Assembly (NCBI RefSeq): GCF_000341285.1
Contig: NW_005178467.1
Location: 124,001-188,000 of the forward strand
Source of the DNA: Galdieria sulphuraria
Taxonomy: Eukaryota; Rhodophyta; Bangiophyceae; Galdieriales; Galdieriaceae
Direction of reading: 5' to 3'
DNA: 64,000 nucleotides
Shown here: one piece after another, positions 1 to 64,000 of the stretch
Numbering within the stretch: the first letter of the stretch is position 1
Layout of the letters: every line of letters begins with the position of its first letter
Position numbers and translations under genes: made by a program
The notes under the pieces: model-generated
Databases searched by the model: none
The model's input: the letters and a program-made list of their open reading frames with translations, nothing else
What the model was told of the DNA's origin: nothing

Positions 1-2539
1 TCATATCCATAAATTGAATGATATCCTTTTTCGATATGACACCCGAAATCTTTCCGCCGTTGAATAACCAACCTACACGAGCTCCTGTATTTTGGAATAT
101 CTCTATAACCTATTTGACAGGTGCTCAACCATAAAATACAATTTCTCAGAATGATTGGTACCTTTACTACTGGTGTGTTATCGGGAATGGTTAACGTGAA
201 GAAGTCCATAATGGATCCCAACTCCAGTACAAGCTCTTCTGAGGAAGAAGAGTTATCATTCAATACAGTAAAAGCTTCATGCAGATTCGAAAGATGACTC
301 GGTGGAGAGAAATGAACTCTTGGATCTCTTGGAGCAAGATTTTCTTTATGACAGAGTCCTAGAACGAATGCAATCGCCTCCCTAGAAACCGAACCAATGA
401 TAGCATTTTCTTCGGAAGACGTAATGATAGGGAAATTCCAGTATTTGTATTCTGTAAGCAGTCGCTCCAAATCTGAAAGATGAAATGAAGTTGATGTTAT
501 GCAAACTACCGGAGTATGCATGATGTTGCGGACACTGAACCATTCAGTACGTGAGTTTTCATTCGGGGGATTGCTTCGAAGATATGGATATCTTTTGATT
601 TTGATGTAAAGCTCATAGATGCTATCCACGTGCAAGACGTCACCAACCCATTTGGAGACAAGGACAGCAATCATAACTGGAAGTAGATAGTGTAAACCAT
701 TTGTCAATTCTATCATAATCACAACCAGTGAAACAGACACTCTAGTAACTCCACCTAACATCTAGATACCCATTAGATGGTCGGCATTCTACCAAGTCGA
801 ATTCTACTCACTGCAGCGGCACCGGTAACGGCATAGATGGCTGGACTTACACAAGATGTTGATAAAAGGCATTCGCGGAACAAGGGGAACTTCGGATATT
901 TGGTCACAGAACCTTTCACTAAAACTCCAATCAATCTTCCACACAAACCTCCAACAGTCAATGAAGGAATAAAAATCCCTGTTGGAAGTTTAATACCAAA
1001 TGTTATAACCGCAGTAAACAACTTTAGAAAGGTTCCTACAAGTAATGCTAGAGCAACTTGTTTTGAGTTTTTAACGGAGCAAAGGTACGCTTCGTTTTTC
1101 TTTGCTATATCATCCAATTCCTGACTGTCATCTGAACATTCATTGAAGAGACTACCCAAGTGACAATTTGAACAGTTCCATAAGAACAAAAGAATACTAA
1201 CCTGGTAAGAATTTCAGAATTGCTGCCACTTAAGAAATCACTGAAATAAAATAGAAAGCAAGTCATCAACGTTACCAATAGTATTTCTCTCATGGGATGC
1301 CGTTTAAAGTAGCCGTGTTTTTCTTTCAGTTTCATCCACAGCAGATTGGTTTTGATAAAAACAGTTCCTAATATTCCCCCTACTGCTCCCGTCAATGCGA
1401 AGAAAACGATTTCGAACCAATTCCAAGGAAGATTGGAAGGAATTTCAAAAATGACTGTTTTCCCATTATAATAAGGATTCATAACTTTTAGCGTCATTGC
1501 GGCCACAAATGCACAATAAAAGGCATGCCATAAAACCTGACTCGAAAAGTATGTGGAAACTTCCTCCAAACTGAATAGAACACCTCCGACAGGTGCACCA
1601 AAAGCGACTGCAACACCTGCTGCTGAGGCACAAGCTAATAATTCTCTATATAATCTGCCATCATGTCGAATGAGAGGGAAAAGTGAACAAAGCAATGCAC
1701 ATAGACAACATCCCAAATGCACATAGGGTCCTTCCTTACCAGCAGATAAGCCAGCAGCAACTGCTAAAGAAACACCCAACATTTTGACTATAAAAGTAAG
1801 ACTCGATAGAAACCCCTTCATAACGACGCCATTGAGAATAGCCTTTACTTCTGGAATACCGCTTCCTGCTGCATATGGAGCCAGCGTAATCACTAAAATA
1901 GCTCCCATACAAGTATAAAGTAAAAGAAATACTACAATATGATAAAAAATCGATGGATGAAGACCAACTAGAGAAAACGTTTGGCAGTTGAAGAACAGTG
2001 GACCATCTTGAAAACACCGAACAAGTGTCAAGCGAATTTGTTCCTTCACAGCACGTTGCCCAATTGAGATAAGGAGCCATACTACATACTCCAAACTTAA
2101 GATCGGACAACCACTCCACAGCTATGTCTAGATAAGCTGCCAGAAAGCCCATTAGCAAACCGACGGCTGTTAATAACAGGGCCACCACAAAGCTCTTTCT
2201 GGTATTACTCGAGTTCTCTCCATAGCCGTTTCTTATCTTAATTTTACTTGATTCGTTTGGCCAGTCTATGACTCTAAAGTCACCCTGACAGTCAGGTCCT
2301 CTGTCTCTAGAAACGGAGCGTAATCTCTTCGTAGATGTCCTTTTATACTCTCTCATATATTTTGACCTTATCGGCAGTTTGTCAAAGAGAGGAGAAACTG
2401 TGCTTCTACCGGCAAAGTTTTCACTCTTCCTTGTATCGTTCTCTGATAAAGGTACAAAATTTGAGCTGCTACTGAGACAAGAATCATAGGACTTTTTATT
2501 ACTCCAAAGGTTCCAAACAGGAACTTTGACCTCCGACAT
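1..2539 (-). CDS. CLC-type chloride channel or Cl-/H+ antiporter, 3' end missing
   Basis: Moves chloride, possibly in exchange for protons, across an internal or plasma membrane. Family signatures are clear: GSGIPEVK (first chloride-site loop), GKEGPYVHLG (second), GAPVGGVLFSLEE, then LPTGIFIPSL and YAVTGAAA. A polar N-terminal tail of about 110 residues precedes the first helix. The frame continues past the membrane part into a CBS domain, which runs off the left edge, so the stop lies outside. Introns can be placed at roughly 65-125 (53 nt), 740-790 and 1140-1200. Near 2007-2049 the frame changes; a 43-nt GT...TTTTCAAG intron there would join the frames, but it removes a short stretch that itself resembles the Cys/Trp-rich loop of CLC-3-like proteins, so that joint is uncertain. 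The first ATG in frame is at 2539 (MSEVKVPVW). Confidence 0.9.
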
Positions 2540-2684
2540 GTGAGCACAAAACAATGAAACCAGCTATGATACAATATTCATAACCTAACCATACTTTTGA
2601 GATAACGACAATGCTAATCCATTTTGGCGCAAATTACAACTCCAAGAGATTCCAAACTTTGTTAATTTGTTTTGTACAAACTTG

Positions 2685-3459
2685 TCAACGAGCCCTATTA
2701 GCTCCACCACTTCTACAATCAGGACACCTCCAAACACCTTCAGGAGCTGATGTCAATCCAACACACTGGAAGTGAAACCATTCGTATGGACACTATGGGA
2801 CGAAGTCATCTTAACATACGAATAACAATACCCTTCTTACGTTAGTATTATCACAAGCAATCATTTCACCATATGAGACTTGATTACAATAACAGTAACG
2901 AGGTTCATTTGGGTCTACTGGCATATCCTCAATTACAGCAAGGTTTGAAAGCTTTCTCTCGCTTCGTTCTCTTGAAGACTTTAGAGTGGAACCAGAGCCA
3001 ATAGAAACTCTTCGGTCTTGCACATTTAAAGGCCATTTTCCTTCTGCTCTCAAATGCGCTTCAAATTCCCGAAGCTTCTCGTCCAATTGTCTCACATTAC
3101 GGTCTACCGAGTCGTATGCTTTTTCTGCAAGCTTCACTTTTTGATCCGTCAAGGCAATCATCTCTCTCTGTGTCTCCTCCAGTTCTTTCCATATATTCTT
3201 TAAACTCTCTGTACTTCTACTTTTACTTTGACCTCTTTCCTGACACTCTTCATTCAGTCTTTCTGCCTCAGCTTGCAGTGCTACTTGAACTTGGTAAAAA
3301 ATAAGAAATGCAACACTTGAGAAACATACCCACACATCTTGCGTCTAACTCTCGTATTTTTGAAAAATGCTGCTTCAAGTCATTCGGTAACGAAGACACC
3401 TTACCTAAAACTTCGTCCAAATAAGAAGGCACGCGAGTTTCAAGTTTTCGATAAGCCAT
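2685..3459 (-). CDS. ING-family PHD-finger protein
   Basis: ING proteins bind histone H3 trimethylated on Lys4 and recruit acetyltransferase or deacetylase complexes in the nucleus. The protein has an N-terminal helical ING region ([19 protein letters not shown] at the start, coiled coil around [10 protein letters not shown]), a basic linker, and a C-terminal PHD finger: [22 protein letters not shown], then after an intron [13 protein letters not shown] and WRCPDC. Two introns are visible, about 3289-3338 and about 2760-2817. The PHD finger carries the full Cys4-His-Cys3 zinc pattern and the aromatic residue (YCYC) used for Lys4me3 binding in the family. The protein is short (about 230 residues), as usual for INGs. 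It is transcribed away from Pescadillo, with the two start codons only 31 nt apart. Confidence 0.88.
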
Positions 3460-3490
3460 CGTTATTGATTGGAGGGAATTGAGAAGAAGA
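3460..3490. promoter_or_regulatory. 31-nt gap between divergent start codons
   Basis: This is all that separates the ATG of the ING protein (minus) from the ATG of Pescadillo (plus). No separate promoters fit here, so the two mRNAs must start inside each other's territory or share overlapping 5' leaders. No TATA-like motif is seen. Confidence 0.55.
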
Positions 3491-5051
3491 ATGGGACAGA
3501 AAAAGCATGCTCAAGGCGCCGCAAAGGCCTACATATCCGCTGCGAAGGCTAGAAGAAAGCTTCAAGTGAGCCTGGAAACGTTTCAAAAGCTATGCATTTT
3601 GAAGGGTATTCATCCTCGAGTTCCCAAAAAGAAGCTTCGAGGTTCCCAAAGGACAGTTTACCTAAAGAAAGACATCCAATTCCTTGCACACGACCCTCTC
3701 ATCCAGAAGACACGGGAAATGAGAGCACAAAGAAAAAAAGATAAAGAAGGCACAGTCGAAGAATGAAAATCTGAAAGTCATGTCTTTGTTGAAAAATTTC
3801 CCGTCATACAGGTTGGAGAGAATCGTACTGGAACGATACGGTACTTTCCGTGATGCTTTGTCAGACCTGGACGATGCGTTGAATATATTGTTTATGGTAT
3901 CTAATCTCACTTGTACCTCGGTGATAGACAGTGATAGAGTTATCCATTGTAGGAGGTTGTGTAGAGAGTTTCAGAAATATGTTACGATGACTTGTGCTTT
4001 ACGAAAAGTATTTGCTTCAATCAAAGGTCTTTATGTTCAAGTAGAAATCGACGGTGTTTTTCCGGTATTTATTATACCTTATAGGCCTTTTCAAAGTGTA
4101 CCTAGAGACGTTGACCAAAGAGTTATCAAAAGCTTCTTAGAGTTTTACGAATGCCTACTGAGTTGTGTGAATCGTCACTTGTTTCATTGGAAAGGCTACT
4201 CATATCCACCTCAATATGAAGAGTCTCTAGAAGAAAAGGGATTTTCAGTCTTTGACGCCTTCAGGCTGGAGTGCAAGAACAATGTGTCACAACTAACAGT
4301 GTGTGGAACCGAAGACTCAGATTTCGGTGTCTCCGATAGTGCAGAGGGAGACAAGAAAGTTGACCATCCCAATAGACTTTTGGAGGGTATGACATTTTTC
4401 CTAGGTCGAGAAGTTCCTTTAGATCTTTTTGATTTCTTGATAAGATCTTGTGGCGGTAATGCATGTTGGGAACTTCCAGGAACGCAGTTTACGGATCCAA
4501 AGGCGATAACTCACTATGTATATGATAGGCCAAATATTCCTGGAGATAGAAGATTAGATGCAGAATATGTACAACCACAGTGGATTCTTGATTCTATCAA
4601 TGCCGGTGTATTACTCCCAATCTCTCTCTATTTGCCAGGAGTATCACTACCACCACATCTAAGTCCTTTTGTGAATCACGAGAATTCAATATATCGACCT
4701 CATTACCAAGACTTCATTTCAGAGTTTAAGACATCTGAAGTTACTGCGTACACAGAGAAAGTGATTGGACAAGAAAATACGAAAAAGGACAAGTTAGATA
4801 CAACTAGCCAAGTCGCTTCTGGTGATGATGGTGAAGAAGAAGAAGAAGAAGACAAAAGACAACGAGCTTTAGTGCCTAATGATAAACTGGAACCTTGTAA
4901 TGAAACTCAAAATCGAAAATTGGCAAAGATGATGATGAGATCGAAAGACAGGTATCGTTACGAAAGAATTACGAGAACTCAGAAGAAGGCAATGAAGACA
5001 GCCAATCGACTCCTTCGTCGCCAGGAGGAGTTGATGCACTCTTCGGATTAA
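3491..5051 (+). CDS. PES1: Pescadillo (PES1/NOP7), ribosome biogenesis, with an apparent one-base frame break
   Basis: Pescadillo is part of the PeBoW complex that matures the 60S ribosomal subunit in the nucleolus. The N-terminus (GQKKHAQGAAKAYISAAKAR, LCILKGIHPR, DIQFLAHDPL) and the long second part (YGTFRDALSDLDDALN, ALRKVFASIKGLY, DVDQRVIKSFLEFYECLL, then the BRCT domain near 4380-4660 ending YVQPQWILDS, LPPHLSPFV) both match the family collinearly. An acidic stretch and a basic Lys/Arg C-terminus follow, as in other PES proteins. The frame shifts by one base at the A7 run 3733-3739. Alignment from memory to human PES1 needs no gap across the shift, and no intron fits, so either the run has one A too many in this sequence or the ribosome skips one base. 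The start is ATG 3491. Confidence 0.9.
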
Positions 5052-5222
5052 ATAAATAAAGTATTATGTCTCGTCATCAAAACTCTTAGAACACTTTCTT
5101 TGTGTTCTGCAATGACCACAACTAGACATACTTTTTTAGATTGGGCTATGAAAGATATATTGCTTTTAAATAAAAAAGTAAAACAGAAAAAAAGACTCCT
5201 AACAGATATTTCATTTCATGAT

Positions 5223-8200
5223 TCAAGTCTTCGGTTGACGTTGCGACTTGCGTCTGTGGTACACTCTTCTCTGTCTCTTTAGACGTTTCTCCAATCTTCG
5301 AACTCCTTTCTTTACAAGAATATGATGTCTCTCATACAAGTCCTGCAAATCATCTAATACCGCATCTGCCAGCACCAAACCAAGGTTTTTAAATCCATCG
5401 AAAACATAGGAAGAGACAAAAAAGGCAGACAGAAACAGAATGTGATCGTCAGCCTAATTATCAATAAAGTTACTATATCAATCTCCATCAAAGTCACGAG
5501 CCATGTACTTACGGAACGAATATACGGAGCATCATATAATGTGGAAGGGGCCACAGTGGTCTGATCTTCAAAAGGTCCGGGAGCTTCAAAACTCACAAAA
5601 GTATCGGAATCATCAAATGTTCTTTGATACTCAGCGTGTTCTAATTGCAGGTATCTGGCATAAAAACGAGCCTGAGCTAGTCTCACTTGCTTTGAGCCTT
5701 CCAAGAGGTTCTCGATGATAGGAGGAACAGTCTTTTTAGACTCGTTCGAGGCGTGAAAAACTGCCTCCAACAGGCCATGACTAAAATCACCGAAATGTGC
5801 CGAACTAGTATTCAGTTTCGATATAGTCTTCCAAAAAATACCTGAGCGTCGTTTGTTTTGTTGGATACTGTTGCTATTGACAGAAGAGCTAGGATTTGTT
5901 TTCCGAGTATTAGAACGTGTTAAACCTAAACTGGTCACTGAGGTCGAGGGAAATTCTACTTGAACCTCCTCAGAGATGGATTGAAGGTTGGTGTTGTTTG
6001 TATCGAGTATCTGTGATTGCTTCTCCAAAGGTTCTTGTTGTATATTGTCAAATGTATCAGCCAATTCAACAATTTCGGTATCCAATTTTTCTTCATCATC
6101 GTTTTTAGCTGCTGAAGCAGTTTCATCGGTTGGTGACGATATCATAATCGCGTCTCTTTCCGAATCAGAGCCATCTCTACCACCGGGAAGCTTTTCAGAT
6201 AGTCCTATTGATGCTGTACGTTGAATATCATTCTCTTCCATTGATGGATTCAACGATTGTTGAATGTTGTCTTTTGCTGTTGGCACAAGTCCTTGTTCCA
6301 TCAATTGGTTTGATAGGTTTTCACACTCTAAAATACTCTGAGACAAGTCTTGCTGTTTTGGATTCTGTTCTCTTGAGAATGTCTCAGAAATACTAAATGG
6401 TCTCGAGTGCAAGTGCTTCCACATGCCAAAATAATCCTTAGTGAAGTGGAGAGAATTGAAGAGCGCTGTACCAGTATTTCTCATATAATCACCAACAATC
6501 CATGCAGCTTTGGTTGTCTCTCTCGCAGATGCATATCCAAATTCTCTTACAAAAGCAATTGAATTGAAGGGCTTCCCTTCCATTATACAACTGATTATTA
6601 CATGCACAAAGCTTTTTCTACTTTCCTGAAGAACGAGTAAATCCTCCATTAGTGGTTTGATAAATAGGTCATAATGAGTATGTGCCAAATGTCCAGTTAC
6701 AAAAGGTTCATAATCCAATAAAGTTGAGAACGCTGACAAACGCGGAATAATTTTACGCTCATATTCGACGGCTGTGGTAATGACTTGAGGAATGGCATGT
6801 AGTTTCGCACTGACACCATTCTGAACACTTCCAAGCCAGTAAAGAGCCTTATTAAAATCACTCTGAATTTCTTGTTTCCAATTTACGGGATTCCTAGAAT
6901 CTTTCCCGGCAGAACCTGATGGTTGACTTTCAATATGCCCATTTACACCCAAAGATCCTTGGTCTATGACGCCATTCATTTCAATATCTGAGGAATTCTG
7001 GACTCCCCAGATCGTTGCCATATGACTATCTGGTTTGCCGTTCGTTCTCGAGTCAATCGGTTCCACCTTAATTGTTCCATAAACTAATTGTCTATCACCA
7101 TGTCGTCCCATCAACTCAAAGTATTCAGAAAGCAACCATCGGTGCCACCTACTCATTTTACGAACAGCCAACGCAAGACACTGCCGAGTTTCCTTCAACG
7201 CTGAATGAGGAAGAACAAATTCACTCAGGAACACAGCGATAATAACACCCAAAGAAATATTTACGAAGCGTGCGAGAGGATAGTGCCATGTAGCTTTGTA
7301 TTCATACGGAGAATACTGATAAAGAATCATCACATACAGTGTGGTGCAAGTGGTAAGAAGTGATGAATAAAACGGTCCGTTCATAAAGTAAACTGCAAAT
7401 GTTGTAACAAAGACAATGACTGCCCCTAAGCCATAAGGTTCCATTGCAGACTGTTTCCAGTTCATCAATAAGAAGCCCATTAAGACTCCAGAACCACATC
7501 CAATGATAGTGACCAGTCCTCCTATTAGAGTGCCTTCTACTGTAGGAGTCATGTAAATCATATAGGCCATCCACAACCAAAGTCCATCAAAATTTTCAAC
7601 ATATTTATACAATGGCGTGACTAAAAAGACAATGATTATCAAAAGCTCTCCAATCCATTTCTTGATAAAATAATGAAACTCCGTCGCTCCAAACAGAGTA
7701 TATAATTCTGTTTTGTTACGAGGAATATTTCCGATCGCGTGATACCAAACTTCAAATGACCAAAAGAGACTTCTTGTCCACCCAAAGAGATTGTGATAGC
7801 CTAGATAACGAATGAGAGATCATATTTTTGATGAAAGCTGAGTAAACGTGCCTCGACGAAAAGATTTCTCTTTTCTCGCTACCATAAGATTGTAAAATTC
7901 TTCATGAATATTGCATAGTGACTCCAACATTGACTTTGACATCACTAAAACAAACATAAGTGGACCTAATTCTAATGCAGTAGATTCTGCACGCAAAGTT
8001 CTCGTGCTATCCCAATATGAAATATATGATGATCGAACTGATACCTTTAACTTCCGTTCCAGCTCTTCCATTTGCAATATTTCATCCTTAATATGTCTCA
8101 TAGAGGAAATACGACCATCATCCAAAGGTTCACTTATACAAGTACCTAAAACAGAACATGTAGTGGCCATTCTGGCATAAAGTTCTTTCATCACAGGAAT

Positions 8201-9559
8201 CATAGACTTCCATCTTTGCAATGTTTCAGCTTTATATCGTCTTCTTCCTCCTTCAAGAACAGAGCGTATAGCGTCCACACGTGAAATAAGATCTTCGACA
8301 GCATCGATTACTCTCAACCATAATCGGATAGGCTCTTTCCGCATGAATTGAATCAGGTTCGGTTCAAAGATACTGTAATTTGCGAGGGTCTTGGCACGCT
8401 TTATGTTACCTTGTGCAGAAATGAGAGTATCTCCCTCTAAAATGCTTTCGAGTACATGAAGGTTGTGCGAAGAACTTCTTAGCCAAGAAGCTGTTCCAGG
8501 ATCCACAGCAATCTGTCTTGTCGGGGCATCACTGCTAGAGAGCGTATCTTGAAAAGTGTCGTCGTCATCAAAACTAGAGTCTGAACTAGTTGATGACGAG
8601 CTCTTGATTTTCGAGCCACTATGTATTGATCCACCTATACGGTCTGTAGAGCCTCTTAAAGAGGAATTGCTATCTATGATAGTAATAGCAAGATATGGTG
8701 AAAAGAGAACGGATGAAATAGATGACATGGAAGAACCAAGTTTGTTCAAAGCATCTCTAATGCTTAGTTTCATATCCTGAACGGAAAATTTTGGAAAAAT
8801 GAGAATGGCTGGAACAAGTGAAAATACGATTGACAATGCAGATGCCACAAGTGTGATCCTCATCGTATACAAAATACTAGAGTTTCCCAAGGTTCTTGTG
8901 TCCAAAAGGTTGAAAACAAAGTTGCTTTCTCCAGTGTAGTAAACCATGCCGGAAACACGGGTATCTGAGTGAAGAATTGTAAATAAGCCTGTGCCTATTG
9001 CTGCCAAGACTATGGTGATTCCAATGCTGGCACGAGCAGCCAAAGCTGCAACAGCTCCAAAACAAGCTCCAAAAATCAGAGCAATTGCTGTAAGACAGGA
9101 GGCCTGCATAACAATACCAAAGTGAAGCTCCTGAACAAAAAAAGTGAGGTTGATAATATAATAAATTAGTGCCAGTGGTGCGTCGGGGAAAGCACTGTAC
9201 AGTGTTGGCACGAAAACAAATAGAATACCAATAAGTGTGCCTAGACAAGCTCTTGCCGCCATTCGAAAAGCATTGGACAAGTAAAGCTTCTTTAGGCGCC
9301 ACAACAGCCTAACATATCTCGTCCCCTTCACCTGTAACCAATAATCTGTGGCGTTGAGTTTAGAAGAAGGTTTGGTTGTTGTACTTGAGTTCCAGCTTAG
9401 AAGGAAATCTTCTATAGACTGGTTTACTGGGCGTCTTTTAGCTTCCATTTCTACCAGGACCCTTGCAGCTCTCGAGGGACGTTCTCTGTCGAAATGGAAT
9501 GGCTTACTCTGCCTCTCTTCTGGACACAGAGGGAACGAGGGACAACTGTTTTGTGTCAT
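5223..9559 (-). CDS. Two-module FUSC-type membrane exporter (aromatic acid exporter/ALMT-like superfamily)
   Basis: A large polytopic protein of about 1,400 residues. The first membrane block (about residues 85-260; AFRMAARACLGTLIGILF, six helices) is followed by a cytosolic helical region with a Ser/Asp-rich linker. A second membrane block (GTLIGGLVTIIGCGSGVLMG, near 7130-7640) and a second long cytosolic tail come next. This duplicated block-plus-cytosol plan is that of the FUSC/ArAE superfamily, which exports organic acids or anions. The two halves lie in the same frame, separated only by TGA 7820-7822. Candidate introns that would remove it exist (for example a 75-nt GT...ACAAG one), so a single protein is the likely product. 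A last intron at about 5450-5513 gives a basic C-terminus (RRLEKRLKRQRR) ending at 5223. The substrate cannot be read from the sequence. Confidence 0.75.
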
Positions 9560-9825
9560 TGGTTTTGACAATTGTGTGTATTGATACACTGTAAATCATC
9601 TCGATAAGGACTTGAGTCTATATAAACAGAGAATAGCACTTTCCTACAGTATAGGAACAAATTGCTTCATTAAACCATCATAAGTAATGTATTCTTGTTG
9701 AAAACAGAATAAAAAGTTATAGGGAAAGGTTCTTCAGGCCTTTACTGGATTCAGAAACTTTCAAACTGTTTCCAAACAGAGTTCTTGTCAACAAGTTTCT
9801 ACTCGTAATGCAACCGAGAAGAAGG

Positions 9826-10260
9826 CTAGTGAAAGAAACGAACGAGGTCTTCGATCAAACTTTGATTGGGCTGAACACCATGTTTTTGCAAGATCTCTGC
9901 CACTCCTCTTCTTTGTTGGGCGAGAATTTCTTCAGAGGGCTATAACAGATATAAGCATCGACGGGAAACAACTAGAAAACACAAACGAACCTCAATTTGT
10001 TGACGAAGTTTCGCAGCTAATCTTTGAACGGCCTGTTCATCTTCACGATTAAAATACTTTGATATCACTAAGTAGTGTCCCTAGAGAACTCCAAACTTGT
10101 CACTCACCGCACTTTCTTGGGCGCTTTCCCTTTCCTTCCATCTGCTCCCCATAGTTCCTTCAGCAACAGACTTTTTCTCTGTATAGAACATTTTCTGACC
10201 TCTTTGCCAAACTTTGGTGACAGAAGTTTTTGTCACACTTAGTAACTTTGCCTTGTTCAT
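9826..10260 (-). CDS. Mitochondrial ATP synthase inhibitor IF1-like protein
   Basis: IF1 blocks ATP hydrolysis by F1Fo ATP synthase when the matrix becomes acidic. A short basic N-terminus (MNKAKLLSVTKTSVTKVWQR) fits a mitochondrial presequence. The inhibitory core is unmistakable: AEGTMGSRWKERESAQESA, joined across a 51-nt intron to YFNREDEQAVQRLAAKLRQQ. The exon joint restores the family motif exactly. A second 51-nt intron precedes the last exon (PSEEILAQQRRGVAEILQKH). Total about 109 residues, the usual size. It would be missed by frame-based gene finding because all three exons are short. Confidence 0.85.
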
Positions 10261-11213
10261 TTTGTATCCTGAGAACACACAAACGACACAACAAATGATA
10301 CAGTCCAATTACAATCGTGCACACTCGAGTTTTCAGTTCATCGACCCAATGTACATACAGTTTCTAAAACTACGATTCAAAACTCACATCCTATTTTATC
10401 TTTACAAGGATTGGCTATTTAGACTGACTTTCTGTGATGCTACTGATTCTTATTCATTGAAAGCTCTTTACATCAATGTTATGATACGCGAAAAAGCTTT
10501 TGAGGACATGTTGGATGGAAGTTTTGTTACCAAGAAACAAGTTTTTGTCAGAAACATAAAGAAATAAACTTAAATATTTGTTTTTCAAGCTTGCTAAGAG
10601 GATAATGAAAGCAATTCACAAGTACCTGTCCAGGTTTTAGAACTATACAGATATAAGAAATTCTCTTAGAAGGCCGATGATTAGATATTCTTACTATTGT
10701 TTTTTCGGGTCATAGTCACATCCGCATTCCATTTCATAGAATAAAAGGTTGAAATAGACAAATTGGTTCTTCTGATCTTGACTTGGTGGAAAAGAATTTC
10801 CTGCAGTTATCAAAAACAAAATCTTTCTGCAACAACGGTATCAGAATGCATCATCACTCGCCAAAGAAAGTATCCTGCTGATAATGGAGAACCTGATGGT
10901 TTCTCGAATAGTTAGTTTTGAAGAATCATTGTGATCTTCCTAGGGTTAGCACTACGACAGGTATTTCTATCCTATTCATTAAACTATGGAGATAAAATCA
11001 CCCCTTCTTTCAGTGTAAAAAAGGATAAAACACGAAGCTGTGGCAAAGTGTGGCAGTTCTTGTTTACACAATCCCTAATATATATATATATATATAAGAG
11101 ATATCCTTCTATCTCGAGGCAACGTTACTGAGTATCTTGATACAACAAGAGAAAAGAATATCAGCAACTGAAAGCACTTTATTGATCTTCATCAACTGGA
11201 ACCTGTTATGGGT
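10261..11213. other. About 950 bp without a recognisable gene
   Basis: Only short frames with no recognisable domain occur. The stretch is AT-rich and holds a (TA)n microsatellite at about 11078-11096. No tRNA or repeat copy was seen. Confidence 0.5.
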
Positions 11214-11480
11214 TCAAATATTGCGTCGCCACTCAAAGTTGGGAGCGCATATAAAACTTGTTTCAACACGGGCACTCTTTACTACATAACAACCCTCGAC
11301 TACAAACTTGGCAACCCGCTCAGCTACCTTTCCGAAACTTGAGCATATATTGGCATACAACGTAACTTTTAAAGAGGCTTCCAAAGCTCCTTCTCTGTGG
11401 TCGTCCACAGTTTCATTCCAAAAGACATAAAAAGTCTCAGAAGAAACTGCAACCACCAGCAAAGAGGAGAGTTTGAACAA
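11214..11480 (-). CDS. Short unidentified frame, faintly OB-fold/SSB-like
   Basis: An open frame of 88 codons whose first in-frame codon is TTG; there is no ATG, and the frame is closed upstream, so any real gene would need an upstream exon. The piece with SFGKVAERVAKFVVEGCYVV resembles the stretch of single-stranded DNA-binding proteins where a hydrophobic strand is followed by an AE-helix and a KG turn, but the match is weak. A candidate acceptor (GTTGCAG) lies just inside it. It may be noncoding. Confidence 0.22.
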   Translation of the reverse strand: MFKLSSLLVVAVSSETFYVFWNETVDDHREGALEASLKVTLYANICSSFGKVAERVAKFVVEGCYVVKSARVETSFICAPNFEWRRNI

Positions 11481-11673
11481 CTCCTCAAAAACTACGCTAT
11501 GCTCGTTTCACTCAACAGTTGGTCGTCTCATCCTCACGGGATAACATACACCGAAGTCAATGCAGTCTTAGGTTAGAATAAAGACGTGAAAAGTGGGGAC
11601 GGCGGTGATTTGCTTTGCTTTTAAAGCAACAGGAATGGTTGTCTAATAGACAAACAAAAGAACAGACATCATT

Positions 11674-12559
11674 TTATGACAAAAGCGGACTCAACCTTTC
11701 CTTCCATTCATGAACTGACCAAGAACTTGAAGCTACAGGATCTTTCATTCTGTTGATCATGAAAGTAGGTGATACATGAATATCTAATTGACGAGCATAT
11801 CGAATACTCAACTTTAAATCCTAGCAAAAGTGACATCGCCTTGAACTATATGAAAAGCTCCAACTTACTGCCGTTACATCATTGCCTTCCTTAGTATCCA
11901 GGATTTCCAACTTTTTTAAAACTTGCTCCGGTTCAATTCCAACTTCCTATCAAGACCACAACACAAAGTCAAACGAAACTCGATGAGAATATTCTCTTCA
12001 AAAAGACACATAGTATACCTTTGCTAACTTTGCCAATTGTTCATACATCTCTTTGCTATATACAGCAAACCATTGGCAGTCAAATATTCTACATCTCTCC
12101 TTTTTGTGCACTTACCGACTCTTCTGATACACTTTTTGATCAATAAAATTGTCCAAGTTTTCAAATAATACGCGAGAATACGGATAAAACTTGTCAGGAT
12201 CGATTTGTTTCACTGCCAATGCTGCTTCGTGCAAGAGAGTGGATTGGGGGTGCCAAGGCTGTATTTGATGCTGGAAATAAAAGCATATCTTCTCTTCCAT
12301 TGCAGGAAGCACTTGATCCATCAGTATGAAAAACGCTTTTTTGGAAAATGGGCACTAGGAGACCGAGTAGTGTTTAGAGAAGCTATTTCCAATTCATAAA
12401 GTTGCTTACACAGTAGTCCAAAAACACTTCCATTTGAATGGGAGCTCCTCGAGGACCCCATGCAGTACCGATCGGCTTATTTGTTTGTTGTCATATTTAA
12501 TAAAACAGAAACTTTGGCATACTTACCTGTCTAGGAAGAGGAGGCCAGTTGGAAGCCAT
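11674..12559 (-). CDS. DsbA-like thioredoxin-fold protein with CCPFS in place of CxxC
   Basis: Assembled from six short exons: ATG 12559 (MASNWPPLPRQ), PIGTAWGPRGAPIQMEVFLDYC, then CPFSKKAFFILMDQVLPAME and about 70 more residues, then KEMYEQLAKLAK, EVGIEPEQVLKKLEILD, and a last exon with ARQLDIHVSPTFMINRMKDP ending WKERLSPLLS. The order of a DYxCPxS active-site turn after a beta strand, a helical insert and the cis-Pro strand VSPTFMIN is that of the DsbA/2-hydroxychromene isomerase fold. The site reads DYCCPFSKK, so there is no CxxC dithiol, though two adjacent cysteines remain. This suggests a non-oxidoreductase or glutathione-dependent role. It is close (60 nt) to the ArfGAP start on the other strand. 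Confidence 0.7.
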
Positions 12560-12619
12560 TATCCGTTCAATTCCAATTTTCACAATCTTTATAATTATTT
12601 TTTCTCGTGTCTTTAAAGT

Positions 12620-14047
12620 ATGGAACAAGAAGAAGCTTTAAATATTCTACGAAACTTACAAAGATTAGATGAAAATATGTACGTCTATTACTGGGTATTC
12701 TTTTCCTCTATTAAGTTTCCTTAGGTACTGTGTGGACTGTGGAGCACATAATCCACAGTGGGCTACTGTAACTTATGGTACTTTTATTTGTTTGGAGTGT
12801 TCAGGTCAGTTGATGGAAATAAGCAGAGTATAGTAGAATACAAAAGTTGAATGATAGGAAAACATCGCTCCCTTGGTGTGCATATTTCTTTTGTACGTAG
12901 CATTGGAATGGATAGATGGAAAGTACACGAGATAAAGAAGATGCAGCTCGGAGGCAATAAAGCGTTCAAGAAGTTTTTGAAAAGCCAAGGCGTGTCGCTT
13001 TCTTTATCTACTACTGAAAAGTATCAAACGCCTGCAGCCAAGTTGTACGCCGAAAAACTTCAGAACCAAGTGATGAGTACAGAAGAATGGGGAACTAGTG
13101 GAAAGAATAGTGACCTTCCCAACAGAGATTCTTCTTCGCTTAAAATAACTACAGAACATAATGAAAAACAAGGAAAGAGTGAAGTAACGACTAATATGAT
13201 TAGCGTTGGTGGTCTTTCTGATGGTGAATATTCGGTTGCGTCGAAACGTGAGAAACGAGTGAATCCTTTGAGATCAAATAATAGGAGAATTATCAACTTG
13301 CAGCAGCAGGTGCACAACACAACAGACTTTAGTTCAGGACATTCTTATGCTTCCACTGAATACCAGGAGTGGGAACCTTCAGTATCCATGGCTTCCCAAC
13401 GGGATGATGGCTTTCAGACGAAATCTAAGCAGCCTACTATGCCAAACAGAAATAACTGGATGGATTCAAGTGCTGCTTATGAGACAGAGTCAAAACGTCC
13501 TCCTGACATAGACCAGGTAACCAGTTTATTGAAGAACCAAGTGTCACTACTCTCAGAACGAGCAAAGAAAAGTGAATTGATAATGCAAGCCAGGGAGAAG
13601 ACGGCTCAGACAGCATCCAAGCTGCACTCTTGGTTGCAGTCTTTCTCAAACAGAGTGTCAGGTGAAATAGAAAGGCTGCACGATTCTGATTCTTCGGGTC
13701 AAAGAAGCGAGTTGTTGCAAGGAATATCGCACTTAAAGGTACTGTCCTAGTAACTGGTGTATATTTTTTTGGAATTTATGGACTCATCGTGTGAACAATA
13801 GCGAAATGAACTTCATTATAGAGAAGATGTTGCAGAATACCAGTCATCCGATCGGGAAAGAGAGAGTAGTTTTGATGTCTCTGCAGCGTCCTATTTGTCA
13901 GCTTCTAAACAACAACAAGAACCAAATATATGGGAAAATAGAACGAGAGAGTTAACAACAAAGAAATCCCACAGCGAATGGGAGTGGCCAGAAGAAGAAG
14001 AAGAAGACCGAAGTAATCCTTATTTTGTGAAAATCAAAGAGAAATAG
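12620..14047 (+). CDS. ArfGAP domain protein
   Basis: Stimulates GTP hydrolysis by Arf GTPases during COPI coat cycling at the Golgi. The zinc finger spans the first exons: after [20 protein letters not shown] the motif is [20 protein letters not shown] followed by CLEC, the standard C-x2-C-x16-C-x2-[20 protein letters not shown] follows in exon 3 with the catalytic arginine region. The rest of the protein is polar and mostly disordered, with an amphipathic helical stretch near [18 protein letters not shown], as in ArfGAP1-type proteins with lipid-packing sensors. Introns lie near 12677-12724, 12806-12851 and 13739-13801. The C-terminus is acidic (EEEEED) and ends IKEK. Confidence 0.88.
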
Positions 14048-14088
14048 AATGGATACGAGACCAACTCAAGTTTAACATCCAATAAACA

Positions 14089-15645
14089 ATGGATCGTCTA
14101 ACGGAACTTAGAAATATAGCTTCACCTTCCAGTGAAAGGGAAGATGACGACGTTATACAAGCAGCTTCACGTGTACTGCATGGAGACTATCAGCAAGGCA
14201 AGAAAAACACTACTTCATTCACCTTTTCCAATGAACCTAGTAACTACAACTAGAACAAGGAAACGAGCAACCTCAGGAAGAAGAAAAGAAGAATATTCTA
14301 GACGAGATGGAAAATGGTCTTGCAAAGCTACAACGCAAGTTCTTTTCACCCTTTTCCAGCAAGACACACGGCAACGAGGTAAAGTTGTGCAACGGTTTGT
14401 GTTGCTGTCCTAACGCTCTTGTTGACCCATCTTATGAAGGACCTTGAAAGTAGTCGTCAGCAATCTGGACAGACAAACCAAAGTGCTGGAGCTGTAGAAG
14501 ATAATGTCTTATCTAGCTTTTATGAAGACGTCGACTCAGTGAAGGCTCTCATTGAAAAACTAAAACTTCAAACGAAAGCTGTTGCACAAAAACACCGGTT
14601 TGTATTATTTTAAAACAGAGTTACCTTTCTATAGTAATCCTGGTAATGTAGTGCGTTACTTGAAAACCCAACTAACGCTTCGAAGTTCGAGGAAGAACTG
14701 ATGACAGAGACTTCGTTGGCAAGAGAACTTGCCGTTGGGATTAAGAGACGTTTGGATAGAATGAAAGTAGGTTTTCAACCCTTTTTTTTTATGAAGTTTT
14801 GAATAAAAAACTTTCAAGGAGTTACAAAACAAAGTCGAGAGAGAAAAAGGGCAAGGATCTAGTGAGTCTCGCATTATTGTTGGTACGACAGGGATAGATT
14901 ATGAGAAACTTTAGAAATAATATGTCGACAGGGACACAAGGTGCTTTAGCCAAGCGTTTTATGAATGCTATGCGTGAATTTCAAAATGTACAGGAAGAAT
15001 GTGAAAATGACATGAGAGATCAGGTAGGATAAAGGTGGATATGATAATCAATTCTAAAGAAATATTGTGATCAGGCGGAAAGACAACTGAAAATCATCAA
15101 CCCGAAGATAACCAAGACAGAAGTGGATACAGTCTTAGATGCTACTGGTTCAGGTGGTAATGCAAGTTCAGAAATTTTACGACAGCAGGTCCTGAGGACT
15201 GGATTTTTATGAAAAGATCGGTTAACTTGTGACTTTAGATGTTGATGGCTCGAGACGGTGATTATAATTCCATTCGACTAGTTATGGAGGATGTGGAAGA
15301 ACGCACTCGTGCTATGCGTCAGTTGGAAGAGAATATTCAAGAATTAAGACAAATGTTTCTGGACATGAGTGTATTAGTGGAGGCTCAGGGAGAGACCATT
15401 GACCAAATTGAAAGCAATATAAGTAGTGCAAAGGCCAGTACCAAAACGGCTGCTTCTCAGTTGAGAGGTGCTCGTAAGCATCAGAAAAGGTAGTGAATAT
15501 GCTTTTGAAGTGCAACTCATTTTATATGAAATACTTTAGATACTATCGTCTACTATTCTGTCTCTTTTGTTGCTTGATTATTTTACTTATAGCCATTCTG
15601 GTCCCTATTGGAGTGGCAGTTATTCGTCCAAATAATGGAGGATAG
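14089..15645 (+). CDS. Syntaxin (Qa-SNARE), tail-anchored
   Basis: Drives membrane fusion in the secretory or endosomal system. The N-terminal regulatory helices are spread over many small exons, for example FYEDVDSVKALIEKLKLQTK near 14517-14576. The SNARE motif runs MRQLEENIQELRQMFLDM then SVLVEAQGETIDQIESNI (about 15310-15420) and keeps the central zero-layer glutamine typical of Qa-SNAREs. After the last intron a membrane anchor (LLFCLFCCLIILLIAILV) ends the protein with IRPNNGG. About eight introns of 45-80 nt are inferred. The start codon is only 41 nt after the ArfGAP stop, so both trafficking genes form a tight tandem pair. The sequence is close to plasma-membrane/Sso-type syntaxins; the exact compartment is not certain. 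Confidence 0.88.
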
Positions 15646-15855
15646 ATAGAAAAATTCTAAATATTCTGCTTTTGTAGAGCAATCTATATATGAAGTTATT
15701 GGAAATAAGTGTAGCAAAAGATTTGCAATGAAAAAGAATGATCGGGAAACTAACAAATGGAACTGCTCAAAACCGATAAAGTCTTATTGCCAACCAACTT
15801 CTGTACATTTTATTGGCTACTTACTGGAAAATATCCCAAAAATTTGTTAGTATTT

Positions 15856-16587
15856 CTATTCATCTTGACGCAATTGGACTTTACTGGCTTGAAAGATATG
15901 TCTCTGTCTCATCATATCATCAAATGACTTGCCTTGATTGAGTTTCTTTATAATTGTACGTAAATGAGATAGTCGCAAGTGTAGTAGAAATATTTGTTTA
16001 CCTTCCACCAGGAGTCTCCAAATACTATCGCTATACTTGTGGATGCCACTAGAGTAAAGACAAGAATCTGTAAACCAGGAATATCCAACAAACGGGGTGG
16101 CCTTTGACCCTGTTAAGTTCCCAGTAAAGATAAAGCTTCCCATCATACCTTGTATAACGATTAGAAGCTTTGCTAAAACCTGAATAACGTTGTCCAGTAT
16201 AAGGGTTACGATTTTGGGTCTTAGTAGAACCCTGGCGGAAATCAGCACGAGCAGAGTTTCCGGTACGAGGTTCTGCTCTTTCAAACTGTTTCCTTCGTTG
16301 TTGCTTTAGTACATCATAGGCATCTTTAATCTAATAACAAGCCACTTGAAATAAAACATAGTTGCTTTCCAAGGCTTGTTTCTCACTCTTTTAAAGTTTC
16401 TTTCAGCTTCTTCCCGTTGACCAGGATTTCTATCTGGGTGAAACCTAATAAAGAATAAGGATTCACATATATATATATATTATTGACAAATAAGAATCTA
16501 CTTGAATGCTAGCTTTCTGTATCGTGTTTGTATTTCCTTGTCTGTTGCTAAGCTGGATAGACCCAAAACATGATACGGATTTTCCAT
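15856..16587 (-). CDS. Membrane-anchored J-domain protein
   Basis: A J protein that stimulates an Hsp70 partner. ATG 16587 begins MENPYHVLGLSSLATDKEIQ; across an intron the joint gives YRKLAFKFHPDRNPGQREEA, with the essential HPD motif, and a further intron leads into IKDAYDVLKQQRRKQFERAE. After a basic linker (about 40 residues) a 47-nt intron can be placed that opens a hydrophobic segment, LQILVFTLVASTSIAIVFG, followed by a last exon ending FQASKVQLRQDE. This gives one transmembrane helix near the C-terminus. The J domain at the very N-terminus and the single anchor suggest the J domain faces the cytosol or matrix. The membrane exon is inferred from frame only. Confidence 0.75.
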
Positions 16588-17895
16588 CACAAGAAGCCTC
16601 TATTGCCCATCCTTTTTTTCTTTCTTTGGTGAAGGTTGTATCGTCAAATGTCTTTCATGCTCAACTAGGCAAAAAATGGTTCCTCTTTGGTAAAAATGAT
16701 AAATATTTTCTATACACAAAAAGATGTCACTCTTATCAAAAAGATATCTACAAGAATGAAGCTTCACAACGATGAAATATTAGGGATACCTTTTTCTTTA
16801 TGAATGGTGTACGATATACAAGTGTAAGTTTAAACTGAGGGCCTGCTCTAAGAATATATGAAACATCAACAAAAAGTCTTCTCGCACATCAAAAAAGTTT
16901 GAATGAGTAGTATCATATTTTCGTTTTGGGATGCGTTCTGCTTCAACTTGAATTTCACAAGCAGTAAATCTCACGAAAGATGTTGCATTAGGTTCCATAT
17001 GGAAGTATGTTTCCATAAAGGCTAACAACAACTTGTTAGAAAGAATAAAGTGACTTCAAAATACAAGAAAGGATATACATGTAGACATGAATAGATATTG
17101 ATCTTGAACTTTCTATTTTCGAGTCCAGCTGTCTCTTTCTTAATGAAAATGAAGAAAGATAGAAACATATTTTCTCGTTATTCCGTAGTGTCGAGACGCA
17201 TAATTGTACAGAAGCATCAAGAAAGTAAATATCCTATTGGAAACTTTGTCTTTCATCAATTACCCGTACAGTAGGAAAAGATATAGAAAATAACAACAAT
17301 CAAAACTCATGGTTAAATTTCGATCGGGCAAGCGAAGAAAAGAACATTCATGTTATTGATGCTTTAGATTTGAATGAATGACGTTGTAGAAAGATAAAAT
17401 GACTTTATGAGGCTAACAGAATAAGTTACGAATAGAACTTTATTCGTCTCAGTTGGCTAAAACTCTACAACAGCACCAGACGCATTTTATAGTCAATGAA
17501 GATTTCAAAAGAGACAAATATGTAACCAAAGCACTATAAAACGAAGAATACAACTGCAAATAGAGCTTCTGGTAAGCAAAAAAAGAGTAAAATTGTCTGT
17601 TTCTTTAGGACCAAATGTTCTCTTTTTATGTATAATACATTGCTATGGAATAGGTACAATATCCAAAGCACATGAAAGAGCTCAGTTTCACATGCAAAGA
17701 AATAATGAGACTAAAAGAAAATGGATCTATGCCTCTTTTCATTTTCTACAGCCTCTCTTGTATTGAAGAAACCCATATACTCGAACAGGATAATACTCCA
17801 AGTGAAAACAAAAGGGACCCATTCTTCCAAGAACCAGAATAAAATAATAAGTTGCGGGGATATATCTTGATTCGTTGAAGTCAAAAGCATGCTTG
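16588..17895. other. About 1.3 kb gene-poor stretch with one weak frame
   Basis: No family is recognised. A 78-codon frame on the minus strand (16798-17031, TTG first, ATG at 17016) has protein-like composition but no homologue I know. The rest is AT-rich with no clear repeat, tRNA or snRNA. Confidence 0.45.
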
Positions 17896-18099
17896 TTAAT
17901 CATAGAGTTTAAGATAATATATTCCCAAGATTTTTGAAACTGCCCAAGCAGCAGACGCTAAAAGGATCCAAAAGCGATAAATCGTCAAAAGTTGTTTTTT
18001 CTTTTGTTTTCTACTTGTTGTATTGCCTTCATTAGCTATTTCTATCCATTTGGGGGATTTGGATTGACAATTGAAAGAGGGAAGATGCGACATTTTCAT
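17896..18099 (-). CDS. Small single-pass membrane protein, 67 residues
   Basis: ATG 18099 opens a frame with a polar N-terminus, a basic patch (SRKQKKKQ) and one hydrophobic helix (FWILLASAAWAVSKILGIYY) close to the C-terminus, ending LKLYD. The layout is that of tail-anchored or very small ER/mitochondrial membrane proteins. It slightly recalls the SERP1/RAMP4 plan but the sequence match is not good enough to name it. It is divergent from the beta-tubulin gene with 247 nt between the starts. Confidence 0.5.
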   Translation of the reverse strand: MKMSHLPSFNCQSKSPKWIEIANEGNTTSRKQKKKQLLTIYRFWILLASAAWAVSKILGIYYLKLYD

Positions 18100-18346
18100 T
18101 AGACAGCGATGATGGCAATCGGCGCTTGAGGAGCAAATTCAATTTGTTAGCGCGCCACATTCAAATTGGGACGTGTCTAGCATCATTTGTTTTTCTCATT
18201 CGACTTGGCTGGTTGAACACGACTAATTCTTTTTCACTTATTTTTCGAACAAGTCTTTTCGTTTAGTAGTTCATTTAAACAAGGTATGATAGTATAAAGT
18301 AGTTTAAAAGTATCTCTAAACTGAGTATCTGTTTCTTCGTTAGAAA

Positions 18347-19681
18347 ATGCGTGAGATTGTACATGTGCAAGCTGGGCAGTGTGGAAACCAAATAGGAACC
18401 AAGTTTTGGGAAGTAATATGTGACGAACACGGCCTCTCACCTGACGGTTTTTATGCAGGAAACACCCCCTCTCAACTGGACCGTATCAACGTCTATTACA
18501 CTGAGGCCTCGGACAAACGTTATGTTCCACGTGCAGTTCTTGTGGACTTGGAACCAGGCACTATGGATGCTATCAAAAGTGGTAAACTTGGAAAAATGTT
18601 TCGCCCAGACAACTTCATCTATGGTCAAAGTGGTGCTGGAAACAACTGGGCTAAAGGTCACTATACAGAAGGAGCAGAGTTAGTTGATGCAGTTTTAGAT
18701 GTAGTGCGTAAGGAAGCAGAAGCATGTGACTGTTTACAAGGATTCCAAGTAACTCACTCACTGGGTGGAGGTACAGGTTCTGGAATGGGTACTTTGCTAA
18801 TTTCTAAGATAAGGGAAGAATATCCTGATCGAATGATGGGAACCTATTCAGTATTGCCCTCTCCAAAAGTGTCTGATACAGTTGTTGAACCTTACAACTG
18901 TATTCTTTCAGTCCACCAGTTGGTAGAAAATGGAGATGAAGTGTTTTGCATAGACAACGAAGCACTCTATAACATTTGTCACAACACCTTAAAGATGAAT
19001 AATCCATCATATAGCGACCTCAATCAACTAGTAACTGCAGTCATGTCAGGTATTACGTGCTCACTTCGTTTTCCGGGACAACTAAACGCAGACTTGCGTA
19101 AATTGGCAACTAATCTTATTCCCTTTCCCCGATTACATTTCTTCATGATTGGATTCGCTCCCCTTGCAGCTCCTGGGACTCAGCAATACAAATCCAGTTC
19201 AGTGGCCGATCTCTGCCAGCAAATGTTCGATTCACGTAACATGATGGCAGCTTGTGATCCTCGACATGGTCGTTACCTCACTGCAGCTGCATATTTCCGA
19301 GGCAAAGTTCCAACAAACGAAATCGACGATCAATTGATGACAGTTCAGAACAAAAATGCTGCTTCATTTGTGGAGTGGATACCTAACAATATCAAAAGCT
19401 CTCTCTGTGATATTCCTCCCAAGGGTATGCAACGTTCGGCAACCTTTATTGGAAATTCCACTGCTATTCAAGAGCTGTTCAAGAGAGTCGGTGAACAATT
19501 TGCAGCAATGTTTCGTCGCAAAGCTTTTCTTCATTGGTATACTGGAGAAGGTATGGACGAAATGGAATTCACCGAAGCCGAAAGCAACATGAGCGATTTG
19601 GTTTCTGAATACCAACAGTATCAGGAAGCCACAATAGATGACGACTTTGGAGATGACGGTGAGGAAGGCGAAGAATATTAA
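18347..19681 (+). CDS. Beta-tubulin, copy 1
   Basis: Polymerises with alpha-tubulin into microtubules. The frame is intronless, 444 residues, the standard length. It opens with [17 protein letters not shown], which contains the MREI tetrapeptide used for co-translational autoregulation of tubulin mRNA in animals. The GTP-binding signature [10 protein letters not shown], the loop [16 protein letters not shown] and the C-terminal core [19 protein letters not shown] are intact. The acidic tail ends [10 protein letters not shown]; a final EEY is the ending typical of alpha-tubulin and is unusual on a beta-tubulin. TTCGTTAG just before the ATG could be the acceptor of a leader intron. Confidence 0.97.
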
Positions 19682-19948
19682 GTAGAATACCCAACTTAAT
19701 CAGCAGTTGTTAATGAACGTCAAAAATAAACGTGGTTTGCTTGTCTCAAGAAATACAATAATTGAAATAACAGAGCAATATGTTGGACACTTAAGAGCAA
19801 AAGTCAAGCTAACAACACGAGGGGCAATTTCTACATGCTTTATAAGCTGTCATTGATCCGTTATACCTTTTCTCAGATTTTGGATTTGTGACTGATTGGT
19901 TGCTTGGTTCCACGTGCTTGTCAACTTGTTTGGCTGTTTAGGTATTAA

Positions 19949-20641
<693 letters not shown>

Positions 20642-21022
20642 GTGTGTTTGCTTTTTGCGAAACTTTTAGTATTGAGTGCTTTGCTTGAGTGAATAAATGT
20701 TTGTTTGTGGTTATTGCAAGTTTTTCTATTTTTATGTCAATAATAATATTTCAACGGGTCAATAGCTTTATTTTGGCAACAGCATGCAGAAGGCTCTCCG
20801 TGGTGCTTGTCATTTTTGAATGACGTTCTTGTGACATTGACCACAATTAGGCACGAGATATACGAGACAATATGTAGCGGAAAAGAATGGGATGAAAACT
20901 TTCAAATGGAATTGTTTATCCAAAACAACTTTAGTGCTGTTCACCAAATTATGAATGACTACATATATGAAACACCAGTGAGGAGAATCAAATGAACTTG
21001 GACGCCATAAAGGCACAATTGT
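20642..21022. other. Convergent 3' region between polyubiquitin and beta-tubulin 2
   Basis: Mostly 3' untranslated sequence. A frame of about 80 codons on the plus strand ending at 20995 (HEIYETICSGKEWDENFQ in its middle) has protein-like composition but no ATG near its start and no known family; it could be an orphan exon or chance. Confidence 0.35.
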
Positions 21023-22354
21023 TTAAAATGTTTCCTCTTCTATGTCGACATCAAAGTCATCTTCGACAGTAGCTTCTTGATACTGTTGATATTCTGACAC
21101 CAAGTCATTCATGTTACTTTCTGCTTCCGTGAACTCCATTTCATCCATTCCCTCTCCAGTATACCAATGAAGAAAAGCTTTGCGACGAAACATTGCGGTA
21201 AATTGCTCACCAACTCGTTGAAATAGTTCTTGTATGGAGGTAGAATTGCCCACAAACGTTGCTGATTTTTTCATACCTAAAGGAGGAATATCACACAGAG
21301 AGCTTTTGATGTTGTTTGGAATCCATTCAACAAAGTAGGAGGAATTCTTGTTCTGAATGTTAAACATTTGATCATCAATATCTTGTGTTGACATGTTTCC
21401 ACGGAAGTATGCTGCAGCAGTTAAATAGCGACCATGGCGGGGATCACATGCAGCCATCATGTTCTTGGCATCGAACATTTGTTGAGTCAACTCAGAAACA
21501 CTAGCAGAACGATACTGTTGTGAGCCTGGTGAACTTAAGGGTGCAAATCCAATCATGAAGAAATGAAGGCGTGGAAAGGGAATCAAATTGGTAGCCAACT
21601 TTCGTAGATCTGCATTCAACTGTCCTGGGAAACGCAATGAACAAGTAATACCTGACATCACTGCTGAAACCAAATGATTCAAGTCTCCGTAACTAGGATT
21701 GCTGAGCTTCAATGTTCGGAAGCAGATGTCATAAAGTGCTTCATTGTCAATGCAGAATACTTCATCTGCGTTTTCAACCAACTGATGAACGGAAAGAGTA
21801 CAATTATAAGGTTCCACCACAGTATCGGACACCTTTGGGGATGGAACTACAGAATAGGTACCCATCATTCGATCGGGATATTCTTCCCGTATTTTAGAGA
21901 TTAAAAGGGTTCCTAAACCAGAACCTGTTCCACCTCCAAGTGAATGTGTGATTTGAAAGCCTTGCAAGCAGTCACACGACTCTGCTTCTCGCCGGACTAC
22001 ATCTAAGACATTATCTATGAGCTCTGCACCTTCAGTGTAGTGACCTTTTGCCCAGTTGTTTCCGGCACTACTCTGACCATACACAAAGTTGTCTGGGCGA
22101 AAGAGTTTTCCGTATGGACTGGCTTTTACAGCGTCCATTGTCCCTGGTTCCAAGTCTATCAACACAGCACGGGGAACATATCTTCCTCCTGTCGCTTCAC
22201 TGTAGTATACATTGATTCTGTCCAGTTGTGACGGAGAATTTCCTTCGTAAAGTCCGGAGGGGTTGATACCATGTTCCCCGGAGATTACTTCCCAAAACTT
22301 TGAACCTATTTGGTTGCCGCATTGTCCTGCTTGGATATGAACAATTTCCCTCAT
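21023..22354 (-). CDS. Beta-tubulin, copy 2 (divergent)
   Basis: 443 residues, intronless, opening [17 protein letters not shown] and keeping the nucleotide signature [10 protein letters not shown]. It differs from copy 1 at many positions, for example [40 protein letters not shown] and a different tail, [13 protein letters not shown]. The two are therefore old paralogues, not a fresh duplication, although they sit 1.3 kb apart and point towards each other. The tail lacks the EEY ending of copy 1, so the two isotypes may load different modifying enzymes or motors. Confidence 0.96.
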
Positions 22355-22817
22355 TTTATATTCTAAAACAGGTCAAATAATTTAGCAAATACTTGAAAGC
22401 ATCGTATGACTTACCAAAGTATTAAGAAAGGGGTACGGAATTGCACAAGCAAACAAAGAAATTTGAAAAGGCATTCTTCTTTCGGATGTTATTAAATTTG
22501 GCGGGCTTTTGCGGTCGAACCATGAGAAGAAGAAGAAGAAGGGGAGCGGAATTCTGAACCTATGATGGACATTGACCATTATTACAGGCTCACCAGAATA
22601 AACTTGTACCTTCAAAGTATTATAAGTGTCTATAGTTTATTCCTTATATGACATATATTTGGAACATTGATTTTATCCATCACTATTGTCTATTGCAATC
22701 ATGATTCCATGAAATTCTATCCGTACTATATGGTTCCGTATTTCAATTATGCTTTCCACCATTCAGCCTTGTTGCCATTTTGAACTTTTCGAAATTCCAA
22801 TTTGACAATTGTGTGCC
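22355..22817. other. Divergent intergenic region, beta-tubulin 2 / primase
   Basis: No gene seen. Contains a purine-rich tract (GAAGAAGAAGAAGAAGG near 22529) and should hold the two promoters. Confidence 0.4.
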
Positions 22818-24284
22818 ATGCAGTTTCCTGAGAGCAATATAACTTCACCTCTGTCAGAAAAGACAAACAACAAGAGACATTTTCTAGCTAACAAACCTCA
22901 GTTCTATTTACACTGTCCTTCAACCGAGGCACCCATAGAGTCTCTTTGGGAAATAGCCGCTCAACGATTACAGCTTTTGCAAGAGATTGATAAACTTCGT
23001 TCCAGAGGAGCGTCATTTCAGGAGTTGACTAGTGCTATTGAAAAGTTTTTGTTTCTTCGGCGACAGCAAAATGAGTACTATTCATACGAAAATATTATAA
23101 CTGACCGACTATATGATACGGAATCACGAGATGTATTGTCTCATTACTTGTTAAGACTTGCTTTCTGTAAACAACAAAATGCCCAAGCATGGTTTCTCCA
23201 AAACGAAACTGTGCTCTTTCAGTGGAGACTAGAAAACTCGCCGCCAACTCAGATAGACACTTTGATAGATCAACTCCAAGCTGTGTGGAGTGATGAAGAG
23301 ATTTCGTTGAGAAAGGTGGTGAAGAATTTGGATCAAGATCCTGAGTTTGCTCAGCTGTATCATCGTCTCTATCAAAAGCTGCCGAGTAGCATGACGCTTT
23401 TGTTATATCAAGTTCCTTTTGAACAAGTTCCTGAGCTATTGAGACATCGTTCGGTGATTATTCGTTCAGGTTATGCCTATTTATTTTCAGAACAGTTGAC
23501 TAGTTTTTTGGTTTCTCGTTTTAGGAGTGTTTTATCTAAGGGTCTTGGAGTTTTACGCAAAATGGAGCACTTTGCTGAAGAACAAGAACAGTTAAACTTG
23601 TTGTTGGAAAGTCTACGAGAGTCTCAAAAGTTCTTTGTGAATCAGTTTTCTTCATATTCATTGAAAGATGCGGAAAATCTTGAGAAAGCCATTCACTTGG
23701 AAGATCTTCCTCAAGCAATGTTTCACATGCCGCTTTGTATGTTTCGTTTGATGAAACGATTGGAACAGAATCATCATTTGAAACATGGTGCTCGTCTTCA
23801 GCTGGGTTTATTTTTAAAAGACTGTGGTTTATCTATGGACGAATCTCTCCATTTTTGGAAGACAGAATTTTCCAAAGGTGGCATTTCTTCTGACAAGTTT
23901 GACAAAGAATATGCTTATGCCATTCGTCATCATTATGGGAGGGAAGGAAAACGTGCCTCATATACTCCTTTCTCGTGTATGAAAATTATTCAGCAACGTC
24001 CTTCGGCTCATGAAGAACACGGTTGTCCTTTCAGAGAACTCAATAGTGCCTCTCTTGATACCCTATTGCAAACATATGGAGTTGAAGAAGCTGGATGTAG
24101 AGCATCCATCGTACAAAAGGCTCAAGAAGGACATTTTCAAGTAGCTTGTGGGATGACTATGCAAATGAAGAAAACAGGACAACAAATAGCAACATCCTCG
24201 GAAGAATTCAGTCCGACAACAACGCATCCAAATCATTACTTTTTTGACTCTCTTGCAACGAAAGAAAACCTTTCCCATAGCTAA
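22818..24284 (+). CDS. PRIM2: DNA primase large subunit (PRIM2/PRI2)
   Basis: Partner of the catalytic primase subunit in the DNA polymerase alpha-primase complex; helps make RNA primers for replication. Intronless, 488 residues from ATG 22818. The C-terminal domain is diagnostic: LQLGLFLKDCGLSMDESLHF, WKTEFSKGG, KEYAYAIRHHYGREGKRA, YTPFSCMKII, HGCPFRELN and QVACGM. The four cysteines (in KDCG, FSCM, HGCP, VACG) are the ligands of the family's 4Fe-4S cluster. The N-terminal domain is alpha-helical and less conserved. The C-terminal tail after the iron-sulfur domain is short and Ser/Thr-rich. Confidence 0.93.
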   Translation: MQFPESNITSPLSEKTNNKRHFLANKPQFYLHCPSTEAPIESLWEIAAQRLQLLQEIDKLRSRGASFQELTSAIEKFLFLRRQQNEYYSYENIITDRLYDTESRDVLSHYLLRLAFCKQQNAQAWFLQNETVLFQWRLENSPPTQIDTLIDQLQAVWSDEEISLRKVVKNLDQDPEFAQLYHRLYQKLPSSMTLLLYQVPFEQVPELLRHRSVIIRSGYAYLFSEQLTSFLVSRFRSVLSKGLGVLRKMEHFAEEQEQLNLLLESLRESQKFFVNQFSSYSLKDAENLEKAIHLEDLPQAMFHMPLCMFRLMKRLEQNHHLKHGARLQLGLFLKDCGLSMDESLHFWKTEFSKGGISSDKFDKEYAYAIRHHYGREGKRASYTPFSCMKIIQQRPSAHEEHGCPFRELNSASLDTLLQTYGVEEAGCRASIVQKAQEGHFQVACGMTMQMKKTGQQIATSSEEFSPTTTHPNHYFFDSLATKENLSHS

Positions 24285-24775
24285 GACTATTTTTCAACAC
24301 AACACACACACACACACAAAGAGAAAGAGAGAGAGAGAGATATATCACATGATTCCTCTATGGACTGTTTTGTTTATACGAAACTCAAGACAAATGCTTT
24401 CTCAAAGGCATGCTTTTTAAATGATTGTTGGTTATGACATCTCATGATTCTTCTTTTGTCACTTTAGATACAAAGGTGGTTAGGAATGGACAACTTTTGG
24501 ACCATGGAACATCTCAAAACAATAAATAATCCAGAACTATCGCTCCTCCTTCTTTCTAAGTGTCCATAATCACCTGTCTTTTGAAAAATTCTCAGCAAAT
24601 CCAATCTTTGTATGGGCTCTCCAATAAGTGTGCTTCGACAGTTGATCGGTCGGATTGTGGTGGTGTGCTCAATTACTCAAAGCCATGCTCCATGGAATAA
24701 TGCCGTTTCATTGGTTTCCAACAACTGTCTTGTTTATTATTCATCTTAATATCATATCCTTTTCCATGAATAACA
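24285..24775. other. Convergent 3' region between primase and RPN1
   Basis: No gene seen. It contains the compound microsatellite listed separately and otherwise plain AT-rich sequence that should hold both polyadenylation sites. Confidence 0.45.
24298..24342. repeat. Compound microsatellite (CA)n then (GA)n
   Basis: A CA run passes through AAAG into a GA run, followed by TATATC. The same order, CA then AAAG then GA, is found on the minus strand at 34920-34968. Confidence 0.8.
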
Positions 24776-27700
24776 CTACATATCTTCCATTTTCACATAA
24801 TGCGGATTCTTCACAAGTACTACCAATCCTTCCAAACTGGGGGCAACGGGTATATATTCCTCAGTAGCAAGTTCTGCCCTTTCACCTCCTGCAATAAGAA
24901 CAGGAGTAGTATGTGTTTGGAAACCAGTAATACTTTTAGGTCTTCCCGCTTGCCCAACAATATCCACGGCTTGTCCAACACGTACAGGAACTAATAAAGG
25001 CTTCATTTCTTCATCTACTGTATACAACATTCGAGGGCGAGCTGCCAACAATAACAAATATAACAAGTAGTGATGCTTATTCAAAAGAGTATGTTGTGAA
25101 ACACAACACAAATAGATAATCGTAAACAAACCACAAAAAGCATTAGGATATATAGAAAAGCGTTCATTGTCCATTGGTGATAGCGTTATCTAAGTAAGTA
25201 GAAATCAAAATAGTTTCATATGCTTTTTGACGACGACGACTTACCAGTCCCTTTCCCATATGAAGAATGCCTTGGGCTATACGAACAGCAAACAAACCAG
25301 AAGAGTCTTTAACGTAGAAAGCAGAAAGTTGTCTCAACAAAGAAGCTATTCTAGCGTGATTGGTTCCTGCTCCAATAAAACCCAATGCCATTATAGCTGC
25401 ATAAGCAACTTCTCTATCGTTATCATGGGTTAACTTGGATAGTAGGTCCATAACCTATATAAATAGAGAAATAGAAGATGATAAAGGATGCTCATATTAT
25501 CTCGTACCTGTAAACGTGGATAAGAAACCGATAAAAGACCCAAAGATAAAGGTACAATTCTTCGAACAGCTGCATCTCCATATTGCAACAAATGACCATA
25601 GAGACGGAACGCCATTTCTGTTCCAATATCTTCCCTCATAGCAATTGCTGCGATGCCTAAACAAGCTGCTGTTTGCTCATCTACCAACTCTTTTTCGTCT
25701 TTTTTATCTTTTGGTAGGCGTTCTGACTGAGTTTCGGGAGACGAAGATGTATGGTCTTCATGATTGGTTGATGATGCAATATTCCCAGAAGACATCTCTT
25801 CCGTTGTGGTTGCTTCTTCATCTGCACCTTCCAAATGAGAAGGATGCAGTCCACACATATTAAGATATTCTTGCACCTTTAACACATCTCCACTTCCAGC
25901 TGAACTGAAAATTGAAACAAGCCTAGCAGCAACTCTTCCAGGTGCACCAGGAATTTGTGCTTGAATGGCTTCAATGACTGCATCCGTACCATTTCTTCTT
26001 CCGGTGTATAACATTGCAAGTGACAAGGGAAGTAAGCGAATCATTGATTCATTTTCCCAACTTGCCAAGTCCCTAAAGGAATTGAGTATTGGAGAAAGAA
26101 AACTCTCGATAGTAATTCACTACCTATCTAAAAGTGCCTGAATCAAAGTGGATACCAATTCTTCATCCGCTGAACCTTGAAAGACCAGACCTAAGCTAAG
26201 TGCGGCAAAACATAACGTATCCAATGGAGCAGATGCATCCGCAACAATCTAACGTATGACGACATTCAGTACAACTATCACATTCAATGATAAGCAATAT
26301 ATAAAGACTCACAGGGATAAGAAGTTCTTGGATTTCCATTCGACATGTCCCCGCATAGGCAAATCCTAAACCCAAAATAGCACCAATTCGAATGGAAGAG
26401 GAACGAGGATTCTCTACATGTTCGCTCAAAAGAGCAAGTGCTGGATCAACTTCACTTCGAATACCGGAAGATACAATTCCGATTCCCAAAAGAGCGCCAG
26501 CTTGAACATACTCTTCTGAGGCGTACATGTACTTGTCCAACTCTGCCAAACCACTATCAATATCCCATAGCATAAGGGCACCATAGGAAGCTGTAGCGCT
26601 CATCATTCCGTGGTCTTTGTTCCTAAATACCCAACGACTCTCTTCATCCATTAGTAACTTGTCCCTATTCAACTAAGACTTTCGTTTCTTCTAAAAGCGA
26701 GAAAATTGAACATACTTTCCAAAGCCAAGATTTGCGAAAGCGTTGACAAACGTTGCTGCCAAGTTCTGCCGAGCGGAATCCAAATTGCTATTCAAACCCA
26801 ATCGGCCTATACCGTCCGTCAAGTGACTTTTATAGATATCTTCAGGAGTCTTTGGTTCCATAACGTCCAAGTCCTTTGCCAAAGATAAATAAAACTCATA
26901 CAGACGAGTATTTCCCATCCAATTCTTCAAATCTTCGTTGGTTTCTTCTTCGAGGAATATATTTCGACTAGCCAAATCCAAGGCCAACTGAGTTCTTACT
27001 GCAACAACGTTTCCTAACGCATCCTTTTCAGGATCACTTTGGTATATATTACTCATCAACTCCATATCTCCGAGTCGAATTGCAACCCTCATTGCTTGCG
27101 TCGATCTTCCCAGTTTACGATATATCGAGCAAGCGACTTGCAAGATATCAAAGACATCGGGTTCTGGAACATAATCGGCTGAAGAAAGGAGATAAAGACA
27201 GATTCTCTCAAAATTGGCTTCTTCAGCGTAATCAACCAAACTTTTCAAATGGTCCACTTCATACAACAAATCGCAAGCTTCTGGTTCTGCATTCGAAGAA
27301 AGCAAAAAGGGAACAATTTGCTTAACCATTGACATAATATCTTCCATTCCACTATCTTGTCCTTCAGCTAGAATCCTCTTCTCGTACTCTTGGCTTATTT
27401 CCCCTGCCAAATGTCGTACGTACTCGTGACCCCACGATTCGGGGTTTTCCTGAGTTCCTAAAAGTTTATAATGAAGACAATCTAAAGAGTCTTCAGGGGC
27501 CATAGTCATGGAAAGCACTGAGAGAATATCTGCTAACGCTCTCTTATTTTCCCCGTCGACCATAGTTTGGAAAAAGGTCTTGAGTGGCTCATAGTGTTCA
27601 CTCATAAACTTCAAAGGCTTCGGAAGTGAAGTCATGGAAGAAGTAGACGATCGAATTTCTGACTTTAAGGTCTCCAAGGCAAGTTTTTGCACAGCAAGGT

Positions 27701-27875
27701 CGGGATCTTGTACTCTTTCCGCCAAGAGGTCAAACTCCTCCTTCATTTGACGATCTTCCTCCGAAAGTTCTTCTGTCTCGTTGGTGTTGGGTTCTTTTGT
27801 CACGTTATTCTCCATTTTTTTATCACCACGTGAGTTTGACAAACTATGGTTTGTGTTGTTTTGATTTTGTACCAT
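24776..27875 (-). CDS. RPN1: 26S proteasome regulatory subunit RPN1 (PSMD2)
   Basis: RPN1 is the largest subunit of the 19S base; it docks ubiquitin receptors and Ubp6. The N-terminal part starting at ATG 27875 (LSEEDRQMKEEFDLLAERVQ, LKFMSEHYEPLKTFFQ, FADILSVLSMTMAPEDS-like) matches the family. The centre holds proteasome/cyclosome repeats, for example GALLGIGIVSSGIRSEVDPA and IRIGAILGLGFAYAGT, and the end has the typical RPN1 block VDIVGQAGRPKSITGFQTHT followed by TPVLIAGGERAELATEEYIP. Six introns are evident, around 25045-25150, 25182-25240, 25447-25508, 26074-26125, 26250-26312 and 26640-26690. The last exon ends KMEDM. Confidence 0.95.
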
Positions 27876-28737
27876 TTCAATTGGAAGTGAAAATTATAAT
27901 ATTTCTTGAATCGCAGAGTCACGGCAATTAATCAATGGGTTCTTTAGTTTGTGGTCATATCATGCTACATACAAAAAACTATTACTACTGATGCGGCATT
28001 TTGTCTAATATCTTCTTTTGAAACTAAAGAGTTGCTGGTTCTCTTGTTGTCACATTGAAATGGGTTTGCATAGCTCACAACAAAGAGCCCAGTTTGGATC
28101 AATTTAGTTTCTTGTTAAAATGGTTTCAAAAAATATTGTTGTACGCTAAGTTCCTTTTGTAAAAAAGTTGAAAGCTCATACAAACATTTTCCCATCCTTT
28201 GAATAGAAGGAATGAGTATTTCAAGATAACTTTCCGTAGAGCAACTCAGGCTCTTAAAATGTATCTTTGAGAAAAGTATCAGAAAAAACAAACAAATTTC
28301 AAAATGCGACTTGTAAGTAGTTGGGTATGACAGCCATAATGATGAAGTGGGACATACTTTTGAGAACATCTCACAACATGCTCTACGATTGAATACTGTG
28401 TTCATTCAGCTTTGATATCAAATGGTAAAACCAACCTTTTCACTGTTCCTAGTCAAAAGAATGTCATTCGTATTGAAAACTCAAGGATGACCTTTTCTTA
28501 AATGAATACTTCATTTGCTAAATTGTATTAGAAGCTGCATGATTCTGTAAACACCACCTTTTTGGAAAATACAATATCTCAATGAGAGTAAAATTTTGAA
28601 TGTACACAAAATGTTGACAGTCGGAACCAATAAAAAAAAGAAAGATGGAGGTTTTTCTTCCCTTCAAATGCACATAAGGACTGATTGGAGTAACAAATAA
28701 AAGCTTAAAATCCTCAAAATGCTCCCTCCCATCAGCT
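27876..28737. other. About 860 bp without a recognisable gene
   Basis: AT-rich. A 96-codon minus-strand frame at 28115-28405 is Cys/Phe/Ser-rich with no family match and is probably chance. The region should contain the RPN1 promoter and the 5' flank of the tRNA gene. Confidence 0.5.
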
Positions 28738-28829
28738 GCCGATTTAGCTCAGTTGGCTAGAGCGCCAGGCTTTTAACCTGGTGGTCGTGGGTTCGAGTTG
28801 TTCAATCCACGATTATCCCACAGTCGGCG
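28738..28829 (+). tRNA. tRNA-Lys(UUU) with an 18-nt insertion in the T-loop
   Basis: Acceptor GCCGATT pairs with AGTCGGC; D-arm GCTCAGTTGGCTAGAGC; anticodon arm CCAGG-CTTTTAA-CCTGG with anticodon TTT; T-stem GTGGG pairs with CCCAC. Between the T-loop start TTCGAG (ends 28797) and the 3' T-stem CCCAC (28817-28821) lie 19 nt where one is expected, so 18 nt must be removed (28798-28815 or 28799-28816) to give a normal 7-nt loop TTCGAGT. The inserted piece contains CCACGA, complementary to TCGTGG at the 5' side of the T-stem, so the precursor can fold differently. Introns outside the anticodon loop are known from red algae of the Cyanidiophyceae, processed by the tRNA splicing endonuclease. Confidence 0.88.
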
Positions 28830-28831
28830 AG

Positions 28832-28839
28832 TTTTTTTT
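28832..28839 (+). terminator. RNA polymerase III terminator (T8)
   Basis: Eight Ts begin three nucleotides after the discriminator base of the tRNA gene, as expected for Pol III release. Confidence 0.8.
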
Positions 28840-29032
28840 CTGTAGACCTTTCCTTTCGGGTACTATCAAACTTTGATTTTTCATCATCATTCTGAACTGA
28901 AGTTATGCAACTGGATATTGCATTGGTTATTATCAAGGTTTTTTTTCTGGGCTGTTTATGAGGAAGACCCCAAAACTTCATGACCGGCCCGTTGTTTAAT
29001 TTTCAGTGTGCAATTTTCGGCAAGTAGGTGGC

Positions 29033-29774
29033 ATGTCGGAGGATAACCGTGTGTTTGTTGGTGGTCTTCCCTGGTCAATAAGTGAGGAAGACTTGAAACA
29101 AGTATTTTCCAAGTATGGAGAAGTCGTAGACGCAAGGGTGAATATTTTCGTTCCTTTAGTTTTGGGATAAACACGGCATCCGCAAGTTCGTACATAGTGT
29201 CTCAGGTCGTGGGAAGTCCCATAGTGTGTATCTTTGTGTTTCATACAATCTTGGGCACCAAAAGGTTTCCCTTGAAAGACCTGTGGCCTTTGGGGAACTA
29301 TTGATTGTGAATGACTTGTGTATATACCAAAATTTTTCCACGGAAACCTTCTCAACGTTTATTTTTTCCTGTATTTTCCAAGGTGGTCATAGACAGAGAA
29401 ACTGGACGGTCTCGAGGTTTTGGATTTATTTCATACGCCGAAAGTTCTTCAGTCGACGAGTGCATAGCAGCTCTGGACGGTCAGGTTAGTCTCAATTGTA
29501 GTGATTTTTCGGGGAAAGTGAAGTGTAGGGTTAGGACCTGCAAGGAAGAACCATTCGAGTAAACAAGGCAATGACTCGTGAACAACGAGATGACGAGTTT
29601 GCTTCCGGTAGAGGAGGAGGTGGACGCGGTCGTTATGGAGGTGGTTTTCGTTCGGGCGGTGGATTCGAGCGTCGTGACTACGATAACCGTAGAAACTATG
29701 ACCGTGGAGATGGCGGTCGTTACAATCGAGAACGCCGTGATGGCGGTTTTCGCAGACGCGAAGATTTCGATTGA
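29033..29774 (+). CDS. Glycine/arginine-rich RRM RNA-binding protein
   Basis: A small hnRNP or cold-shock-type glycine-rich protein that binds RNA. One RRM: RNP2 is VFVGGLPWSI and RNP1 is RGFGFISYAE. The C-terminal half is a Gly/Arg/Tyr low-complexity tail (SGRGGGGRGRYGGG then RRDYDNRRNYDRGDGGRYNR), able to phase-separate in related proteins. Exons: 29033-29137, 29383-29484, 29535-29774. The second intron is 50 nt, but the first is 245 nt, several times longer than the others in this window, and splits the RRM between the RNP2 and RNP1 parts. In plant GRP7/GRP8 the RRM intron is used for negative autoregulation by alternative splicing, so this one may be regulatory too. Confidence 0.88.
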
Positions 29775-30011
29775 TCTTCCCCTTAGTCAAAGATTGTTAT
29801 AGGTTCTAGTGTTTCTTTTGTGTTGGTTGTTGTCGTTGTTGCTTTGGAGTATGCAGGTTAATTACTTGGTATCTAGTATTGTCTCGTGAGATGTAGTGTT
29901 ACTCATTCATATCGTGGGCATAAACAGGTAGTTCCTTCATTCATTAGTATTGGTAGTTGGTATGCTTCTTTTGTCTCACAAGTTATCGCACCATGAAAGC
30001 AAAGAAAGATT

Positions 30012-31092
30012 CTATGTCCAAGGAGTGTACCACTTTTTCTGAGTAGCAAGTGGCTTTTCATTCAGTTTGCTATGCATCGCAGCGTGGATTGTCGAACGTT
30101 CCACACCGACCAACTTTTCCATTTTCGCTCCATCAAAACTACAGCCAATAAAATTGGCATGTTCCACTTGACATCCACACAAGTCAGCTCCAACCAGAAT
30201 AGTATCACGAAAATCAGCCTAACCATTGAAAATAGTTTGGAATTCTACTCGTGAAAACATTGACAGCTATGGACCCACCTTTCTCAAGTCTGCATTACGA
30301 AGACAAGCATAAGACAAGTCAGCTCCACGAAAATTGGCTCCATAAAGTCTACAGTTGCTAAAGTTTGCTTTGCGAAAGTTCGATCGATTCATACCAGTAA
30401 AAGCTTCTCCAGGTGCCTATAGTATTTTGGATACCTTACACATTTTATCACCGCGCGCAACTTACCTGAACAAAACTTAAATCTAGTCCACTAAAATCCA
30501 CCTCTGAAGCCTGAACTGGACGACAATTATAGTTGACCTCCTTCAACGTTTCCGCGTGCAACCATCCTGTAAAGTTAAACATGTTTAAAAGTTGCCGACG
30601 TCTCACGTCTTCGGCTGACTTTCTATTATCCTAGAAACATTAAAGACACGGAGAACGAAGGACTTTGAGAAATCTATACCTCCCTTTTCTTTTCTATAAC
30701 TCGAACCAAGTCGAACAACTTTAGCTGTTTTGCGGTAAGCAAAACGCCATCAAGATTCTCTTCTTCACTGCAAACCAAGCACTGATACCGAACAAAATTC
30801 AAACATACCTACCAAAAGCACACACACATTTGTTAAAAAAGCAACTGTGTAGACACCAGAAACAATATCATACTCGAAAAAACTCGGGGTCCAAGTCCAA
30901 TCCAAGTTGATTGAGACACACGCGGACTGGAGTATTTGAAGCTTCATCCTCTCTCGTGACAAACTCGTTGGATACCAAAGTAGAAGCAGTTTTAGGGTTC
31001 AGTAGCCAACTACTTTTCTCAAGTACAGTGTTGGTTGTACAAAACTCTTGACCTGAGACGATCAACACTACTTGTCGATTTGTCGTAGTCAT
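30012..31092 (-). CDS. BTB/T1 domain plus pentapeptide-repeat protein (KCTD9/FIP2-like)
   Basis: An N-terminal BTB_2/T1-type domain (MTTTNRQVVLIVSGQEFCTT, then ASTLVSNEF, starting at ATG 31092) is followed, after several short introns, by pentapeptide repeats of the A(D/N)L/FXX type: ADLRKADFRD-like steps, ANFRGADLSYACLRNADL-like steps, then DTILVGADLCGCQVEHANFI and GCSFDGAKMEK. This is the plan of animal KCTD9 and Arabidopsis FIP2 (At5g55000), thought to be Cullin-3 adaptors, although a CUL3 contact cannot be shown from sequence. The C-terminus (HSKLNEKPLATQKKWYTPWT) ends at 30012. At least five introns lie within about 1.1 kb. Confidence 0.78.
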
Positions 31093-31345
31093 TCACTCTT
31101 TGCATAACATTCATGATTGGCGCCTTTTATTTTGCTGAGACGATGGCATTTTTCTCTTCACGACTAGCAAATTTTCAACATTTCTGAACAATCAAATGAA
31201 AAGGTACAAAAACTTTCAAGTGTTTATGTTTTCCATGATCATTGAGAAGAAAGAATAGAATTCAGTTTTCCACTTGGCTTTTGGAAGAATTTCAGAGGTA
31301 AAGGAACAACAGAGAATTGGGATTTTCAAGAGTTTGGTTAGGCTC

Positions 31346-33217
31346 ATGAGTATCAACGGCAGCTTCAAGGAGTCGTTTAACAACAGGGAAAGATATTTCT
31401 ATCCTATTGGCTGGCTATTACAGAACAGAAATGTCCACGTGCTTCCTGGTTATGAAAGGGAGCTAGAAGAGTGCAAGTTGCTGCACAAAACGGTAACCTC
31501 TGTACTAGAAACGCTTACAGGAAAGGGGGAACGGCAGAAGAGAACAACAAATGACGAACCTATTGAAGAACGTCCTGATGGAAAGCTCCGAGAATCCGTA
31601 GAAACTGACAGATTCATAGGGAACGACAAGTTTGTAGGTACCAAAGCTAGTGATGGAACGACCCAAGATCGAAGTGTGGAAAGAAAACCGAAACAAGAGG
31701 TTGCTACAAATACAACACGTTCCCATAACGAAAGAAATAAGCGCAGAGGTTCTTCTGGAAGAGCAGAAACTTTTTCTAGTGCGGCTCCTCAACTACAGAA
31801 GATTCCTCCGGGCTTTGAGAAGCTGGGCCTGAGAACAGAAGAGAAGTTAGATAGACATGCAGAAAAAGCACATTTTGCTGGTCACTTGTCAGAGAGGACA
31901 AAGGAAGGTGTTTTTCAATCTACTTTTCTAGAAAAAGGTGGAAGATTTGCGAAGGGTCCAGATGAAAACGTTTCTTTTCAACGACCTCACAGTCTTCTTT
32001 TAAAGGAATGGAACCAAACTGAGGTCCCAGAGTCCATGAGTTTTTTAGTTGATCTATCCCGGACTTATTTTATTCGAGAAAATGTACGCAAAGTTATGGA
32101 GAACGTACTTGCTGTTGTTCAAAGAAACTCTGCTTGCTCGGACTCTACAAAAGAAAGGAACGGCAATATATCAGAAACTGAAACTCCAAAGTTGAAAACG
32201 ACAGCAAATAATGTTACTTTTGAGTTGAGTACTGAGCCATTGATTTCCAATAGCAGCGAAGTAACCGTTGAAGATGAAGACATCGAAAGAATAGTCTTGA
32301 CACCAGGCTTGCTCATGAACTTGCCTTACGATCACTCTATAAGTACCTCAAGTTCAGTGAAACAGAGTCGGGTCACAAAATGGACAGAAGAGTTGGATGA
32401 ACCAGCTTCACAAGAACAAACTATTCTTCCAAACTCACAGCATAGTCAAAGAACTGCTCCAGTTGAGTTGGAGAAAAACATAGATTCTTTCTTGGCTTCC
32501 GTCCGCAAAAGGACGCTTTCCAAAAAGACTAACATGCATCATGCAACAGGAGGGCGTGTACTTCATTGTGACAATGAAGCTCAACCACATACTTATTCAG
32601 AGTCTTCCGATGCACTTTTGAGTCAAAGCAGCCCAGTGATGGAAGGAAACTTTCAACAGCAGAATGGATGGAATGACAGGTCAGTGAGCCTTGTTTCGCT
32701 CAAGGACTTGTCCTGTTCATCTCCCGATAGAAATAATGATTTCAGCAAGACCTGGAAACGTGCCATAGCTCCTCCCATAGCTTTAATTGATCCCGCTATT
32801 TGTGATGCAAAGATAAAGACTCCATCTAACTCTATTGGGGTAGAATCTGCTGGGTCGACTCAGGATGCGAAATATCATAGTCCTGTATGGAATCGACCTA
32901 TTGGCACAAATAATGGTGTTCACCAACACACGGACTCTAGTCATTTGCTACTGAATCTTCTTGGTGGAGGACAAGGACATTCGAATAGCATTTCTCGCTG
33001 TCAGAAAGATTCGAGTTTAGAGCAGAATATGAAAATGTATCCTTCATCCTTGGTCCATACTACTTCGCAAATAGCTCATCGTAAAAAGGCGGTTTATGCG
33101 GAAGACTTGGAGCAAGCTCTGATTGCGCAAACTTTAAAGTCATCTCAGAAAGACGGAGATTCATCCATGTCTTTATTGAAAGATGGTATTGAGCATTTGG
33201 AAGGATCGTTCATGTAA
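31346..33217 (+). CDS. Large unrecognised, mostly disordered protein
   Basis: An uninterrupted frame of 623 codons from ATG 31346; the frame is open a little further upstream, so a leader exon is possible. I recognise no domain. A short folded-looking N-terminus (YFYPIGWLLQNRNVHVLPGY, then a helical stretch ending LETLTGKG) precedes long Ser/Thr/Glu/Lys-rich sequence with helical islands such as SMSFLVDLSRTYFIRENVRK, IERIVLTPGLLMNLPYD and, near the end, KAVYAEDLEQALIAQTL. Short hydrophobic motifs set in disorder are typical of scaffold or RNA-granule proteins, but no function can be assigned. It stands between the BTB protein (divergent) and the CBM48 membrane protein (convergent). Confidence 0.7.
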   Translation: MSINGSFKESFNNRERYFYPIGWLLQNRNVHVLPGYERELEECKLLHKTVTSVLETLTGKGERQKRTTNDEPIEERPDGKLRESVETDRFIGNDKFVGTKASDGTTQDRSVERKPKQEVATNTTRSHNERNKRRGSSGRAETFSSAAPQLQKIPPGFEKLGLRTEEKLDRHAEKAHFAGHLSERTKEGVFQSTFLEKGGRFAKGPDENVSFQRPHSLLLKEWNQTEVPESMSFLVDLSRTYFIRENVRKVMENVLAVVQRNSACSDSTKERNGNISETETPKLKTTANNVTFELSTEPLISNSSEVTVEDEDIERIVLTPGLLMNLPYDHSISTSSSVKQSRVTKWTEELDEPASQEQTILPNSQHSQRTAPVELEKNIDSFLASVRKRTLSKKTNMHHATGGRVLHCDNEAQPHTYSESSDALLSQSSPVMEGNFQQQNGWNDRSVSLVSLKDLSCSSPDRNNDFSKTWKRAIAPPIALIDPAICDAKIKTPSNSIGVESAGSTQDAKYHSPVWNRPIGTNNGVHQHTDSSHLLLNLLGGGQGHSNSISRCQKDSSLEQNMKMYPSSLVHTTSQIAHRKKAVYAEDLEQALIAQTLKSSQKDGDSSMSLLKDGIEHLEGSFM

Positions 33218-33343
33218 CTAAATGAACAATTTGATCGGAACCTTGTATAAACGAAGCAATAAATGAAGAATTCTTATTGAAAGAAATTGGAGTTGCTCAT
33301 GGACAAAAGAATTTTTTCGATAATCATTTCAACTGATATATTT

Positions 33344-34919
33344 TTATTTGTTTTTTGGCTTCATTACTCCGAAACATACTGATTGTGCAATTGCCAAAGC
33401 ACATCCTACAAAATCCAATGCAACCAAAGCTTCGATGGAAGTAAAACCAAGTTGTTTCCCTTGATAACTTACGGCACTCAACAAACTTTTGATATCCAAA
33501 CCTGCAACAATCAAATAAAAGATGCCAAGAATTGCACAGTTAACCATGAATGCTATTCGAAATCCTACGGCACGGGAGTCATGAGAAAACATTTGAAAGA
33601 CCATCAATGACTCGATGATCAAAGCAACGATAACAGCCAGAACCGTAGTCATGATTCCCACTACACTATTTGCAAATGGCTCAGGGCTATAGGATAGTCC
33701 TTGTTGGTTATTTGGATAAGTGCCTGGTATACTGGTACCGTTGAAATGTAGAGGATTTTCCAAGGATACAAAAGGTGCCCGAACAGACATGGACACGTCC
33801 GCTAAGAAATAACTCGCAATAGCAAGTAATAAATAAGTTATTTCTGCCTTTGTGAGTGTTCTTCTTCTAGCGTTTCCACGTTGCAGCCATAAAAGTACAT
33901 AAGAAAGAATGGCATTCGCAATTGCATCTAACAATCCTAAGACATCACATATCAACAAGCCAATGATATAAAAGCTCAATTTGTGATATTGTTCTATATA
34001 CAGTTTTGTTGTATATCCATCCAACGCGGCACCCGTTATGGAAAATATCATTGTGACTCCAAAAGAAATGGTTGCAACGAGACCTGGAATTCCGTAGTCT
34101 TCTGTCATTAAAACAAAGAGTAATAGTGTGCAACTTAATTGTAAGTATAAAGAAGCTACCAGAGCAACTGCTGAGTTTCTTGTTGGCAAAGGAGTTTCAA
34201 ACAGCTGTCCACTTGTAGGTACTGTTCGGTTACTCAATGTATTGTAGTCTGCAGTTCTTGCAGCATGAATAACTCCCAAAGCAATTCCAATAGCGCAACC
34301 CAAACATGCTGCAAAGACCAGCCATAAACAGCCTCTTGGAGAGAGTCTTTGCACAGTTCTACCATCATTGGTAGATGAGCTTATTCTTCTCATTCCTCTC
34401 GGAGGCGGAGGCTTTTCTATTACAATCACCATATATGGACTTTCAAGGACATTTTCATTTCCCCCAGTGACGTGACTATATTGCCATCCATATTGTAGAT
34501 ACTGTCTTGTTTGCTCTTCATTGTTTCCGAGATCAGCTACAAACTTATAAATATGTGTCCCAACAGGAACGTCAATGATCACTCCATTTACTCCAGTGTT
34601 TTCTTCTCTCTGTAAGTGAATTGTTTTCCAATCAGTCCAGTCTCCAGCAATAGCTACTGCCATTGCGTCTGCATGATAGAAAAATAAACAAGGCACTCTA
34701 TCCGTTCTCAAGGCCTATTTTATTTCTTTCAAACCCAACGTATATGGATACATGCGAATATCTATTTACCTCCAAATAGGCAGCCAAGCCCATCTTTTTT
34801 GGACTCAATTGCTTGGCTCCCATAGTTCGTTTCTCTTGCTTTATAGCATCATTTATGAGAGCAGTAGTGACCGGAATTTCCTGGCTATTTCTTATTGTGG
34901 AACTGCCTGAGCTGCTCAT
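33344..34919 (-). CDS. CBM48 (glycogen-binding) domain fused to a polytopic membrane protein
   Basis: Two exons joined over a 50-nt intron near 34712-34768, starting at ATG 34919. Residues from about 55 form an AMPK-beta-type carbohydrate-binding module: VAIAGDWTDWKTIHLQ, then VPVGTHIYKFVAD and QYLQYGWQYSHVTGGNENV, with the tryptophans and the YKF strand used in glycogen or starch binding. After a Pro/Arg linker (EKPPPPRGMRR) there are about eight hydrophobic helices, for example LWLVFAACLGCAIGIALGVI, LVATISFGVTMIFSITGAAL and VVGIMTTVLAVIVALIIESL, with a lumenal-looking loop rich in Asn/Ser/Pro. I do not know a characterised family with this plan. The carbohydrate module is well supported; a transport role is inference. 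Confidence 0.78.
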
Positions 34920-34968
34920 TTCTCTCTCTCTCTCTCTCTCTCTCTTTGTGTGTGTGTGTGTGTGTGTC
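34920..34968. repeat. Compound microsatellite (TC)n-TTTG-(TG)n directly upstream of a start codon
   Basis: Read on the minus strand this is (CA)n, then AAAG, then (GA)n ending one base before the ATG of the CBM48 protein, so the GA run is in its 5' leader. Confidence 0.85.
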
Positions 34969-35220
34969 TGTTCCAGTCACTGCGAATGATCAATTCAACA
35001 TGAACAAGTCACGAGAAATGCGGATCATTAAACACGTCATTTCCTCCCCTTTACCAGACAAGGACCACGGGACATTCCTTCATCGATCTATTCAAGAAGA
35101 CAAAGAAAAGCTTTGTATATAAAGAGACAAAAAGAAATAAGCATTTGAATAAATTTTTATGCTCTGTATTTTCATCTTGAGAAAACAAAGAAATCCAACA
35201 AATCCTATCACAAAGTTTAT

Positions 35221-36270
35221 TTAAGAAGCAGACTTGCAAAACGACTCCAAGTCACAAACATCTTCATAACTACCCATGAAAACGGGAGTTCTTTGATGTA
35301 TAGAGTGTGGTTGAATATCAAGAATATTTTCGGTTCCAGTAGATGCCTTTCCCCCAGCTTGCTCCATTAAGAAGGCCATAGGAGCTCCTTCATATAGCAA
35401 ACGAAGTTTCCCATTAGGATTCTTTTTATCTGCGGGATAGCAAAATATTCCTCCATACAGCAAAGTACGATGGACATCTGCTACCATGGAACCAATGTAT
35501 CTCAAAGAATAAGGAGATTTACCTTCAGAAGGAAACTTCAACGAATGAATATACTGAGTCACCGATTTGTCCCAATTTTTACAGTTTCCCTCATTCACGG
35601 AATATATTTTACCACGACGAGGAATTCTAATATTGGGATGAGTCAACACAAATTCTCCAAGAGACGGATCCAACGTAAAACCATGAACTCCATTACCGAA
35701 AGACAGTACGAGGTTGGTTGCACTTCCATACATTGCATATCCAGCAGCTACTATCTTTCTACCTGGTTGCATGATTTGTCTTGCTGCATCTTCTGTCGTT
35801 TGAATATTTTCAGCGTCTGGGAGGTGGAATATGCTAAAAATACTTCCGATGGTAACATTGGAGTCGATATTAGAAGAGCCATCGAGAGGATCAAAAGCGA
35901 TTCCATATTTTCCACGATTATGCTTTTCCACGACAATAGGCAGTTCCTCCTCTTCTGAGACCATCACTGCTACCTTTTGACTACTTTCAATATTAACTTT
36001 GAAAGTTTCGTTGGAGATAACATCCAGCTTTTGTTGCAAGTCCCCAGAGACGTTACCTCCTCCAGCCAAACCATAAAGTTTAGCAATACCTGCTTTTCTC
36101 ACACAAGAGTCTGTTACCTTACAAGCCAGTTGGACGGAAGTCAACAACAAGGTTAAATCTCCTTGTGACTCTGGGTGTTTGCGTTGTTCGTGTAGAACAA
36201 AGCGTGTGAGTGTTACAGAGTCTGTTTCCTCTAAACCTGTTGGTGGAGCAACTTTTGTATGTTGCGACAT
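35221..36270 (-). CDS. Fructose-1,6-bisphosphatase, cytosolic type
   Basis: Hydrolyses fructose 1,6-bisphosphate to fructose 6-phosphate in gluconeogenesis or sucrose/floridoside-directed carbon flow. Intronless, 349 residues from ATG 36270. The metal and phosphate site DPLDGSSNIDSNVTIGSIFS is intact, as are NEGNCKNWD, RYIGSMVADVHRTLLYGGIF and LLYEGAPMAFLMEQAGGKAS. There is no N-terminal transit peptide, and the loop that carries regulatory cysteines in plastid FBPases is not present, so the cytosolic isoform is indicated. The start codon lies 62 nt from that of the F-box gene on the other strand. Confidence 0.95.
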   Translation of the reverse strand: MSQHTKVAPPTGLEETDSVTLTRFVLHEQRKHPESQGDLTLLLTSVQLACKVTDSCVRKAGIAKLYGLAGGGNVSGDLQQKLDVISNETFKVNIESSQKVAVMVSEEEELPIVVEKHNRGKYGIAFDPLDGSSNIDSNVTIGSIFSIFHLPDAENIQTTEDAARQIMQPGRKIVAAGYAMYGSATNLVLSFGNGVHGFTLDPSLGEFVLTHPNIRIPRRGKIYSVNEGNCKNWDKSVTQYIHSLKFPSEGKSPYSLRYIGSMVADVHRTLLYGGIFCYPADKKNPNGKLRLLYEGAPMAFLMEQAGGKASTGTENILDIQPHSIHQRTPVFMGSYEDVCDLESFCKSAS

Positions 36271-36332
36271 AATCTCGCTGCTTCTTTTGCTTTGTGGTAG
36301 AAAATGTTTGGAAACCCAAAATCGATGGGTGG

Positions 36333-36853
36333 ATGAGGTGGTTCAAAGACGATACTAAGCCAAGTTGGTTGTCTCTTCCACAAGAAGAAGTCCACTATAC
36401 TTGTTATCCATCTCTCTTATCGCTTCCTTTAGACACTTTGCTTCGTATATGTTCCTATCTTCCTGGATATGAACTTGCCAAATTACAAATTGCCGTCTCC
36501 TCCAAAGCTTTTGTTCAAGCAACAAGGTACCTACCCAATCTTCACCTCTTTTTTATTTACTCTCGGAATAGTGATGCTCACTTATGGAGGAATGCTTTCT
36601 ATAGAGATTTTGGTAGAAAAATGCCCCCAGAAATCTATATTCATGAAGGTAAGTAGAGGTTGGTGTTAGGGATAGTTCTTGTAAAGGCACGCTCGATATA
36701 GGCCGAATAGACTGGAAATATGCTTATGCAACAAGGTTTGTGAAGAACAGGACAAACCAAAAAGTGCTGAGAGAAAATTTTATTCGAGAAGGAAACATTT
36801 GGCGCTTTCCTCGAACCTTGGAAGAGAAACAGCGGTTGGCTAGTAAAATTTAG
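36333..36853 (+). CDS. Small F-box protein
   Basis: F-box proteins bring substrates to SCF ubiquitin ligases by binding Skp1. The F-box is SLPLDTLLRICSYLPGYELA with the following helix KLQIAVSSKAFVQATRYLPN. A second short block, AHLWRNAFYRDFGRKMPPEI, is joined over an intron near 36650-36702 to a last exon (DWKYAYATRFVKNRTNQKVL, ending KQRLASKI). No WD40, LRR or Kelch domain follows, so the substrate-binding part is minimal. The first in-frame ATG is at 36333; the frame is open further 5' but only with a GTG. Confidence 0.75.
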
Positions 36854-36904
36854 TCACCCTGTATAGAGAATCGATAACGAGATACTTTGAAATGGCAACA
36901 ATTG

Positions 36905-38479
36905 TTACAGCATGTCGTCTAATTGGTTCAATAAGCCAACCATATCTGGTTGGGATAAGTCGTAGCCTGCACAGGAAGCCAATTTTCTTAAAGCAAACAG
37001 CTTAAAGCTGTTTTCCACCATAGGACAAGCAGCAATTTCTTTAGCGGCAGGTAAATAACCAACTTCACCCAAGTCTCTAATCAACACTCTTTGGGTGTAG
37101 TGATGTTCCTCACCAAAGCCTAAAGCACTTAATAAAGGTTGTAAATAGGAAATCTCGCCTGTGCATTGATAGAGTGCTTTATATGCTGCATATTTCACCA
37201 AGGGAATAGGATGTTCTGTGTATGACTTGATCAATGACAGATGCTCATTGGCATGTAAAAAGCCCAAGGCTTTCAAACACCATTCCAAAGGATATTCTAA
37301 ATACTCAGGTCCAACACCCAAGTTGGGAGTATGTGTCATTCTTCTTTGTCTCATTTCGTTACGTTTCCTTTGTTGAAATATATTCTCCAATTTCTCACGA
37401 ACGTCCTGCGAAAGATGTTCCAATTGAAACATTTGGTTGTGTGTACCATCTCTTGATAATATATCATCTTGTTGAAAGCTTTTCCACTCTTTTGTCAATA
37501 TATCCACAAGCACATTCACTACACAACTAGGGAAATATTGAGAACCCTGAATTCTAGCAATCGTTGCCAAAGCTTCTGCACAACGATACCTTAAAAAGGA
37601 ATCAGAGGTTTGGGATAATATATTGGACAATGGAACGATGGCCTTGACAGACCCAATGTTGCCTAAAGCAATTGCTGCCCTTCTTTTCAATGGATAACCT
37701 CCTAAAGCAGTTTGTTCTTGAGAAGTTTGTAAAACAAGTACTAGGGCTTCCTCTGCTTCTACAACTCTATTTTTGGATATCCACCAAAGTGCATAGTAAC
37801 GATAACCACTGTTCTCATGATATAGAATATTGTAAACTGCCTCTTCCACACTACGAGGACAGGCGTCTGTAGAAACTCCGACGGAATTTGCCATTGCTTC
37901 TTCCAACAGAGGAGTATCTGTAGTTATTTCACCAGCTATATAATCAGCCCAAGCTGAGTCTTCCACTGCAACGAAATTGTCATCTTGATCACTGTCCTGT
38001 GAAGATGGTCTGGTTTGTTTCCTGCGAACTGCATAAATGCCTTCCCAACCCAAAGAGTCATATATCTTTCGAAGTCTTGGTTCCTTCAATATGTCGTACG
38101 CCTCTTTTAAGGAATGGAAGGTTGGCTTACTATCTACTTGTACTTCCCCTTTCCTATGGACATCTGGATGCGCAGTCTTTGAGAGTTCTACATATGCCTT
38201 TCGAATATCGTCTGCAGAAGCCGTAGAATCCACTCCCAACACAGAATATGGGTCTTTGTTTTCTTCTTGTGTCTGACTGACCATAACAAGGGGAACTTTG
38301 AGGCGAAAATAGGGTTCTGTTACAAAAGACCTCTTTGAACAACAACATTGACGACGAGGAATCACTTGTGCCCATCGACTAGGAGGAGTATTCTTACGTA
38401 ACTTTATAACAGGTATTTCATAGTTGCTCTTTTTCATACACAGCTTTCCAAAGATCAGGAAACTCAATGGGCTGTTCAT
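36905..38479 (-). CDS. J-domain protein with bilin-lyase-like HEAT repeats, probably plastid
   Basis: A single exon of 524 residues. About 65 N-terminal residues are rich in Ser, Arg and Lys and poor in acid, as in a plastid transit peptide. A J domain follows (KDPYSVLGVDSTASADDIRK, AHPDVHRKG with the HPD motif, LKEAYDILKEPRLRKIYDSL). From about residue 200 there are HEAT repeats of the PBS-lyase type (VEEAVYNILYHENSGYRYYA, LKRRAAIALGNIGSVKAIVP, LRYRCAEALATIARI), as in CpcE/CpcF/NblB proteins that attach or remove phycobilins. Further HEAT-like helices reach the C-terminus (VKYAAYKALYQCTGEISYLQ). The fusion suggests a chaperone-coupled step in phycobilisome assembly or turnover; that function is inference. 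Confidence 0.8.
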   Translation of the reverse strand: MNSPLSFLIFGKLCMKKSNYEIPVIKLRKNTPPSRWAQVIPRRQCCCSKRSFVTEPYFRLKVPLVMVSQTQEENKDPYSVLGVDSTASADDIRKAYVELSKTAHPDVHRKGEVQVDSKPTFHSLKEAYDILKEPRLRKIYDSLGWEGIYAVRRKQTRPSSQDSDQDDNFVAVEDSAWADYIAGEITTDTPLLEEAMANSVGVSTDACPRSVEEAVYNILYHENSGYRYYALWWISKNRVVEAEEALVLVLQTSQEQTALGGYPLKRRAAIALGNIGSVKAIVPLSNILSQTSDSFLRYRCAEALATIARIQGSQYFPSCVVNVLVDILTKEWKSFQQDDILSRDGTHNQMFQLEHLSQDVREKLENIFQQRKRNEMRQRRMTHTPNLGVGPEYLEYPLEWCLKALGFLHANEHLSLIKSYTEHPIPLVKYAAYKALYQCTGEISYLQPLLSALGFGEEHHYTQRVLIRDLGEVGYLPAAKEIAACPMVENSFKLFALRKLASCAGYDLSQPDMVGLLNQLDDML

Positions 38480-38683
38480 TTCTCTTTCCTGATCTTCAAT
38501 AGTATCTCATTATTCAATCTCCTTTACTATTCTATCTTCATGAAACTCAATCATTCCCATCCATTTCACGTTTATATGTTATGGCAATTTTTTAAGTAAA
38601 TCAACATACCTATTTATATTCTTTTCCACACTTCAACTCATCTCGTTCTTCCCTCTTTTAGAGAAATATTTGGGAGGGGGAAA

Positions 38684-40113
38684 ATGACGATGAGTGGTCA
38701 AAGTCATGAAAACGACTCTGCAAAAGTTATCTTCCTTTGTTGTCCTTCTTTACCCAAGTTTATGGGTGCTTTACATCCTGCAGGTGCTTTATATGCTCAA
38801 CCAGTCAATTTGAAACAAGCCATTGACCAACATCAGGCGTTTCGTGCTTTGTTGAAAAGACAAGGAATAAAGACTCTGGAAGTATCCGAAGTGCTTGCCC
38901 ACGATACAGGTAACTATCTTATCCCCTAAACACTTGTGAACTTATCTTTGTTCCCCTCCTTAAAGAAACCAGTGTGAACGCGCGCATGGATTTGGAAGAA
39001 TTAGCAGCCAAGTCACTCATCTATCGAGCGGAACCCGAGTGTTTGGAAAGGTTTAAAGCGTTGGGCGGTGAATATTACATAAGTGAAGAGTACAAGCGCT
39101 TAGTTTTGGAAGCCATGTCTTCGGACCAATTGACAGATATCGTGAAAACTTTTCCAACGGTGACTATCACCCACTCCACTAGAGACACCGGTGTATCTGC
39201 TTCCTATTCGTTTCAACCACTTACCAATTTGGTATTCACCAGAGACCAACAAGTGACAACTAGAAAAGGTATCGTATTAGGAAGACCCAGTAGCGTTCAA
39301 CGCGAACACGAGGTCAACGTGATGGAGTTTTGTTTCAGAAAAATGGGGTTTCCAACCATCGACCGCATACCTGCACCTGCACATTTAGAAGGCGGGGACT
39401 TTTTTCCAGCTGGAGATGACCTTTGTTTTATTGGTGTAGGATTGAGAACCGATATGAATGCTGTTGAATATATGTTGAAAAAAGATTTGTTTGGTACACG
39501 ACGAGTAGCGGTGGTGCGCGATGATTATGATAGAAACCAAGATAGAATGCATTTGGATTGCGTATTCAATATACTAAGTCCAGACTGTGTGTTGTTGTAT
39601 GAAGATATGGTTGGAAAGAATAACCCCATTTTGAGACAAGTCGATGAGTATGTGAAGAAGGAAAATGGACAATATGCACTTGTAAGTATAAAGGCTCGAA
39701 AAGAGAGTTTCACAAGCTGATGAGAGTCCTGTTATCAATCATAGGAAAGAAGCAATATTGAATTTTCAGAATATTTGAGAGGTGAAGGCCTTTCTATCAT
39801 TTTTATACCTGCCAAAGAACAACTACAGTATGGATGTAATGTATTGAATTTGGGAAATAAGAATATAGTTGCCGTTCATCCTACAACTGCACGTAGAATT
39901 GCAAAGGCTCCTTGTTTCGATGGTAATGTGGAATTTATAAACATGTCTGCTATCACAGCCATGTATGGTGCAGCACACTGTGCATCTCAAGTAGTGTATC
40001 GCGATGTAACTGGTTCGTGTGAAAAATGGGATGGCTTCCATAATGAACTTGATTCTTCTCCTCGAAGACAAGTACCTACTGCATGGGGTGATTACATAGG
40101 AAACAATGCCTAG
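38684..40113 (+). CDS. Arginine-deiminase-like amidinohydrolase
   Basis: Probably converts arginine to citrulline and ammonia. Three exons from ATG 38684, with introns at about 38912-38967 and 39681-39744. Family motifs: FTRDQQ near VFTRDQQVTTRKGIVLG, HLEGGDFFPAGDDLCFIGVG (catalytic Glu/Asp region), DRMHLDCVFNILSPD (catalytic His), and the C-terminal nucleophile loop LQYGCNVLNLGNKNIVAVHP with the catalytic Cys. About 440 residues, close to bacterial ArcA and to deiminases of protists and green algae. There is no signal or transit peptide. Substrate (arginine, agmatine or another guanidine) cannot be fixed from sequence alone. Confidence 0.85.
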
Positions 40114-40403
40114 AAATAGATTGGAACTGGAAGAGAAGCACTAGCATGGATAGAATTGTGAAAATATTTTTGTGTGAATCTATATTCTCCTGACTTTGGA
40201 ATTTCAAGGACCCAAAACCAATCTAAACTATGCAGCAGTAAAAGAACAAACAGACCACGTACTACTTTATAGACACAAAAAAGAATTCTTAAAACCAAAT
40301 TAAGTGTCAGTTGAAAAAGAATATACGGACTCCTAAAAGATGGAGTATACTATCTAAGGCAATTCTGTCCTTCTCCAGAAAAAAAAGTGACTGGCAAAAC
40401 TTA
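40114..40403. other. Convergent 3' region
   Basis: No gene seen. Holds the 3' ends of the deiminase and CLASP genes. Confidence 0.4.
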
Positions 40404-43400
40404 CTAGGCAACAGTCAAATTAAGCTTTCTGCACCATTCAAGAAAAGGTAGACTTTCCTGTTTATCTCTCAGTCTGTCCTTAGTTTCCTGTACACATTTG
40501 TGTGCAGCCTGTTTTATCTCAAGGCAAGTTTCGCGTTGAAGAGCATTCAAGATAGCAGGTTTGAGACGCTCAATTTGTTCTTGTTGAGATGCAGTTATCG
40601 ACTCCCATGGTTGTTCAAGAACTTTTAGAGCATGTTCAATTCCTTGAAACAACATTTTCATTTCAAACGCTTTGCTCGGACCTTGCAAGAAGGAATCAAA
40701 TCTGCTCAGATTGCTAGAAGGATCATCCACTTGCCAACAAAACAAGTCCAAAGCTTCCAAACAATCCGCTGGAGCACTTCTTTTCCACAAGTCGCGAAAG
40801 TTCATTTGCCAAAGGAACTCCATATCCAACAGATAATTGGTCTCATTAGACGAAATCTTTTCTCTCGAAAATAATAAAAACATGATCAGGAGATCATATA
40901 TTTCAGATACTCCTAAAATATTTTCTTCAATTTGGAGTTGTTCTCTTATTTCCGTCAAAGTCATTGAGCACTCCTTTTCATCCTCTCTGTTTATCGTACT
41001 TAATCTATGAGCAATGTTCTTAATAAAGAGTTGACTACTAAGGAGATTGGGAAGGTTGACAGGGTCAACAGCCTGTGAAATCATGTCAATTTCAGTTGCC
41101 TGATCCATGCAACTAGTCGAGTTCACCTTGTCAGTTTCGCCATTTTGTGTTTCATTTTCATTAACGTGTACTTGTTCTTCTTCCGTCAGATTCGATGAAC
41201 TGGTAGTCAAGTGGGTATTCAATGCCTCTCCATTGGTATCAATATCAGAAACTTGGGTAGTTTGCAGACTTTCCAAGTCATTCGAGGCAGAGATAACCTC
41301 GTTGTGTTGTTCCAATGCTCTGTTGCTTTCTATTGCCTCCGACTCCTCCTTCCCTTCATTATCATTGTGCTCTTTGTTTCGCATCCATTTTTCTTTTAGA
41401 GCTTCAAACTGGGAGTGAAAAGTATCTTCCAATGGAATTGCTGGCTTCATACTTTTGGACGTTTTCGCTGTAAGGTTTGTTGTACCTTGATCATTTTCGG
41501 TTTTCATAACTTCTTCATTTTTTGTCTTTGGCCAGTCAGAAGTGTCTGAATTCATTTCACAACTTTCTTTACGTGGCGGAAAACTGCCATAAAGATTTTG
41601 GTTTTGCGGTTCATCCTTTTGTTTATCATAATGATTATTTGCAAAATTTGGAGTCTCCAAATCTAACTTCTCTTGCGCTGTATTTACTGAACTCGCAATC
41701 AAACCTAGCCTCTGTAACAAATGAAGATGCTTGCCTTCATCTCTTTCAATGGCCACTTGTTCCAGTAAGACAGTTGGCACTTCTTCCAATTCCATGAAAA
41801 CATCACAAGCTGCTCTGCGCAACTCGGCTGATTTACCTCCAGCATGGGGACCAACATCTTTCACTAACAATTCTATTATCGATGCAACATCAGAGTTTTC
41901 AGCAGCATTCTCTCGAAAATAACTATTCAGCTGCTTCCGATTTTTCTGTATAGCTGCTTTTATATATATTAAAGCTTGTAAAATAACTTTCACCGATAGG
42001 TCGCGATTGTAACACTGTCGTAAGCAAGATTGGCTTATCAACTCCAACAACAATGGAAAGAATGGAATAGCAAGTTCCATTTCTTCCAACACTGTTGTCG
42101 CAGTGCTTGCTATGAAACCATTGGAATCCCCAGATTTCTCAAATATCTTTTGTAATAAAACAGAATTTTCACGAAGAGTTTGTTCCAAGGAACAATAGCC
42201 CTTTTCAAGTTTACGATTATGCTGTCGAAGTTCTTGAAATGAAAATATTTGGAAAAGTTTTGTCAGCGCCTTCATCGCGGGAACCAACAACTTTTCGTTT
42301 TCGTCTTGAAGATACTTGGCAATAATATTAACGACTAGCGGAACGAAATGCAGGATATCGACTGTTCCTTCATCATCCTCATCTTTCTTGATCCAACAAG
42401 AATCATTTTGATTGTTCGTGACAATGTTAACCTTTTCTTTCTCCATATCCTTTGTCGCAGTATCTAGAAAACTCTCGATTGCTTGGATAATTTGGACCTT
42501 GGTATTTACGTCGATCAAAGTATGTAACTTGTCTAAGACTTCAGTTAAAGCGTGTTCCGATATTTGTTGCTCTGAGAGCAACAATATTGGAGGCTCAGTA
42601 ACCTCTCGTTCCTTTGGAATTTCTATAATGTCCTCTTTCACATCCGAAACTTCTTCATTCTCGTCTATCTTAGGCTCTTCTATGGTTTCAGCATTCTCTT
42701 CTTTCTGCTGCTGCTCTTTTTCCTGTTTGCGTCGAAGTGAAAGTTTCTGTGGAATGTTATCCGACTCCTTTCGTCTGTCGTTTGAAATTCTTTTTGCAGA
42801 TGAAGAAACTGTATGAACTGTGGTTCGTGATGCTCTTGTATTAGTTTTGTCCACTATTCTACTGTTAGTCTTGGTCTTACCAGGCTCCGACATTCTCTCT
42901 TTTGCACCTGTACCAGAGTTAGATGTGTGTCGCACTGAAGCCTTTGAAGCTGTTGTGTTTGTAGGTTGACTACGTTCAATTTTTCCTTTTCTCCCACTAC
43001 TTCCTTCTCGCTCATCTACATTCTTGACAGGAGTGGTTTTCCTTGTGGCTGTTTTCCTAGCTCCAGCAGTATTAACTGCTCCCTGTGATTGATCATTTGC
43101 TTTCCCCTGCTTCTGTAAAGTGCTGCAACCAAATGCAAGCGAAGGAGCTTCTGCAGGTCGTGCCTCTTGCACTGATCTCCAGTCTACCGTATCCACTTTG
43201 TGAACCCACTCTTGCACTTGTTCGGGCATTATTTTTGCCAACAACCAAAAGTTCTTTCGGTAAGTTGTCTTTATCGTAGAGGAACTGTCCTTCAAACCTA
43301 TCGCAATAATCTTCTCAATCTCTTCCAAATGTGGTTGAACATCGGTAACTTTTTGATAGATGAGAATGTTTCCGACAAACTCTGCTGCTAAGTTGCGAGA

Positions 43401-44066
43401 CATTGGTAAAGTCATGGGTTGATTTGTAAAGAGACTCAGCACTGCTTTCACCAATCTTCTATGTTGAACATATTGAATAAAAGTCCTCAAAGCCTTGACA
43501 GCAACTTCTGAAACGCCGGAGACGTTACTATTGGAAGCTTTCCATAGAGATCCAACCAAGTGTTCTGCCAAAGGCTCCGCAAGTTCATCCTTTATAAGCG
43601 TTGCTAGAGTGACCATTGTTTCGCAGGCTTCTCTTGCCACAATAGCCACTTTGTCGTCAGTAACAGCAAAGTTTATTGCACTTCTCAATATCTTTGCGTT
43701 ATTTAAGAAGGCACTCCATAACTGTTCTCCGTCAAGATTATCCTTTGCATCTTCTTCGAGAGTTTCTTCCGAATTCTGTTCATTGTTGGTTGGCGACCGT
43801 TGTCTCCACGAATGATTTTGCTGATGCAACTGCACAAGCAGGTAAACCAGGTCACACAGCTTTCGTAGAGCTTGTACTCTTGACTCTGTGTCCTTTTGCA
43901 CTGCCATCTCTTGAGCCAACTTTTCCAAGAAGTGAACCATTTCATTTTGACTCTTTGGAAGATTCGCTATATTGTAGTTCGGTTGAGGTGTTACTGTATT
44001 AATTTTCTTAGTTCTGTTTCTAAATTTGTCCAAGTTTCTTAAAGCTGTTCCACCGTTAGCTGCCAT
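40404..44066 (-). CDS. CLASP-type microtubule-associated TOG protein
   Basis: CLASP proteins rescue and stabilise microtubule plus ends. Intronless, 1,220 residues from ATG 44066. The first TOG domain of CLASP_N type (residues about 40-310) has ESRVQALRKLCDLVYLLVQL, ARILRSAIN-like helices, AIVAREACETMVTLATLIKD, EVAVKALRTFIQYVQ and TIKTTYRKNFWLLAKIMPEQ. A basic Ser/Thr/Arg/Lys linker follows (residues about 320-470), the usual tubulin-lattice-binding region. A second helical-repeat TOG-like array occupies about residues 510-800, then an acidic disordered stretch and a C-terminal helical domain (DLWKRSAPADCLEALDLFCW, KPAILNALQRETCLEIKQAA) suited to partner binding. Length and order fit the family. 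Confidence 0.88.
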   Translation of the reverse strand: MAANGGTALRNLDKFRNRTKKINTVTPQPNYNIANLPKSQNEMVHFLEKLAQEMAVQKDTESRVQALRKLCDLVYLLVQLHQQNHSWRQRSPTNNEQNSEETLEEDAKDNLDGEQLWSAFLNNAKILRSAINFAVTDDKVAIVAREACETMVTLATLIKDELAEPLAEHLVGSLWKASNSNVSGVSEVAVKALRTFIQYVQHRRLVKAVLSLFTNQPMTLPMSRNLAAEFVGNILIYQKVTDVQPHLEEIEKIIAIGLKDSSSTIKTTYRKNFWLLAKIMPEQVQEWVHKVDTVDWRSVQEARPAEAPSLAFGCSTLQKQGKANDQSQGAVNTAGARKTATRKTTPVKNVDEREGSSGRKGKIERSQPTNTTASKASVRHTSNSGTGAKERMSEPGKTKTNSRIVDKTNTRASRTTVHTVSSSAKRISNDRRKESDNIPQKLSLRRKQEKEQQQKEENAETIEEPKIDENEEVSDVKEDIIEIPKEREVTEPPILLLSEQQISEHALTEVLDKLHTLIDVNTKVQIIQAIESFLDTATKDMEKEKVNIVTNNQNDSCWIKKDEDDEGTVDILHFVPLVVNIIAKYLQDENEKLLVPAMKALTKLFQIFSFQELRQHNRKLEKGYCSLEQTLRENSVLLQKIFEKSGDSNGFIASTATTVLEEMELAIPFFPLLLELISQSCLRQCYNRDLSVKVILQALIYIKAAIQKNRKQLNSYFRENAAENSDVASIIELLVKDVGPHAGGKSAELRRAACDVFMELEEVPTVLLEQVAIERDEGKHLHLLQRLGLIASSVNTAQEKLDLETPNFANNHYDKQKDEPQNQNLYGSFPPRKESCEMNSDTSDWPKTKNEEVMKTENDQGTTNLTAKTSKSMKPAIPLEDTFHSQFEALKEKWMRNKEHNDNEGKEESEAIESNRALEQHNEVISASNDLESLQTTQVSDIDTNGEALNTHLTTSSSNLTEEEQVHVNENETQNGETDKVNSTSCMDQATEIDMISQAVDPVNLPNLLSSQLFIKNIAHRLSTINREDEKECSMTLTEIREQLQIEENILGVSEIYDLLIMFLLFSREKISSNETNYLLDMEFLWQMNFRDLWKRSAPADCLEALDLFCWQVDDPSSNLSRFDSFLQGPSKAFEMKMLFQGIEHALKVLEQPWESITASQQEQIERLKPAILNALQRETCLEIKQAAHKCVQETKDRLRDKQESLPFLEWCRKLNLTVA

Positions 44067-44671
44067 TTTCTTTCAGCTTGTAACGATGCCTAGAGTATTT
44101 CCGAAAATACTAGAGTACGAAAATTTTACAAAACGACAGTCTGCAAAAAGCGCGCAGATTTGAAAAGTATTTAGTTTCAGAGCTCTCATGTCCCTTATCG
44201 GTACACAACGTGGCTAATTGTCTTCCCCACCTCAAAGAAAGGATCTTCCATGCTGTCCATTTCGTCAAGCCAAGAAGTAGTTACCCAAAATAGCAATTTG
44301 AAAATCCGATGGGAATCATAGACAACTCACCATCGATCCATGATCAAGTTCCTTTTCCACGTGGCTGAGTTTGGCATTTTTCTTTCCAAACATAAGAGTA
44401 TTGTGAATTCCGAAGAACAACTTATTAGTTTAATCTATTTAGTGGCTTGTTTCTTGAGACAACTGTATTGTGGACTTTTCGTTCTCTAAAGTGTCTTTAA
44501 ACAACTCTTGCAAAACTCTAGTGACCAGTTGAAGTATATATTTATATATTCACTTCTATTTGGACAATACCTTCTTATCTCCTACGAACAATACAGCAAA
44601 ATTGTTGAAAACTGTAGATATTATAAAAGAGTTATTGTACAAAGATTCTACAGTACTGAAGACTGCTTAGA
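44067..44671. other. Divergent intergenic region, CLASP / kinase
   Basis: About 600 bp with no gene. Contains a small perfect hairpin, AGTATTT-CCGA-AAATACT, at 44094-44111, 28 nt 5' of the CLASP start codon, and an AT-rich stretch near the kinase start. Confidence 0.45.
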
Positions 44672-46811
44672 ATGCTCTCTTACTTAAACAACAGTGATCA
44701 ATCCAAAAACTATCAAACAAGATGGAAATGGTTGTGGTCTAACCAAAGTATTGCTTCGTGGTTCCAAAGTCATAAAATTTTCAGTTCTCAAAATGAAATG
44801 AATAGTACAATACATCCGAAGAACCCAAGTGAAGAAAAGGTGTGGAAGGAATTTGAAGAGAGCTCTTTGGAAGAATATGAGTACTCCGGCACCTTTTCAA
44901 AGGGTACACCAGCAAATGTCAAAATGTCTGTTCCTACAAGGTATGTTTGTCGGAAAACATTAGTCTCAATTCATTATTCGTAACAAATATCCAGTCCAAT
45001 GACTCCCGACAATTGCAACGAATCCTCAAGTTATACTTCATTCAGAAAGCTCGCATTGTACAAAGAATATTGTGAAAATGAAAAATGGGTATGCAAATAT
45101 AGAAACTTGGAAAAATTTGCTTACAACAAACTTCTCTTTAGACAACAGACTTGGAAAGAACACCGAGCCAATTGGCAAGTTTGAACCTTCCAAGCTCTCC
45201 ATCTGATTATCGCATTCGACAAATTTCCTATCATGTCGAGGTCATTCAAACTTTGTTGATTCCCTCCATACGAAGTATGTAATATTTTTTCTTTCCATCT
45301 TAAAAAGCTGACTTTGCAGATGCTGACTCTTCTCACCTTACATGGGTTGCACCACTGGGGTCCGGTGCTGTAGGTATGGTGTTATGCCCCAACGCTGTGG
45401 ACATTGCTGTGAAGGTAACTATAGAATAACTTGGCAAATAATAGACTCAATTGGTATTGCTGTAGGTATCGATCTATGAAACTGGTTTTGATCCAAAACA
45501 CCTTCATCCAAGCAAAGCAGAAGCACAAATCATGCGAAGATTATTTACCGTTCTAAGACTTGCAGAAAAAGATCCTGTTAGTCCTCACGTAGCTATCATA
45601 CTTGACGATATTTATGGAGTTTCTCTCTCTTCTCTACAAATTCCCAAACATTTCTGGGAATCTTCTCGAAGTGCAAAAGAGCTTCAGAAGTGGATAGGTC
45701 GCAATCGAAACTGCGATCTTTCCAATTGCTCTCTTCTATTCTCAGAACGACTGGAAGGAGGAACTCTTTTTCGTTCGTTGTGCAGGTCGTCTCCTGATGT
45801 GAAACGTCAGAGAAGTGTAGATTTGGAAGAACTTTCCCAGGGACACTTGAAGACGCCAAAAGCCTTTTCACAAGTGCTTCAAGAGCTGGGCGTTTCTCCT
45901 GTCGACGGAATAAGGACAGTAGCCTTTCAGGTTCTTTTCACTCTTGCAGTTATAAAGGAGTTGGTAAGCAGAGACATTATCCCATCAGTTGTTGTCTTAA
46001 ATCTCTTCTTCAGATACCTGATTTTAAGCATAATGACTTGAGTTTGGCAAATATTATGCTGCGAGCAACTCACGACTTTCCAGTGGACTTATGGGAAAGT
46101 TCCATAACCCAAGGAAGAGAAACCAGAAGCCATTCAGAACATAATGCCAAGTTCTACACTGCACCTCTTCGAGTCTATTTATACAAATATCGTAATGAAA
46201 AATTCCTTGTGCCTGATTTAGGGTTTCAACCTGCCATTGCTGACTTTGACTTTGCTTGCATTGGTAAGCTCAACAAATAAATGGTATGGAGTGACTAATA
46301 TTGCTTGTCAAATAGGAAACGGCACCAGCCCAGAAGATATAACCAATGCAAAAGTAGCCTTTTTTGAGTCAAGAAAGGTTTACGAAGATTATAACATACA
46401 TTCTAAAAGAGATGATATTTCGGATGCACAAATGTTCCTCAGCAACTTGAAAGATGTTGCTTTGCATAACTTGCAACGAGAATTGAAATCCAGATCGTTG
46501 TTTTTGAAGGCTTCTCCAAACAAAGAAGAATCTCTTATGGTAAGATTGGTCTCAGTTATGATGAGTAAGATATTAAACTATCCAAGCTTGACTTTTTCCA
46601 GAGAAGAGTGCATCCACAATGCAACGACTCTCAAAATAGGTCGTTGAGAGGGCGACTACCGCCCGGTCTTCACGAAACTTCTGATTACTATAGTCCAAAG
46701 GGCATCTTGAAGGATACTTTTTTCGACAACTTTCGAAATATGGCTGTTGAATACGAAAAAAACCCTACAAAGTTCAAATTGTTGGAGTCCTACGGAATAG
46801 AAGTCCCTTGA
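44672..46811 (+). CDS. Highly divergent protein kinase with HND and DFD motifs
   Basis: A protein kinase fold that keeps the core catalytic residues in unusual settings. Glycine loop LGSGAVGMVL and the ATP-binding lysine in DIAVKVS are near 45355-45480. The catalytic loop is FKHNDLSLANIMLR (about 46019-46060), with the catalytic Asp and the metal-binding Asn; the usual HRD is HND. The metal-binding DFG is replaced by IADFDFACIG (46237-46263). The C-terminal lobe ends with YYSPKGILKDTFFDNFR. About seven introns (45-55 nt) are inferred; the joints were chosen by frame. HND...DFD kinases of this shape are known to me mainly from large DNA viruses and some protists, so an old gene exchange is possible, but the intron-rich gene looks like a resident host gene. 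Confidence 0.7.
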
Positions 46812-46937
46812 GTTGTCTTGATTGCTCTGGAAACCAAGAAAACTGATTCTTTATTATTTCCAATTGTGAAATGATTGCAGTTAATATTACATAAAGAAGC
46901 AAATGTTCATCTTTCCAAAGGAACGTTTTGGGTTCAT

Positions 46938-48492
46938 TTATTTCGAGTGAAGGCTCGGTTGATGTGCTATCGAAATCCATCCATTGCGATGATATCCGGC
47001 TTCACACCACAGCTCTAATAAAAGCAGCTTCTCAAGACCGTCAGGTAACAACGTCTCAATGATATGATACACAAATGTTGGTTTACGATATTGTCTCGGA
47101 AGACTCTCCGAAAGACTTTTTTTCCAACAAGGAAAATCATAAACAACATCAGGATTACGTTGATGTTGCAATTGGATCGTTTCAGCACTCGTTTTACCCA
47201 ACCTAGCATAAAAATGTGAGTTGTTTCTACGGACACTCTTTCAACAATTACTTTCTCAACACCAATAAAGTAGAATGGCAGATCCGAAAATAACGATAGT
47301 CACTCTCACGAATCTTGTTATTCACATTTTTGTGAATCCAACAGACATTTTCCACATAGTTAAATCCCTTGGCTTCAAAAACTTGGATAACTTCGGGGAT
47401 CATCCATTTCTCTACCCATACAAAGACAAATCCAAAAGGCAGAATGTGATGGAGTCCTTTCAACGATGCCACATCGCAAGGGCGCAAGTTCCTCGTATTC
47501 TAAGATGATTCAGATTATCGGGGTCGGTAGTTTCACTTACTCTGACCAAGGAGGATCCATGTAGACACATTGAAAACTTTTGCCTAATTCCCTTAGATCG
47601 AAACAACAAATATCCTTTTCTAAATAGAGACCTTTTTTCTCGGATATCGTAAGCGATGATAACGGTAAGATAGGAATAGCCCAAGAGCGTGGTAACGGAT
47701 CAGGAGGCATAGCTTCACGAACGACCACATTCATCAACTAAGAATAACCAAACATGTTCGTTATTTTGTATATAGTCAGTCTTTACAAAACACACCTGTC
47801 GTCTTCGTCTTCTCCAAGCAATCAGAGCATTGAAAGCAGAAGATCGCACAGCAAGAGGCCTCGATGCGTGGACGAGACTAGCACTATTCCGCATGCCCTT
47901 TGGTTTTGACTTCGAACGATGGCCATGTTCTAACCACAGTTCGTCCTATCATAATCTTCAGTTTCTTATCTCTTTTCATCCAATCTCAACTTACCTCATC
48001 GGAATCTGACCAGACTTCCTCATCCTCCGAATCACTAACCTCAATCAGTTCCGAAAATGCAGCAGCTGGGTCATCATAATATTCATCTTGTAACGCAGCA
48101 ATCGTTTCACCACCGTCTTTTAACATATTTACAGTGAAGAAACTCGTCTGCTTGAAAAGTTCAGCTTGTTCTTCCGCAGTCAGTTGTATCGACACGTCAT
48201 AACCGTCCGTAACCTCGGGCTCATTGCTGTTGTGACACTCATTTACTACTCCTTCCAACGTCTCGGATAAAAGATCGGTATTTTCCCCTCGTGACTCCTC
48301 CCATTCTTGCTGCCTTTGATTCGCTTTGTTCTGTTGAAGGCGTTCCAACGCTTCAAACTTTTTCATGATCATTTCGGGAGTCTCTTCATCATCAACGTAA
48401 CCTAGGTAGTATGAAGGATCTGGAGTTTTAGTTTGTTTCTGGCATCTTCTGCGTGGTCTCGAATAAGTTTCCGCTGAAGGATCCTCTGACAT
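46938..48492 (-). CDS. MT-A70 family N6-adenine methyltransferase
   Basis: Methylates adenine in RNA or DNA using S-adenosylmethionine. The catalytic motif is YMDPPWSE (near 47545), with the start of the Rossmann core before it (YLEKDICCFDLRELGKSFQC) and GFVFVWVEKWMIPEVIQVFE, NYVENVCWIHKNVNNKI after it, as in METTL3/METTL14-type proteins. The C-terminus reads TSAETIQLQHQRNPDVVYDF, then LRPRQYRKPTFVY-like sequence and LLLELWCEAGYHRNGW. An N-terminal region (48492-47986) is acidic and helical with LTAEEQAELFKQTSFFTV. Four introns of 48-55 nt are inferred, including one of 49 nt right after WSE. Start ATG 48492. Which subfamily (METTL3, 14, 4) is unclear. Confidence 0.8.
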
Positions 48493-49618
48493 CACGAGAC
48501 AAGAAAGCGGTTTAAAAATCGATGGCCAAAACCGGATTTGTATCGTTTCCCGCTCAAATTACACTGCCCATGATATTTCTACCCGTCATAATTGCCAACT
48601 TCCATAATATGAAATGTCCAGTGTGGTCAGTAATATGAATAACATATAAAGTATCAGATTCCTCTGCAATATGCAAAGGAGGGACATCTTTACTATTTTG
48701 GAAAATACTACTCATGACGAGGAAAGTGATAAAATGGCTAAAGACAGTTCATTTAAGAAATGGGAAAACACCTCAATGTATTTATTAATTCAAAAGAACA
48801 AAAATTGGAGCATTTCAAAACTTCCAACTAGCTTTCGTAAGAAAAGAAGTTAAAATAATACAAGTCGTCATATTTTTCAGCCTCAAAGCCATTTGCCATT
48901 CAGTTTAAAGTTGACAAATTTTTCAGTTGTTCTCGAAACGACACAAAACCATAGAGAGAACTGATCTTTGACAAAAGCAGATAATCGAAAACAATAACAA
49001 TGGTTTTATCTCAAAGGAAAGCTTTGAAATGGCTGAAATATAACTAAATGAATTTAAAAAGATTTAATTGATTTAAACTGTGGCATAAGTAATAAGGACT
49101 ACAATTAATTTTCAAGAATTTAAATTGTTACTTATGCAGGACTCAATCCTAAAGAATTGAGTTTTAAAAAAATTATTTAAAATATTAATTCAGGCAACTA
49201 GCGAATTGAAGTCAGTTGGATGATTAGGCTCAAAAATTATGAACGTAGAAGATTTTGGCAAACCTTGGTATTTAAAAAGCCATTAAAATTTTTAAGTAAA
49301 TTATTTTATTTATTAAATGCTTTTTATTTTGTGAATTTGTTTGCAAATGGACAATCAAACATCCGAACATCTTCTGTTTACGTTTGTAAAAATTTCTATG
49401 CTATTCTATGTGTTTGTTACAAGCTATTGGTTGTTTATGTTAAATTTCCAGAAACTTACGAACATATCCTCTAGAATATACTATTGTGGTTGTACTTGCA
49501 TCTCCATGCAAATTTTCAATTGACAGTTACCAGAGAGAAAAGGGGACGGGAAAAATTGCTTGCTGCAAAGAATTTCCCGCTTGAAGCATTCTTTCTGTTA
49601 CCTCAACAATCGGAAGTG
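48493..49618. other. AT-rich 1.1-kb divergent intergenic region with inverted repeats
   Basis: No gene recognised; short frames have no family match. The centre (48990-49330) is strongly AT-rich with repeated ATTTAAA-type words and two hairpin-forming inverted repeats, listed next. Confidence 0.5.
49083..49162. repeat. Nested inverted repeats in AT-rich DNA
   Basis: GCATAAGTAA (49083-49092) is a perfect inverted match to TTACTTATGC (49128-49137), and inside it ACAATTAA (49101-49108) matches TTAAATTGT (49120-49128) with one extra A, giving an imperfect 55-nt hairpin. Five bases further on, ACTCAAT (49141-49147) and ATTGAGT (49156-49162) form a 7-bp hairpin with an 8-nt loop. Confidence 0.75.
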
Positions 49619-50937
49619 ATGGGTAGAAACAAAGTGAATATTAAGCGTATTGAAGACAGTCGTTCGCGACAGGTAATTCTAAAGTGTCGTTGATACGTTT
49701 ATAAAGTTAATTTAGAAGCAGGTTACGTTTACTAAGAGGAAAGCTGGTCTGATAAAGAAAGCCTTCGAACTTTCTGTGCTTTGTGATTGCGACGTAAGTT
49801 TAGTGATCTTCAGTCCTAGCGGAAAGATGTTTGAGTATCAGTCTGAAAAATGGGTCACACTTTTTGAAAAAATGTTCGCATACGAGGGTATGGTTGAAAG
49901 AAAAACGAAAGACCAGGTTTGTGTAACCTCTTTTTTCCTTTTGCTGACTCACTTGTTTCAAGTCTAATTTAGTTGAAATGAAGGCAAGAAAGAGGTCTAT
50001 ACCAGTTCCACAAAATATAATTGAATTTGTAGCTAACTTTGAAAATTCTTTCAGCAAAGAACACAAACTGACCCATCCTATTTACTCGAAATCATCTTCT
50101 ATTATTGATAATGGTATTGAGAAAGGAGACCTTGCAGGTTGTTCTTCGCTAGCAATGAATGACATATCTCACTTAAACAAAGAAACAAGTCGATACGATC
50201 AATTTGTCATGCGAAACTTTTCAGGTAGCAGTTTATCTTGCAACCAAAATATGGAAAAGAATACCACGCATTCTTCATGGGAAGAAGAGTATCTTTTTGA
50301 AAGTGGAGAATATTTATCTTCTAAAATGGCTGGAAAAATCCCAGAATCACAACTTTTGAAAACTTCTTCTCCAAGAAGCACGCATTATCACCACTCAGGA
50401 AGCCAAGATTATCAAACGAACCCACATTTTTCTAATGTTGTAGTTCAAATGTCCTCATCTGATGAAAATAAGGCACAGGTGGAAGAAAAACAACCATTTT
50501 ATCATCAACAGGACTGGAATGAAGATAGAGAAAATGACAAAGAAGCATCCATTGATGTTCATTCTCATGAAGATTCGAGTTCGTTTCGGTCAAGAAAGCG
50601 TCTCAAAGTTGAAATTCCTCACCCAAGTGAGTTTTCAAGCGACGCGCTGAGAACTTCAGATTGGTTAGCCAACGTTTCTTATTTGCAGACCAGTAGAAGA
50701 TACTTTGGAGATCAAGACTATTTTTCAACAATGAATTGTTTTACAAACCACAGTAGTGGATGGTTTTGGAATCGATATATGGACAACATTCCCCCAGTAC
50801 CTCGTTCTCCATTCCTTTGGAGCACTCCTAGAGGACCTCTTGGATTTTTTAGTCAAGAACATTTGTTCACACCAACTTCCATTTCTGGAGTCATCCCTAG
50901 TCCTGGAACTGAATTCATTCGCAATCCGGATATTTGA
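49619..50937 (+). CDS. MADS-box transcription factor, MEF2/SRF class
   Basis: A DNA-binding dimeric transcription factor. The MADS domain begins at ATG 49619, [18 protein letters not shown], then after an intron of about 50 nt [20 protein letters not shown] followed by [20 protein letters not shown]. These residues recognise CC(A/T)6GG-type boxes. A short extension ([17 protein letters not shown]) is followed by a 46-nt intron at about 49917-49962 and one long exon that is Ser/Asn/Glu-rich, without the plant K domain, so this is a type I/MEF2-like factor. The joint [15 protein letters not shown] is set by frame. The C-terminal part has aromatic and proline patches ([20 protein letters not shown]) fit for activation. 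Confidence 0.9.
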
Positions 50938-51016
50938 GAACGATTTTGTTTATTTCAAGATAATTTCGTAACGTCGCTTTCCAAGTGCAACATACGATCC
51001 TATTTTGTGAAGTATA

Positions 51017-52351
51017 TTATCTATTGTCCCATAAAGTAGCTAATGCCTTGTTCAATTGGTTGGCCGCTTCTTTTGTCTCATGTAATGATAATGAACCATA
51101 GGATATTCGTAAGTAGTTTGGCATTCCAAATAATTGTCCAGGAAATACCAAAATGCCATATTTGTGTATTAAATATGACACAGCATCATATGATGAGATA
51201 GACTTTGGTATAGGAACGAAGAAGAAGAATCCTCCATTGGCTCTATATGTATTGTATTTACTCACGACTTGCCAAAATATTTCTCTTCTGGGCACCATTT
51301 CTTTCAAAGCCATTCAAAGATGTTCTTTTGGGACACAGTTATAAGGACGACGTACCTTGTACTTGATTCTGAATACATTCTTTCGAAGAATCACGTAATG
51401 CCGCCAATGCTGCATGCTGTGCAAGATGACAAGCATGCGTTGCTATAGTGTCTTGTATTTCTAACATGGATTTTCGAAGATAGTTGGGATAACAAAAATA
51501 GCCCACTCTTAGCCCTGCCAAAGAATAAGACTAGCACAAAGTCCATTAGGAGTGCAATGAAAGTAAGAATATGCATACTACCTTGGAAAAAGTATACAGG
51601 TTGATAACGCCATCTGTAGCACTAAAACAACTATTTTCCATTCCATCAAACGTGAAATGTTCGTATGCCTCATCGATTACCAACCAAACACCTCTCTGAA
51701 AACACAACTGATACAAGGAACGCAACAAATCTGTACTTATAACTCTTCCTGAAGGATTTCCTGGACTGACGACGACTACCAACTTTGTATTGACACTTAT
51801 TCGTAACCCTTGTGGTTGAGGGAGAAATTCTGAATCTGTATCGACAACCACTGGTTTGACTCCAGCCAATAAACAAGCAGTGTAATGTGAAAAGTAATAA
51901 GGTCGGAATAAGATTACCTCATCACCTGGACTACATAAACATAAGAGAATGTTGAGAAAGCCCTGATTGGAACCCGAACATATCATCACTTCGTTGCCAC
52001 AAGACGATGCAAACTTTAGGTCTAAAAGTTTTCCAATTTCTTTCTCCAGTTGTGATAATCCACAAGTTGCTCCATAACGATATGTCTCTGTTAGGCCACA
52101 TGATTGGATAATTGCCTGTTGAACACTAGTAGGTGGTGACCAAAAGGGCGTTCCCTAAGAGAGGTTGGTAAGACTATATCAGTAAATTGGAACAGTTTCT
52201 ATCACTACTTCACCATCGTCAAGTTATAGATAACGTTTTCTTGTCCATATGTTTCTAAAAACTGAGTCACCCACGAAGTTTCTTCCAGACTTAATCTATT
52301 ACTTGACGATAAGTTGGAAGTAGACATGGCCCTTGTTGGAAACAATGCCAT
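51017..52351 (-). CDS. Class I/II PLP-dependent aminotransferase
   Basis: Fold-type I aminotransferase using pyridoxal phosphate. Starts at ATG 52351 (MALFPTRAMSTSN) or 52327. Conserved pieces: GTPFWSPPTSVQQAIIQSCG, YGATCGLSQLEKEIGKLLDL, MICSGSNQGFLNILLCLCSP (PLP phosphate loop), VVVSPGNPSGRVISTDLLRS, WLVIDEAYEHFTFDG (Asp of the PLP ring) and, joined over an intron, YTFSK with SYSLAGLRVGYF, where the Lys forms the Schiff base. The C-terminal domain ends with NYLRISYGSLSLHETKEAAN. Three introns of about 40-60 nt. The closest look is the aspartate/aromatic aminotransferase branch, but the donor substrate cannot be read. Confidence 0.87.
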
Positions 52352-52586
52352 TGAGCATTTTCACTTGAAGATTCTCTCATCCAAACCTATAAAAAAAGCC
52401 ATTCAACTATAAAATGCATTGTAGTTTATTGGCAAATGCAATGGAATATTTATTTACTCGGAGAGTCACTCAAATAGGTATATTTAGAAACAACAGATAA
52501 TCAAAGACTAGTGTAAAGAATGTCAAGTCTTTTGTACATCATTCCATATTTTGTGAACAGAATAACCCAATTGCTATCTTATCGAG

Positions 52587-53531
52587 ATGCATCTTTATCT
52601 CAATACAATTCTTTGGGTGTGTGATCGACAAGAGATGTTGCTGTTCTTTCTCTCAACATGTTTGGTCTCCAACCCCAAGAAAACCTGTCACTCTTGTAAA
52701 AACAGAAGAATAATAACATATAAGTCTTATCTTCGCAAGCCTATTTTGTATTCCCAGATAAAGACTGATCCAGCTAGAGAAACATTGAAGCAAACATTCT
52801 ACAGACAAGTCAAGGTAATCAAAGAGACTTTAAGGTAAGATTGGAAAAGAAAAATATGCAATCCAAAAACTGGTTACAGATATTCAGGTGACCGACCTCT
52901 TACCAACAGAGGAATGGACAAACAAACCGAACAAAAGATAATGGAAACCATCGAAGTATTGGAAGCAAGTAACCCTGTTCCAAACCCTCTCACTAGTCAA
53001 GCCATCGAATTGCTTCAAGGAAATTGGAAACTGATCTTTTCTACTGCCAGAGAAATAACAACATTGAGCTCTCTTCCTCCCATCTTTCAATTACAATCAG
53101 TATACCAAATAATTGATCTAAAGAATAGGAGGCTCGAGAATAGAGCTGAACTTGATGTTGCTGGTGCAATAAAAGCGTCTGTACGGGTAACTGGAAAGTT
53201 TTATCCTGTATCCGAATCAACCTCAACTCCACCAGAGCTACAAGAAACTAGTCTCGATAGCAAGACCCGAGAAAGAATACGTAAACTTTTGGAAGGTCGT
53301 CGTGTCAATGTCAAGTTTCAGAAGAGGTCTTTTGGGATAGAAAGTATTTTTGGTGTTCCCGTGAAAAGTTTCTTGGAAACATTGCGACAAGTAAATGTGG
53401 CTCCACTCACTCGACGTGAACCTTCCTTGGATATTACCTATTTAGAAGAGAGCTTTCGAATAGGTAGAGGAGGTGATGGAGGGATCTTCGTATTAGAAAG
53501 AGTTGCTCCTATTGACATTCGTCAGAAATAG
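52587..53531 (+). CDS. Plastid fibrillin (PAP/plastid-lipid-associated protein)
   Basis: Fibrillins coat plastoglobules and thylakoid lipid surfaces. Two exons joined over a 45-nt intron at about 52833-52878. The PAP domain is in exon 2: IELLQGNWKLIFSTAREITT, FQLQSVYQIIDLKNRRLENR, AGAIKASVRVTGKFYPVS, VNVKFQKRSFGIESIFG, and the C-terminal DITYLEESFRIGRGGDGGIF followed by VLERV, which matches the family ending where a final arginine-loop binds ligands. The N-terminal 60 residues (KTCHSCKNRRIITYKSYLRK and around) are basic and polar, fitting a plastid transit peptide. Start ATG 52587; an in-frame ATG 48 nt later is an alternative. Confidence 0.83.
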
Positions 53532-53931
53532 AGTGTCATTTCAAAATGAGAACAATGCAGAATATTGTAAAAGGAGTGAAAGTTTCCAAGGTGTTCTCAT
53601 ATCTTTTCGTTTGTAAAAGGCAAACCAAATAATATTTCATTGATGGACAATATTCAATTTTCTCCATTTGAAAGGTAGTTGTAGTGGGACCTGAGTCATA
53701 AATGTTACACAAGTATTGTAGTTGAGGATGGGCAGTTGATCTTGAAAGCTCTCAGTTCTCCTCTCAAACCAAGAAACTTGTTCAATAGATTCAAGTTTTC
53801 GCAATTCAGGAATCTAAACAGAGTCCATTTCATGTCTCTTTCTTTGTTCTATCAGGACACCATAGACGGATTCAATTGATTCTTCTACTTTCCACATATA
53901 GCTAGTTAAGAAGAATTGCCTCGTAGGAAAT
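53532..53931. other. About 400 bp without a recognisable gene
   Basis: AT-rich, no repeat or RNA gene seen; holds the fibrillin 3' end and the RING gene promoter. Confidence 0.4.
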
Positions 53932-54584
53932 ATGCCTATCCGAGACTTGTTGTTGAATGAGAATTATCGAGCACCCAATTCTACCCAATGGACAAATGTC
54001 AGGTCCATATCTCCTCCCCCTTTCTGTTTATTGCTATTTAGTCACATGCTCGCTTCTGAAGTGGAAGGTAGAAGGGCAGACGTACACCTGTTGTTGACTT
54101 TAGTTCGTTTATACAAGTCAGGTGTTGAAAACCCTCTACAGAACGAAGTATTTGTGACTGGTGGGTCTTTGCTGAGAGAGAAAGCACTGAAATACCTTGA
54201 GTCTCCTCCAACACCTAAGAACATATTGGATAACCTTGTTACAGTACACGTAAGGTGCTTTTTTTGAAAGTTAACTCCATTCCTAAAGACTATTTAGTTT
54301 GCTCAAGTAGGAGGTGGCGAAAGATGTCCAGTATGTGGAGAGGAATATGAACAAGGCGGACCCGTCAAAAAACTTCCGTGAGTATCACTACTTGTGAAAT
54401 ACTGTGCTCTCATTTGGACTCAAAGTTGTGGAGACATATTTCATCTCAAGTGTATTTATCCGTGGCTAGAATTTGTAAGATAGCTGTGTTTTTTCCTCTC
54501 TCAACTTGCTCACGCTAAGCTGCTTTTCCGTAGCATAATACCTGTCCCCTTTGTCTGGAGGTATTTATTGACAGGGAACGATAG
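53932..54584 (+). CDS. RING-type E3 ubiquitin ligase, RNF181/RNF126-like
   Basis: Transfers ubiquitin from an E2 to substrates. Starts ATG 53932, with a non-conserved N-terminus (LLLFSHMLASEVEGRRADVH, a helical stretch) and a RING at the C-terminus assembled over three short introns: GERCPVCGEEYEQGGPVKKL, then PCGDIFHLKCIYPWLEF and HNTCPLCLEVF. The Cys/His ligands follow the RING-H2 order, except that the first ligand of the central pair is Asp (CGDIFH) in place of the usual His (CGHxFH). Asp can hold zinc in some RINGs (for example RBX1), so it may still bind two zincs. Ends at tag 54582-54584. Confidence 0.75.
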
Positions 54585-54789
54585 TAGTATGATAGAGTCT
54601 AACTTGCGAAGGTCACTTGAGTAAACAGGGTAATATAAAAAACTCTTTAGAACCAACTGCGCTACGAATGATCAGAATAAAGGGATCGTTAAAATCCATT
54701 TGATGTATTTTTTCTCTCCAGAAAAAGCGCTTAGTGAAAGGGTTGCGCATTTTCCCCCTAAGGATTGTTTTGAGTTTTTTGTGACTTAA

Positions 54790-57760
54790 ATGGCAGAAAC
54801 TTGTCTTTTTGTGGAAAATTCTGAAAGTAGTTCTACAAAACAAGAAGACCCTAGTGCTTTGACAAGAAGACTTACTCCTAAAAAGCTGAGAACTCCAGAA
54901 GAACTGGAGGCTGGTCAGTTAAAGGCAGACGAAAACAGGGCAAAGTTATTTTCAGACCAAAGGTAGGTTTGATTGAAGTTGAAAAGCTCCTATTTGTTAA
55001 AGGAAAGAAAATATAGTCGTCGTTGCGCAGAAAAAGTGAAGAAAGCACTAGAAGTTGCAAAGACTGCCAGGGAAGAACTGGAAGCCACCGTGAAAGCAAA
55101 GAAGGAATTGTTGGAGAGAAAATTGAAAGATGCTGAATTGCGGAGAAAACAGTATCTTGAGGTCGTTCATTTTTGCCCTTTTAGTACTTTTCTGACTTTT
55201 CTTACGAATAGGCTTCTCGCCAAAGTGCGAGACAACATTCAGCAAAGGTCAGCGATGTTGCCTCAGAAATGAACAGAATGAAGAGGACGGACATGTTACG
55301 TCTTTGTGCACACATTCAAACGCAATTGTGGAATGCAGACGCTCGTCGTTCTAGAAGGCTTGCAATGAGGGCTAGGAGAGCTTCTAATTTTTCTTTATCA
55401 AAGTGCAGTCCGCCTCTATCGAGAAATCGGAGTTCAGATCACGAAGAAACTATAGTGCAACTTGAAAGAGAGCAAAATGCAGCTAGCATCATTCAATTTT
55501 TTTGGAGATTTCTTCATGTTCAAAGGAAATTTCGCGAGTTGGGTCTGTCCGTGAACGATTGTCTTGTAGACGGATTTGAATCAACAAAGCTGAAGATTCA
55601 ACGCTATGAAGCAGTTCAAGCTGCTGGAATGACTCTTAGGCTTTTACATTCGCACGCATATCTCTTGTCAAATGACGAAGCTCGTCGACTAGCCAAACTA
55701 TTTTTGACAAGTTTTGTCATAGCAGCTCATCCTGAGCACGTTTTGGATAGTCCTGTGAGTATTTCCTTGTAAACACAAGATAATATAATGACAGTGTATA
55801 GGACACTGGTTTAGAAAGGTCTATCGCTGATTCAGCAAAGTCGTTATTGAAATGTCTGACGAACAATAAGGAAGATCCTTTTTCATGTGCTGTGAAAGCT
55901 CGCGCGTTGTGGACCAAATATCGTGTACAGTTTGATGAATGGGAAAGAAATGACCGAGAGCGGTTAATTAATGGTATGATAACCGATTATGTAGGATTGG
56001 AGCGTTTGAAAGTTGGTGTGGTGGAGAGAGATTCAAGGACATATGGCTCCAACAAATCACATAGAGATTCTGCTCTTTTAGCTCATTCCCAAACGAAGTC
56101 TTTCTCTATATGGTCAGCTCAAATCGAAAAACGACAAAACAAGTTGAAAAAAGCGCTCAGAAGAATTGGAGGATTAGAAGTGCTTCAAAGACTTGAAGAA
56201 AAATTGAGAATTTCTTTTTCACTAGAAAGTGAGGAAACGAATGGCTCAGTGGTGCCAATAGAAGATTCATCTTTGAGAAGAGAGAATAAAACGCAAGTCC
56301 AAGACAGTGATAATGCGTTGGCACAGAGCCTTTTAAATGAAGTTTATGCTCATGAAATGATGGTGGACCTCGATATGTTTTTGAGAAAGCTTAGGACACC
56401 TAGAAGTTATCAGCAGATGTTGGAAATAGCCAAGAGAGCATTTCGTGACCATTTTCACAACTTGCTTAGCAGTGCAATTGAAGAAGATGCCTCGAACCAG
56501 CAAGCATTGGTTAGGGAACGGTTTGGCGACCTTGTTCAAAGTCTCAAAATGAAACTAGTTTCACTTCTCCCCCAAAAATCGAATGCCAACATAGACGTCA
56601 TCCGTTCTAGTCTGGATTCTTCATTTGACTTGGAGTTGATCGAACAAATGCTGAAGCACGATGCATTTTCAGCAAGGGACTTTCAAGGACTGCTACAGTT
56701 GGTCGCAAACGTTTTAAAAAATGTACAAGCTCCTCATCAAGATCAATACGTGGAAAGAAGTGTGCAAGTTTGGCTAAAGGAGGTGGAAGAGGTTGAGAAG
56801 AAGAATAGAAAAGATTCTTTATCTTCAACGGTGCGAACAATGAACCTGATTTCTTCGATGTTTTCAATTATGTGCGAAATTTTTGATTTGCTCGAAGAAA
56901 CAGAGCGCTCGATTATTATAGCGAAAATGAAAATTTTGGCTCCTATCGTACAGAAACATGGACCAGAATGGGAGCGTGCTCATTTTGAACAAAAGATCGA
57001 ACAGTCTATTTTTGATGAGAAACTTCCAGTAACACGCACTTGGTTGGAGAACTCTATAGGGTTTATTAGGGAACAATTCACAACTTTGAATCTACAGGCA
57101 GTCACGACTGGTAGTCAAACAGCTCTCCAAAACGTAGTTGGTGCCGCACTAGTATATCTTATCGAAAAACCGTACAGTTTACCAGTTGAAGAAGTTCCAG
57201 AAGTTTTGAGGTTGGATCATGAGCGAATTTTTAATCTTCAGAATGACGTGCAGCGTCTTTCCCTCTTATCTGCTTTAGATTTAATCCTCAGAAGGTTCAC
57301 GAATGATAAAGTGGGAGTCCCTGTTGCATGTGATTTGAAGAGTATGAATATATGTTTGAAGGACAGTAATGCTTCCTTGAAAGATATTGAGAAGCAATTA
57401 CTTTTATGTGTTCACGAATGTCTAGATGATCCCGAATCGGAAGGCTCTTCTGACCCTTCAAGTCCTCTAACGGATGATGATGAGAATTTTTTGCGTCGTA
57501 TGCTTAAGAAGGCTGCTCGTTTGGAAGATCCTGTTTTTAGCATTTTGAAGCGTCGTATTTTGGACTCTCTTCGAAAGCAGTTTCTACTAAGTCCTAACAT
57601 TGTTACCGATGATTATCATTTGCGCTCTCTTGGTTTGTCAGCCATTGTGCAAGATTTTCATGATATGATGAATGAGTTGCACAAAATAAGTTCTCATCTT
57701 GTTAAGGTGCATAACCAAAGATTGTTGAAAATCGTGTTAGATATTGTTAGCTATGATTAA
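54790..57760 (+). CDS. TCP11-domain protein with IQ motif
   Basis: About 900 residues. The first exons give a polar N-terminus, then a long charged coiled coil (ARREELEATVKAKKELLERK-like, KLKDAELRRKQYLE). Around 55450 an IQ motif, AASIIQFFWRFLHVQRKFRE, could bind calmodulin. From 55600 to the end the TCP11 (T-complex 11) domain runs: SHAYLLSNDEARRLAKLFLT, SFVIAAHPEHVLDSP, FDEWERNDRERLINGMITDY and, later, LLNEVYAHEMMVDLDMFLRK and HDAFSARDFQGLLQLVANVL. Introns are inferred near 54962-55006, 55159-55211 and 55755-55801. TCP11 proteins in plants and protists have been tied to growth signalling and organelle contacts, but no biochemical role is settled. Confidence 0.75.
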
Positions 57761-57831
57761 GGTATCTCTTGTTGCAATAAAATATGTTTTTTATTGTGTT
57801 TAAGGACTAGACGAGTTTTACAGTGACCCTC

Positions 57832-59189
57832 TAAATGATTTTGTTATATCGTAAACGACTAGCTAGCTTGCGATAGTACAAATAGAGCATACATGCGTAA
57901 AACTGTAACAACACTACCAAAGCGATTGCAAATATCATAGTAATGGAAGTGGACCTTTTCATCGTCTCCCACTCGACTAAGAGTTGTGTCAATTTTGCTG
58001 ACAAATCCTGTTGCTTCTCATGAGTGTCATCCCAAATCTATAAAAAACCTTTGAACTCTTCTCAATCCATTACATGGGGTTTTATACTTACGCTTTTTAG
58101 ATATTCCATATTAGGATTGGAGTTCATTGAGTCTTGTGGACCCTCATGATTCATTTGCATTTGTTGATTTCCCTCTTGTTGAGCAGTTGAATCAGTTTTG
58201 ACTCCTTGAACATTTGCTGGAGTTTGAGGATCTCGTTGAGATGGCACCGCATTCAGCATGCTATTGGATTGAGTGGCAGGTTTAGGTTTACTTGAGGATG
58301 CAACAGGTTTTGGTGGCGATAAGACTGAAGAAGTTTTCTGACCATCTACTACAGATTTTTTGGATGCTTTGTCAAAAGGGTCAGGTTGTTTCTTATTTCT
58401 GTCGGCTGTATTTTTGGCTGCTGTAGTAACAGCACCAGTTGCGACGGTTACCTGAATGATACTATGCTCCGTAGCATAATTTCCACTTTTTGCTGTGAAC
58501 CCAAAATAACCAGAATCAAGTTGTGCTGATGGAGGTAACTGAACGTCGAAGCAAAACTCTGGGTTTGGTAATGTATTTTTTTGTATCGGCAGCTGGTACA
58601 CGGATAGTTTGCCTTGTTGATAGGAGACATAAATTTTTCCAGTTAAAGAACCCAAAGCACATCCAGGAGACAACACTTTAACTTGCCAATCGCTACCCTT
58701 GGTTGTTCTTTCGTTGACCACTGGAAATAGACTGGGTCTGTGCCATTGATTGTCGAATAGTTGAATGACTATCCCTAATCCTTGGAACGCAGCTTCGTTA
58801 CCATACACTGTACCATAAGTAGGAGGATGTTTGGTATACCAAAATGCCAAGCTATCTACACGAGGTTGAATTTCCTTGGTTCCAATCCAGTACACAAAGC
58901 TTAGATTGAAGTGTTGTTGTTTCAGTGGAGTAATATGATACAGTGTTCCAAAGGCATCTTGTTCCATATCAGTCAATCGTACTATGTCAACTCCATCTTT
59001 CTGGGCCAACTTGGTTTGTCCAACACCAAACCAGTTGCGTAGTACTTCACCTGGAATGACAGGAGGAGACAGTGGACTACGGAAAGAATAGAGTGGGTCA
59101 GCGGGTAATAGATAAGGTAGTTGAAGTTGAGCAGCGACTATCCAACACAGTGTATTCAACACTATCCATAAAGTCCATATTTTAGTCAT
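57832..59189 (-). CDS. L-type lectin cargo receptor (ERGIC-53/VIP36-like)
   Basis: Binds high-mannose glycans on cargo in the early secretory pathway. The N-terminus from ATG 59189 is a signal peptide (MTKIWTLWIVLNTLCWIVAA). The lectin fold follows: FNLSFVYWIGTKE, DSLAFWYTKHPPTYGTVYGN, GLGIVIQLFDNQW with the ligand-site residues, and LDSGYFGFTAKSGNYATEHS. A polar Gln/Ser/Lys stalk comes next, then, over an intron near 58035-58090, a heptad stretch and one transmembrane helix (STSITMIFAIALVVLLQFYA) with a short basic cytosolic tail ending RLRYNKII. Topology is type I. The tail lacks the FF or KKxx ER-export/return signals of ERGIC-53. Confidence 0.85.
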
Positions 59190-59283
59190 TTGTTATTTCT
59201 CAAAACAATCCTCCGAGTTGTAAAAGATGAGAGCTGCGCAACCAATCGAATGTGAAAAAGGGAAATCCTCCATCTTGGGACAT

Positions 59284-59309
59284 TCTCTCTCTCTCTCTCT
59301 CTCTCTCTT
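59284..59309. repeat. (TC)n microsatellite upstream of the L-type lectin gene
   Basis: Thirteen TC units; on the minus strand a (GA)n run about 95 nt 5' of the lectin start codon and inside the 3' flank of the next gene. Confidence 0.8.
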
Positions 59310-59333
59310 GCAACACAAATGATTGGGAATGAC

Positions 59334-61142
59334 TTATAATAAAAAAGATTTATCTTCGCAGTACTTTTTACTCATACTTCCAAACTGCATGGCCCTTTTC
59401 TTCCTTGACACAAAATCATTTGAAAATCCCAGTTGCTTAGCTGCTTGACGAAGTATTCGTTTGTCGCCTATACCATCAGGCAACTCCATATCACAAATTA
59501 CCCTAGACAAAAATATCAAACGTGAAACAAGTCCTTCCACAAATACCTACTGTAGAGGCAATGAAGTAATGAAATCGATCACTTGTTCATCCAAAAAAGG
59601 CAATCGAAGTTCTTTGCCATGGTCTCCAACGATACGATCATCTCTACCCAAATTCCGCCACCAAAGTCGTGATAAATCCATATTCAATTCATATGCCAAC
59701 GTTGAATATCCTCCTCGCTGAAATACGGATCGATGCCTCCCTTTGTAACCACCTAATAACTCATCTGCTCCTAAACCACTCAACAGCACTTTACTTGACG
59801 AGGTATAAGGATTACTGTGGACATCATTGCTTTCTTTCACATGACCTTGGGCTCTAGCTCCAAACCACAAGGTGGAACCAATCGAAATATCCATCGGTGT
59901 ACAACAAGGAAATAATAAATATTTCAAATGCTGGCGATATTTTTGATATTCTTCCTTATCAACGTCCACAAACAGCAATCGAAAAGGCATCTTGAGCTTG
60001 TGATTGGAACAAATTCGATTGAGTTCTTCTATTCCTTCCATAGCTGTCTTTCTATCTGGACTTTTGGAAGGAGGACCAAAACAAACATTGATCAACTCCA
60101 ATGTTTTATATTGATAAATTTCATGCGATTGACAAACTTTCCATATCAAATAGGCCAAAACTAAAGAATCGATTCCACCGGAGAATAACAAGGCAAACGG
60201 TAACGACCCACAACGATTTGAAGAAGATTGCGATGGCAATTGTAGCATTTCGATTCTACGACCAACAGCTCTTAATAATACATTGATCCACGCAAGGACA
60301 AAGTTGGACGTATCATCAAGTGAATGAACTGAAATCTCTTGTGTTCTCCACCATTTGTCAGGTAAGTAAGAATCTAAGAAAAGTGCATGTTGAGGAGCTC
60401 CACGAGGTAACCTGCAGGATAATAATGATGAGGTTGAAATATTCCTTTTTCTAACATCACGAAAATGACAATCCAACCTGCCAAAAGGATTATCTTCTTC
60501 CCATTCTATGCAATATAATCCAAGTGGTGCCAATTCTATCAAACAACCACTACAAGCTGCTTCTTGAGGTGAAACTGAACTAATGAAAATGGATTGATCA
60601 TCTCCCGTTTTACCCAATAATAAAGAACGACGTCCGATGACATCGCGACCGAATATTAGGCACCGCAACGACGAAATGTAATAAATAATACTCCATGGAC
60701 CAGGTAAAGAATCCAACAACTCTAGTATATCAGAATATAAAGGTTTCCAATTATTATCTCTTCCACTATTTCTATGTCGAAACACTAGTTGACCTAACAA
60801 CTTGGATAATACAAGAGTATCGTTCTCTTCTTGGTTCATATTGTCATCGTATATTTCACCATTGAACAGTAAGACATTACCAAAGGAGTCTTCCAATGGT
60901 TGCTCTACTACCCGATTACCACGAAGACTTAAAACAGCGGCTTGTAACTCCAAACTCCTTTGAAAATATAACGAATAGCACTTTATGCGAAAGCTATCGG
61001 GTCCTCGTCGTTGTAAGAAATCTCTTGTTGCATCTTTCCACTGCTGTTTGACTTGCGTGAAATGAGTACAATTGCAAGTAAACGGTTGAAAAGAGTCAAA
61101 TAAGCCTTGTACTCCTGATAAGATAGCAAATATACCACACAT
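59334..61142 (-). CDS. ASNSD1: Asparagine-synthetase-domain protein, ASNSD1-like
   Basis: Starts at ATG 61142 with MCGIFAIL, so Cys2 of a class II glutamine amidotransferase is present. The N-terminal part carries DFLQRRGPDSFR and NVLLFNGEIYDDN. The synthetase part has LLFSGGIDSLVLAYLIWKVC (PP-loop for ATP) and LLSGLGADELLGGYKGRHRS, then GKELRLPFLDEQVIDFITSL. A 48-nt intron near 59505-59552 leads to the last exon ending MQFGSMSKKYCEDKSFLL. The order matches ASNSD1, a widespread eukaryotic paralogue of asparagine synthetase whose substrate is unknown, rather than canonical ASNS. The total of about 585 residues is usual for ASNSD1. Confidence 0.87.
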
Positions 61143-61203
61143 CTCATTCAGGAATCATAAGAATCCATCTTTCCTCGCTTCTTTAAGAAAATTTTTTATT
61201 TTC

Positions 61204-62533
<1,330 letters not shown>

Positions 62534-62592
62534 ATGAAAAAGGAAGTTGTGTTAGGCCTAAAAGGACACTTATAAGAGAAACGAATAATAGA

Positions 62593-64000
62593 ATGGAATG
62601 TTTTGTAAATATGCCTTGTACACCGAATAACAAACGTCGTTCTGTTATTTACAAGTTGCAGAGAAAGTGTTTATCTTGTCCCTATCCAAAAGTATCCAAA
62701 CCTCGTTGGTGTTGCTTTCATAAAAAGGGTAGCCAAGACCACGCAAAGAAAGATAACGATACAGGACTTTTTGCCTTTTGGAAACAAGCCTGGAAATCTC
62801 CTTTTTATGTAAAAGCAGAAAATGTAACGGCACCTCAAGTCGTGCGTAGAAGTAAGGTCAATCGACTGTTGACGCTATTTTGGCAAGTAGCAAAGCCTTA
62901 TTGGTTGGAAGAAACAAAGGCAAGATGGGAATTGGGATCAGTTGTTGCTCTCACTTTGTTACAAAGTGGCGTATCGGTTGCCTTCTCTTACATTGGAAGA
63001 GACTTTTGGAATGCCCTATCCGAAAAGAACCTAGAGAAGTGATGCTGCTTCTTGTTTCTATTGAACACTGCTTACTCAGAATTAATTTAGTTTTCAGCAT
63101 GAAATTATTTTGTTTTTTACTGCGATGGTTGTAGGGGTTCCCATATTTGTCTTGTACAGTTATTTTCGTGAGATATTGAGTATTCACTGGAGAGAATGGC
63201 TATCTGATAGGATTCTCAACAAATATTTTGAAAAGCGTGGATTTTATTACTTGGAATCCAATAGTCAAGTGGATAATCCTGATCAACGAATAGCCGTAAG
63301 TGATATAATGTGTTGTGATCATTTGACAAACGGGGAAAAGATAGGATGATATTCGCGCATTCACGAATACTTCATTGCAATTTATTTTAACGTTTATTAT
63401 CTCAGCTGTTGATTTGATCTCCTTTTCGGTTATTCTGTTTTCTATCTATCCAGAATTATTTCTGGTGCTGATCGGTTATGCAAGTGTGGGCACCTATTTG
63501 ACATACTATATCGGTAACCGTTTGATTTTATTGCACTTTGATAGATTGCAAAAGTAAGTGTTGTGACTTTTGCTTGTAGAATGTAAATATGTGTTTATGG
63601 ACTCTTCAGGGAAGCAGACTTTCGTTATGTTTTGGTGAGAATTCGTGAAAATGCAGAAAGCATTGCGTTTTATGGAGGTGAAAATAGGGAACAAGAATTG
63701 GCCAAAAGCAGATTGAATAAAGCACTATCGAGAACTATTGATATTGCTAAGTTGCAAAGGAACTTGGAATTCTTTACCAATAGTTATCGGTACAACGTTA
63801 TTCTATAGGACTCTCTTATGTTATTTATTTCGTTTTATAGGTACTTGATTCAAGTATTGCCTGCTTGGGTGGTTTCTCCTCTCTATTTTCAAGGTGCGAT
63901 AGGTTTGGGAGTGATATCACAAAGTATTTCAGCATTCAACCATATTTTGAGCGACCTCAGTATTATTGTGAATCGTTTTGAACAACTAAGCCAATTTTCT
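62593..64000 (+). CDS. ABC transporter, SbmA/BacA-like transmembrane part, 3' end missing
   Basis: ABC half-transporter whose membrane domain belongs to the ABC_membrane_2 (SbmA/BacA, ABCD-like) family. The basic Cys/Lys/Arg-rich N-terminus (about 70 residues) may be a plastid or mitochondrial targeting region. Exons joined over short introns give FWQVAKPYWLEETKARWELG, VALTLLQSGVSVAFSYIGRD, WREWLSDRILNKYFEKRGFY, then NPDQRIADDIRAFTNTSLQ, a family signature, and READFRYVLVRIRENAESIA. The ATP-binding cassette lies beyond the right edge. Start: ATG 62530 overlaps the stop of DUS2 by two bases; the first comfortable in-frame ATG is 62593 (MECFVNMPC), used here. Confidence 0.83.

Follow-up and report, generated by a model that had tools for sequence, protein, structure and literature searches.

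A predicted ectopic bulge-helix-bulge intron in the T-loop of tRNA-Lys(UUU) in the red alga Galdieria sulphuraria

The interrupted tRNA-Lys(UUU) gene and its second copy

The window, a stretch of 64,000 nucleotides from Galdieria sulphuraria (contig NW_005178467.1), carries at 28738-28829 on the forward strand a tRNA-Lys gene with the anticodon TTT, which measures 92 nt with its insert and is recognizable from the sequence and by ARAGORN and Rfam. The usual arms and a T-loop of 7 nt (TTCGAGT) are obtained only once 18 nt at position 59/60 (28798-28815) are taken out; the first-pass annotation had stated that the stems are whole only without these 18 nt, and both the sequence and the coordinates are as it described them. 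The insert lies away from 37/38 and its removal restores the cloverleaf, as in an ectopic intron, and the anticodon loop (CTTTTAA) is unbroken, with no canonical intron at 37/38. The ARAGORN call (28737-28812) and the Rfam call (28738-28811, 40.8 bits) both have their 3' end within the insert, and of the 62 Rfam tRNA matches listed for the genome only one scores lower than this gene. In this genome, insert-bearing tRNA genes are given a wrong end or overlooked by ARAGORN and the Rfam model.

The features of the locus are listed in Table 1, in which the A box and the B box were assigned by their consensus. The A box is intact and the intron splits the B box after GGTTCGAG, while the T8 run starts three bases beyond the discriminator G. 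The T-run behind the tRNA, GTTTTTTTTCTG (28831-28842), is repeated exactly 107 bp downstream, at 28938-28949.

Table 1. Features of the tRNA-Lys(UUU) gene, in window coordinates
Feature	Coordinates	Strand	Basis
Exon 1, tRNA positions 1-59	28738..28797	+	sequence, fold
Predicted ectopic intron, 18 nt, at 59/60, TTGTTCAATCCACGATTA	28798..28815	+	removal gives 7-nt T-loop; BHB cut rule AG^T / TA^T
Exon 2: U60, T-stem 3' strand, acceptor 3' strand, discriminator G73; CCA not encoded	28816..28829	+	sequence
T-stem 5' strand, GTGGG (49-53)	28787..28791	+	pairs with 28817-28821; T50-A64 is C50-G64 in the second gene
T-stem 3' strand, CCCAC (61-65)	28817..28821	+	fold, comparison with the second gene
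TCG (55-57), exon side of the predicted BHB central helix	28793..28795	+	BHB test, folding
Intron CGA, partner of 28793-28795; CGA also in the intron of the second gene	28810..28812	+	BHB test, comparison of copies
TCGTGG, 5' arm of the rival helix	28785..28790	+	pair probability 0.42-0.45
CCACGA, 3' arm of the rival helix	28807..28812	+	pair probability 0.42-0.45
A-box-like TAGCTCAGTTGG	28745..28756	+	sequence
B box, first eight bases, GGTTCGAG	28790..28797	+	sequence; remaining TCC beyond the intron, 28816-28818
A/T-rich AAATAAAAG, 35-43 bp upstream, candidate TATA-like element	28695..28703	+	sequence; analogy with C. merolae (PMC3978253)
T8 run, likely RNA polymerase III terminator	28832..28839	+	sequence; T10 in the second gene

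Elsewhere in the window, the protein of the ORF at 36905-38479 shares 96% identity with a protein of Galdieria sulphuraria and 75% with one of G. partita. Two further ORFs, at 18347-19681 (+) and 21023-22354 (-), are 83% identical and stand tail to tail, 1.3 kb apart; we assume them to be beta-tubulin-like.

A second Lys(UUU) gene lies at G000:C45:104903-104986 (hereafter the C45 copy). It has a 12-nt insert, AGTGTACGAGCA, at the same position 59/60, and is followed by a run of ten T. Three matches came up when the 92-nt gene was used as the query of a DNA search: the gene itself, the C45 copy and an intronless Lys(CTT) gene on contig C13. Once spliced, the two Lys(UUU) copies differ at only 3 of 74 positions (T50 to C, A64 to G and C72 to T), and the first two of these differences turn T50-A64 into C50-G64, a compensatory change in the T-stem with one base on each side of the insert. 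This pair, spanning the insert, points to selection on the joined stem and, together with the existence of a second gene interrupted at the same position, argues that the insert did not arise by chance. The flanks of the two genes have no clear similarity, and ACGA is nearly all that their inserts have in common. Off the plastid contig, a DNA search that skips very common words turned up no intronless Lys(UUU) gene in the 102-contig assembly; the probable plastid contig has its own intronless Lys(TTT) of bacterial type (L030). The first-pass annotation had called for a comparison of all Lys genes, and had held that a second, intact Lys(UUU) gene, with this copy silent, would refute its reading. 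The comparison finds both non-plastid Lys(UUU) genes interrupted at 59/60 and the Lys(CTT) gene uninterrupted, and since the search returned no intronless non-plastid Lys(UUU) gene, and the C45 copy itself carries an insert, that objection is not borne out by the present data. With its stems intact and no intronless non-plastid counterpart found, the window gene does not resemble a pseudogene. Nor is either Lys(UUU) gene permuted: both are linear, and it is only in the position of the break that they agree with a type IV gene, in which the 3' part comes first and the junction lies at 59/60.

Predicted ectopic tRNA introns in the Galdieria genome

The genome (12.05 Mb, 102 contigs) includes a contig of 158 kb, C36, that carries 20 of the 62 Rfam tRNA matches, with tRNAs of bacterial type. 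Its GC content is 0.23-0.28 in five loci, versus 0.35-0.39 in five loci on other contigs. C36 is probably the plastid contig; it was left out of the counts, and the other contigs were taken as nuclear. A near-identical stretch resembling 18S rRNA is present on five contigs (L084, L088, L092, L109, L124), and rDNA may be dispersed in this genome. The non-plastid set comprises 48 tRNA genes, made up of the other 42 Rfam matches and six genes found by pattern or DNA search. Twelve ectopic introns occur in 11 of these 48 genes: nine in the D-arm (Gln UUG, Val UAC, Arg UCU, two eMet, Glu UUC, Pro AGG, Gly GCC and Tyr) and three in the T-arm (the two Lys UUU at 59/60 and Pro AGG at 55/56). Introns at 37/38 are found in Tyr and Arg(UCG); leaving aside the two Lys(UUU) genes, ten genes thus have 12 more introns, two of them at 37/38. 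Two ectopic introns interrupt the tRNA-Pro(AGG) gene (L080; G000:C41 ~99647, +): a D-arm intron of 26 nt at 14/15 and a T-loop intron of 15 nt at 55/56, each with all four central BHB pairs. The two eMet genes (L059, G000:C10:124670; L060, G000:C44:110501) have differing D-arm introns of 15 and 16 nt, in which a BHB pair C17-G is replaced by T17-A, a second compensatory pair; the 60 nt downstream of both genes are identical.

These counts of introns and genes are lower bounds; no gene was located for iMet, Ser(GCU), Leu(CAA) or Gln(CUG). The Rfam list is incomplete, having missed Leu(CAG) and Gly(CCC), both contiguous by eye, as well as disrupted genes. Searches of the genome with anticodon-arm, D-arm and T-arm patterns found no iMet gene, and a class II D-arm pattern and a T-arm pattern found neither Ser(GCU) nor Leu(CAA). 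The four genes may be more heavily split, or permuted.

The introns were tested against the bulge-helix-bulge (BHB) motif as defined in PMC3978253, with bulges of 3 nt flanking a helix of 4 bp, cuts after the second bulge base and G-U pairs allowed; exon ends that could be placed in more than one way were set at the best shift, for real data and shuffles alike. All four central pairs are present in 13 of the 14 introns, or in 12 of 13 without Gly, whereas the maximum reached in 20,000 shuffled sets, with Gly left out, was 5 of 13. When the 3' partner is displaced by 1-4 nt, the match survives in 0 or 1 of the 14 introns. Taken singly, the 12 four-pair introns have shuffle P values from 0.011 to 0.098, and the strength of the result is collective. 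The 3' bulge reads CA^ in 9 of the 12 ectopic introns. Most flanking helices are short. Both Lys copies have an outer helix of 5 pairs and the two anticodon introns one of 5-7, and this helix is limited to 0-2 pairs in the Pro T-loop intron and in each of the eight D-arm introns for which it was determined; the inner helix has 0-5 pairs across the introns (2 in the window Lys copy, 0 in the C45 copy). Since these helices are short, most of the introns do not have the strict hBHBh' form; it is the central helix and the spacing of the bulges that recur. The D-arm intron of Gly(GCC) has only 2 of 4 central pairs when parsed with a cut at 11/12, and an enumeration of all cuts gave 15 four-pair options, 15/16 among them. 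The cut at 15/16 restores the usual D-arm form. Because the BHB guided the choice of this parse, Gly(GCC) was left out of the shuffle test. The sole intron short of four pairs is that of the window gene, in which T55-G57 pair with CGA and T54 faces T; by itself it has 3 of 4 pairs (P 0.22), compared with 4 of 4 for the C45 copy (P 0.08). As judged from the sequence, the tRNA introns of this genome follow a shared BHB rule as a system.

Precursor folds and alternative explanations

Folds were predicted for single strands at 37 C, without protein, and the best folds are unchanged at 45 C. The 92-nt window RNA with its insert folds at -39.2 kcal/mol (z = -5.1 against shuffles), and its minimum-energy fold is an intact cloverleaf that keeps the T-stem and has a different hairpin within the insert and T-loop. 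The first-pass annotation had proposed looking for a BHB in the predicted precursor. Three of its central pairs can form in the window copy, but the fourth is missing and the structure ranks below the minimum-energy fold, lying 4 kcal/mol above it with a probability of about 0.003 for its pairs. In the C45 precursor the BHB is itself the minimum-energy fold (central pair probabilities 0.85-0.93). The competing helix that the same annotation had described, TCGTGG with CCACGA, is real in the window copy (0.42-0.45, versus 0.55 for the T-stem) but largely lost in the C45 copy, where by eye only TCG/CGA is contiguous; this helix therefore does not look conserved as a signal, and was rejected as a splicing signal. 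Group I, group II and spliceosomal introns were set aside at a length of 12-18 nt.

The weaker BHB of the window copy could mean that this gene is decaying, with its good BHB gone and its precursor caught in the rival fold, and that tRNA-Lys(UUU) is supplied by the C45 copy. Its three central pairs, against four in the C45 copy, and the split of its ensemble between two folds are both in line with decay. However, every exon stem of the window copy is intact, its G1-C72 pairs better than the G-U of the C45 copy, the T-run is kept and the T-stem difference is a compensatory pair rather than damage, which makes decay unlikely. A mature tRNA that keeps the insert, with a T-arm larger than usual, would accord with the minimum-energy fold of the window copy, an intact cloverleaf with a hairpin in the T-loop. 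Such a tRNA would have a T-loop of 19 or 25 nt with T55 and C56 paired to the insert, and this pairing would abolish the contacts between the D-loop and the T-loop. The insert also differs in length and sequence between the two copies while the exons are conserved, and the other tRNA inserts of the genome obey the splicing rule; retention is thus extremely improbable. The preferred reading, to which we give a probability of about 0.88, is that 28798-28815 is an ectopic BHB intron at 59/60 of a nuclear tRNA-Lys(UUU), and the predicted target of an endonuclease of the Sen2/Sen34 type.

Putative processing and relation to known systems

Two ORFs with the catalytic domain PF01974 are encoded in the genome, one nearest to Sen34 chains (6z9u, E 2.2e-16) and the other nearest to Sen2 (8iss_B, E 2e-12), and one RtcB ORF spans the whole model (E 2.2e-164). 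We infer that these Sen34-, Sen2- and RtcB-like proteins would act on the Lys(UUU) precursor. RNA polymerase III would transcribe a linear precursor and stop at the T-run. Both Lys(UUU) genes have A/T-rich stretches upstream, and tRNA genes of C. merolae are thought to rely on an upstream TATA-like element (PMC3978253). The T-stem would serve as the outer helix of the BHB, and T54-G57 would pair with CGAN near the 3' end of the intron, with four pairs in the C45 copy and three in the window copy. The endonuclease would then cut after G59 (bulge A58-G59^N) and before U60 (bulge (C/U)A^U), and the exons could plausibly be joined by RtcB. Modification of the T-loop would have to wait for splicing, given that Pus4 of C. 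merolae is inactive on precursors carrying a T-arm intron (PMC9602550). The window precursor must leave its rival fold, and may therefore be spliced less efficiently than the C45 one. Lysine codons in ten ORFs of the window are AAA in 161 of 284 cases (AAG in 123), and Galdieria may be a eukaryote that depends on T-loop splicing for reading AAA codons.

Ectopic tRNA introns of C. merolae were reportedly described by Soma in 2007 and 2013, the 2013 paper being, it is said, the main catalogue of its tRNAs. The first-pass annotation took the Galdieria gene to belong to a relative of the Cyanidioschyzon processing system, and this view is supported: both algae are placed in the class Cyanidiophyceae, both non-plastid Lys(UUU) genes carry the insert, the BHB helix recurs and there are relatives of Sen2, Sen34 and RtcB. 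No report of ectopic tRNA introns in Galdieria appears in the listed titles and abstract openings of publications on tRNA introns, tRNA genes and permuted tRNAs of Galdieria or Cyanidiophyceae, a survey with most subscription papers outside its scope. The Galdieria Lys(UUU) intron is likely an ectopic T-loop BHB intron of a kind known in another lineage, which speaks against ectopic BHB tRNA introns being peculiar to C. merolae.

Introns in the D- and T-arms of tRNA genes are also described for the nucleomorph of Guillardia theta, with excision confirmed by RT-PCR (Kawach 2005, as cited in PMC4090602 and PMC3978253). As described there, some of these introns are only 3 nt long and many have no defined BHB, whereas in Galdieria both the central helix and the spacing of the bulges follow a regular pattern. 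Archaeal non-canonical introns share with the Galdieria intron the BHB logic and positions that include 59/60 (PMC4090602), but the Galdieria gene is eukaryotic, CCA is not encoded and the Sen2/Sen34 relatives are of eukaryotic type. A further likeness is to C. merolae, a red alga of the same class, with short BHB introns in the D- and T-arms, several of them in some genes (Nagato 2022, PMC9602550), and with Sen2 and Sen34 (PMC3978253), matching the Sen2/Sen34-like ORFs of Galdieria. The cis T-arm introns reported for C. merolae include those at 53/54 in Ile(UAU) (PMC9602550) and 55/56 in Gly(CCC) (PMC3978253, Table 1), in contrast to 59/60 in Galdieria Lys(UUU), and Ile(UAU), with three introns in C. 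merolae, is intronless in Galdieria (L008).

The tRNA-Lys(TTT) of C. merolae is listed as a circularly permuted gene of type IV with its junction at 59/60 (PMC3978253, Table 1), and is thus the same tRNA broken at the same point of the T-loop as in Galdieria. Its 3' part stands ahead of the 5' part with 38 bp between them, whereas the Galdieria gene has the normal order and a cis intron at the break. Permuted genes have been proposed to derive from tandem copies of an intron-bearing tRNA gene that lost their outer halves (PMC3978253). By its sequence, the Galdieria gene matches the intron-bearing state that this proposal requires, for the same tRNA and the same bond, and T-loop inserts may be a route by which permuted tRNA genes arise. 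A permutation at 59/60 is listed for 3 of 42 C. merolae anticodons (PMC3978253), and a random match on one of these has a chance of about 7%. Eight of the ten permuted C. merolae anticodons (PMC3978253) were located in the Galdieria genome (Leu TAA, Leu CAG, Thr CGT, Thr AGT, Gly CCC, Ala TGC, Arg CCT and Lys TTT), and seven of these eight, all but Lys TTT, are contiguous and intronless. Position 59/60 is also a recurrent site, used by archaeal introns (PMC4090602) and by permuted genes of Thermofilum (PMC3978253). In view of the random match and of the seven contiguous genes, a common origin of the Galdieria intron and the C. merolae junction is held tentatively, at slightly less than even odds; if true, it would be a gene-for-gene match between the intron-bearing and the permuted form of one eukaryotic tRNA. 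Because the break falls at one bond of one tRNA in these two related algae, as an intron in Galdieria and as a permutation in C. merolae, the proposal that permuted genes derive from intron-bearing ones becomes testable across the class through its Lys(UUU) loci.
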